NCBI GenBank assembly: GCA_017303775.1 | Contig: JAFLCH010000006.1 | Coordinates: forward strand, 1 to 41,689 | Source of the DNA: Anaerolineae bacterium | GTDB lineage: Bacteria; Chloroflexota; Anaerolineae; Aggregatilineales; Phototrophicaceae | DNA: 41,689 nucleotides | Direction: 5' to 3' | In this document: positions 1-41,689 of the stretch, in pieces | Layout: every line of letters begins with the position of its first letter | How positions within the stretch are numbered: the first letter of the stretch is position 1 | Program-made: the position numbers and the translations under genes | Notes under the pieces: model-generated | What the model was told of the DNA's origin: nothing | The model's database searches: none | Seen by the model: only the letters and a program-made list of their open reading frames with translations

Positions 1-1
1 C

Positions 2-517
2 AAACTGGCTGAGCCGATTGTTGATATGATCGGGCCGATGCCTTATCCTGAAATCTATTGGCCGCAAGATCCTGATTATCATCCGGCGACGGCGCTGCGC
101 TCGAAATTCATCGAACGAGTGGATGAGGCTACTGCCCAGATCATGCTCGATCATTTGCAGGCGTCGAGCGCACCGATGCGAATTGCAGAGTTCCGGGTAT
201 TGGGCGGGGCGATGGCACGAATTCCGGTTGAGGCGACGGCCTTTGCCCACCGTTTGAGTCGGGTGATGTTGAGTTTTATCGTCCAATATGAAAACCGCGA
301 TGAAGCGGCGATCCATCATTCATGGGCTGCTGGCGCTGCTGCTGATGTTCAGCAGGGGGCAGGCGTATACGTTAACTTCGTGGGTAACGAGGGCAAGGAA
401 CGCATCAATGATGCGTATCCGAGCGCCACGCAAGAACGGTTGGCAGCGATTAAGGCGAAGTATGATCCGACTAACTTCTTCCGCCGTAATCAGAATATTG
501 CGCCTAAAGCGAAGTAG
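2..517 (+). CDS. FAD-binding oxidoreductase, berberine-bridge (BBE) type, 3' part only
   Basis: The reading frame is open from base 2 with no stop, so the gene begins before the window and only about 171 C-terminal residues are seen. The last 35 residues carry the BBE-type ending: a segment starting YPSATQERLAAIKAKYDP followed by TNFFRRNQNI. This closes berberine-bridge and other FAD-linked (PCMH/BBE) oxidases and contributes to the substrate pocket. The flavin-binding domain lies outside the window, so substrate and flavin linkage cannot be judged. It converges with the YifB gene; a long hairpin lies between them. The family assignment rests on the C-terminal motif and is fairly secure; the reaction is unknown. 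Confidence 0.85.
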   Translation, partial: KLAEPIVDMIGPMPYPEIYWPQDPDYHPATALRSKFIERVDEATAQIMLDHLQASSAPMRIAEFRVLGGAMARIPVEATAFAHRLSRVMLSFIVQYENRDEAAIHHSWAAGAAADVQQGAGVYVNFVGNEGKERINDAYPSATQERLAAIKAKYDPTNFFRRNQNIAPKAK

Positions 518-540
518 CGGCTCTAGCGATTGATTTTGGG

Positions 541-581
541 AGTGAGCAGTTTCTTCAATTGCGATTGGAGAGCTGCTCACT
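541..581. terminator. Hairpin between convergent genes, probable terminator
   Basis: A perfect 9-bp stem (AGTGAGCAG at 541-549 with CTGCTCACT at 573-581) closes a 23-nt loop midway between two convergent stop codons. The T-tract after it is weak on both strands, so bidirectional termination is inferred from position and stem. Confidence 0.5.
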
Positions 582-586
582 TTGCG

Positions 587-2125
587 TTAGTGTGATGACT
601 GGCGGGGACGATACTGGATGGCTTCGGCGACGTGGGCGATTTCGATGTGGTGGCTGCCATCGAGGTCCGCAATGGTGCGGCTGAGCTTGATGATGCGGTG
701 ATAGGAACGGGCACTGAGTTGAAGGCGTTTGGTGGAGACTTCGAGCAGTTGGCGCGCTTCGGTGGACAGGATGCACAACTGCTGAATTTCGCTCACGCCC
801 ATGTCGGCGTTGGCATAGAGACCCGCACGACCTGCAAAGCGCTGACGCTGACGTTCACGAGCTTGCTCGACGCGTTCGCGAACAGCAGCAGAAGATTCGG
901 CGCGATCGGCTGTCATCAGTTTGTCATATTCGACACGCGGGACATCCACGTGCAAATCGATACGATCCAAGAGCGGGCCGGAGAGGCGCCCTTGATAGCG
1001 GGCGATCATGGTGGGGGAACAGGTGCAGGCGCGGGCGGTATCGCCATAATAACCACAGGGGCAGGGGTTCATAGCACCGACAAGCAGGAAATTGGCGGGG
1101 AAGGTCATGGTGCCCTGTGCGCGGCTGATGGTGACGATTTTATCTTCGATGGGTTGGCGGAGGACTTCGAGCGTTTTGGAGGACATCTCCACAATTTCGT
1201 CGACAAAGAGTACGCCACGATGGGCTAGCGAGATTTCTCCGGGTTTGGGAATGGAACCGCCGCCGACTAGACCGGCCTGCGAGATGGTGTGGTGGGGGGC
1301 GCGGAAGGGGCGGGATTGGACGAGCGGATGATCTCCGCGCAGCATATCGGCTACCGAGTAGATGCGTGTGACTTCGAGAGCTTCTTCTAAGGTCAGGCGG
1401 GGGAGGATGCCGGGCATGGCACGGGCAAGGAGCGTTTTGCCAACGCCGGGAGAACCAGAGAAGAGGATGTTATGGTTACCTCCGGCGGCGATTTCCAGCG
1501 CACGTTTGCTGTGCTGCTGCCCTTTGATGTCTGCGAAGTCCACGATGCCCTCTGGAATAAGACCAGCTTCGATGTTCAGCGGCGGCGGGGTATAAGGGGG
1601 AATGGGTTGTAAACCGTAAAGGTGCTCGACTAAGTGCCCCAGCGATTCAACGGGTATAATTTGGACGCCAGTGATAAGACCGGCTTGCGGCGCGTCTTCG
1701 GCGGCGACATAAACGCGGCTGATTCCGCGCTCGAAAGCGGTATAGACCATCGGCATGATGCCTTTGATATGGCGGACGCTGCCATCTAGCGATAGTTCAC
1801 CAAGGAAGAGACTATCTGCAATCGAGTCTAGAGGCACTTGATCGGTGGCAGCGAGGACTCCGACGGCGATGGCAAGATCATAAGCGGGACCATGTTTAGG
1901 CATGTCGGCGGGGGAAAGATTGACGACGTAGGCTTTGTTGGGGAATTGAAGGCGGGCGTTTTTGATGGCGGCACGCACGCGTTCCCTGCTTTCTTTGACG
2001 GCACTATCTGGTAACCCTACGATATTGAAAGAGGGTACACCAACACGAGGGTTGAAATCTACTTCAACTTCAATGATGCGGCCTTCCAAACCCAGCAGGG
2101 CGCAGGCGTTAACGATCGCGAGCAT
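587..2125 (-). CDS. yifB: YifB/ComM family Mg-chelatase-like AAA+ ATPase
   Basis: The 512 residues are full length for the family. An N-terminal Lon-protease-like (S5-fold) domain covers about residues 1-170, starting MLAIVNACALLGLEG and including NLSPADMPKHGPAYDL. An AAA+ Mg-chelatase module follows, with Walker A GSPGVGKT at 224-231, Walker B GVLFVDEI at 304-311 and a Cys-rich NPCPCG...CTCSP stretch at 353-371. The C-terminal chelatase-like domain ends near 500. In naturally transformable bacteria ComM is a helicase that helps branch migration of incoming DNA; the family is widespread and the role here is not proven. The gene is monocistronic, convergent with the oxidoreductase and divergent from the acylphosphatase gene. 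An AAGAGA-like ribosome site precedes the ATG. Confidence 0.95.
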   Translation of the reverse strand: MLAIVNACALLGLEGRIIEVEVDFNPRVGVPSFNIVGLPDSAVKESRERVRAAIKNARLQFPNKAYVVNLSPADMPKHGPAYDLAIAVGVLAATDQVPLDSIADSLFLGELSLDGSVRHIKGIMPMVYTAFERGISRVYVAAEDAPQAGLITGVQIIPVESLGHLVEHLYGLQPIPPYTPPPLNIEAGLIPEGIVDFADIKGQQHSKRALEIAAGGNHNILFSGSPGVGKTLLARAMPGILPRLTLEEALEVTRIYSVADMLRGDHPLVQSRPFRAPHHTISQAGLVGGGSIPKPGEISLAHRGVLFVDEIVEMSSKTLEVLRQPIEDKIVTISRAQGTMTFPANFLLVGAMNPCPCGYYGDTARACTCSPTMIARYQGRLSGPLLDRIDLHVDVPRVEYDKLMTADRAESSAAVRERVEQARERQRQRFAGRAGLYANADMGVSEIQQLCILSTEARQLLEVSTKRLQLSARSYHRIIKLSRTIADLDGSHHIEIAHVAEAIQYRPRQSSH

Positions 2126-2250
2126 AAGTGTTCTCTTTTACTGTGAACGGGGTCTAAAGTTGGTAAGTGTATTTCTATTGTAAGAGAGAATTGGCAATTG
2201 GTGACCTTGAAACTTCAGGAACAAAGTCACTCCAAGTTTTAGTATGAATA

Positions 2251-2259
2251 TGCTATAAT
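2251..2259 (+). promoter_or_regulatory. Extended -10 promoter for acylphosphatase operon
   Basis: TGCTATAAT is a perfect extended -10 element (TGn plus TATAAT at 2254-2259). No good -35 is seen, as expected for this promoter class. The predicted start, about 7 nt downstream, falls at or next to the ATG at 2267. Confidence 0.65.
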
Positions 2260-2266
2260 CTCACCT

Positions 2267-2317
2267 ATGTCTGAACTGAAACATCAACAGGTGTGGATTG
2301 ATGCATACGGGCGATAA
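2267..2317 (+). CDS. Possible 16-codon leader ORF overlapping the acylphosphatase start
   Basis: The ORF (ATG TCT GAA ... CGA TAA) encodes MSELKHQQVWIDAYGR and runs 17 nt into the acylphosphatase gene in another frame. It has no Shine-Dalgarno sequence. Its ATG sits where the transcript from the extended -10 box should begin, so a leaderless uORF that couples translation is possible. A chance ORF of this length is also plausible. Confidence 0.25.
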   Translation: MSELKHQQVWIDAYGR

Positions 2318-2582
2318 GCGACTGCATGCTCGGATTTATGGACGGGTGCAAGGAGTCAGCTTTCGCTATAATACATTGCAGACCGCGAACCGGTTAGGTG
2401 TACGAGGATGGGTTCGGAATCGACCTGATGGTTCGGTTGAAGTGATGGCTGAAGGGACACAGGGTGTTCTGGAGGCGCTAGTTGAATTTTTGAATACTGG
2501 ACCGATAGGCGCTTATGTGCGACAGGTCGATGTTGAATGGTCGGCTGCAATTGATGAATTTGAATATTTTCAGGTGCGTTGA
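2301..2582 (+). CDS. acyP: Acylphosphatase
   Basis: A 93-residue protein of the usual acylphosphatase size. It hydrolyses acyl phosphates such as acetyl phosphate and carbamoyl phosphate. The signature loop GRVQGVSFR near residues 15-23 supplies the phosphate-binding Arg. GVRGWVRNRPDGSVEV carries the catalytic Asn in the family pattern GWVRN. The ATG at 2301 is preferred to the TTG one codon earlier; an AGGTG ribosome site lies just upstream. It is followed 28 nt later by the PHAX-domain gene, so the two are probably co-transcribed. A link between their functions is not obvious. Confidence 0.95.
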   Translation: MHTGDKRLHARIYGRVQGVSFRYNTLQTANRLGVRGWVRNRPDGSVEVMAEGTQGVLEALVEFLNTGPIGAYVRQVDVEWSAAIDEFEYFQVR

Positions 2583-2610
2583 CCGCTTAGTGGGGGCGGC
2601 GTAAGCATCC

Positions 2611-3723
2611 ATGAGTGATGAGACCAAGAAAAAAGTGCCATGGGCTGAGATCAAGGCAGCAGCGAATGAAATCGCTGACCTGCTGGGCGAGACCCATGCG
2701 GTACCTCGTGCGCAGATCCGGCATGTTGTCGAAGCATGTGGGATTGAGTTCGCACGCGGATTGTATCAAGAGACCCAACAGATCGAGGCTGATGGTGGCT
2801 TAATGCTGCCGGATCAATCTCGACGACGGACGGTAGGCGGCGTGTTTTTTCATCTAGCACGCAAGAAGTTGGCCCCGGAACTGGTCAAGAAAATATTCCC
2901 CGGATATAAACGAAAGCAGAAACCTAAGCAGCAGAAAGCCTCATCTGCGCCAGTACAGACTGTTGTGGTGGAAGAACTGCCTGTTTTTGTGTGGGATGAG
3001 CGTGCTGGACTCGTTGAGATGTTGGCAGCTGAGCAAGGAGTGGTCAGCTCTATGAAAGTAACATTGATTGGTAGACCGGGTAAAATTGAAGCACGAAAAG
3101 ATGTCATCATCACGACGATGCTGCATACGATTCAGTCCCCGATGCTGCCGAAAGGTGTGCCGATGCCACCGAGCGACCCGATGTTATATACGGTTTATAT
3201 CTCGGCAAAACAATGGCGCAAGATTGAAGCTGCTATTGCTGATCCGGCAGATTCGTTGATCGTTGAAGGGCTTTGCACATACGATCCGGCGATCAAAGGG
3301 ATGGCTGTGTTTGCTACAAATGCATTGAGCAAATCGATGGAAATCAAGCGGCGCGATGGGCAGAAAGCAGCCTCACAGTCGAACCCTGCACCTGCCACGG
3401 AAGAGACTGAAGCACCTGCTGCGGTATCGACTCCACCACCTGCCGTAAACCCGCCGCTACCTAAACCAAAAAAGTCGCGGATTGCTGAGAGTTTACCTGT
3501 GGTTGAACCCGCGCCCACGGTTGTGCCATCAATCCCCGGACTCCCCGCGGATGTGGCGCAAAAACTACAAGAGTTATATGCATCAGCTTCACTTTTCCGC
3601 CAGAAGGTTGCGACGATTCAGTCCAAGCCTGCGGGGCAGCAGTTCGGATTGGAGATGACACAGAAGCTGTTGAAGAACGTTGAGGATGAAATCGCCGCGC
3701 TAGAAAAGAAGTATGCTGAATAG
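2611..3723 (+). CDS. PHAX RNA-binding domain protein with middle domain and coiled-coil tail
   Basis: A 370-residue protein. Residues about 30-105 match the RNA-binding domain of eukaryotic PHAX, the snRNA-export adaptor: ETQQIEADGGLML, then SRRRTVGGVFFHLARK at 70-85, then a basic KRKQKPKQQK stretch. In PHAX the corresponding segment is a Gly-Gly-Leu followed by SRRRTPGGVF. Residues about 120-255 form a second globular region, mostly predicted beta, that I do not recognise. Next is a Pro/Ala-rich linker (about 257-320). A charged helical tail (about 322-370) contains LQELYASASLFRQK and is likely a coiled coil. Bacterial members of the PHAX domain family are known to exist; their RNA targets are, as far as I know, undefined. 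Cytoplasmic RNA binding is inferred. The gene lies between acylphosphatase and the ribosomal protein L32 gene. Confidence 0.75.
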   Translation: MSDETKKKVPWAEIKAAANEIADLLGETHAVPRAQIRHVVEACGIEFARGLYQETQQIEADGGLMLPDQSRRRTVGGVFFHLARKKLAPELVKKIFPGYKRKQKPKQQKASSAPVQTVVVEELPVFVWDERAGLVEMLAAEQGVVSSMKVTLIGRPGKIEARKDVIITTMLHTIQSPMLPKGVPMPPSDPMLYTVYISAKQWRKIEAAIADPADSLIVEGLCTYDPAIKGMAVFATNALSKSMEIKRRDGQKAASQSNPAPATEETEAPAAVSTPPPAVNPPLPKPKKSRIAESLPVVEPAPTVVPSIPGLPADVAQKLQELYASASLFRQKVATIQSKPAGQQFGLEMTQKLLKNVEDEIAALEKKYAE

Positions 3724-3742
3724 CGCGAGGGTGTTTGTTACC

Positions 3743-3771
3743 TTGACTTCAAACCTCTCGAACCTTATAAT
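3743..3771 (+). promoter_or_regulatory. Sigma-A promoter for rpmF
   Basis: TTGACT at 3743-3748, a 17-bp spacer and a perfect TATAAT at 3766-3771. A GAGGAG ribosome site follows, just before the GTG start at 3812. Confidence 0.85.
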
Positions 3772-3811
3772 CCACAGTCTTGATGAACTGTCATTTTGAG
3801 GAGAACAACCC

Positions 3812-3997
3812 GTGGGTCCGCTACCTAAACGTAGACACTCCAGCACACGCCGTAACAAGCGTCGTTCGCATGATGCCCTGAGCTTGAATCACCTTGTTGT
3901 GTGCGAAAGCTGTGGTGAATACCACGTCGCGCACCGTGTTTGCCCCAAATGCGGCACATACAAAGGTGAAACCGTTGTTGAAGTCAAAGAAGCCTAA
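3812..3997 (+). CDS. rpmF: 50S ribosomal protein L32 (zinc-binding form)
   Basis: A 61-residue protein with the L32 opening MGPLPKRRHSSTRRNKRRSH and two CxxC pairs, CESC and CPKC, that bind zinc. The Cys-plus form is kept, unlike zinc-free paralogues used under zinc shortage. The start is GTG with a strong GAGGAG site about 7 nt upstream. It has its own consensus promoter and a terminator directly downstream. Many bacteria have rpmF followed by plsX and fab genes; here plsX is absent and fabD comes next. Confidence 0.97.
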   Translation: MGPLPKRRHSSTRRNKRRSHDALSLNHLVVCESCGEYHVAHRVCPKCGTYKGETVVEVKEA

Positions 3998-4018
3998 GCT
4001 TCGTCACAAGCCATAATG

Positions 4019-4056
4019 AAAGCCGCACTGATGCAAACCAGCGCGGCTTTTGTTTT
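4019..4056 (+). terminator. Rho-independent terminator of rpmF
   Basis: The stem pairs AAGCCGCACTG (4019-4029) with CAGCGCGGCTT (4039-4049), 11 positions with one mismatch and a 9-nt loop. TTTGTTTT follows. Confidence 0.9.
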
Positions 4057-4128
4057 GGTGGGGAGATGCAACCTGACTGTGTCTGACGTGTTTTGAATAG
4101 TAGATAATCAGGTTATTAAAGGTAAGTC

Positions 4129-5082
4129 ATGATGGATTGGACGAAAACTGCATTTGTGTTTCCGGGGCAAGGCTCGCAGGTTATTGGCATGGGTAAAGAT
4201 TTGGCTGATGCCTACCCGATTGTGCGGGACACATTTGCTGAGGCGGATGCTATTTTAGGGTTCTCACTTTCCGGACTCTGTTTCGACGGACCAGAGGATG
4301 CGCTGAATGAGACAATCAATACGCAGCCCGCTCTGTACACCTGCGGGATCGCGATTTTGCGGGCGCTTCATGAACTGCTGCCCGATGCAAACCCAGCGTT
4401 TGTGGCCGGACACAGTTTAGGGGAGTTTACGGCGCTGGCGGCAGCGGGCGCTGTGTCGTTCGAAGATGGACTGCGATTGGTGCGGGAACGTGGACGCTTG
4501 ATGAAAGAAGCAGGCGAGAAAAGCCCCGGAGCGATGGCTGCTGTGTTGGGGCTTGATGCGGTGCAGGTGCGGGAGGTGTGTGCTCAAGCAAGCCAACAGA
4601 CCGGCGGCATTCTAATTCTGGCGAACGATAACTGCCCCGGACAAAGTGTGATTTCTGGTGATGATGCCACAATTGAAGCCGGAATGAAGCTAATGAGCGA
4701 GGCTGGGGCTAAACGTGTGGTCAAACTCGCGGTGAGTATTGCGGCACATTCACCGTTGATGGAAAGCGCTGCTGAGTCTTTCCGGCAAGTGTTGGCAACG
4801 ACAGCATTCAAGAGAGCACACACAGTGGTTTATGGCAACGTTAATGCTGCCCCATTGAATGATGTCGATTCGATTCGTCGCGAGTTGGATTTACAACTAA
4901 CACAATCTGTTCGGTGGACTGAATCGGTGCAAGGGATGGTGGCGGCAGGAGCTGAAACATTCCTCGAATTAGGGCCGAAGGATGTGCTGGCAGGACTGCT
5001 GAAACGGATCGACCGTTCAAAGACCGGTCGGGCGGTTAATAGTGTAGAGAGTTTGCAAAAGTTGGCTGCCGATGGTGGATAG
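4129..5082 (+). CDS. fabD: Malonyl-CoA:acyl-carrier-protein transacylase
   Basis: The 317 residues match FabD length. It moves malonyl groups from CoA to acyl carrier protein for fatty-acid elongation in the cytosol. GQGSQ at 13-17 forms the oxyanion region. GHSLGE at 94-99 holds the nucleophile Ser96. An Arg in VRERGRLM near 119-123 binds the malonyl carboxylate. AAHSPLM holds the catalytic His near 207. Two ATG codons in tandem (4129 and 4132) could start translation. Other fab genes are not in the window, so fabD appears alone between the rpmF terminator and the leader of the aminotransferase. Confidence 0.97.
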   Translation: MMDWTKTAFVFPGQGSQVIGMGKDLADAYPIVRDTFAEADAILGFSLSGLCFDGPEDALNETINTQPALYTCGIAILRALHELLPDANPAFVAGHSLGEFTALAAAGAVSFEDGLRLVRERGRLMKEAGEKSPGAMAAVLGLDAVQVREVCAQASQQTGGILILANDNCPGQSVISGDDATIEAGMKLMSEAGAKRVVKLAVSIAAHSPLMESAAESFRQVLATTAFKRAHTVVYGNVNAAPLNDVDSIRRELDLQLTQSVRWTESVQGMVAAGAETFLELGPKDVLAGLLKRIDRSKTGRAVNSVESLQKLAADGG

Positions 5083-5132
5083 TAAGGCATTCTGCACAAG
5101 CACAGCTTGAATCCATTCTACAACCTGCCACA

Positions 5133-5161
5133 TTGACAGACTTTTGTTCAGGAGTCACAAT
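5133..5161 (+). promoter_or_regulatory. Candidate promoter in the leader of the aminotransferase gene
   Basis: A perfect TTGACA (5133-5138), a 17-bp spacer and CACAAT (5156-5161, four of six matches). If used, transcription starts near 5168. This conflicts with the leader ORF starting at 5160, so only one of the two is likely to be real. Confidence 0.45.
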
Positions 5162-5210
5162 GGATTGGCATATAAAAACTGACAGGATCGGATCATTATG
5201 TTTGGTCTGA
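5160..5210 (+). CDS. Possible leader peptide ORF (16 codons)
   Basis: The ORF encodes MDWHIKTDRIGSLCLV. An AGGAG ribosome site at 5150-5154, 5 nt before the ATG, is a good signal for so short an ORF. It precedes the intrinsic terminator at 5292-5316 and the aminotransferase gene, the order expected of an attenuator. There is no run of one amino acid, though Ile, Leu, Leu and Val occur in the last seven residues. Function is conjecture. Confidence 0.3.
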   Translation: MDWHIKTDRIGSLCLV

Positions 5211-5291
5211 ACACTACCACCAATATGGATACTAATAACATCACATGACCCGGGTGGGGGCTTGTCTGGTTCAGTACATCAGTTGACACAG

Positions 5292-5316
5292 CACCCCGCG
5301 AGGGGTGTTTTTGTTT
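5292..5316 (+). terminator. Intrinsic terminator in the 5' leader of the aminotransferase gene
   Basis: CACCCC (5292-5297), loop GCGA and GGGGTG (5302-5307), followed by TTTTTGTTT. It lies only 33 nt before the TTG start at 5349. CGGGTG, about 50 nt upstream, can pair with CACCCCG with one bulge, giving a possible antiterminator. It could instead end a small RNA or the fabD transcript. Confidence 0.75.
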
Positions 5317-5348
5317 AGAAGGCTAATTAAAGTCATTGGAGGTCTTTT

Positions 5349-6674
5349 TTGGTTACGAAAGATCAATTGGTCACCAGTTTGGATACACCACAATTTGTTG
5401 TACCTGCCGAAAATCGTGTTCCTGTCACTCACTATCCGGCAGATATGGCAACGATTCCGCCGTCGCGTATGTTCTTGATTCGCGATGCACTGAAGAAGTA
5501 TAAGGAGGTGGCGGGGGCTGATGCACCGACATTCGATGCTTCGCAGGGGGATGGTGGTGCCAGCTTGCCGGGCGTTCCGGTAGAAATTCTAGAGCGCGCG
5601 AGTGAACTGCAAATCAAGAAGGGGACGGCTTATGACCAACCGTGGGGTACCCCTCAGTTCCGTAAGGCAGCAGTTGAGCTTTACTGGAAGCTTGATCCTG
5701 CGACAGGGTGGGGCGAACCCAATATCTGCTTTGTGCAGGGCGGGCGCGATGGCTTGCAGAAGGCTTATGCGGCTATGCTGGCGCTGGGTAATCAAGAAAC
5801 CGGGGATGCGCTGGTTGTGAGCCGCGTACCATGGATTTCTTATAACTGGGGGCCGTACATGGTGGGGCTAAATGTGCTGTTGGCTCCGGGCGATCCGGCT
5901 CAAGGTTGGCGCTACACCCCTGAATCCATTAAGGCCTGCGCCGAATATGCTGCTAAAGAAGGCCGTAAGGTAGCAGGATTGGTCATCACCTCACCAGATA
6001 ACCCGACAGGCCGCACGATCCCCGTTTCGGAACAGATTGAACTGGCGCGTGTTGCGCTGGAAAATGGTTATCCTTATGTGCTGTTTGACTGGATTTACCA
6101 TTGGGTGACTGACGGTGGCCCGTCGGATATAAATGTGGTGCTCAACGCGTTCTCACCCGAACAGCGTGAGCGGCTGATCTTCCTTGATGGCATCACCAAG
6201 AGTCTGGGCGCTTCAAATATTCGAAGCGCACATCTGGTCGCTGGGAAAAAGGTTATTGACTATATCAGCAGCCAGTCGTCTCATGGTGTTGTTCCGGGAT
6301 TTTATGCGCAGGCTGTAGCAATTGCGGCTTATGAAATGGGATTCGGGAAGGCAGCGTCTGGCATTATTGATGCCTGTAAGCAGAGCCGTCAGATTTTGCG
6401 CCGTGACCTCGCGGCGACTGGTGTCAACGCAATCATGGGTGACGGCTATTATGCGTTTATTGACTGTACGCCGTTCATTGAAGCTGGCGGATTGGCTGAC
6501 AGCGAATCATTGATGAGTTATCTGGCGGAACAGTATGGTGTCGCTGTGGTTGCTGGATTGTATTTCTCGGATGCGGGCAAGAATTGGGTACGTTTCTCGT
6601 ATGCGCTGCCACCGGAAAAGACCGAGAAGGCTTATAAGCGCATGTATGAAGGCCTTGCTGCGTTGGGTAAGTAA
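5349..6674 (+). CDS. PLP-dependent class I/II aminotransferase
   Basis: A 441-residue fold-type I aminotransferase. SPDNPTG at 215-221 holds the PLP-contacting Asn. LFDWIY at 245-250 holds the Asp and Tyr of the cofactor site. GITKSLGASNIR at 281-292 carries the Schiff-base Lys284. WVRFSYAL near the end holds the Arg for the substrate carboxylate. The opening motif ASQGDGGASLPGVP resembles the AspC/MalY-like superfamily start. Substrate cannot be told from sequence. The start is TTG at 5349, supported by GGAGG at 5338-5342 with 6 nt spacing. A leader with a possible ORF and a terminator hairpin precedes it, so amino-acid-dependent attenuation is possible. Confidence 0.9.
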   Translation: MVTKDQLVTSLDTPQFVVPAENRVPVTHYPADMATIPPSRMFLIRDALKKYKEVAGADAPTFDASQGDGGASLPGVPVEILERASELQIKKGTAYDQPWGTPQFRKAAVELYWKLDPATGWGEPNICFVQGGRDGLQKAYAAMLALGNQETGDALVVSRVPWISYNWGPYMVGLNVLLAPGDPAQGWRYTPESIKACAEYAAKEGRKVAGLVITSPDNPTGRTIPVSEQIELARVALENGYPYVLFDWIYHWVTDGGPSDINVVLNAFSPEQRERLIFLDGITKSLGASNIRSAHLVAGKKVIDYISSQSSHGVVPGFYAQAVAIAAYEMGFGKAASGIIDACKQSRQILRRDLAATGVNAIMGDGYYAFIDCTPFIEAGGLADSESLMSYLAEQYGVAVVAGLYFSDAGKNWVRFSYALPPEKTEKAYKRMYEGLAALGK

Positions 6675-6696
6675 GGTAATACAAAGTGTCGGATTT

Positions 6697-6734
6697 GAGG
6701 GCGTAGGTGATATCCTACACCCTCTTTTTATTTT
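6697..6734 (+). terminator. Rho-independent terminator of the aminotransferase gene
   Basis: GAGGGcGTAGG (6697-6707) pairs with CCTACaCCCTC (6714-6724), with one internal mismatch and a 6-nt loop. TTTTTATTTT follows. Its end touches the stop codon of the convergent aldo/keto reductase. Confidence 0.9.
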
Positions 6735-7748
6735 CTATGAAGGCGGAACGCGCTTACGCGTGTAACGGCTGATGAAGTTGTAGGGGGAGGGGAGCGGAAT
6801 CGCACTAACTTCGTTCAAGCGCGTTACCTCTTCCACAGACAACTTCCAGCCTACGCTGCCAAGATTTTGCGCCAACTGTTCCGGTGTGCGTGCGCCAAAG
6901 ATCGGAGCTGTGACGCCCGGCTGGCGCAGCACCCAGTTGACGGCTACCTGTGAGGGAGTTTTGTTGTTGGCTTCGGCAATAGCGATCAGCGCATCAATAA
7001 TGTTCCATGTATGATCTGTTTCCCGCTGCTCAGGTAGATCATCCCAGCGATCACCTCTCCCAACACGGCTGTCAGGCGGCGGCGGTTGGTTGCGGCGATA
7101 TTTCCCTGTTAACCAGCCACCTGCTAATGGAGACCAACAGATGACCCCGATTCCTTCCTGCTGGCAAAGAGGGAGAATTTCCCACTCGGTGCTGCGTACC
7201 AGCAGGCTGTATTCTGGCTGAAGGCAGTCAATTCGCGACCAACCCTGCCGTTCACTGGTCATAATGGCACGGGTGAGCTGTGAAGGTGTGTAGTTGGATG
7301 CGCCGATATAACGCACTTTGCCAGCCTGTACCAAATCATCAAAGGCACGCAAAGTCTCTTCGATGGGGGTAGCTGCGTCCCAGCAGTGTGCCTGATATAG
7401 GTCAACATAATCGGTTTGTAGACGCCGCAAACTGGCTTCGATTTGGGTGAAAATGTGTTTACGAGACAGGCCGGTGTCGTTTATGCCAGTGCCAGCGGGG
7501 AAAAAGACCTTGGTCGCGATGACCAGTTGATCACGATTCCCCCGATTGCGCAGCCAGTTCCCCAGAATGATTTCTGACTGCCCGCTGTTGTACGTGTTAG
7601 ATGTATCGAAGAAATTCCCGCCTGCTTCAATGAACTGATCTGCCATGCGATGTGCAAGGGTTTCCTCTGTGACCCAGCCAAAGGTTTGTGTTCCCATACA
7701 GAGTTCGGAAACTTGCAGCCCAGTTTTGCCCATATAACGATAATCCAT
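6735..7748 (-). CDS. Aldo/keto reductase
   Basis: A 337-residue NADPH-dependent (beta/alpha)8 oxidoreductase. The tetrad is visible: Asp48 and Tyr53 in FFDTSNTYNSG, Lys80 in VIATK and His121 in DLYQAHCWD. The tail motif IFGARTPEQLAQNLG is the cofactor-phosphate-binding region. It resembles the YajO/YhdN-like branch; substrates of these enzymes are broad. The ATG at 7748 is chosen because GGAG lies about 10 nt upstream and MDYRYMGKTGLQVSELCMG is the usual family opening; an upstream in-frame start at 7778 would add ten unrelated residues. It is divergent from the BtuF-like gene. Confidence 0.95.
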   Translation of the reverse strand: MDYRYMGKTGLQVSELCMGTQTFGWVTEETLAHRMADQFIEAGGNFFDTSNTYNSGQSEIILGNWLRNRGNRDQLVIATKVFFPAGTGINDTGLSRKHIFTQIEASLRRLQTDYVDLYQAHCWDAATPIEETLRAFDDLVQAGKVRYIGASNYTPSQLTRAIMTSERQGWSRIDCLQPEYSLLVRSTEWEILPLCQQEGIGVICWSPLAGGWLTGKYRRNQPPPPDSRVGRGDRWDDLPEQRETDHTWNIIDALIAIAEANNKTPSQVAVNWVLRQPGVTAPIFGARTPEQLAQNLGSVGWKLSVEEVTRLNEVSAIPLPSPYNFISRYTRKRVPPS

Positions 7749-7900
7749 TATGTTGCTCACTCCAGAATAAATATACAAATTTACCGGATTATGACGGGGA
7801 AACTAGTTTCGAACCAGTTACATTGTGATCCAACTCATGAGATAGATTTTTGAATATAGGGGCGATAGAATCAAACTTTGAAGCTATTTTGAGGAATACT

Positions 7901-8818
7901 ATGCGCATTGCATCACTATTGCCAAGCAGCACTGAAATCGTCTGTGCGCTGGGTTTGGAAGCCGATCTGGTTGCTCGCTCGCATGAGTGTGATTTTCCTT
8001 CGACGGTAACCAAGTTGCCACCCATCACCGCGCCAAAATTTAACCCTGATGGACGTAGTTATGAAGTAGACCAGCGGGTGAAAGCGATCTTGCAAGAGGC
8101 AACTTCAGTCTACAAAATTGACGCAGAACGCTTGAAATCGTTGCAACCGGATGTGCTTGTCACACAGACACAGTGCGAGGTGTGTGCGGTGAGTTTCGCG
8201 GAAGTTCAGCGCGTGGTTTGCGATTATCTTGATCTCCCCGCCGAGATTATTGCCCTTGAACCCAACCGATTATCGGATGTATTGGATGATATTCAACGAG
8301 TCGCTCAAACGCTGCATGTTCCGGAACGTGGTGTTTCCCTCGTTGAGGAGATGCTCGCACGGATGGGAGCAATTGCTAACCAATCTCGACAACTAACGCC
8401 CCCGCGTGTGGCAACCATTGAGTGGATTGAACCGTTGATGGCGGCTGGTAATTGGATGCCGGAGCTAGTCACGATGGCCGGCGGGATGAATATTTTTGGC
8501 AAGACCGGAGAACATTCGCCTTGGTTAACTTGGGACGAATTGATTCTAGCTGACCCTGACATGATTGTTATTTTGCCATGCGGTTATGATATGACGACTG
8601 CCCACCGTGAACTCCCTGCTTTGACACTGCACCCGCGTTGGGACAAGTTGAAAGCAGTGCAGAATGGGCATATTTATATCACGGATGGCAACCAGTATTT
8701 CAACCGCCCCGGCCCCCGGTTAGTCGAGTCAGTGGAGATTTTAGCTGAGATTTTACACCCCGAGGTGTTTCACTTTGGTCATGAAGGCACGGGGTGGGAA
8801 CGACTCGCTAGTGAATGA
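7901..8818 (+). CDS. BtuF-like (cobalamin/iron-siderophore family) substrate-binding protein without signal peptide
   Basis: A 305-residue protein of the periplasmic-binding family COG0614. It opens MRIASLLPSSTEIVCALGL and carries SHECDFP and TQTQCEVCAVS, typical of the cobalamin-binding subgroup. The C-terminal half has EWIEPLMAAGNWMPELV and the closing helix. There is no signal peptide or lipobox, and no permease or ATPase gene adjoins it, so transport is doubtful; soluble members of this subgroup are common and their job is unclear. ATG 7901 is preferred to 7850 because GAGGAA lies just upstream and the conserved fold starts there. Confidence 0.85.
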   Translation: MRIASLLPSSTEIVCALGLEADLVARSHECDFPSTVTKLPPITAPKFNPDGRSYEVDQRVKAILQEATSVYKIDAERLKSLQPDVLVTQTQCEVCAVSFAEVQRVVCDYLDLPAEIIALEPNRLSDVLDDIQRVAQTLHVPERGVSLVEEMLARMGAIANQSRQLTPPRVATIEWIEPLMAAGNWMPELVTMAGGMNIFGKTGEHSPWLTWDELILADPDMIVILPCGYDMTTAHRELPALTLHPRWDKLKAVQNGHIYITDGNQYFNRPGPRLVESVEILAEILHPEVFHFGHEGTGWERLASE

Positions 8819-8864
8819 TCAGCACTTCATTATTTGAGAGTAACCTTTTAGTCACTGAAGTTGT

Positions 8865-8900
8865 AGGTGTACGGTGAACTCATGACTCCGTACACCTTGT
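8865..8900. terminator. Hairpin between convergent BtuF-like gene and glmS
   Basis: A perfect 10-bp stem, AGGTGTACGG (8865-8874) with CCGTACACCT (8888-8897), and a 13-nt loop. The plus strand continues TGTTCATTTTA. It probably ends transcription from both sides. Confidence 0.7.
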
Positions 8901-8916
8901 TCATTTTACTCAGGCG

Positions 8917-10764
<1,848 letters not shown>

Positions 10765-10785
10765 GGGATTCCCTCCGTTTGTAGT

Positions 10786-10805
10786 GGTGGATTAATGCAT
10801 CCACC
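10786..10805 (-). other. Hairpin between ribozyme and glmS ribosome site
   Basis: The minus strand reads GGTGGAT, loop GCATTA, then ATCCACC: a 7-bp stem without a T-tract, about 20 nt before the start codon. It may mark the boundary of the leader or protect the cleaved mRNA; this is speculative. Confidence 0.4.
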
Positions 10806-10880
10806 TTTGTGTACAGGCTGCAATAGTCTGTGCGGCGCAGGCACAATCCTTTGCATGAAGCCACATCCTCGTAAGGCTGG

Positions 10881-11090
10881 CATCCTGTCCACTTGCTACC
10901 ACCTGTCCCGGTACTTGCGCACCGGTTTTCGTGGATCACTTCTTTTGTACGGAGGGGTAAGACAAAGGGATGGTGGAAACACCCCGGCGGCATCCGCTGA
11001 TCTTTCGATTTTCTCCCCGGTTGGGGATTAAGTGCGCATCGCTGCACACAACCGCCACCTCGTCACCCAGCTCTGCTGGGCCGTGCGCTA
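10881..11090 (-). ncRNA. glmS self-cleaving ribozyme/riboswitch
   Basis: Read on the minus strand, the leader matches the glmS ribozyme core in order. AGCGC comes first, with the predicted cleavage between A 11089 and G 11088. P1 is a short stem, CCCAGC-AGA-GCTGGG. GACGAGG follows, then the P3 strand GGCGG, then AATCGAAAGATCAGCGGATG and the closing P3 strand CCGCC. A downstream P4/P4.1-like region includes a CCGGT/ACCGG hairpin and a CATCC/GGATG pair ending near 10881. Known glmS ribozymes share GACGAGG and the ATCGA-loop-ATCGGCGG(A/G)TG segment. Between the P3 strand and ATCGA there is an insert of about 40 nt forming two extra hairpins. It should bind glucosamine-6-phosphate as cofactor and cleave, lowering glmS expression. 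Confidence 0.88.
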
Positions 11091-11142
11091 TCTAGCCCCC
11101 GATCAGTTCGCGATTAATCTCCTTTGCAACTTATTTAAGGAC

Positions 11143-11171
11143 ATCATAATGAGGAATATATAACTTGGCAA
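11143..11171 (-). promoter_or_regulatory. Sigma-A promoter of glmS
   Basis: On the minus strand, TTGCCA (11171-11166), a 17-bp spacer and TATGAT (11148-11143), each five of six matches to consensus. The predicted start, about 11136, is about 47 nt before the ribozyme cleavage site. The -35 box overlaps a GGCAA/TTGCC inverted repeat (11167-11183). Confidence 0.8.
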
Positions 11172-11213
11172 CTAAAATTTGCCTAACAGCCGTAAAAACC
11201 GGAGTGTCATACG

Positions 11214-11942
11214 TTAGCTGATAAACTCGAGATAATCTGTGGTTGCCTTGGAAAGATCGCTATAGAATCCACGACGGGTTTCATCTTTTACGGCGATTGC
11301 CAATTGATACATGGCTTCATGGCTCATGATGGCAAGAGCTTCACGTGGGACGCGGCGTTCCCCATGTGTCTTGAATTTAAAGGGTCGCCCGAAATTGACA
11401 TTGATTTTGGGGCGTTGGAAGCGGAACAGCTTTTTGTTCCAGCCCACTGCGCCGGAAATAGCAGTGGGGATGATGACAGCATCGGCTTTAGTGGCAACAA
11501 ACGCTAAACCGTCTTTGGCTTCTGCCAACCCTTCCGGATGGCGTGTGCCTTCAGGGGCGATCAGGATGAGTTGACCGTGTTTAACCATTTCAATCGAGTT
11601 GGTGAGGGCCTTACGATCAATCTCACCTCGATTGATCGTGTATGACCCCCACCACCGTACAAAAGGTCCGATTAGAGGGTTGCTCATATTCTCAATCTTT
11701 GTCATGGGTATCACGAAGCGGTTTGTGACAGCTCCCATGCACAATACGGGATCAAGTGCCGAAATATGGTTCATCATAATGATTGCAGGACCCTCCGCAG
11801 GTACATTTTCTGCACCTGTGACTTCGACATCCCACAACACCTTAAAGCCCAATGTGCGGATTAACCCGCGCAGCAAACGTCGCCGCCAAGCTAAGCTCGG
11901 TTGACGCGCAACATATTGTTGAACCTCTGCCGAAAGTGTCAT
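11214..11942 (-). CDS. plsC: 1-acyl-sn-glycerol-3-phosphate acyltransferase (PlsC family)
   Basis: A 242-residue acyltransferase that adds the second acyl chain in making phosphatidic acid at the inner face of the membrane. The catalytic HX4D motif is NHISALD (His59, Asp64). The glycerophosphate-binding motif EGTR is at 131-134 in APEGTRHPEG. One hydrophobic N-terminal stretch may dip into the membrane. The ATG overlaps the stop of the upstream pseudouridine synthase gene by 4 nt (ATGA type), so translation is probably coupled. PlsC-family members acting on other lysolipids cannot be excluded. Confidence 0.92.
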   Translation of the reverse strand: MTLSAEVQQYVARQPSLAWRRRLLRGLIRTLGFKVLWDVEVTGAENVPAEGPAIIMMNHISALDPVLCMGAVTNRFVIPMTKIENMSNPLIGPFVRWWGSYTINRGEIDRKALTNSIEMVKHGQLILIAPEGTRHPEGLAEAKDGLAFVATKADAVIIPTAISGAVGWNKKLFRFQRPKINVNFGRPFKFKTHGERRVPREALAIMSHEAMYQLAIAVKDETRRGFYSDLSKATTDYLEFIS

Positions 11943-12859
11943 CTTCCCCCTGTCCTTTGATTGCGGCGACCACTTTGTGGGCGGCGGGGCTTGCCGGGTG
12001 TCTTTTCACGCTTGCTATATGGCACCTTAGAAACAGCGCTGCCTTTGCTGTGAGGCTTAGCTGGTGTTAACCCTGCTTTTTTGCCACGTCCCGATCCTTT
12101 GCCGGGGATATTTCGCAGCTCATCAGCAGGCGATTTGAGCGCCACCAGATCCTTCGCGGTCAGTTCACGCCATTCGCCGGGGCGAAGTGTACCTAACATC
12201 AGTTTGCCCATTTGAGTTCGAATGAGCGATTTGACCACATGACCAAAAAGCGCCGCCGTCCGCCGAATCTGGCGTTTTTTGCCTTCGGTCATGACAATCC
12301 GTAGTGTAGTGTCTTTACCACCTTCCATCATTTGGATCGAGCAGGGGCCTGTATAGTCGATAGTGCCATCTTCGTTCAGCAGCTCGACGCCCTTCTGCCA
12401 GCGATCCAATGTTTCTTGTGTGGGCAGCCCACTGATGACCACTTTATAGGTTTTGGTATGGCGGTAACGAGGGTGCGTGAGCATGTTTGCTAACTCACCG
12501 TCATTAGTTAATACCATCAATCCTTCGCTGTCGGCGTCCAGCCGTCCGGCGCTGAATAGATGCTCTTTGAAGGGCAGGAAGTCGCTGATGATTTTGCGGG
12601 TATCCCCTTCATGCGGTTCATCGGTGGAAAGCACATACTTTGGCTTGTTAAAAGCAATGTAGAGCTTTTTATCCGGGAAGGCCAGCTTGTTGCCATCCAC
12701 TTCGATGATGTCGGTATTGGGATCAGCTTGATCACCGAGCTTAATGACTTTGCCATTCACCCGGACTCGTCCCTGACTAATGAGCGTTTCACAGGAACGG
12801 CGCGAACCGACGTTGGCCTGTGCCATTAATTTCTGTACACGTTCTTTCACTGGTATCAA
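11939..12859 (-). CDS. rluB: RsuA/RluB-family rRNA pseudouridine synthase
   Basis: A 306-residue enzyme that converts uridine to pseudouridine in rRNA. An S4 RNA-binding domain covers residues about 7-60 (VQKLMAQANVGSRRSCETLISQGRV). The catalytic domain carries AGRLDADSEGLMVLTNDGE with Asp108 as nucleophile. RQIRR and LIRTQMG lie in the usual places. The last 50 residues are a Lys/Arg/Gly-rich tail, common in RluB-type proteins. The start is uncertain: TTG at 12859 or GTG three codons later (12850). RluB versus RluE/RluF-like specificity cannot be set from sequence alone. Confidence 0.93.
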   Translation of the reverse strand: MIPVKERVQKLMAQANVGSRRSCETLISQGRVRVNGKVIKLGDQADPNTDIIEVDGNKLAFPDKKLYIAFNKPKYVLSTDEPHEGDTRKIISDFLPFKEHLFSAGRLDADSEGLMVLTNDGELANMLTHPRYRHTKTYKVVISGLPTQETLDRWQKGVELLNEDGTIDYTGPCSIQMMEGGKDTTLRIVMTEGKKRQIRRTAALFGHVVKSLIRTQMGKLMLGTLRPGEWRELTAKDLVALKSPADELRNIPGKGSGRGKKAGLTPAKPHSKGSAVSKVPYSKREKTPGKPRRPQSGRRNQRTGGR

Positions 12860-12925
12860 TCAAATTCTACTTATTCAACAGGTGACTACATTATAGAGCC
12901 ACTCATCATTTTGAATAGGACGAAG

Positions 12926-13732
12926 TTACTGCTGCTCTCGCAGCCATGTGATATGCCGAGCCTGCACTTTTTCCCACAGTGGCGTGATATTCGGAATGAC
13001 GAGATCGAATTGTTCTTGTAGAACGCCGGCATAGTGCGTCTCGGTTTCGATCAGTTCATCATGCGGTCCCTGATCGGTGATAGTACGGAAGACCACACCG
13101 CGTAATGAGATAAGCCCTTCGGGAATGAAACGAAGGCAGACGGTATTCTTCACAAATCCGGATTCGGGCGAGGTCTGAAGCCGTGTGGATTGTTCGGCGA
13201 ACTCCTCGAGTTGATAGGGTTGGAGATCAAAATCGAAGCCCGGCCCACCGTAAGCCTGATTTTGAAACCACCAACGGCCATCCCGCTGCCTGAGTCCATA
13301 TGTGAAAAAATTACGTTGAATGATACCTTCTTCCAGCGGTAGTGGTTCGAGAAAACCATTGCCGAAACCGACATCCGCTAGATAATCCTTTTCCAGCTTG
13401 ACCAATAAGATCAGATGATCGCCGGGGCCTGCTTCTAGCGCTTCACTCCGGCCCACAAAGCTTGATAACAGGGTTACATCAAACCCGATTTCCCGTAAAG
13501 CCCATGCCAGCAAACCGTTCATTTCGAAGCACCATCCACCCCTCCGCCTGTTAACGATTTTGTCGTAGATTTGTTGAAGGTCCACCGTGAGTGGACAGTC
13601 ACGGTGGATATCCAAATTTTCGTAGCTGATCGACAGCAGATGCCCACGGTGTACTGCGTTCAATGTGGCGAGATCAGGCTTGAGATCACCACTATAACCA
13701 ATTCGTTTGAGATAACCCTCAAGCTGCATCAT
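12926..13732 (-). CDS. nat: Arylamine N-acetyltransferase
   Basis: A 268-residue protein of the NAT family, which moves acetyl from acetyl-CoA to arylamines or hydrazines by a ping-pong route. The triad is clear: Cys68 in RRRGGWCFEMN, His106 in GPGDHLILLV and Asp120 in LADVGFG. ISYENLDIH near residue 37 is also a family hallmark. The C-terminal half is less conserved, as usual. It ends the next small group of genes, 12 nt after the dehydrogenase gene, so the two may be co-transcribed. The physiological substrate is unknown. Confidence 0.95.
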   Translation of the reverse strand: MMQLEGYLKRIGYSGDLKPDLATLNAVHRGHLLSISYENLDIHRDCPLTVDLQQIYDKIVNRRRGGWCFEMNGLLAWALREIGFDVTLLSSFVGRSEALEAGPGDHLILLVKLEKDYLADVGFGNGFLEPLPLEEGIIQRNFFTYGLRQRDGRWWFQNQAYGGPGFDFDLQPYQLEEFAEQSTRLQTSPESGFVKNTVCLRFIPEGLISLRGVVFRTITDQGPHDELIETETHYAGVLQEQFDLVIPNITPLWEKVQARHITWLREQQ

Positions 13733-13744
13733 CGTATCCTCGCA

Positions 13745-14716
13745 TCATCTTGCGGGCGCATCGCTTCCCGGAAATGATTCAATATCAGCTTCTTCAACCG
13801 GATCAATGGGTTCCGGAGCCGGACGCAGTGGTTCGCTGAGTTTGACGTTCGCCAATTGTTCGTAGACGCCGACAACGGCACTGTTGTCGAGATCATGCTG
13901 GCCATGTTGGAGCATCGTGGTATAAAGCTGCTGGATGACGGCTGTTAACGGCATAGGGATGCCGTATGTTTTACCGGTATCAAGACAGATTCCCAGATCT
14001 TTGTGCTGCATGTGTGCTTTGAAACCGGGACCGCGATTACCCGCGAATAAACGCGGCGGTTTTACATCTAATGTCCACATCTGCGCCGCACCACCTTTGA
14101 TGGCTTCCACGACCCGGCTGGGATCAACGCCGGCTTTTTCCGCCACAATCAATGCTTCTGCCATGCTTGCCATTTGTGCGCCGACGATGATCTGATTACA
14201 TACCTTGGCGATCTGCCCGGCTCCGCTGTCTCCAACAAGCACCCATGCCTTACCCATGGCTTGAAATAAGGGTACTGCTTTGTCAAATGCTGCTTGGGGG
14301 CCACCTACCATGATGGTCAGCGTGCCATTTTTGGCGCCTACATCGCCACCACTGACGGGAGCATCAAGGGCCATGACACCTTTTTCAGCCAGCTTTTGGG
14401 CAATCATCCGAGCGGTTTCGGGTTTGATGGTGCTGTTGTCGATGTAGATCAAACCTTCGTGAACACCTTCGATAATGCCATCAGATCCCAACACAACTTT
14501 TTCAACATCCGGTGAATCGGGGAGGTTTGTGAATACAAATTCCACCAGCTGCGCTACTGCTTTCGGAGAGGGTGCGGCTTGTGCGCCAGCGTCGACGAGT
14601 TCCTGCACAATAGCTTGACTGCGATTATGGACAACCAACTCGTGCCCGGCTTTTAACAGGTTGCGGACAATTGCGCCCCCCATGATTCCCAGCCCGATGT
14701 ATCCGACCTTAGCCAT
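13745..14716 (-). CDS. 3-hydroxyisobutyrate dehydrogenase-family NAD(P)-dependent oxidoreductase
   Basis: A 323-residue beta-hydroxyacid dehydrogenase. The Rossmann motif is [13 protein letters not shown] at 4-16. The substrate motif [14 protein letters not shown] is at 118-131. The catalytic Lys171 is in GQIAKVCNQ, with Asn174 alongside. Candidate reactions are 2-hydroxy-3-oxopropionate (tartronate semialdehyde) reductase or 3-hydroxyisobutyrate dehydrogenase; sequence alone does not decide. An acidic, Pro-rich tail of about 28 residues after VKLSEP is extra to the usual fold. A GAGGAATA ribosome site lies before the ATG. Confidence 0.93.
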
Positions 14717-14803
14717 GGTATATTCCTCCGGTTTGCCCGAGTATTTTGCAGTGTCTGGTTACAAGTCTACCCACGATTCGCGAAAGTGGGAAAGCGTAGT
14801 GAA

Positions 14804-16384
14804 CTATACTTTTTTGCTGACCTTAAAGCGCAGGGGAATCCCGACCATTAGTCTTGTTTGAGCTTGTAGCGTAGGAAGTGCCACAAAAATCAGCGTCATG
14901 ACCGTCAATAGCGGGAAGCTTAGAACGGTATAAATGCGTTCACGCCATGTTTGTGGTTGGGTGCGCGGTGGGCGTTCGATCACATCTTGGTACCAGAATA
15001 CGATCCCTAAGACAGCGACCAGCACAAACGATACTTGCAGGAGCACGTAAGCTGGATTACCTAAACCCTCAGAAACAACCTGACCGAGTAAAGGGGGATT
15101 GAAAAGAAATGGCAGTTGCGCACCCATCGTTAGAATAATCCATCCCGCACCGGCCAGTAAGATGTCATGTGCGACGCGGAATAGCAGCTTGAAAGAGACT
15201 CCGAAATCGACTTCCGGATGCTCCAACATTTTGGCGACGATGTAGCCAACTTCCTTACTGCCCCATGCGTGCCGCAGCGTTTGCTCATAACGGTTCTTTA
15301 TGGCTTGCCATAACGTCTCACCGGTGACGGCAGTGGCCGAAAATGGCAGGAATATCCGGTCCAACATCACCGCCCCTTCACGGGCAAAATAGGCTTTGAT
15401 GAACATATGCCACTCATCGGCGATCACATCACCATCCCAGTAGCCGCTGGCGTCCAGTAATTTGAGGCTGAGCGAGTAAGAGGACATGGGCATCGGTATC
15501 CACCACGGTGCTGCCAGATAAGCCAGTTCAAAGGCGGTTGAATAGGCGTTCACCAACCGTAGCAGAGGGTTAATTTCCCAAATATTCGTATGGTAGCGGA
15601 TTGGAGCTTGCCAGAAGCGCAGATGGCGCTCCGGTGTGATGGCGAAAAGGTAAGTTTGTGCGTAGAAATGATCTTTATGCCACAGCGAGTCTGCATCTTG
15701 AGTCGTTACGCAGATTCGGTCAATATCGTATCCCATTTGATCGACTAACCGCCGTTTGACCCAACGGGCTGCCCATGCTTCATTGGCGGATTTGCACTGC
15801 ATTTCACCCGGCAGCCCGCGCGGATGCACTGTGTAAAATAGGTTAGCGAAGCACGGGGCATAATCCCGTACAAGCTGTTCGGCCTTCCCTACACAGTCAT
15901 CTTCTCCGGCTTCCATCGCCAATACGACCGTCATACGGTGGCGCGCCTGATATTGAGCCGCTAGATTGTCCAATGTGCGTGTGAGGATGGGAATAGGTTC
16001 TTTGTAATTGGGAATGATGACGACATGATGAACATCATCCCATGGCATAGCATGTTCATCCGCTTCTGCCTGATAGCGGGCATGCCAGTCTGTGCGTTCC
16101 CACTCGCGGATTTTCCGTAAACCCATTACGTTTGCGATGCCGGCGAACAGAAATCGTACTGCCGAGTAAAAACCTAACAGCGCGGCGATCAACAGCAGCC
16201 CACGGGGGAAGGCAATAGCCGCAGCGATAGCGAATAGCAGCGCCAACCATGCAAGGCAGCCGGGTATACCATCCAGCGCTCGTTCCGGGATAGCGGGTGG
16301 TGGTGTTCCGGCCCAGAGTGACCGACCCACCCCCAGTTGTACGTTGTTTCGGCGACCACCACTCGATTGATACGGCACAATCAA
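14804..16384 (-). CDS. Membrane glycosyltransferase, family 2
   Basis: A 526-residue processive-type GT2. Two membrane segments lie near residues 43-85 (CLAWLALLFAIAAAIAF and LLLIAALLGFYSAV). The GT-A domain contains HHVVIIPNYKEP, the metal-binding DAD in CVTTQDADSLWH, the base region VIADEWHMF and the acceptor-site-like RYEQTLRHAWG. Four more membrane segments follow at about 385-505. It likely polymerises or transfers an activated sugar to a membrane acceptor. Product is unknown. It sits downstream of ddl with a 112-nt gap and near other envelope genes. Confidence 0.88.
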   Translation of the reverse strand: MIVPYQSSGGRRNNVQLGVGRSLWAGTPPPAIPERALDGIPGCLAWLALLFAIAAAIAFPRGLLLIAALLGFYSAVRFLFAGIANVMGLRKIREWERTDWHARYQAEADEHAMPWDDVHHVVIIPNYKEPIPILTRTLDNLAAQYQARHRMTVVLAMEAGEDDCVGKAEQLVRDYAPCFANLFYTVHPRGLPGEMQCKSANEAWAARWVKRRLVDQMGYDIDRICVTTQDADSLWHKDHFYAQTYLFAITPERHLRFWQAPIRYHTNIWEINPLLRLVNAYSTAFELAYLAAPWWIPMPMSSYSLSLKLLDASGYWDGDVIADEWHMFIKAYFAREGAVMLDRIFLPFSATAVTGETLWQAIKNRYEQTLRHAWGSKEVGYIVAKMLEHPEVDFGVSFKLLFRVAHDILLAGAGWIILTMGAQLPFLFNPPLLGQVVSEGLGNPAYVLLQVSFVLVAVLGIVFWYQDVIERPPRTQPQTWRERIYTVLSFPLLTVMTLIFVALPTLQAQTRLMVGIPLRFKVSKKV

Positions 16385-16496
16385 ATCCAGAACAAGGTAT
16401 TCATCACGAGGTTGTCACAAGCATAGCATACGCTGCCTCTGATGTGTACCCGTCACAGTACAGGTTATGCGATCTTAATCTTTTAGCTGACAGCGA

Positions 16497-17690
16497 CTAT
16501 CTTTTTTGGCCTTTGGTTCCCTTCAATCCGCGAGATTCGACAAGGTTGACCAAACTTGTTTGGTAGTCATAATTGTTTTTGCGTTTTTCGGCCTGTGCCT
16601 CACGAGCAATTGCCACTAATCGGTCAACCATATTCCGGGGTGGCAGATCGGTTTCCTGCCATAGATAAAATGCTAGCGAGCCGGGCATAGTGTTGATTTC
16701 GTTCAAGTAGACTTCACCCGTTTTCGGCTTGACCAGAAAATCGATTCGTGCAGTTCCTCGTCCTTCTATCGCCCGGAATGCTTGAATAGCAATATTTTTG
16801 ATCTTGGTTGCTAACTCTTCGGGCAGCGGGGCAGGGATAATACGATCGGCACTTTTCATACCTTCGCCCCCACGAGTATATTTTTCCTCAAACGTCAGGA
16901 ATTGATCCCATGAAACAGGTTGTTCAAGTACCGAAGCAGTGATTTCTGTGCCAATTCCCATCACCGCGCAGTTAATTTCGGTGGGGTCTTCAATAGCTTG
17001 CTCGACTAATACCCGTTGGTCAAGGTTGATGGCGACCTCGATATGGGCGCGCAGAAGTGCCTCGTCCGCCGCTTTACCGATTCCAATGCTTGAACCTAAT
17101 GTAGCGGGTTTGACGAATACCGGATAATGGAGTTCGTGAATGATATGACTGATGACTTTATCTGGCGCTTGCAGCCATTCTGTGCGGCTGAAGGACACGC
17201 CTTCGATAATCGGTACCCCTTGCTGACTTAAAACAATCTTGCTCATGATTTTGTCGTTTGCGATAGCTGATGCTAGCACCCCGCATCCAACGTAAGCGAT
17301 GTCTGCCAATTCTAATAAGCCCTGAAGGGTTCCATCCTCTCCGTGCGATCCGTGAATCGTGGGGAAAACCACATCAAGGCGCTTGATCTCACTCTTTTCA
17401 AAACGACCTGCCGTCGGGTTCAGGATTAACCCATGGTGCTGTATGCTGGGAGAAAGGATAGCGCTGACGACACCCTTCAGGCTGATCACTTCATTCTTGA
17501 AATTTTTGAGTTCTAACAGCGGATCACCTGTGAACCAACGCCCTGTTCGGTCGATATAAATCGGGACAACCTCATAACGCTCCGGGTCGAATGCGCGAAT
17601 GACCTGATGTCCTGTAATGATGGATACATCGTGTTCGACACTGCGTCCGCCGAAGATGACCCCGACGACTGTTTTTCGGTTTGCACTCAT
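16497..17690 (-). CDS. ddl: D-alanine--D-alanine ligase
   Basis: A 397-residue ATP-grasp ligase that joins two D-Ala for the peptidoglycan stem. The N-terminus has VIFGGRSVEHDVSIITGHQ. The ATP-grasp core has FVKPATLGSSIGI and VLVEQAIEDPTEINCAV. The omega loop has EEKYTRGGEGMKSADRIIPAPL, and the metal site is ARIDFLV followed by LNEINTMPGS. After NTMPG the sequence reads SLAFYLW rather than the more usual GFTS, a subtype difference near the second D-Ala site. The tail is about 30 residues longer than E. coli DdlB and basic. D-Ala-D-Lac activity cannot be excluded from sequence alone. Confidence 0.95.
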   Translation of the reverse strand: MSANRKTVVGVIFGGRSVEHDVSIITGHQVIRAFDPERYEVVPIYIDRTGRWFTGDPLLELKNFKNEVISLKGVVSAILSPSIQHHGLILNPTAGRFEKSEIKRLDVVFPTIHGSHGEDGTLQGLLELADIAYVGCGVLASAIANDKIMSKIVLSQQGVPIIEGVSFSRTEWLQAPDKVISHIIHELHYPVFVKPATLGSSIGIGKAADEALLRAHIEVAINLDQRVLVEQAIEDPTEINCAVMGIGTEITASVLEQPVSWDQFLTFEEKYTRGGEGMKSADRIIPAPLPEELATKIKNIAIQAFRAIEGRGTARIDFLVKPKTGEVYLNEINTMPGSLAFYLWQETDLPPRNMVDRLVAIAREAQAEKRKNNYDYQTSLVNLVESRGLKGTKGQKR

Positions 17691-17726
17691 TCCACGATCC
17701 TGATTTGTTAAACGGGTAGCGATGTT

Positions 17727-17755
17727 ATTCTACCCCTGAAACGGATAGGCGTCAT
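17727..17755 (-). promoter_or_regulatory. Weak promoter candidate for ddl
   Basis: On the minus strand, ATGACG (17755-17750), 17 bp, then TAGAAT (17732-17727). The -10 matches five of six positions and the -35 four of six. Confidence 0.35.
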
Positions 17756-17790
17756 GGTTGGGTTGGTGGCAGAGCCGAAGAGTGTGTGTA

Positions 17791-18291
17791 TCAGGTGCTG
17801 AGGATGCTGAAGAGGTAGACACCGAATATGGCAATGCTGATGATGATGTTGAGCACATAGCCGACGATGAAAAGTTTGAGCGCTGCTTGCCCTGCTGTCA
17901 TTGCTTTGCGCAAATCACCAAATTGAGCCAGCTCCACGATCAGCGCGCCTACTATCAATCCGATGATGGTGCCGATGAGTGGTATGGGAATGATAAAGGT
18001 GCCGATCAAGCCTCCGGCGAAGCTCCCCAGCGAGGTGCGGCAGCCCATTCCGGTAGTTTTTGCTCCTAAGAGCGGTCGCCACCAATCGGCGGTCACGCCG
18101 ATTAGCATCAACGCGGTCATTACAAGGGCTGCCGCTGGTGTCAGTCGTTCCCACCCGTTCAGCACGCCGAATACCATCCCGATGGCCCATGGCAGAAGTG
18201 GGCCGGGCAAAATCGGCAGAAATGACAGCGCTAAAGTGACGACCATTAAAATAGTCGTCAGCACCAGCAGAATATTGGGGTCAATTTGCAT
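17791..18291 (-). CDS. DUF456-family membrane protein
   Basis: A 166-residue integral membrane protein with three or four hydrophobic segments: residues about 7-25, 27-60 (two short helices), 90-125 and 135-165. The middle Gly-rich segment, GSFAGGLIGTFIIPIPLIGTIIGLIVGALI, is the mark of DUF456. No function is established for the family. It starts 6 nt after the stop of the DDAH-like gene, so the two are probably one transcript. Confidence 0.85.
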   Translation of the reverse strand: MQIDPNILLVLTTILMVVTLALSFLPILPGPLLPWAIGMVFGVLNGWERLTPAAALVMTALMLIGVTADWWRPLLGAKTTGMGCRTSLGSFAGGLIGTFIIPIPLIGTIIGLIVGALIVELAQFGDLRKAMTAGQAALKLFIVGYVLNIIISIAIFGVYLFSILST

Positions 18292-18297
18292 CTTACT

Positions 18298-19059
18298 TCA
18301 GTTTACGATCAGGCTCATACAGGTCATAGCGGCTTCTGCTTTGGTAAATTCGGATGTGTCTACGGCACATACAGCGTACCCTTGTTGTGCAATACGTTCT
18401 GCTGTAGCGGCGTATTGACTGTTGAGCAGTATTGTCCCGTTTGCGCGTACCACGTTTGCTGCTCCCGTTTCACCTTCGGCGACTTCCAGCAGCCGGTAAC
18501 CTTTGAATACACTGGTATCGATGCTGGGCTGATGGACGAGAATGGTCTCATCGTCTAGCGCTGTGCAGCCGGATTTCAAATGTAAGCAGTCTCGCAGCGT
18601 GACAGCAGTCACACTGTATCCATAGGGCGCCGCTAACTGTCGTAGCGCTTCGATGCCGGCTTGGTTGGTACGCGTCGATGGGCTGACATAGATCGATTTT
18701 CCGACGCGAAGCACATCACCGCCTTCAATAGTTGCCGGGAGTTCAATATGAATGGTGGGTCGGTAGCGAGCAATTTCCGGTTCATTCAACGCGGCTTCTG
18801 GACGACGGGATTCGATGCCTAGCGGAGTCATGATGGCAATCTCATCTAAAATGATGGCCGTATCCTCTACGAATACACTATCCGCTAAATCCTCTGCGGG
18901 TGGCAGCGTGACCACTTCCATACCGCAAGCTTTGAGGGCATCTCGGTATGCAGCATGCTGTTGCACCGCTCGATCATAATCAATCGTTATGCGTTCAATA
19001 TAAGTCAGTGCACAGTTGGCAATGGCACGAGAGGGCAGTCGGGTAATCGCAATCGCCAT
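18298..19059 (-). CDS. Dimethylarginine dimethylaminohydrolase (DDAH)-like amidinotransferase-fold protein
   Basis: A 253-residue pentein-fold hydrolase. Guanidine-binding acids are in VFVEDTAII (Glu65, Asp66), and EGGDVLRVG is at 112-120. The catalytic His160 is in DCLHLKSGC, and the nucleophile Cys247 is in AMTCMSLI close to the C-terminus. Bacterial DDAH cleaves methylated arginine to citrulline and methylamines; arginine deiminase is longer. The residue pattern fits DDAH best. Substrate has not been shown for this lineage. It lies 24 nt after the epimerase gene and 6 nt before the DUF456 gene, making a three-gene run. Confidence 0.88.
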   Translation of the reverse strand: MAIAITRLPSRAIANCALTYIERITIDYDRAVQQHAAYRDALKACGMEVVTLPPAEDLADSVFVEDTAIILDEIAIMTPLGIESRRPEAALNEPEIARYRPTIHIELPATIEGGDVLRVGKSIYVSPSTRTNQAGIEALRQLAAPYGYSVTAVTLRDCLHLKSGCTALDDETILVHQPSIDTSVFKGYRLLEVAEGETGAANVVRANGTILLNSQYAATAERIAQQGYAVCAVDTSEFTKAEAAMTCMSLIVN

Positions 19060-19083
19060 GAAGACTCCTGTGTGAAAGATGCT

Positions 19084-19929
19084 TTAGCTGCTTTTCAGTA
19101 CGCTGCGCCACGAGTAGCGCGGTGCGTATCCCAGAATCTGTTTTGCTTTTTCGATGCTCAATAAAGTGTCGTGTTCACCAATATCCCCTCGCAGCGGAAC
19201 ATGGGGAAAAACCTCTGCCATCAGTTCAGCGTTGGGGCGAGTCATGCAGGTGTCTGCTGCGGCGATGATGTAATGATCTGCGTTGCTGACAGATGCTTCC
19301 AAACCCAGACGACATGCTTGTGCCACATCTCTAGCATCCACATACCCCCACAGATTCCATTTCCGCAGACGCGCATCTTGCCAGTAACCGGGGAATTTCT
19401 GATAGTCGTCCGGTTCCATAATGTTCGAGATACGCAGACCTACGAAAGGAATTCCTGTCCAGCGATTGAACTGCCGCGCCATCTCTTCGCCTAATGCTTT
19501 TGACAGCGCATAACTAGATTCTGGAAATAGAGGGTGATTTTCATCAATGGGAGCGTAGGCAGGCTGCTCACGGTCGAACGGCAAACCCAAAGTTGTTTCG
19601 CTGGATGCCCACACGATCCGCTTTAGGCCTAAGGTTGTGCCAGCGCTGAAAACATTGTAAGTGCTGGTTGTATTGATGCGGAAGGTGATCTCATCAGGTA
19701 GCAGGTCTGGTGCGGGGATGGCTGCCAGATGAATGACGGCATCTGCGCCCTTTAGTGCCTCGTATGTTTGTCCCAGATCCGTTAAATCAGTTTTCAGGAA
19801 GCGACTTACTGGTTCTTTTGCGGGTGTGATGTCCACATTAAGTACGTCGTACCCGTTCTCAATCAAATCGCGTACAACCGCGCGTCCTGCCTTACCACTC
19901 CCACCGGTTACCACAATCCGTTTCATCAT
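19084..19929 (-). CDS. NAD-dependent epimerase/dehydratase (extended SDR)
   Basis: A 281-residue extended short-chain dehydrogenase. The Rossmann loop is VTGGSGKAGRAVV at 6-18. ADAVIHLAAIPAP follows the usual pattern. The catalytic YxxxK lies in ESSYALSKALGE, with Ser in SSETTLG upstream. Members act on nucleotide sugars or small metabolites such as uronates; a uronate-dehydrogenase-like role is possible but unproved. A GAGGTGAG ribosome site precedes the tandem ATG codons. It is first in a run with the DDAH-like and DUF456 genes. Confidence 0.9.
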   Translation of the reverse strand: MMKRIVVTGGSGKAGRAVVRDLIENGYDVLNVDITPAKEPVSRFLKTDLTDLGQTYEALKGADAVIHLAAIPAPDLLPDEITFRINTTSTYNVFSAGTTLGLKRIVWASSETTLGLPFDREQPAYAPIDENHPLFPESSYALSKALGEEMARQFNRWTGIPFVGLRISNIMEPDDYQKFPGYWQDARLRKWNLWGYVDARDVAQACRLGLEASVSNADHYIIAAADTCMTRPNAELMAEVFPHVPLRGDIGEHDTLLSIEKAKQILGYAPRYSWRSVLKSS

Positions 19930-20195
19930 CTCACCTCGCCCCTATCAAGAAGTTCATCTGCAAATCAATTTTGTCAGATCTTACCGTATTTCAGCTCAAA
20001 ATCGAATTTAATTGTTCGAGATAGTGAACCCATAAAGCCTAGCGATTTCACCTGAGAATTTATGGTTATTCATAATGAGCATCAATAGTCACTCAAATCG
20101 TGTATGCCGCCGCTGGAAAAACGGTTCAGGAGCTTTGCGCTCAAGAATCGTGTAACAGTGTTTTCTCGGAATATTGTGAGCTTGGCATTGCCCGG

Positions 20196-21845
20196 TTAAC
20201 GGTGATAGGTGTCCGGCAGGTCATTAAGAAACAGAACTGTATCCCCACTTTTGAGGTTCGACTGATACCAGCTAATGGCCTCACCAAGGCTGTCAACCAC
20301 CATCACTCTTTCTGCCACAAAACCCGCTTTTTCTAACCCTCGTCGGATTGGCTCTGTTTGTTTAGAACCAACGAGGATGATGTCGGTTGCATATTGGGCT
20401 GCAATCTCTCCTAATTTCTGGTTTTCAGTTTCTTGCAGCGCTCCCAATTCAACCATACCCGGTGTAATCAAAAGCCGTCTTCCACGCTGGTGTAACGACA
20501 GTACTTTCAAAGAGCTGATGACACCTGCCGGATTAGCGCTATAGGCATCATTGATGATTGTGATTCCTTGTGGCGTAGTCTCTCGTACGAGGCGGCTTTC
20601 GGCGGGTGTCAATCCCCGCACCCGGTAAGCCACTTCACGCAGCTTCATGCCTTCATGCACGGCTGCTGCCGTGACCAGTAAAATATTTGTCACATTATGT
20701 TCACCAAGCAGAGGAGTCTCGAAGAATTCTTGTTCACCACTTTGGGTATCTGTTACCTTGAAGCGCAGCCCTGCTAATGTTTCTTGCACTTCACTCGCGA
20801 CAAATCGCGGCCCACTTGCTTCAACTGTCGTTGAATCAACCATACGGCTGACAGCGATTCGCGTTTTGGGGTATGCTCGCTCGTACATCTCACGCACATA
20901 AGTGTTGTCCCAATTGAAGATCCCGACTCCATCCGGCGGGAGCGTTTTGATAATTTCATACTTCGCCCGCGCAACATTTTCCAGCGTCCCAAAACGTTCC
21001 AGATGTTGGGGCCCGACTTCAACAACAATACTGATCGTTGGCTTGGTAAGATCAGCGATGCGTTCGATTTCACCCGGAATATAAGCCCCCATTTCGCAGA
21101 TGAAGTATTCCACACTGCGGTCATTCGCCAAATCGTTGTTAATTGCGATACACACCCCCATCAGCGTGTTATAGCTTTTGGGTGTTGGGTAGACCTTATA
21201 TCGTCCGTTCAGAACATGCGCCAGATAATGTTTTGTGCTCGTCTTGCCGTAGCTGCCCGTGATGCCGATCACAACAGGATTGATTTCAGACAGCACACCT
21301 TTTGCTCGCTGAATAAATCGCTGCCTAAAGAATGCCTCAACCGGTTGCATCAAAAGGTTGCCACCCACGAGGATGAACGGGGTGCTCAGAAAGAGAATCA
21401 ACCCGATAGTGGCTGTACCACCAAAACGGATTTCACCCATATCTGGAATGGGTAAATGACCAAAGAGAAACAAACAGAGAGCTATGCTGAAGGTTGCTAC
21501 GGCAAAGGCAGCGGCCAGCAATCGCTTTGCGCGTGCCGTAGCTTTGAAAGCCTTCTTGATTTCTCCCTCATCAGGAGGCCAGATTGCGATAACCGCGCTG
21601 ATGATCCCGATCAACGTGAACATGAAGTTACCGGGCGCTTCCGTCATCACAAAACTGAGGACGATACCCGCTGCCCACGCCGCCGCCGGACGCATTGGCA
21701 GCCAACGTTCCCGTGAACTGAAATACCAGCGCAGATAGCGCAGGTTCATGTACTCTTCAATTTGGAAAAATCGTGCTTGCCGATATACACGTACCCATGT
21801 CCCGGCCAGCCAGACAAAGGCGATCAGGTAAAGCTCTATGCTCAT
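20196..21845 (-). CDS. Mur ligase (MurF-like) with N-terminal multi-pass membrane domain
   Basis: A 549-residue protein. Residues 1-185 hold about four or five membrane segments (near 3-18, 54-70, 73-90, 108-129 and 144-163) instead of the UDP-sugar-binding domain of normal MurF. The ATP-binding Mur ligase core follows: GITGSYGKTSTKH at 194-206, then SYNTLMGVCIAIN, ICEMGAYIPGEIERI and EVGPQHLERFG. The C-terminal ligase domain has LLGEHNVTN, TIINDAYSANPAG and LITPGMVELG. The core most resembles MurF, which adds D-Ala-D-Ala; with ddl nearby this is the natural guess. The missing UDP-binding domain suggests a membrane-bound, perhaps lipid-linked, acceptor. It is last in an apparent operon with the MurA-like gene, 71 nt after the YvlD-type gene. 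Confidence 0.88.
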   Translation of the reverse strand: MSIELYLIAFVWLAGTWVRVYRQARFFQIEEYMNLRYLRWYFSSRERWLPMRPAAAWAAGIVLSFVMTEAPGNFMFTLIGIISAVIAIWPPDEGEIKKAFKATARAKRLLAAAFAVATFSIALCLFLFGHLPIPDMGEIRFGGTATIGLILFLSTPFILVGGNLLMQPVEAFFRQRFIQRAKGVLSEINPVVIGITGSYGKTSTKHYLAHVLNGRYKVYPTPKSYNTLMGVCIAINNDLANDRSVEYFICEMGAYIPGEIERIADLTKPTISIVVEVGPQHLERFGTLENVARAKYEIIKTLPPDGVGIFNWDNTYVREMYERAYPKTRIAVSRMVDSTTVEASGPRFVASEVQETLAGLRFKVTDTQSGEQEFFETPLLGEHNVTNILLVTAAAVHEGMKLREVAYRVRGLTPAESRLVRETTPQGITIINDAYSANPAGVISSLKVLSLHQRGRRLLITPGMVELGALQETENQKLGEIAAQYATDIILVGSKQTEPIRRGLEKAGFVAERVMVVDSLGEAISWYQSNLKSGDTVLFLNDLPDTYHR

Positions 21846-21916
21846 ATAACAGATTCAGCCTATGACATCATGACGCGTGCGAATCGGCAGCATTATCCCC
21901 TAAATAACAGGGTTTG

Positions 21917-22324
21917 TCACCGTCGATCCATGATGATAACGTCTGGATCACGCTTTCCCTTATTACTCTTATCATCCACCCCTAGCACCCGTTCCAGCAC
22001 CAGCGAAATGATGCTCATCAGGATGCCGCCCAAAAAGGCAGGCCAAAACCCTTCAATTTGCAGTCGATCTGGCAAGAAATTAGCCGTTATCAACAACATG
22101 ATGGCATTGATGACCAGAATGAACAAACCAAGGGACAAAATAACTAATGGACAGGTGAGGATCGTCAGAATCGGCTTAAGGATTGCGTTTACGATACCAA
22201 AAACCAATCCGATAATCAGCAGCGTCCCAATCGTATCATTTGCAACAGTAATCCCCGGTACCAATTCAGCGACGAGCGCGATCCCAATGGCATACACAAT
22301 CACACGCAGGATAAAGTTTCGCAT
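21917..22324 (-). CDS. YvlD/phage-holin-4-superfamily membrane protein
   Basis: A 135-residue protein with four hydrophobic helices (about 5-22, 33-56, 59-80 and 93-113) and a charged tail. It opens MRNFILRVIVYAIGIALVAELVPGI. GLVFGIVNAILKPIL matches the YvlD family (Pfam phage holin 4). Chromosomal members are not phage lysis proteins; they are often tied to envelope-stress regulation. It starts 14 nt after the alpha/beta hydrolase stop, within the MurA-like operon. Function unknown. Confidence 0.88.
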   Translation of the reverse strand: MRNFILRVIVYAIGIALVAELVPGITVANDTIGTLLIIGLVFGIVNAILKPILTILTCPLVILSLGLFILVINAIMLLITANFLPDRLQIEGFWPAFLGGILMSIISLVLERVLGVDDKSNKGKRDPDVIIMDRR

Positions 22325-22338
22325 TTGTTTCCCCCAAT

Positions 22339-23121
22339 CTAGCCCTTAAAGAAGTGATCCATCACACGCGCAGTATCGGCAGCCCGTTCCAAATAACTGT
22401 AGTGACCAGCGCCTTTCCAGATCACTAACCCGGCATCTGGAATAGTCTTTTCGAGGGTTTGCCCTTGCCAGAGTGGAGTGTCTTCATCACGGTCTCCCCA
22501 GAACAACAGCGTCGATGGTTTAATTCTTGCCGCATAGGGGAGCAAATCCTCGTTTACCACCTTTACAAACGTTTCTCGCATCACGCCGCTCACTGCCTGA
22601 TAATCCGCAGAGCCGTAGCGCTTGCTATACCAATTACGTATTTGCTCTGCTTGAGGTTTCAGACCAATGCTGCGCAGGATATTCAGTGCGCTGTGATAGA
22701 GCTTCAAACGGCTTTGTACCATAGGGGATGGAGTTGAACGAATACCTGCACTGTTCGCCAGCACCAACTTGTGAACCCGGTCACTATGTTCGGCCCCAAG
22801 TACTAGACACAGTCTGCCACCGAATGAATGCCCGAACAGATGAACCCGACCAAGCCCATTCACATCAAGGTAATGAACCACCCATTTCACATAGTCATCA
22901 ATTACCCAGCTTGTCGGCGGAATCTCCGTTTGGCCGAAACCGGGCAGATCCGGCACAAAACACGCATAGCCCATTTTCGCCAGTTTTTCTGCTAACGGCC
23001 AAACGAGGCCACTATTCGCGCCCCACCCATGTAACAGAACAATTGCATCCCCGCTGCCAACACGAATATGCGCGGTTCGTAAACCCTCTACCTCAATAAA
23101 TGTGCTCGGGAGATCGCTCAT
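22339..23121 (-). CDS. Alpha/beta hydrolase
   Basis: A 260-residue serine hydrolase. The oxyanion motif is LLHGWGANSG at 29-38. The nucleophile is Ser99 in LFGHSFGGR. The acid is in FWGDRDEDTPL near 210, and the His in GAGHYSYLE near 240. Similar enzymes cleave esters or C-C bonds; substrate not predictable. It follows the MurA-like gene by 21 nt and precedes the YvlD-type gene by 14 nt, so a role in the same envelope process is possible. Confidence 0.92.
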   Translation of the reverse strand: MSDLPSTFIEVEGLRTAHIRVGSGDAIVLLHGWGANSGLVWPLAEKLAKMGYACFVPDLPGFGQTEIPPTSWVIDDYVKWVVHYLDVNGLGRVHLFGHSFGGRLCLVLGAEHSDRVHKLVLANSAGIRSTPSPMVQSRLKLYHSALNILRSIGLKPQAEQIRNWYSKRYGSADYQAVSGVMRETFVKVVNEDLLPYAARIKPSTLLFWGDRDEDTPLWQGQTLEKTIPDAGLVIWKGAGHYSYLERAADTARVMDHFFKG

Positions 23122-23142
23122 GTATTTATGACCTATGGTGAT

Positions 23143-24408
23143 TTACGGCAAAATTTCGATATGTGCGCCTAATGCACGCAGACGCGTCAGAACCCCTGCG
23201 AAGGAGCGTTCAATAACTTGCGCGTTATCTATCACCGACTCACCTTTTGCGATCAACGCTGCCCCCAACATCCCTAACCCTGCTCTCACGTCCGGAGTAT
23301 CCATATAAATTGCATGGAGTGGGGTAGGGCCAACCACAATCGCTCGATGCGGGTCGCACAGCACAATTTGTGCCCCCATCGCTTTCAACTTATCGACAAA
23401 CAGCAGTCGGTTGTTGAATAATTTTTCATGGATCAACGATGTGCCACGGGTTTGTGTGGCGATTAGTGTCGCAATTGCCACCAAATCAGACGGGAACGCT
23501 GGCCATGGTGAAGTTTCAATCGCCAGATCTACATCTTCATCCCGGTTGGAAAGACTGATAGTTTCGTGTTTGGGTACGTATACAACAGTATTATCCATGT
23601 CCAGTTGAATACCTAGCTGCCGGTAGATTTTAACAATCATCTGCATGTCTTTACGTCGGGTATTCTCAATCTGAATACGTCCACCGCTCAGCGCTGCAAT
23701 CGCTGATATGCTTGCAGCTTCGATATGGTCAGTCCCGATAGTAGCCTCAGCGCCTTCAAGGTTGGGGGGGGCGATGATCCGTAAAACATTTGAGCCGATG
23801 CCTTCAATGTGTGCCCCCATCTGGCATAGCATCTCTGCAAGTTCCTGTACATGCGGTTCGCAAGCAGCGTTGTGCAAGATCGTTTCTTGCCCCATTTGTG
23901 CTGCCAGCATCATTACCATGCCGGTCGCAGTCACGCTGGTTTGCGAAAGTATAATCTCTTTTTGTTCCCATGAAACTGCGCGGCACTCAATCGCGTCATG
24001 TGTGCTGATGACATCAATCCCCAGATCGCGCAGCGCTTCCAGATGAGTCCGGATTCGGTTCAGAGGGAAATCAATTTCGATTCGAATATGTTGTCGCCGT
24101 ATGAGCATCGCCGGGAGGAATAGCATCATCCCCACTAACCCATTGGTTTCAGCGACGGTTAAAGCGCGCCTTGTAATCTGTTCGGTCTGGAGCACACAAC
24201 TGCTTTCGCCCTGCCAGTCGGACTTTGCCCCCAACTTCTCTGCGACATTCCACATCGCTTTGAGCTGTGTGCTCTGGGGAAGGTTGTGGAGCGTAACCGG
24301 TTTTTCAGTGAGCAGCGATGCGGCTAATAACGCCATCGCCGCATTAGTATTTCCTGCGGGACGATAATTGCCATGGAGTGCTTGTTTGCCTTCGACGCGT
24401 ATACGCAT
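23143..24408 (-). CDS. MurA-like (EPT-fold) protein lacking conserved catalytic residues
   Basis: A 421-residue two-domain EPT-fold protein, the length of UDP-GlcNAc enolpyruvyl transferase (MurA, about 419). Preserved regions include LHNAACEPHVQELAEML, AFPSDLVAIATL (the Asp305 region), LFNNRLLFVDKLKAMGA, TPDVRAGLGMLGAALIA and RSFAGVLTRLRALGAHIE. By eye alignment to E. coli MurA, several key positions differ. Lys22 of GAKNAAL is Thr21 in AGNTNAAM. Arg91 is not conserved. The loop with Cys115 (GGCTIGARPVDLH) is shortened to DFPLNRIRTHLE with no Cys. PEP handling should therefore be altered or absent. It may be a second MurA-like protein with another reaction or a non-catalytic one. First gene of the operon hydrolase, YvlD-type, membrane Mur ligase. 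Confidence 0.85.
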   Translation of the reverse strand: MRIRVEGKQALHGNYRPAGNTNAAMALLAASLLTEKPVTLHNLPQSTQLKAMWNVAEKLGAKSDWQGESSCVLQTEQITRRALTVAETNGLVGMMLFLPAMLIRRQHIRIEIDFPLNRIRTHLEALRDLGIDVISTHDAIECRAVSWEQKEIILSQTSVTATGMVMMLAAQMGQETILHNAACEPHVQELAEMLCQMGAHIEGIGSNVLRIIAPPNLEGAEATIGTDHIEAASISAIAALSGGRIQIENTRRKDMQMIVKIYRQLGIQLDMDNTVVYVPKHETISLSNRDEDVDLAIETSPWPAFPSDLVAIATLIATQTRGTSLIHEKLFNNRLLFVDKLKAMGAQIVLCDPHRAIVVGPTPLHAIYMDTPDVRAGLGMLGAALIAKGESVIDNAQVIERSFAGVLTRLRALGAHIEILP

Positions 24409-24518
24409 TCATGCCCTGCCTTTCCGAAGTGCGTCGGAATTATAGCAGGTTTTTTATAGGGATTGCGTGGTGCGATTAACGTGGTTGTAATCCAGAGGTC
24501 AGATGACTTATCAATAAG

Positions 24519-24544
24519 GCTGGGGCAGGTTTGCCTACCCCAGC
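24519..24544 (-). terminator. Probable terminator after the radical-SAM gene
   Basis: GCTGGGG (24519-24525) pairs with CCCCAGC (24538-24544), with an inner AGG/CCT extension. It lies 16 nt past the radical-SAM stop. The following minus-strand CTTATTG is a poor T-tract, so efficiency is uncertain. Confidence 0.55.
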
Positions 24545-24560
24545 ACATCGGGTATCAGAA

Positions 24561-26492
24561 TTATCCAATCAGCGCGACATTTGGGATGCGGTCGCCACCG
24601 TTTTCGCTGCGCTTGCGATCACTGATTGGCTTAACTGGTGGGCATTCCCACGCCATCGCTTCAGTTTGTGAGCGTTCCTCTTTGAATTTCGGCAGGATGC
24701 CACAGGCAAAGCATTTATCGCGACAGTCTACGCGTGTCTCACCCTTAATGCTCATCAGATAATCATCCTTCAGGAATTTCTTATGGACTGCTGCATCAAT
24801 ATGATCCCACGGGAAGACTTCATCCAGCCCGCGTTCGCGATGGGTATAGAACGTTGAAGACAACCCCTCGATTTCCATCGCTTGCAGCCAAACATGATGC
24901 TTATGATAATCATTCCACGCATCAAACTTGCAGCCCATGCGCCATGCCCGTTCGATAGCGCGCCCCATCCGCCGGTCAGCGCGCGCCATGATCCCTTCGA
25001 AGTCGCTTTCCTCAACCTTGTTATAGCGCAGGTGCAGTCCATGCCCGCGGAGCTGGGAGTTCAGCAGGTGCAGCTTTTGCCGAACCTGTTCGTGAGTATC
25101 TTGTGGTACCCATTGGAACGGTGTATGCGGCTTCGGGATGAAAGTGCTCACCCCGACGTTGACGTTCGCCTTTCCACCCATGAGTTTCTGCCCTTCGCGC
25201 AGAACTGCCTTACACAGGTTTGCGATAGCCTGCACATCTTCCAGCGTTTCTTCCGGATGTCCGATCATGAAATACAGCTTAATCGTTCGCCACCCGCGTG
25301 AGTAAACCGCGCGCGCCGCTTCTAGAACCTGTTCATCCGGGACATACTTATTGATAATATCCCGCATTTTTTCCGTAGCCGCTTCCGGTGCAAAAGTGAA
25401 TCCACTGCGTCGTGTATCACCCAGTTTATCGAGCAGATCAGCGCTTGTACTCTCAATTCGCAGGCTGGGCAGGCTCAAGCTCAAACCTGAATCATGATAC
25501 TTCTCGTGCACAGCGTCGGCCAGCTCATGCACGTACACATAATCCGAAGATGACAAACTGAGCAGGCTGATTTCCTCAAACCCCGTGTTGCTGATAATTT
25601 CCTCAATCGCGTCCATCACTTCCGGTACGGGGCGTTCTCGTACTGGACGGGTAATCATGCCTGCATGGCAGAATCGGCAGCCTCGCGTACAGCCTCGCAT
25701 GATCTCAATAGGTGCTCGGTTGTGAACAGTATCGATGTTTGGAACCAGAAATCGTGTGAACGGTTTGGGTAGAACAGGAACAATCCGCTTGAGGACACGT
25801 TTGGGCGCTTCTGGTACATTAGGGGTTACGGTTGCCACAGTACCATCATCGTGGTACGTCACATCATAAAAGCGCGGCACATACATACCCTGTATTCGGG
25901 CGATGGCTCGTAGTTGGTCGAAGCGGCTTTCCCCGCGCATCGCTTGCATCGTGCGCGCCACTTCTACGATAATTTCCTCACCTTCACCCACCACAAATGC
26001 GTCGATGAAGTCTGCCATTGGCTCAGGATTATAACAGGCATGTCCCCCTGCAATCACCAATGGATATTGTTCGTCGCGGTCTTCACTGCGTACTGGCATC
26101 CCCGCCAGATCAAGCATATTCAGGACGTTGCTGTACAACTGCTCATAGGGCAGGCTGAATCCCACCAGATCAAACTCTCGGATTGTCCGTTTATTTTCGA
26201 GCGAATAAAGCGGAATTCCCTCGGTGCGCATTTGGGTTTCCATATCGTCCCATGGGGTGAATACGCGCTCCGCCAGCATATCACTACGGTTATTGATCTG
26301 TTCGTACAAAAGCATAATCCCGAGGTTGGACATACCCAGATCATAAATATCAGGAAAAGCTAATGCCACCTTAAAGTCGGTACTGTCCCAATTCTTTACG
26401 ATGCTGTTATACTCACCACCAACATATCGTCCGGGTTTGGCAACCTTCAGCAGGATACGCTTTAACTGCTGTTCAATCGTCATAGGAGCCAT
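24561..26492 (-). CDS. TIGR03960-family B12-binding-type radical SAM protein
   Basis: A 643-residue protein. The N-terminal third has the B12-binding-like FPDIYDLGMSNLGIMLLYEQIN and GGHACYNPEPMADFIDAFVVGEG. The radical-SAM cluster motif is CxxxCxxC in MRGCTRGCRFCHAG near residue 265. LSLSSSDYVYVHELADAV and TFAPEAATEKMR follow. The C-terminus has a further Cys set, CRDKCFACG. TIGR03960 proteins usually pair with a TIGR03936 partner, found here about 4 kb away; function of the pair is unproved, with RNA modification often suggested. The ATG at 26492 is chosen because AAGGA lies upstream; 26528 would also be open. Divergent from the secreted propeller gene. Confidence 0.93.
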   Translation of the reverse strand: MAPMTIEQQLKRILLKVAKPGRYVGGEYNSIVKNWDSTDFKVALAFPDIYDLGMSNLGIMLLYEQINNRSDMLAERVFTPWDDMETQMRTEGIPLYSLENKRTIREFDLVGFSLPYEQLYSNVLNMLDLAGMPVRSEDRDEQYPLVIAGGHACYNPEPMADFIDAFVVGEGEEIIVEVARTMQAMRGESRFDQLRAIARIQGMYVPRFYDVTYHDDGTVATVTPNVPEAPKRVLKRIVPVLPKPFTRFLVPNIDTVHNRAPIEIMRGCTRGCRFCHAGMITRPVRERPVPEVMDAIEEIISNTGFEEISLLSLSSSDYVYVHELADAVHEKYHDSGLSLSLPSLRIESTSADLLDKLGDTRRSGFTFAPEAATEKMRDIINKYVPDEQVLEAARAVYSRGWRTIKLYFMIGHPEETLEDVQAIANLCKAVLREGQKLMGGKANVNVGVSTFIPKPHTPFQWVPQDTHEQVRQKLHLLNSQLRGHGLHLRYNKVEESDFEGIMARADRRMGRAIERAWRMGCKFDAWNDYHKHHVWLQAMEIEGLSSTFYTHRERGLDEVFPWDHIDAAVHKKFLKDDYLMSIKGETRVDCRDKCFACGILPKFKEERSQTEAMAWECPPVKPISDRKRSENGGDRIPNVALIG

Positions 26493-26557
26493 TACTGTAA
26501 TCCTTATATCCGTTCCAGTGCCCCGCATTATAACGGAAAACGAGAGGATGGAATAAC

Positions 26558-27655
26558 TTGAAATTCAAAATCGCCTTGCTCATCCTTTTGACCTTATCAA
26601 TCACCTTCATCGGGGTCGCTCAAGAGTCCTTATTACCCATCTCAGCCTTCAACATACGTCAGTTACGCTCTGTCTTGCACATTGATTTTGCCGATCATCA
26701 AACGGACGCCGGTCGAATCGAAAATGGCTGGCTCGCCCTCAGTCCGGATGGTCGCCGCATGACCACCATGAATCGTGATTATGATGTGGTCGTCTGGAGT
26801 GACGATGGCACTGTGACCGATCGCTACGGTATCACTGGCATGGAAGGGATGCTCACGACTATTATCGATCAGGCTTTTAGTGCGGATGCTTCACTATTAG
26901 CCTCCATACACAGCGAAGGCAGCGCCTATTCGATTGCCGTTCACAGTTTTGAGCGTGGTAAAACTCTTGCTGCTCACTTTGATAGCCCTGATGTTCCCTT
27001 TCGCATATGGATTAACGAGGGGATCTGGTTCGAAGTTGCCCCACTGGATGACAAACCGCGCTATGTTCGACAGATCAGCTTGCCCGCTGAGGCCGATTTC
27101 ACGTCTTCGACCAGCACATGGACTCCGTCAGTACTGACCGAATTACCTTCCGGTCCGGAGAATGACGAAACGGCTTTCCTGCGGGTCGGTCGCATTGTCC
27201 CACCTTTTGCAGTAACCTCAACGCAAGATTTAGATGTCAAACGTTGGAATTTACAGACGGCTGAGGTGACGGCATCAGCTCGTTTGCCTCAACTCCCCGG
27301 CATGGGGCAGTTGACTCCCGATGGTCGTTATTTTGCTTGGCGAGATGGTGAATCATCTGCCCTGCATCGGTTGGATTTTGAAACCGGCGAAGATAAAGTG
27401 GTAGCACCATTGGATGGGACTTATATACCATTCCTCTTGATAAGTAAAGACGGCGATGTCATCATCAGTGTGCAATCAGGTATGCGTCCGGTGATTGATG
27501 CTTGGATTGTCGAAACAGGGGAGCATATCAGCCTCGGCGAGTATCGCTTCTGCAATCGTCAACCGGATGTGGTTCGCATCAATCGTGCTGGTACAACCTT
27601 GGTAATCGGTTGCGATACCGGTTTAGATGTTTGGCGGATTGTTCCAGTTTCGTGA
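26558..27655 (+). CDS. Secreted WD40-like beta-propeller protein
   Basis: A 365-residue protein I do not recognise as a named family. The first 22 residues form a signal peptide (MKFKIALLILLTLSITFIGVA, cut before QE). The body shows repeated propeller-type pieces: WLALSPDGRRMTTMNRDYDVVVWSDDG, then TSTQDLDVKRWNLQTAEV, then GQLTPDGRYFAWRDGE and a last blade ending GCDTGLDVWRIV. So it is likely an exported WD40-like propeller, perhaps six or seven blades, with a binding rather than a clear enzymatic role. The start is TTG at 26558, with GAGAGGA about 8 nt upstream. It is followed 35 nt later by a DinB-family gene. Confidence 0.65.
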   Translation: MKFKIALLILLTLSITFIGVAQESLLPISAFNIRQLRSVLHIDFADHQTDAGRIENGWLALSPDGRRMTTMNRDYDVVVWSDDGTVTDRYGITGMEGMLTTIIDQAFSADASLLASIHSEGSAYSIAVHSFERGKTLAAHFDSPDVPFRIWINEGIWFEVAPLDDKPRYVRQISLPAEADFTSSTSTWTPSVLTELPSGPENDETAFLRVGRIVPPFAVTSTQDLDVKRWNLQTAEVTASARLPQLPGMGQLTPDGRYFAWRDGESSALHRLDFETGEDKVVAPLDGTYIPFLLISKDGDVIISVQSGMRPVIDAWIVETGEHISLGEYRFCNRQPDVVRINRAGTTLVIGCDTGLDVWRIVPVS

Positions 27656-27699
27656 GAAAACGTTAGAAATTTGATTGTTGAAAACCTTAGGTGATCATC

Positions 27700-28194
27700 A
27701 TGACTCAGCGAGATTACTTTAGCTATCTGATCGGGTATCACATCACCATGCAGCGCCGTATCTGGAAGAGTATCGACCAGATCACTGACGATCAATTTTT
27801 AGCCGACATCGATTATTCCATTGGTTCAATTCGCAACCACGTAGTTCATTTGGCTGGGGTTGAAGAACGCTGGTTAGCCCGCATGAAGGGCATTCCCGTC
27901 CCTCCGGTGCCTGCCTATACAGATTTTATGACCCGTGAATCAGCCTTTCAACGCTGGGAACCAATTTCGTTAGCCCTGCAAAGCTATATCGACTCACTTT
28001 CACCTGATTTGCTTGATGTGGTTATTGAATTTGATATGCCTAATCGCGGCGGATTACGTACAAGTACACGTGCCCGCATATTGACGCAAATCATCAATCA
28101 CGGCACCGATCATCGTGCGCAAATCCTACCCATTCTCAAACGCTTCAACGCGCCAACTTTTGAACAAGACTATATACTCTATACATGGGAATAA
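27700..28194 (+). CDS. DinB-family (four-helix, metal-binding) protein
   Basis: A 164-residue DinB/YfiT-type four-helix bundle. The metal-binding His pattern is present: HVVHLAGVEERWLARMKG in helix 2 and NHGTDHRAQI in helix 4. In the family three His bind a divalent metal; members include thiol transferases for bacillithiol, mycothiol or glutathione. The thiol used here is unknown. ATG at 27700 or three codons earlier at 27691. It could be a downstream cistron of the propeller gene, since only 35-44 nt separate them. Confidence 0.88.
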   Translation: MTQRDYFSYLIGYHITMQRRIWKSIDQITDDQFLADIDYSIGSIRNHVVHLAGVEERWLARMKGIPVPPVPAYTDFMTRESAFQRWEPISLALQSYIDSLSPDLLDVVIEFDMPNRGGLRTSTRARILTQIINHGTDHRAQILPILKRFNAPTFEQDYILYTWE

Positions 28195-28267
28195 ACTTAT
28201 ATACAGTTAATCACATTTGTAACGTAATCTTAAGTTTTTATGCATAATGAACTGCATGCTCCGGCAA

Positions 28268-28273
28268 TATAAT
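28268..28273 (+). promoter_or_regulatory. -10 box for the zinc-finger gene
   Basis: A perfect TATAAT in an AT-rich 110-nt gap. No matching -35 is found at 16-18 bp spacing, so this is a partial signal. Confidence 0.4.
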
Positions 28274-28307
28274 GAAGTTATTATTGAATTACTGTTGAGG
28301 GGTTTAC

Positions 28308-28490
28308 GTGTCTGACGATAAAAATTCACAGTCCCAAAATAAATCAATCAATGCCATAGCCAACAATACGTGTCCCTATTGTCAGCGGCGCTTTACATCG
28401 ATGGATCAACTCACACTGCATGTAGTGACGCGTCACACATGGAACGGTAAAGCCAAACCTTCCGAACCAGCCGTCAGCGGTAAATCCTGA
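28308..28490 (+). CDS. Small C2H2 zinc-finger protein
   Basis: A 60-residue protein with one classical C2H2 finger: Cys22 and Cys25 (CPYC), twelve residues including RRF and a Leu, then His38 and His43. The spacing is C-x2-C-x12-H-x4-H. The flanks are polar and disordered (MSDDKNSQSQNKS at the start, KAKPSEPAVSGKS at the end). The start is GTG at 28308 with a GAGGGG ribosome site upstream. Bacterial C2H2 proteins are uncommon but known, such as Ros/MucR, although their finger spacing differs. DNA, RNA or protein binding cannot be told. Its stop abuts the stop of the convergent PfkB gene with no gap. Confidence 0.7.
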   Translation: MSDDKNSQSQNKSINAIANNTCPYCQRRFTSMDQLTLHVVTRHTWNGKAKPSEPAVSGKS

Positions 28491-29414
28491 TCAATCAATT
28501 AAGGTCTGCCGGAAAAGTTGCTCAAATCGTCGGTCGCGTTCCGTAGCTTCTATTTGGGTGGGGTCAAGAACGCCGATTTGTTCAAGGCAAAATGATGCAG
28601 AAACTGCCCCAACAGTAGCTGCCGCCTTTAATTCCATCCCGCTCACAATCCCCCATAGCAGCCCACCACAATACGTATTCCCTGCGCCAGTTTGATCAAC
28701 AATTGTTTTGACAGGAATAGCCGGGATAACATGAATCCCCCCGCTTTCACGGTCTCCGATCATCGAACCCGCCTCACCCATCCGCAGTGCCGCGATTCGC
28801 GCCCCATCATTCAACATCGCTCGCACCAATACCTCAGGCGATTCCTCGCCGTAAACCGTCTGCGCTTCCAGTAAGTTAGGTGAAACGATGTCAATCGGAT
28901 AATTGCCGAGAACCTCGCCAATTGCGTCACGCGCCCCCTTGACCATCACCTGCTGCAACGGCTCCCATAAGACCAACCCCTTAAGTCGGTCTCGCCACAC
29001 TTTAATCCCCTCAAAACCCTGTAATAGATAGATGCCCGCCGCATCATCATATTCCGCCGGGAATTGGCTCGGTTGCAACCCGTTGATAAAAGGATCAGTC
29101 TCTTGAACCCGGTAGAGTTCACGTCGTGAACCATCTTCTTCAAAAAGCTGCCACGCCCGAATTTGTGGAATAGCGAGCTTAACCAACCCTCTCGTATCAA
29201 GCGCTGCCGAGAGCCTTTGCCCGGCTTCCGCTGGCAAATTGTGTCCGATAGGGGCGACAATGCCGGGGCGCTCACCCCACACAGCAGCCCCCATCAGTGC
29301 ATGAACAACCCCGCCGCCTAACTGCCCCATATAAGTTTGTCCACTGGGCAGTACAATGTCATCAATGAAGACCCCACCAACGCCGATGATGCACGGGCTT
29401 GCCAGCTTCTGCAT
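28491..29414 (-). CDS. PfkB-family sugar kinase, probable pseudouridine kinase partner of psuG
   Basis: A 307-residue ribokinase-fold protein. The N-terminus has IIGVGGVFIDDIV and the substrate lid GQLGGGVVHALMGAAVW. The C-terminal anion-hole motif reads DQTGAGNTYCGG at 240-251, so the usual catalytic Asp of GAGD is Asn246. Translation stop of psuG and this start are 2 nt apart, so a PsuK role (pseudouridine to its 5'-phosphate) is the contextual guess. The GAGN motif and GGG-x-x-HA lid recall the Mak32-like branch of PfkB proteins, as I remember it; activity is therefore open. Confidence 0.85.
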   Translation of the reverse strand: MQKLASPCIIGVGGVFIDDIVLPSGQTYMGQLGGGVVHALMGAAVWGERPGIVAPIGHNLPAEAGQRLSAALDTRGLVKLAIPQIRAWQLFEEDGSRRELYRVQETDPFINGLQPSQFPAEYDDAAGIYLLQGFEGIKVWRDRLKGLVLWEPLQQVMVKGARDAIGEVLGNYPIDIVSPNLLEAQTVYGEESPEVLVRAMLNDGARIAALRMGEAGSMIGDRESGGIHVIPAIPVKTIVDQTGAGNTYCGGLLWGIVSGMELKAAATVGAVSASFCLEQIGVLDPTQIEATERDRRFEQLFRQTLID

Positions 29415-29416
29415 AA

Positions 29417-30349
29417 TTAACCGAGTGCTTTCAGCGCCACCGCGATCTTGCCGCCAGTACGCGCATTATTGACCAGCAAAGACGTGTTCGCCCGCTTTGA
29501 TTCCCCACCTGTCAGCGCAGCCACACGACCGAGCACGAACGGCGTCACTGCTTTACCATGAATGCCCTGTGTTGCGGCATCAGCCGTCGCCTGTTGGATA
29601 GCAGCCTCTGCCACACTCGCGTCTAACTCATCCGCTGCCGGTACGGGCACCGTGATCAAAATCCCGTGTTGAGCCTGTAAGCGTTGCGCTCCCTGAATGA
29701 TGAGCGCCACCTCTTCCGGAGTTTCGACGCGCACATCAATTGGCAAACCGCTGCTGCGGGTATAAAAGGCTGGCAGCGTGTCTGTTCCCAATCCAACCAC
29801 CGGCACGCCTTGAGTCTCCAGTACTTCTAGCGTCAGCGGCAGATCGAGAATCGATTTTGCCCCCGAACAGACAACTGCGACCGGTGTGCGTCCCAGTTCA
29901 ATCAAATCAGCCGAAACATCAAATGGTGCGCCGCGATGCACCCCGCCGATGCCACCTGTCGCGAACACCTCAATCCCCGCCATATGTGCGGCGATCATCG
30001 TTCCTGCCACCGTCGTCGCTGCATCTTCGCGCAGCCCGACCGCGATTGGCAAATCTCGTCGGCTGCATTTCCGCACTCGTCCGGACTCCATCGATCCCAG
30101 TCGTTCAACATCAGCCGCCGAAATGCCAACGGTGATCTCGCCTTTCAAAACGGCAATCGTAGCCGGAACCGCGCCGCTTTCCCGCACACCGGCTTCCATC
30201 GCGAGTGCGGTTTCAACATTGAGCGGGTAGGGCAGTCCATGTGTAATCAGGGTCGATTCAAGAGCGACCACCGCTTGCTTATTGTGTAGCGCCTCCTGAA
30301 CTTCAACCGAAATCCGGACGGGTAGTTGATGAGAAAGTTTACTGTTCAA
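29417..30349 (-). CDS. psuG: Pseudouridine-5'-phosphate glycosidase
   Basis: A 310-residue enzyme (E. coli 312). It splits pseudouridine 5'-phosphate into uracil and ribose 5-phosphate. Conserved stretches include VALESTLITHGLPYP near 30, AVLKGEITVGI, VFATGGIGGVHRGAPFDVSADL and VVCSGAKSILDLP, where Lys is the Schiff-base residue. The tail TGGESKRANTSLLVNNA is also standard. The start is TTG at 30349, with AAGGA 8 nt upstream. It lies 18 nt after the TIGR03936 gene and 2 nt before the PfkB gene: a three-gene operon for RNA-derived pseudouridine salvage with an RNA-linked first gene. Confidence 0.97.
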   Translation of the reverse strand: MNSKLSHQLPVRISVEVQEALHNKQAVVALESTLITHGLPYPLNVETALAMEAGVRESGAVPATIAVLKGEITVGISAADVERLGSMESGRVRKCSRRDLPIAVGLREDAATTVAGTMIAAHMAGIEVFATGGIGGVHRGAPFDVSADLIELGRTPVAVVCSGAKSILDLPLTLEVLETQGVPVVGLGTDTLPAFYTRSSGLPIDVRVETPEEVALIIQGAQRLQAQHGILITVPVPAADELDASVAEAAIQQATADAATQGIHGKAVTPFVLGRVAALTGGESKRANTSLLVNNARTGGKIAVALKALG

Positions 30350-30367
30350 GATGAATTCCTTATCTTG

Positions 30368-31024
30368 TTAAGGGTTAGGATCGAGGTGTAAGCGAAAACG
30401 ATGAATGCTCACCGGTGTATCAGCGAGTCCAATTTCGGTGAGAATTTCATCCGGTCGCACATTACCCCGGTCACCCACCGCCAGATGTGCGATCAAATCA
30501 TGCTCGTCAAGGCTCAGGCTGTAAATCAATGGTCGGATATTGATCAGCATTGGTTTGCCGCGTACTTCTTTCGTCTTATTCACGGTGTCCGATGCCATCA
30601 CCCCATCAATCCGCTTCTGCAAATCACGCGCTTCAATCGGGTCTTCAAAATGAATCCGGTACTCCGCGCTCCGCACGAGGGTTTGTAACGCCGCCGCCCG
30701 CACTGGCACTTCCTGAATGTCATAAATCCGGATGCCCGCCGGACTGGTTGCCAGAATCCGCTCTGCCAGCCCGTTGATGTCAATCGGTTCTCGCATCGAA
30801 ACATCAAGAATCTCGCACTCGCTGGAAATCCCCAGTGGCAGCGCCGATGCCAACGCGATTCGCGGACGCGTATTAAACCCTTGTGAGTATAAAATCGGGA
30901 GTTTCGCCCGCCGCAGCACGCGCTCCCATAACTTGGCTAGATCCAAATTGCTGATATAAATCAGCGAATCGAATTTCCCGAACTTGATATATAGACGCTG
31001 TTTAATAGGTGTGCTATCGTTCAT
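30368..31024 (-). CDS. TIGR03936-family (DUF2344) radical-SAM-associated protein
   Basis: A 218-residue protein. It matches DUF2344: LYIKFGKFDSLIYISNLDLAKLWERVLRRAKLPI near the start, then YSQGFNTRPRIALASALPLGISSECEI and AEYRI. It has no CxxxCxxC, so it is a partner protein rather than a radical-SAM enzyme. In many bacteria it follows or is fused to the TIGR03960 protein; here the two are about 3.9 kb apart, with TIGR03936 instead leading the psuG-PfkB operon. The reaction is unknown. Confidence 0.92.
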   Translation of the reverse strand: MNDSTPIKQRLYIKFGKFDSLIYISNLDLAKLWERVLRRAKLPILYSQGFNTRPRIALASALPLGISSECEILDVSMREPIDINGLAERILATSPAGIRIYDIQEVPVRAAALQTLVRSAEYRIHFEDPIEARDLQKRIDGVMASDTVNKTKEVRGKPMLINIRPLIYSLSLDEHDLIAHLAVGDRGNVRPDEILTEIGLADTPVSIHRFRLHLDPNP

Positions 31025-31084
31025 ATCACTTTATATAATCATAGATGCACATCGCCTATCCCGTTCAACTCGACGTGTTGAATA

Positions 31085-31113
31085 TTGAGATTTCGATTAC
31101 GCATCGCTACAAT
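31085..31113 (+). promoter_or_regulatory. Sigma-A promoter for the two small membrane-protein genes
   Basis: TTGAGA (31085-31090), a 17-bp spacer and TACAAT (31108-31113), five of six matches in both boxes. The gene starts at 31143 with GGAG upstream. Confidence 0.8.
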
Positions 31114-31142
31114 TCAATTGGATTGCTGCAACTGGAGATGGT

Positions 31143-31592
31143 ATGTCACAGTCTCATCGGCAAACGGACAATCAATCCCGACGCGAAACATTCATCTATT
31201 TGATTGTACCTTTGATGTTGACCGTCGTCACGGTGCTCCTTGTCATCCTCATCATACTCCTCCTACCCAATCGCCTGCAGGTTGCCATCATCGCCGATTG
31301 GATGACAACATTGCTCATCCTGTGCCCGCTCACGCTCTGTGGTTTCCTGTTCGCTATGATTGCCCTCGTATCCGTTGCCTTTATGTCGCGTTCAACCACA
31401 GCCGTTCGCAAGCCCATTCGCCGCTTGGCCGAACGAACACATTCCCTTGCTGACCGTGTCACCAAAACTACCGATTCAGTGAATAATGTCGTCGTCAGTG
31501 GTTCATCTCGCTTTGCTTATTGGGAACGTTTCCTAAAGGTATTCGATCCGCCGCCGAAAGATGATCAATCGAAAGAGGATGTTGATGTCTAA
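31143..31592 (+). CDS. Small two-helix membrane protein of unknown function
   Basis: A 149-residue protein. After a polar start, two long hydrophobic segments lie at about residues 17-42 (FIYLIVPLMLTVVTVLLVIL) and 53-82. A charged, helical tail follows (PIRRLAERTHSLADRVTKTTDSVNN). It ends with an acidic QSKEDVDV. I do not recognise a family. Its last 8 nt overlap the start of the next gene (ATGTCTAA), so the two are translationally coupled. The well-matched promoter supports expression. Confidence 0.65.
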   Translation: MSQSHRQTDNQSRRETFIYLIVPLMLTVVTVLLVILIILLLPNRLQVAIIADWMTTLLILCPLTLCGFLFAMIALVSVAFMSRSTTAVRKPIRRLAERTHSLADRVTKTTDSVNNVVVSGSSRFAYWERFLKVFDPPPKDDQSKEDVDV

Positions 31593-31836
31593 CCTGTTGC
31601 GTCCCGACGAAACGCAAACCCGCCCCCAGCGTCTGGTCATGGGCGGTCTCATTGGGGCTTTGTTTGGTTTGCTAGCTGCCTACTTCTACTCACGCGCCGC
31701 CGAAGATGATGTCCGCGTCAACGGTGCTAACCGGCAGCGTGCTTCCACCGGTGAAGTCATTGGCTTGGGCTTAGCCGCGCTCGCGTTGCTGCGTCAAATT
31801 TCCGAGATGGGACGTTCTCCCGCCCGTAAGAAGTAA
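31585..31836 (+). CDS. Small membrane-associated protein of unknown function
   Basis: An 83-residue protein: LLRPDETQTRPQRLVMG, a Gly-rich membrane helix (GLIGALFGLLAAYFYSR, about 19-35), a polar stretch and a second hydrophobic helix (GEVIGLGLAALALLRQI). The tail is basic. The ATG at 31585 is preferred to 31561: AAAGAGGA lies just upstream and it forms an 8-nt overlap with the previous stop. The arrangement of glycine helix and basic end recalls glycine-zipper envelope proteins, but no family is claimed. Confidence 0.65.
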   Translation: MSNLLRPDETQTRPQRLVMGGLIGALFGLLAAYFYSRAAEDDVRVNGANRQRASTGEVIGLGLAALALLRQISEMGRSPARKK

Positions 31837-31882
31837 TACGCACCCACCCAACTGTATTCGGCTCGGATCATCTTGCTAACGC

Positions 31883-31911
31883 TTGTTAACAGAACAATTT
31901 TTCTGTATAAT
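31883..31911 (+). promoter_or_regulatory. Sigma-A promoter of the SRAP gene with overlapping inverted repeat
   Basis: TTGTTA (31883-31888), 17 bp, then a perfect TATAAT (31906-31911). TTGTT-N5-AACAA (31883-31897) is an inverted repeat on the -35 box and may be a repressor site. Confidence 0.75.
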
Positions 31912-31952
31912 GCATTCCCATCAAATGTTAGCCTTGTTGAATGGAGTTGATT

Positions 31953-32633
31953 ATGTGTGGTCGTTTTGTGCTTACCGCCAACCCCCAGAACCTTCAACAG
32001 GAATTCGATCTGTCGACTCCACCGGTCGAAGTACAGCCTCGCTACAATATCGCGCCCACTCAACCGGTAGCCGTCATTACCAACGAAGCCCCTCATCAAC
32101 TCACCTATCACCGCTGGGGGTTGATTCCCTCTTGGGCCAAAGATATGTCTATGGCTGCCAAAATGATCAACGCTCGTTCGGAAAGTGCCGCCGAAAAACC
32201 GGCCTTTCGCGCCGCTTTTCGCCGCCGTCGCTGCATCATTCCTGCCGATGGCTTCTACGAATGGCAGGAGCAGGGCAAAGATAAAACCCCCATGTTCATT
32301 CACATGCAAGATCGCAAGCTGTTCGGTTTAGCCGGTTTATGGGAAATTTGGCAAGATCCGGACGGCGGTGAATTGCGAACCTGCACCATTCTAACCACCG
32401 ATGCCAACCCCTTTATGCAGCAGTATCACCATCGCATGCCGGTCGTCCTCCACAAAGAAGATTATCCCCTTTGGTTATCGCCCAAAGAAGAACCCCTTCC
32501 TGTGCTTCAAGGCTTGATGAAACCTTATGATGAGGATGCCTTTAGCGCCTATGCCGTTTCCAAAGCGGTCAATCGTCCTGCCAATGACTCGCCGGAACTG
32601 CTTCAGCCGTTCAACCAGCAGCGGTTGCTCTGA
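31953..32633 (+). CDS. SRAP-domain abasic-site-processing protein (YedK/HMCES family)
   Basis: A 226-residue protein. Met1 is removed to expose Cys2 in MCGRFVL, which forms a stable thiazolidine crosslink to abasic sites in single-stranded DNA. Other marks are YNIAPTQPV at 31-39, WGLIPSWAKD, NARSES at 73-78 and FYEWQ with Glu103. The His in YHHRMPVVL is present. The protein shields abasic sites at replication forks. ATG 31953 is used because only this start puts Cys at position 2; a GGAGT site precedes it. The promoter has a possible operator, but SOS control is only a guess. Convergent with ftsK. Confidence 0.95.
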   Translation: MCGRFVLTANPQNLQQEFDLSTPPVEVQPRYNIAPTQPVAVITNEAPHQLTYHRWGLIPSWAKDMSMAAKMINARSESAAEKPAFRAAFRRRRCIIPADGFYEWQEQGKDKTPMFIHMQDRKLFGLAGLWEIWQDPDGGELRTCTILTTDANPFMQQYHHRMPVVLHKEDYPLWLSPKEEPLPVLQGLMKPYDEDAFSAYAVSKAVNRPANDSPELLQPFNQQRLL

Positions 32634-32640
32634 CTCGTTT

Positions 32641-32678
32641 AGCCCGAATACCCTAACTCCGGAATCGGGCTTTTTTTT
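32641..32678 (+). terminator. Terminator of the SRAP gene, overlapping the 3' end of ftsK
   Basis: AGCCCGA (32641-32647) pairs with TCGGGCT (32665-32671) around a 17-nt loop, with eight T residues following. The hairpin spans the ftsK stop codon (32653-32655), so the T-run lies in ftsK's last coding codons. Confidence 0.85.
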
Positions 32679-35232
32679 CCATCTGTTCCTTGAACGGATC
32701 TTGCCCCGGCTTGATGAGCACCTTGCGCGTGCGTTCCCCCGGTTCTGCCTCGCCGATGATGCCCAGTTCCGCCATCAAATCCACGATTCGTGCCGCGCGC
32801 GGGTATCCCAACCCCAATCGTCGCTGAATCAACGATGCTGAAGCCTCACCCTCATTAATCACCAGCGCGATTGCCTGCTCTAGCATCGGATCAGTTTCCG
32901 CCAGCACCTCGCGGCGTGTCATGCCTTTTTCCCATGGCCCGCTGGTATGGGCTTCTAGCTTGCCTTTGGCCTCTTGTTCCGCGCGCCACGTCTTCCAGTG
33001 CTCAACAATCGACCGCACTTCATCATCGCTTACATAGCAGCCCTGAATACGCTTCGGCCCTGCCGCGTCCGATGCCAGATACAACATATCGCCGCGTCCC
33101 AATAGGTTTTCAGCGCCTACGCTGTCCAGAATTACTCGCGAGTCGATACCGGATGCCACCGCGAAGGAGATACGTGATGGAAAGTTCGCCTTAATCAACC
33201 CCGTGATCACATCTACGCTGGGGCGTTGTGTTGCCACCACCAGATGCATACCGGCAGCGCGTGCTTTTTGCGCCAATCGGGTAATCGTTCTTTCGGTTTC
33301 ATCCGGTCGCGCCAGCATCAAGTCACCGATTTCGTCGACCATGATCACGATATACGGCATATACTCATCTTTTTGCCGCCGCCCCAATCGTGCGTTGAAA
33401 GCGTCAATATTCCGTACCGCATATTCTTCCAGCAGCTTATACCGCCGATCCATCTCCCGCGTGCACCACTGGAGGACCTCGATAATCCGCTCCTGATCTG
33501 TTTCCACTGGCCCGACCAGATGCGGAATGCCGTTAAATCGCGCCAATTCCACCATCTTCGGGTCCATCATGACCAGCTTCACATTATCCGGCGTATTGTT
33601 CAGAATCAGCGCACTCGCGAGCGCCGCGATGCAAACCGACTTCCCCGAACCGGTCGTGCCGGCGATCAGTAAGTGCGGCATCGACGCCAGATCAACACCC
33701 ACCGGCGCGCCGGAAACATCCCGCCCCAACGGGATAAACAGCGGAGATTTCGCCTTAGCGATCTGCTCCTGCATCATCTTGCTTTCCAGAACCGAGCGCA
33801 GCGCCACCACACTCGGATTCCGGTTCGGAACTTCAATACCAACATACGTTTCGCCCGGAACTGGCGTCTCCAAACGCAGTCGCTTAGCCGAAAGTGCCAG
33901 CGCCAGATCGTTCGACAGCGCTGCGATCTTGTTGATACGCGTGCGCTGGATGATCGGTTCACCTTCGCTGTTCGTCTCCTTGAAGGGCTGGACAGCGTAC
34001 TGTGTCACCGTTGGCCCGACTTTTACATCGACCACATCGACATCAATTTCAAATTCTAGCAGCGTATTCTCGATCAAAACCACATTGTTGTTAATCTCTT
34101 GCTCGCCCGGTAAGGTTAACCCGACGTCGCGTAGCATCTCCAGCGGTGGCAGGCTGTTATCCCGTCGTCCAACCTTTTTGACTTCCTTCATGTCGGCGAC
34201 AGTGAAATAGCGCTTTGTGCGTCCATCGGGTCGCTCAACCAGCAAATGCCCGTCTTTGGTTTTCTTGCTTCCCTTGACCGTGCCGATAGCGTTGAAGTTC
34301 GCCTTCAAATTGTCCAGCGTCAGTAGGCTCGGCTCGGCCAATCCCAATTCTTTGGAAAGGGACTCTTTCTCGCTCCCATGTCCTCCTGTGCGCAGAGACG
34401 GCGGCACATTTTCCAGATCAGGGCGAATGCGCAAAATAGTCGCCGTATTGCGTTTGGGGGGCGGTTCTTCGCTGGGTAGTTTCGTTGCCAGCGGTGTCAT
34501 ATTGAGTAATGGTCGCGATGCCGGTTTATTCACTCGGCGGGAGAGTGCTTGCTGCGATTCATCTTGTAGCTTGCTGCCCGCCTGCCGCAAATGTTGGCTG
34601 TTCCTTTGTAACCAGTTCTTGATATTCGAGACTCGCATCCCCAGCACCGCACCGATGCTGATGATGAACAAGATCCCGTAAACCAGTATCGCCGTTGACG
34701 ATCCGAAAAGTCCGCTGATCACAACACTTAAAGCCCACCCGATGAACCCGCCGCCTTCGCCTGCCCGCGCCAGCGCTCGCATCTCAGGATCGCCCGCTAG
34801 CAGGTGGAGTAGGGCAAGCAGCGCCAGAAACCCGATCTCCAGCGCCAGAATCCGCTCGGTCGAAAGCCGTACTCGCAGCCCCATTTTCGGCAGTAGGATG
34901 ATGACGCCTAGCCCCAGAATCCCCCCCGCCACCACCACACTGCCATAGCCAAATAATGACCGCAGCGCGTTCGACCACGCGGTCGAAATCGTGGCATCTG
35001 CCGAAACATTCAGAAGCGATAAGAACGAAACGATCCCGAAGACAATCAGTACGATAGCCGCGATCTCATCTCCCCACGGTGGGAGGTTATCAAGCAAAGA
35101 ATCCCAGAATTCGGGCTTTGCGGTATATCTCTCAACAGGTTTTGGCTGATTTGTTGGGGGAACTTGGCCTTTTGAAGTTGTTTTTCGGCTGGTTGGTTTC
35201 TGTTGTGACACTAATTCGCTGACCTCATACAA
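32653..35232 (-). CDS. ftsK: DNA translocase FtsK/SpoIIIE
   Basis: An 859-residue protein, full length. The N-terminus is basic and polar, then about four membrane segments (55-74, 96-114, 127-147 and 163-197) anchor it at the septum. A Pro-rich linker runs to about 300. The alpha/beta motor follows: Walker A GTTGSGKS at 525-532, then KLVMMDPKMVELARFNGIPHL and the Walker B region YIVIMVDEIGDLM. A C-terminal gamma winged helix (about 780-845) contains QRRLGLGYPRAARIVDLMAELG and reads polar DNA motifs. It segregates chromosome ends at division. The start is probably TTG at 35232 (GAAGG upstream), although GTG at residue 8 is possible. Confidence 0.97.
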   Translation of the reverse strand: MYEVSELVSQQKPTSRKTTSKGQVPPTNQPKPVERYTAKPEFWDSLLDNLPPWGDEIAAIVLIVFGIVSFLSLLNVSADATISTAWSNALRSLFGYGSVVVAGGILGLGVIILLPKMGLRVRLSTERILALEIGFLALLALLHLLAGDPEMRALARAGEGGGFIGWALSVVISGLFGSSTAILVYGILFIISIGAVLGMRVSNIKNWLQRNSQHLRQAGSKLQDESQQALSRRVNKPASRPLLNMTPLATKLPSEEPPPKRNTATILRIRPDLENVPPSLRTGGHGSEKESLSKELGLAEPSLLTLDNLKANFNAIGTVKGSKKTKDGHLLVERPDGRTKRYFTVADMKEVKKVGRRDNSLPPLEMLRDVGLTLPGEQEINNNVVLIENTLLEFEIDVDVVDVKVGPTVTQYAVQPFKETNSEGEPIIQRTRINKIAALSNDLALALSAKRLRLETPVPGETYVGIEVPNRNPSVVALRSVLESKMMQEQIAKAKSPLFIPLGRDVSGAPVGVDLASMPHLLIAGTTGSGKSVCIAALASALILNNTPDNVKLVMMDPKMVELARFNGIPHLVGPVETDQERIIEVLQWCTREMDRRYKLLEEYAVRNIDAFNARLGRRQKDEYMPYIVIMVDEIGDLMLARPDETERTITRLAQKARAAGMHLVVATQRPSVDVITGLIKANFPSRISFAVASGIDSRVILDSVGAENLLGRGDMLYLASDAAGPKRIQGCYVSDDEVRSIVEHWKTWRAEQEAKGKLEAHTSGPWEKGMTRREVLAETDPMLEQAIALVINEGEASASLIQRRLGLGYPRAARIVDLMAELGIIGEAEPGERTRKVLIKPGQDPFKEQMEKKARFRS

Positions 35233-35253
35233 CCGCTGACCTTCTACCTCACT

Positions 35254-35259
35254 ATTATA
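35254..35259 (-). promoter_or_regulatory. -10 box for ftsK
   Basis: A perfect TATAAT on the minus strand 22 nt before the TTG start. No convincing -35 is present. Confidence 0.4.
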
Positions 35260-35287
35260 ATCATGATGCTCGTTATTTGCTTATCCT

Positions 35288-35325
35288 AAAAAGACAAAAA
35301 GCCAGCGCAAGACAGGCACTGGCTT
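35288..35325 (-). terminator. Rho-independent terminator of the S1-domain gene
   Basis: On the minus strand AGCCAGTG pairs with CGCTGGCT (one G-T pair), followed by TTTTGTCTTTTT. Confidence 0.85.
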
Positions 35326-35369
35326 CACATCATAACCCATAAATTTTGGGCAGCTTTGGCGTCAATAGC

Positions 35370-36365
35370 TCAGTCGTTCAGCCGCAAACTCAACCCCAAT
35401 CGGCGTGCATGGCTGTCAATGCTCAACACCCGTGCCGTAACCTGTTGCCCCTCGCTGACCACATTCCGTGGATGCAGGAAGTGCCCCTCCGCCAGCTCCG
35501 ACACATGAATCAAGCCTTCCAGTCCCTCTTCAATGCAGGCGAACGCCCCAAAATCCACCACATTCGTAATCACCCCCACCACCGTCTGTCCGATAGCGTA
35601 GCGTTCATTAATCGTAATCCATGGGTCAGGGTACAACCGCTTGAGGCTCAGCGCGATTCGCCCCGCATTCCGTTCAATATCCAGCACATGCACCTTCACT
35701 TCCTGTCCTCGGTGCAAGATGTCGTTTGGGTGTCCCACTCGCCCCCAGCTTAACTCGCTGATATGGATCAACCCTTCCAGCCCGCCCAGATCCACGAACG
35801 CCCCAAAGTCGCACAAGTTCGTGATGATCCCGCTCACACTATCCCCCGGTTGCAGCCGGCGCAGTATACCCGCGCGCTCCCCCACACCAACCTGTGCCGC
35901 TCGCTCCGAAAGTATCAAACGATTCTGTTCAGCGTTTAACTCAATAACGCGTAATTTAAGTGTCTGCCCAATCATGTTATTAAGTGCATTCCGCCGCACA
36001 CTGCTGTTGGCCGTACTGGGGAAATCCGTTAATTGACTCGCCGGCACGAACCCATGCAGCGAGCGCCACTCGACCAGCAAACCACCCCGGTTGTAACCGA
36101 TCACACTCAGTTCCACCACCGCGTCATTATTCATGAGCACGCCGATCTCATGCCAATCTTGTTCAACCATTTTGGGGCTGGAATTGCTAATTAAAGCATG
36201 AGACTCGTGCGCGTCCATCCCGTTCGCACCAATCGTCTCATAGTCTGAATCCGCGTTGTCATCGACTGTTTCGCTGAATTCGCCTTCATTCAGTAATGCC
36301 GACCAGTAACCCTCATCGAGTGGAGGTGGGGGCGTATAATCCCGCCGCTGACTATTTGTAGACAT
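35370..36365 (-). CDS. RNA-binding protein with three S1 domains (ribosomal S1-like)
   Basis: A 331-residue protein. An acidic, disordered N-terminus of about 70 residues precedes three S1 OB-folds. Domain 1 (about 73-155) is divergent and contains GYNRGGLLVEWRSLHGFVPASQL. Domain 2 (about 171-243) has GIITNLCDFGAFVDLGGLEGLIHISELS. Domain 3 (about 257-330) has GVITNVVDFGAFACIEEGLEGLIHVSEL. The length is far below the six-domain E. coli S1 but fits the short S1 of several phyla. It may act as ribosomal S1 or in mRNA handling. GAGGG lies 6 nt before the ATG. It is separated by 147 nt from the 7TM-GAF gene. Confidence 0.9.
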   Translation of the reverse strand: MSTNSQRRDYTPPPPLDEGYWSALLNEGEFSETVDDNADSDYETIGANGMDAHESHALISNSSPKMVEQDWHEIGVLMNNDAVVELSVIGYNRGGLLVEWRSLHGFVPASQLTDFPSTANSSVRRNALNNMIGQTLKLRVIELNAEQNRLILSERAAQVGVGERAGILRRLQPGDSVSGIITNLCDFGAFVDLGGLEGLIHISELSWGRVGHPNDILHRGQEVKVHVLDIERNAGRIALSLKRLYPDPWITINERYAIGQTVVGVITNVVDFGAFACIEEGLEGLIHVSELAEGHFLHPRNVVSEGQQVTARVLSIDSHARRLGLSLRLND

Positions 36366-36512
36366 CCTCTTCCCTCATCAAACACAAACAACACGATTGC
36401 TAAATTCACAATGTGTTTACAACAGAACAATGAAGTTATGACCTACTTCCCATCGTTCATTATATGTCGTCAGAGAGGGTCTTGCAAAAAGAATCGTAGG
36501 GGTTGGTACTGC

Positions 36513-38447
36513 CTAATCTTGCCGGCGTTCGCTCATCTCAAGGTCGATGATCGTATTCGCCACGGCTTCAATCGCCACTTTCTGTTTCCGGTAAAAATCC
36601 GGTTCGCTCAACGCCAGCCGGTTCGCCACATCGCGAACCTTATCCCGTTCAATGAAACGCATTTCGAGGATGTTATAAACCATCCACTCCGGGCTGAGCA
36701 GCTTTCGCTCACCTTCCGGTCGTTGCAAGTCAATCGCCTTTTGCAAAACGCTCCGCAGCGCCCGTGCGGGGTTCTCCGCGTTTTCCGCTAAGGCTCCGCG
36801 TACAATGTGGAACTCCAGCAGCCGGCTGCTCGTTAAACCGGGGCCACCCCAGTAATGGCGCAGCGCCGCGCGTACCTGCTCAATAATCTGTTCGCGCTCA
36901 CTGATCAGTTCCGGTGTCGCCGTCGCTTGCCCGTTTCGCCCCGGACGGTATTCAACTTCTGCCGCTCGGCTTCGCGTGATGTTGATCTGTGGCAGCAATC
37001 CCTCCAGCGCGGCATAAATCTCCGACTGCACATTCATGTCTTCCAACGTCTCAGCCGCTCGCTTAACTTGCGTATGAAACGTTTTTTGCTCATCTGTAGT
37101 CAGGTCAATATGGCCGGATCGCGCCTGTATGCCGAGGAACCCGATAATCGCCTGATCCCCATATTCGTTTGGCGTTCTGCCTCCGAAGAGCGGGGTTATC
37201 CAATAGGTCTGCCATGCCGAAAGCTCGCTCTTCTCTGGGCTTCCGTGTGTTGCCAGCACGCTGATGATGGCGCTTTTCTCATCTTGCAGCCAATTTGCGT
37301 TCGGGCGTGTCGGCCCCACCGAAGCCACCAACTCCGGCGCGTCATCAACCAGCGAAACCACAAACGCCGTGCTCACCTGCAAATAATCGCAGGTGGATGA
37401 AAGCACCGCGTCCAATAATTGCCGTAAATCAGAACGGGTCAGCAGTCGTTCGCTCAAATCCTGTAATTTTTCGAGCTGGTCATCATCTTCATTGTTGTAG
37501 ATGAACTTCTGTTGCAGCCATGGGATAGCGATAGCGATCAACCACTGCCAGAACAGGATCACCACCACCACCGCGAAGGGAATGATGCTCGTTGCGGTCA
37601 AACCCAATATACGGGTCGCTGGCGTGAACAGATTAATCACCGCCACCGCCAGCAGTGCCGTCGCCGGCCCGCGCAGCATGAAGCGCATCAAATCAGCTTT
37701 AACCACCCGGTCGGGCTTTTGCGTCCCGAAGAACGACAGCGGATACGACAAGAACAGCAGCATCAAAATCAACGCCGTATTCGCGATGTTCACGAGGAAC
37801 AACATACCTACCGAAGCCGTCTCGCTTAACCCCAACAGCACCGAATAAGGGAAGATGCCCAGCGCCGGCGTCAGCATCGCGAACTGCAAATAACCCATCC
37901 GCCGTCTTGTGTCGCGCGTCAGGCAGCGTTGCTTAGCCCGCTGCACGTTGATGAACGACACCCCGATTGCCGCCGCGAAATACACCACATAGACGCTGAA
38001 CAACGTCCCGCTGAGGATATTGACCAGTGTTGTATTCCGGATGATCGGGATAATCAGGATGTTGCTGAAGGCCGCCGCGATGATGAACAGCGCGCCGATG
38101 AAGTACAGCAGCCGCGCCACCCGTCTGCGTCTCCCGCGTGAGGGCAGCCCCGTAGTTGCCAGCAGCGCGTCCGAAAGGTGAAATGTCGCCGCCGGAACGA
38201 ATGCGATTCCGATCCACTGCGCCCGCACGATATTTTCCAGTGTTCCCGAACTGGGGCGCATCGAAATCAAAACATCGCACAACGACACAATCGTCACGCA
38301 GGCCAGCACAATGCCTGATGTGCGCGCAATCCGGTTGCGCAAATTACGGGTGAGGTTGTAAATGAAAAGCGAAGCGGTCAGGACAACGATCGCGGTCGCC
38401 AGTGTCTCATTGATCGAATTAAGCAGGGTTGAGAGAATGTCTTCCAT
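36513..38447 (-). CDS. Seven-helix membrane sensor with GAF domain and HTH-like C-terminus
   Basis: A 644-residue protein. About nine hydrophobic segments fill residues 10-320; the first seven form a histidine-kinase-N-terminal-7TM-like sensor (RAQWIGIAFVPAATFHLSDALL). QLEKLQDLSERLLTRSDLRQLLDAVL is the linker into a GAF-like domain at about 335-460. No His-kinase or GGDEF module follows. Instead the last 115 residues hold NILEMRFIERDKVRDVANRLALSEPDFYRKQKVAIEAVA, which looks like a sigma-region-4-type or winged HTH with a recognition helix. So it may be a membrane-bound one-component regulator, with DNA binding unproved. It follows the GNAT gene by about 10 nt in the rpoD operon. Start ATG 38447 or GTG 38453. 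Confidence 0.75.
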   Translation of the reverse strand: MEDILSTLLNSINETLATAIVVLTASLFIYNLTRNLRNRIARTSGIVLACVTIVSLCDVLISMRPSSGTLENIVRAQWIGIAFVPAATFHLSDALLATTGLPSRGRRRRVARLLYFIGALFIIAAAFSNILIIPIIRNTTLVNILSGTLFSVYVVYFAAAIGVSFINVQRAKQRCLTRDTRRRMGYLQFAMLTPALGIFPYSVLLGLSETASVGMLFLVNIANTALILMLLFLSYPLSFFGTQKPDRVVKADLMRFMLRGPATALLAVAVINLFTPATRILGLTATSIIPFAVVVVILFWQWLIAIAIPWLQQKFIYNNEDDDQLEKLQDLSERLLTRSDLRQLLDAVLSSTCDYLQVSTAFVVSLVDDAPELVASVGPTRPNANWLQDEKSAIISVLATHGSPEKSELSAWQTYWITPLFGGRTPNEYGDQAIIGFLGIQARSGHIDLTTDEQKTFHTQVKRAAETLEDMNVQSEIYAALEGLLPQINITRSRAAEVEYRPGRNGQATATPELISEREQIIEQVRAALRHYWGGPGLTSSRLLEFHIVRGALAENAENPARALRSVLQKAIDLQRPEGERKLLSPEWMVYNILEMRFIERDKVRDVANRLALSEPDFYRKQKVAIEAVANTIIDLEMSERRQD

Positions 38448-38463
38448 GATCACACATCATCAG

Positions 38464-39018
38464 TTACCGCACTGATTGGCTGAAAAACACCGCGATATCA
38501 TGGTTATCAAAATAATGATCATTGAACCCGCAGAACTTAAAACCAAGCTTCTGGCAAAAGTGAATCGCGGGATAATTTTGTGTCGAAACCTCGATCATAA
38601 ATCGGCTTAATTGATGTTCCGCCGCCCACTGTCGCGCCACCCCGATCAATCGTGTGCCGATTCGCTGTCCACGGAACGGCTGCGAAACCACGACATCCTG
38701 TATCAGGGCGATAGAGTGCACCGGATCGTTCCGCATCGTCAAATAACCGAGCATCGAATGATCATTCCGCGCCGCCGCCACCAGAAAACATTGGTCACTG
38801 GCCGCCGCTGCCAACCGTAAACGATGTGCCCGCGGAGGATAAACAGTCTCCAGCAGCCGTGGAAGACGTTGTGTATTGAACGTCACTTGCCAGTGCCCCG
38901 GACGCTCGTCCATCGTCATCTGCCATACATAGTCGGTCGAGTACTGATGATCGAGTTCCAGACAGGCAGCAATATCGTCCTCTAAACCATCACGAATGAG
39001 GAATCCGTTTGTAGACAT
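38464..39018 (-). CDS. GNAT-family N-acetyltransferase
   Basis: A 184-residue GCN5-related acetyltransferase. The acetyl-CoA motif A is VVSQPFRGQRIGTRLIGVARQWA near 110-132. The following EVSTQNYPAIHFCQKLGFKFCGF is the usual substrate-side motif. It opens IRDGLEDDIAACLELD. RimI-like protein N-acetylation or small-molecule acetylation are both possible. An AAGAG ribosome site precedes the ATG. The gene lies 11 nt after the LiaF-like gene and about 10 nt before the 7TM-GAF gene, so it belongs to the rpoD run. Confidence 0.92.
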   Translation of the reverse strand: MSTNGFLIRDGLEDDIAACLELDHQYSTDYVWQMTMDERPGHWQVTFNTQRLPRLLETVYPPRAHRLRLAAAASDQCFLVAAARNDHSMLGYLTMRNDPVHSIALIQDVVVSQPFRGQRIGTRLIGVARQWAAEHQLSRFMIEVSTQNYPAIHFCQKLGFKFCGFNDHYFDNHDIAVFFSQSVR

Positions 39019-39029
39019 GCCTAGCTCTT

Positions 39030-39815
39030 TTAACTCAGGTAAACATCGCCATAGCTGCCCGTCACCTGAATTTCCACAAGTGGGGCCGAGTCGTCAGGGT
39101 CAATGGATGAATATACGCTTGCTGACTCTTGAACATAACGGCGTTCGTCTGCGTGTACACCCAGTAAGCGGCCTTTTTGGATCACGATCTGTGTGCGGTA
39201 TCCAACCGGCGTAACAATATGGATATTCCCCACCGCCGAACGAACCTGAACCTGTCCGAATGCTTCAATCGGTGCGATCAACCGGATGTCGCCGATGCCG
39301 GTTGCGATGGAACTGTCTTGGACGATCAAATCTGCCAGATTCAGGTTGATCTGCCCCAGATAACTGCTCACCAGCAGTTGCCACGGCAAATCTCTCGCCA
39401 GTCCCACTTCCCAATCAGCGAACGACAACCACGGCGTCGCGCTGCGATCCATCTTCAAGTGCGTATACGTTTCGCTCACTCGCATACTGGGGCGTGCTGA
39501 CATAGCGAACTGCCCTGCGATCAATCGCCCTTCCTGTTGCAACCCTCGAATCTGCACATCGATCTCGCCGGAGCTGATCTCCAACGTTGCCGATTCAACG
39601 CTGCCGCGTGTGATGCCGAAGGTTCGTGTTTCTGCCGCCGGGATGAAGTCACCGCGCACAAGAATAACCACTCCTGCTATAACCAGCAGGAGCGGCCATA
39701 AACTCAATGCGTTGAAATCGCCGAGGAGTAAAAAGTTATGCAGCAGGAAAATGATCCCGATAGCCGTTAGTAAGAGCGGCCATCCCCATGGCCCACGAGA
39801 ACCCTTCGTTAACAA
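39030..39815 (-). CDS. LiaF-like membrane protein with beta-rich C-terminal domain
   Basis: A 261-residue protein. The first 50 residues are two membrane helices with a WPLLLVIAGVVILVRG motif of the LiaF/DUF5668 transmembrane region. The rest is a right-handed beta-type domain with ESATLEISSGEIDVQI, LIVQDSSIATGIGDIRLIAP and QVQVRSAVGNIHIVTPVG. The pattern of GD/GN turns fits LiaF-type and cell-wall-active antibiotic response proteins. The TTG at 39815 is chosen because GAGGAG (39823-39828) lies 7 nt upstream, whereas the ATG 39 nt before would sit inside rpoD. It is directly downstream of rpoD, so it is co-transcribed. Confidence 0.8.
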   Translation of the reverse strand: MLTKGSRGPWGWPLLLTAIGIIFLLHNFLLLGDFNALSLWPLLLVIAGVVILVRGDFIPAAETRTFGITRGSVESATLEISSGEIDVQIRGLQQEGRLIAGQFAMSARPSMRVSETYTHLKMDRSATPWLSFADWEVGLARDLPWQLLVSSYLGQINLNLADLIVQDSSIATGIGDIRLIAPIEAFGQVQVRSAVGNIHIVTPVGYRTQIVIQKGRLLGVHADERRYVQESASVYSSIDPDDSAPLVEIQVTGSYGDVYLS

Positions 39816-39819
39816 AGGT

Positions 39820-41085
39820 CTACTCCTCGTATAGGTAATCCCGCAGAATAACATGCGCCGAAGATTGTCGCAGTCGGTTCAGCGCTTGTGCTTCCAATTG
39901 GCGCACGCGCTCCCGCGTCACCCCGATGGTCTGTCCGACTTCTTCTAATGTATACACCCGTCCGTCTTCCAATCCGTACCGCAGCTTCAAAATCTGCGCT
40001 TCACGAACCGGCAGCCGGTTGAGTGCTTTTTCCAATTGTTCATGCAGCAGATGTGTCGCCACTTCTTCCGTTGGGGCAGGGCTGCTCACATCTTCCACGA
40101 AGTCGCCGAAGGTCGAATCGCCTTCCTCGTCAATCGGCGTCTCAAGGCTCACCGGATGCCGCGCGATCTCAAGCAAAGTCTCGATCTTATCCGGCGTGGT
40201 TTCCATCCCCTCCGCCAGTTCTTCAATCGAAGGCTCGCGCCCCAATTCCTGTATCAGGTTCAACTGCACCCGTCGCATCCGGTTTAATTGGTCGCCCATA
40301 TGCACCGGTACGCGAATTGTGCGCCCTTGGTCAGCCACCGCGCGGCTCACCGCCTGCCGGATCCACCACGTCGCATAAGTGCTGAACTTATGCCCGCGCT
40401 GGTACTCGAACTTATTCGTCGCCCGGATAAGCCCGATGTTCCCTTCTTGGATCAAGTCGAGGAACGGTACGCCGCGTCCGATGTACTTCTTCGCCACGCT
40501 GATCACCAACCGTGCGTTCGCTCGGATCAAATGCTCCTGCGCCGCCTCACCATCGGCCACCAGCTCCCGCAGCGTGTATACATCGTCCATCGGCAGATCA
40601 TCGCCGACTTCTTCCAATTGTTCCCGCGCCAATTCCGCCGACTCCATCCGCTTTGCCAGCGAAACTTCTTCTTCGGCGGTTAGCAGCGGAACACGTCCAG
40701 CTTCCTTAAGGTACAGGCCGACCACGTCATCCGTGTCCAGCGCCTGCTGATACCCCGCGTCCGCTGTTAAATCCCGGCTCGTGCTCAGCATCGACAGATC
40801 GAATTCTTCATCGAGTTCGACTATCTCAAGATCCATCGGGCCGTCCACCAGTTCATCCGGAACTGGAGCGTCTTGCTGGGCGCTCGGAATAACTTCAATT
40901 CCCGCGTCCATCAACGATTCCATAACCTCGTCAAGTAGCCCAATATCTCGTTCTGCTTCTGGGAGCAATGCTAAAATGTCGTCATACGTGATGACGCCCT
41001 GTTCCTGCGATTTGCGAATGAGTTGAGCGCGAATAAGCTCTCGTTTTTCTTGTGCCATTACCATCAACATACGCTGTCTAACCAA
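39820..41085 (-). CDS. rpoD: Principal RNA polymerase sigma factor (SigA/RpoD)
   Basis: A 421-residue group 1 sigma-70 factor. A short 1.1-like N-terminus ([23 protein letters not shown]) precedes region 1.2, [26 protein letters not shown]. Region 2 holds [28 protein letters not shown] and [21 protein letters not shown]. Region 3 starts IRVPVHM. Region 4 ends [26 protein letters not shown]. Promoters in this window fit TTGACA/TATAAT, as expected for its targets. The start is uncertain: TTG 41085 or ATG 41058 (MAQEKRE), neither with a good ribosome site. It heads the operon LiaF-like, GNAT, 7TM-GAF. Confidence 0.97.
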
Positions 41086-41232
41086 GCCCTGTTACCCTTG
41101 TAACAGAGATCATGCTCCTCAGTATACCTTGTATTGCAAGTGGTGACGAAAAGTTACCTGATCGATTGTGCGAGGTCGTTAGAAGGTTTCTACCGAACCA
41201 AAAAGTCCACGATCAACTGACGTATCTCATAC

Positions 41233-41259
41233 ATTATCGAGGTTTGTATGGCTTGTCAA
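41233..41259 (-). promoter_or_regulatory. Candidate promoter of the rpoD operon
   Basis: On the minus strand, a perfect TTGACA (41259-41254). GATAAT follows after 15 bp, or TAATGT after 17 bp. It lies about 150 nt upstream of the rpoD start. Confidence 0.55.
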
Positions 41260-41546
41260 GTTAACCCGCACACCATTAATAAACACTCATGTCTGAGTGA
41301 CCGAAAAATATAATAGAGCAGAAATGGTCTCGGCGTCAACAAATTCATAGACGCGCTGTACACTTCAACCTTTACGCCGCCTCACGCCGCCCTTTATTTT
41401 CCGCCCCGCCAACCCCCACGCCTCACGCCAGTCCCCCAACATCCTATGTTTGAAGGCCGTTTCCACTACAAACCATTTTCAAACCATTCCCCAACCGTCT
41501 TAACAATCTGCTTCCCTCAAAAAGTTAGGAAATTCGTCGCCAAATA

Positions 41547-41562
41547 GTGACCATTTGGTCAC
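41547..41562. promoter_or_regulatory. Perfect 16-bp palindrome, operator candidate
   Basis: GTGACCATTTGGTCAC has perfect 7-bp arms, GTGACCA and TGGTCAC, around a TT centre. It is the right size for a dimeric repressor. TATCAT about 22 nt further on (41584-41589) could be a -10 box of a gene beyond the window, though no clear -35 is seen. Confidence 0.5.
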
Positions 41563-41689
41563 CCTAAGCTCGCTCATTTGTGCTATCATGTTATCAGCGT
41601 CCGTTCTATCTGTACGACGCCGCGCACCTTAACAATCGCATAAATACAATCTCTGAGCATCGTCACCCTCAATTGGCATCCCGCTGCCA

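What the first reader, a model, noticed from the sequence alone, without database searches (positions are those of the whole stretch)
2611..3723. Bacterial protein with a PHAX (snRNA-export adaptor) RNA-binding domain
Seen: GGLML, SRRRTVGGVF and a basic tail in the order found in eukaryotic PHAX, joined to an unknown beta-rich domain, a Pro-rich linker and a coiled coil. Known: PHAX binds RNA and links snRNA to export factors. Inferred: the bacterial version binds RNA, perhaps structured RNA or tRNA; position before rpmF hints at a translation link.
Basis: partly seen in the sequence, partly recalled or inferred. Interest (0 to 1): 0.68.

Follow-up and report, generated by a model that had tools for sequence, protein, structure and literature searches.

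The report
Bacterial PHAX-type RNA-binding multidomain protein
A bacterium of the phylum Chloroflexota carries a protein whose first part is the RNA-gripping module of the eukaryotic snRNA-export factor PHAX, joined to a second nucleic-acid-binding fold and a coiled coil, and related bacteria mix the same module with other RNA-binding domains, so it is very probably a real but unstudied bacterial RNA-binding protein family.

Summary
ORF 2611-3723 encodes a 370-aa protein whose residues 18-97 match Pfam PHAX_RNA-bd at 67.8 bits (cut-off 25; E 8e-19). They are predicted to fold like solved PHAX domains (Cryptosporidium 2w4s, Z 12.6, 1.5 A over 81 residues; human RNA complex 2xc7, Z 9.2). It is followed by a Pro/Ala-rich linker and a helical hairpin.

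In sampled genomes of the window's order 44% carry a PHAX domain (66/151); in the phylum 5% do (16/301). In 88 distinct bacterial proteins it is fused to OB (56), RRM (25) or cold-shock (5) domains; the OB domain also occurs as RRM-OB. Hfq and ProQ were not found in 26 relatives.

Most likely it is a multivalent single-stranded-RNA-binding protein (an RNA chaperone or regulator). RNA binding is inferred, not shown. It is not a PHAX export adaptor: the cap-binding, NES and CRM1-binding parts are absent. The rpmF link is weak: it is local to close relatives, and rpmF has its own promoter-like site. I found no paper on bacterial PHAX domains, but Pfam's model detects them easily.

The parts
2611..3723 (+). 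whole gene: PHAX-OB-coiled-coil protein, 370 aa
   Evidence: full-length orthologues at 43-53% identity in 9 named MAGs and more
2641..2901 (+). PHAX RNA-binding domain (residues 11-97; Pfam envelope 18-97)
   Evidence: PF10258 67.8 bits; VIA-align Z 12.6 to 2w4s, Z 9.2 to 2xc7
2902..2982 (+). basic linker (residues 98-124, GYKRKQKPKQQK...)
   Evidence: translation; low pLDDT 58-62
2983..3360 (+). OB-fold domain with a leading helix (residues 125-250; barrel about 144-245)
   Evidence: AF2 models pLDDT about 95 in the full protein and 92.8 alone; the listed structural matches are OB proteins: SSB, PriB, RPA, class II aaRS
3361..3546 (+). Pro/Ala-rich, mostly low-confidence linker (residues 251-312, 16 Pro)
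3547..3720 (+). C-terminal two-helix coiled-coil/hairpin (residues 313-370), conserved motif GQQFGLEMTQKLLKN
   Evidence: helices 313-337 and 347-369 at pLDDT over 90; conserved in 33 of 88 distinct relatives
2298..2582 (+). acylphosphatase gene 28 bp upstream, probably same transcript
   Evidence: PF00708 1.6e-23; upstream partner of PHAX in several congeners
3743..3771 (+). promoter-like site (TTGACT, 17 nt, TATAAT, 11 of 12) in front of rpmF, suggesting rpmF is transcribed separately
   Evidence: a consensus match only
3812..3997 (+). rpmF (ribosomal protein bL32), next gene; not considered part of the system

Best explanation
The gene encodes a multivalent single-stranded-RNA-binding protein. 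The PHAX-type helical domain grips a few nucleotides of ssRNA as in human PHAX. The OB fold provides a second single-strand binding surface on the same chain. The C-terminal helical hairpin probably oligomerises the protein, so that several PHAX-OB units coat or bridge RNA. In the cell it would act as an RNA chaperone or post-transcriptional regulator, in a lineage where Hfq and ProQ were not found. Shown here: the PHAX domain's family and predicted fold, the predicted OB fold, the conserved modular architecture and the distribution. Inferred: RNA binding, oligomerisation and the chaperone/regulator role.
For: PHAX profile 67.8 bits. A profile of 88 bacterial PHAX domains finds human PHAX at 1.3e-18 and Cryptosporidium at 4.5e-15. 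Fold match to 2w4s Z 12.6 and to the human RNA complex 2xc7 Z 9.2. Of 24 columns conserved in at least 70% of bacterial members, 15 are identical in both human and Cryptosporidium, including E27, G44, GG62-63, R71, R72, T74, GG76-77. OB fold: all matches listed by VIA-align for the isolated domain are OB proteins, Z 8.2 down to 7.0 at rank 50. Fusions of PHAX with RRM_1 (1e-19), cold-shock domain (1e-9) and OB, and of the same OB with RRM without PHAX or with Arg-rich repeats, all point to RNA. In 26 relatives: PHAX 19, RRM 21, Hfq 0, ProQ 0.
Against: No binding experiment and no RNA target. The PHAX domain is not strikingly basic (13 K+R versus 11 D+E). The nearest OB relatives in fold are mostly ssDNA proteins (SSB, PriB, RPA). 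The family is patchy (16 of 301 genomes of the phylum), so it is not a phylum-wide core RNA chaperone. No conserved gene neighbour names a pathway. Absence of Hfq/ProQ does not show that this protein replaces them.
Confidence: 0.62

Rival explanations
1. A single-stranded-DNA-binding accessory (replication, partition or repair): the OB fold does SSB/PriB-like work and the PHAX module assists on ssDNA or on the RNA of replication intermediates.
For: Structural neighbours of the OB are SSB, PriB and RPA. Some copies sit near genes that look like parA, parB and a primase-polymerase (L105, L109, L111, L120: my reading of the sequences). Herpetosiphon carries one on a 340-kb plasmid.
Against: The recurrent partners of PHAX and of this OB are RRM and CSD, typical RNA modules. 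The window copy is not near replication genes. No sequence-level match of the OB to SSB/PriB families in Pfam or PDB chains.
Confidence: 0.15
2. A translation or ribosome factor: the protein acts on rRNA, tRNA or the ribosome, linked to rpmF.
For: rpmF lies 88 bp downstream in the window and downstream in a few relatives. Lys/Asn-tRNA synthetase OB domains are among the structural neighbours.
Against: rpmF adjacency is limited to close relatives, often with genes between. A promoter-like site separates rpmF from this gene. Most PHAX loci have other neighbours. The rpmF-fab order is itself common in bacteria (general knowledge), so the position is uninformative.
Confidence: 0.1
3. The PHAX fold has been re-used as a protein-interaction or structural module and does not bind nucleic acid.
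For: No experiment shows RNA binding. Charge is near neutral.
Against: The segment most conserved between kingdoms (GG...SRRRTxGGVF) is kept in diverse bacterial proteins that share little else, and the module keeps company with RRM, CSD and OB domains.
Confidence: 0.08

Closest known systems
Human PHAX RNA-binding domain (PF10258; PDB 2xc7, complex with ssRNA)
   Same: Same sequence family and predicted fold, about 36% identity over the aligned region; same invariant E, G, GG, R-R, GG positions.
   Different: Bacterial; no CBC-binding helix, cap-contacting segment, NES, CRM1-binding segment or phosphorylation clusters; fused to OB and a coiled coil instead.
Cryptosporidium parvum PHAX-like domain (PDB 2w4s)
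   Same: Closest fold match, Z 12.6, 1.5 A over 81 residues.
   Different: Deposited as part of an ankyrin-repeat protein of a eukaryote.
OB-fold single-strand binders (SSB, PriB, RPA; OB domains of aaRS)
   Same: Five-strand barrel with a helix between strands 3 and 4; Z 7-8.
   Different: 7-20% identity; no Pfam family matches the majority of members; separate sequence family, mostly fused to PHAX or RRM.
Bacterial RRM proteins and cold-shock proteins
   Same: Small RNA-binding modules that are fused directly to PHAX in related genomes.
   Different: The window protein has neither; its RNA modules are PHAX and probably OB.
Hfq and ProQ RNA chaperones
   Same: Possible functional analogy (multivalent RNA binding).
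   Different: Unrelated folds; neither family found in 26 relatives; functional equivalence untested.

Membership tests
PHAX RNA-binding domain family (PF10258) | profile score above the curated cut-off | tested here: met
   67.8 bits against 25; reciprocal profile from 88 bacterial domains finds human PHAX at 1.3e-18
PHAX RNA-binding domain family (PF10258) | PHAX helical fold | tested here: met
   AF2 residues 11-97, Z 12.6 to 2w4s and 9.2 to 2xc7
PHAX RNA-binding domain family (PF10258) | conserved core residues GG...SRRRTxGGVF | tested here: met
   15 of 24 conserved bacterial columns identical in human and Cryptosporidium
PHAX RNA-binding domain family (PF10258) | binds single-stranded RNA | not testable with these tools
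   needs binding assay
PHAX snRNA-export adaptor (whole protein) | N-terminal CBC/cap-binding segment, NES and CRM1-binding parts upstream of the RBD (human residues 55-60, 112-162; PMC12350170) | tested here: not met
   only 10 residues precede the domain fold; phmmer aligns to human PHAX residues 231-323 only
OB fold | five-stranded barrel, helix between strands 3 and 4 | tested here: met
   DSSP order and structural matches; predicted model, not solved
SSB / PriB sequence family | Pfam or PDB sequence match | tested here: not met
   no SSB/PriB match for any of 60 members at E 0.1; profile against PDB chains finds none up to E 10
Hfq / ProQ RNA chaperones | family profile match | tested here: not met
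   the window protein matches only PF10258 above its cut-off; Hfq and ProQ profiles find nothing in the genome or 25 relatives

The most novel reading that the evidence does not exclude
PHAX-OB/RRM/CSD proteins are the principal RNA chaperones of part of the Chloroflexota, doing the job Hfq and ProQ do elsewhere, and the eukaryotic PHAX RNA-binding domain descends from this more diverse bacterial family (or shares an origin with it) rather than being a eukaryotic invention.
Probability: 0.15. Interest if true: 0.82.

Novelty: new variant of a known kind. Interest (0 to 1): 0.58.

Why it matters
PHAX's RNA-binding domain is treated as part of the eukaryotic snRNA-export machinery. Here it is a recurrent, modular building block in bacteria, swapped among OB, RRM and cold-shock partners. 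That gives a bacterial system in which to study what the domain binds, raises the question of where the eukaryotic export adaptor got it, and points to RNA-binding proteins in a phylum whose post-transcriptional control seems little known. It also defines an OB-fold domain family that Pfam does not hold.

Tried and rejected
Phage or viral origin: no relatives in phage records or viral contigs. Plasmid spread: in 72,556 plasmids only one Herpetosiphon plasmid carries a PHAX relative. Known RNA element nearby: no Rfam match in the window. A conserved partner gene: acylphosphatase upstream and rpmF-fabD downstream recur only in close relatives; others have UbiA-like genes, ParAB/primase or nothing recurrent. 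The coiled coil as ATG16 or an Ig-blocking protein: scores far below cut-offs. Assigning the OB to SSB/PriB by sequence: no match. A tree to date the bacteria-eukaryote relation: the 91-column alignment is too short; human and Cryptosporidium group together (99/89) and join the one RRM-PHAX-OB protein L038 (95/81), but most deep forks are unresolved and only two eukaryotic sequences were at hand, so direction of transfer is not claimed. Literature: no paper on bacterial PHAX domains found in the held library; the 2001 and 2010 papers on the human domain are not held, so RNA-contact residues could not be compared one by one.

Full report
What is there. The ORF at 2611-3723 (+) encodes 370 aa. 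Pfam gives one match above its cut-off, PHAX_RNA-bd (PF10258), at 67.8 bits, E 8.1e-19, residues 18-97. A plain sequence search of PDB chains finds human PHAX (2xc7, 8pnt) and the Cryptosporidium domain 2w4s at about 1e-7.

Structure. AlphaFold2 with 56 family members gave mean pLDDT 87.5, with the domains mostly above 90 and the linkers low. Residues 11-97 align to 2w4s with Z 12.6, 1.5 A over 81 residues, and to 2xc7, the human domain in complex with ssRNA, with Z 9.2 over 85. Residues 144-245 form a barrel with a helix between strands 3 and 4. The isolated domain (pLDDT 92.8) matches OB-fold proteins throughout the listed rows (SSB, PriB, RPA, OB domains of aminoacyl-tRNA synthetases): Z 8.2 at the top, 7.0 at rank 50. 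No Pfam family recognises most members of this OB domain and no PDB sequence does, so it is a separate sequence family with a known fold. Residues 251-312 are Pro/Ala-rich, and 313-370 form two helices with a conserved GQQFGLEMTQKLLKN motif.

Distribution. The protein has full-length orthologues (43-53% identity) in nine named metagenome-assembled genomes, all Chloroflexota (Anaerolineae, Aggregatilineales, 'Chloroflexi'). PF10258 is found in 66 of 151 genomes of the order, in 15 of 16 congeners, in 15 of 249 genomes of the class, in 16 of 301 of the phylum and in none of 14 control genomes. There were no hits in phages or viral contigs, and one in plasmids (Herpetosiphon). Other bacterial phyla could not be sampled systematically.

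Architectures. Among 88 distinct bacterial PHAX proteins: PHAX-OB-coiled coil 33, PHAX-OB 16, RRM-PHAX 13, RRM-PHAX-coiled coil 11, PHAX alone 7, cold-shock-PHAX-OB 5 (one with three cold-shock-like domains), and one each of PHAX-coiled coil, RRM-PHAX-OB and PHAX-OB-OB. Pfam confirms RRM_1 (up to 1e-19) and CSD (about 1e-9) in examples. The three cold-shock-like repeats of L130 rest on my own profile only; Pfam did not call them. PHAX-OB is also the form in nearly all the extra loci from other families of the class. A search with the OB profile found OB domains without PHAX: RRM-OB (three), zinc ribbon-FHA-OB (two), and OB with Arg/Asp-rich repeats and a coiled coil (one). The same few RNA-related modules are thus shuffled, which is the strongest indirect evidence that PHAX still binds RNA in bacteria and that the OB does too.

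Conservation. Of 24 columns conserved in at least 70% of bacterial members, 18 are identical in human PHAX and 15 in both human and Cryptosporidium, concentrated in GG...SRRRTxGGVF. A profile of the bacterial domains finds human PHAX at 1.3e-18 and Cryptosporidium at 4.5e-15.

Context. The window gene follows an acylphosphatase gene by 28 bp. rpmF and fabD follow it, but a promoter-like site (11 of 12 matches) lies between this gene and rpmF, and rpmF adjacency is limited to close relatives, often with genes between. Other family members have other neighbours. The idea of a translation link from position is therefore weak. In 26 relatives, Hfq and ProQ were not found, whereas RRM proteins were found in 21 and PHAX in 19.

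Mechanism. Most likely a multivalent ssRNA binder: PHAX domain and OB domain on one chain, a flexible linker, and a helical hairpin that probably oligomerises, acting as an RNA chaperone or regulator (0.62). RNA binding is inferred from family and fold; the chaperone role is a further inference. The main rival is an ssDNA-side role, because the OB's fold relatives are SSB, PriB and RPA and some copies sit near partition and replication genes (0.15).

Membership. It belongs to the PHAX RNA-binding domain family. It is not a PHAX export adaptor: the cap-binding, NES and CRM1-binding segments of PHAX (human residues 55-60 and 112-162, PMC12350170) are absent.

Novelty. The domain is recognised by an existing Pfam model, so databases may already list bacterial members. 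I found no paper discussing them in the library searched, which lacks most subscription journals. What appears new here is the scale of the bacterial family, its modular architectures, and the recognition of the partner as an OB fold.

Noticed in passing
L148:5791-6798, L149:2727-3893: Zinc ribbon-FHA-OB proteins in the same genus carry a divergent copy of the OB domain, suggesting a link of this OB family to phospho-signalling.
   Followed up: partly
L146:4737-5558: An OB protein with many PRRD-type Arg/Asp-rich repeats and a C-terminal helix pair like that of the window protein, without PHAX.
   Followed up: no
L076:8683-9786: PHAX and OB are in two adjacent ORFs separated by one stop codon in G441: a recent split, a pseudogene or an assembly error.
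   Followed up: no
L151, L152, L150: Truncated OB fragments without a PHAX domain in genomes that also hold intact copies, apparently decaying paralogues.
   Followed up: no
L105, L109, L111, L120: PHAX-OB-CC genes lie near genes that look like parA, parB and a primase-polymerase protein (my reading, not confirmed by Pfam).
   Followed up: partly
Herpetosiphon aurantiacus plasmid CP000876.1, 89904-90488 (= L140): A PHAX protein with two tandem OB domains, annotated as hypothetical, in a named species and therefore a candidate for experiments.
   Followed up: partly
window 14804-16384 (-) and 36513-38453 (-): Two large ORFs (526 and 646 aa) without any Pfam match at 0.001.
   Followed up: no
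G000 contigs C254, C38, C266: The genome also encodes three small (103-113 aa) single-RRM proteins; relatives have up to five.
   Followed up: partly
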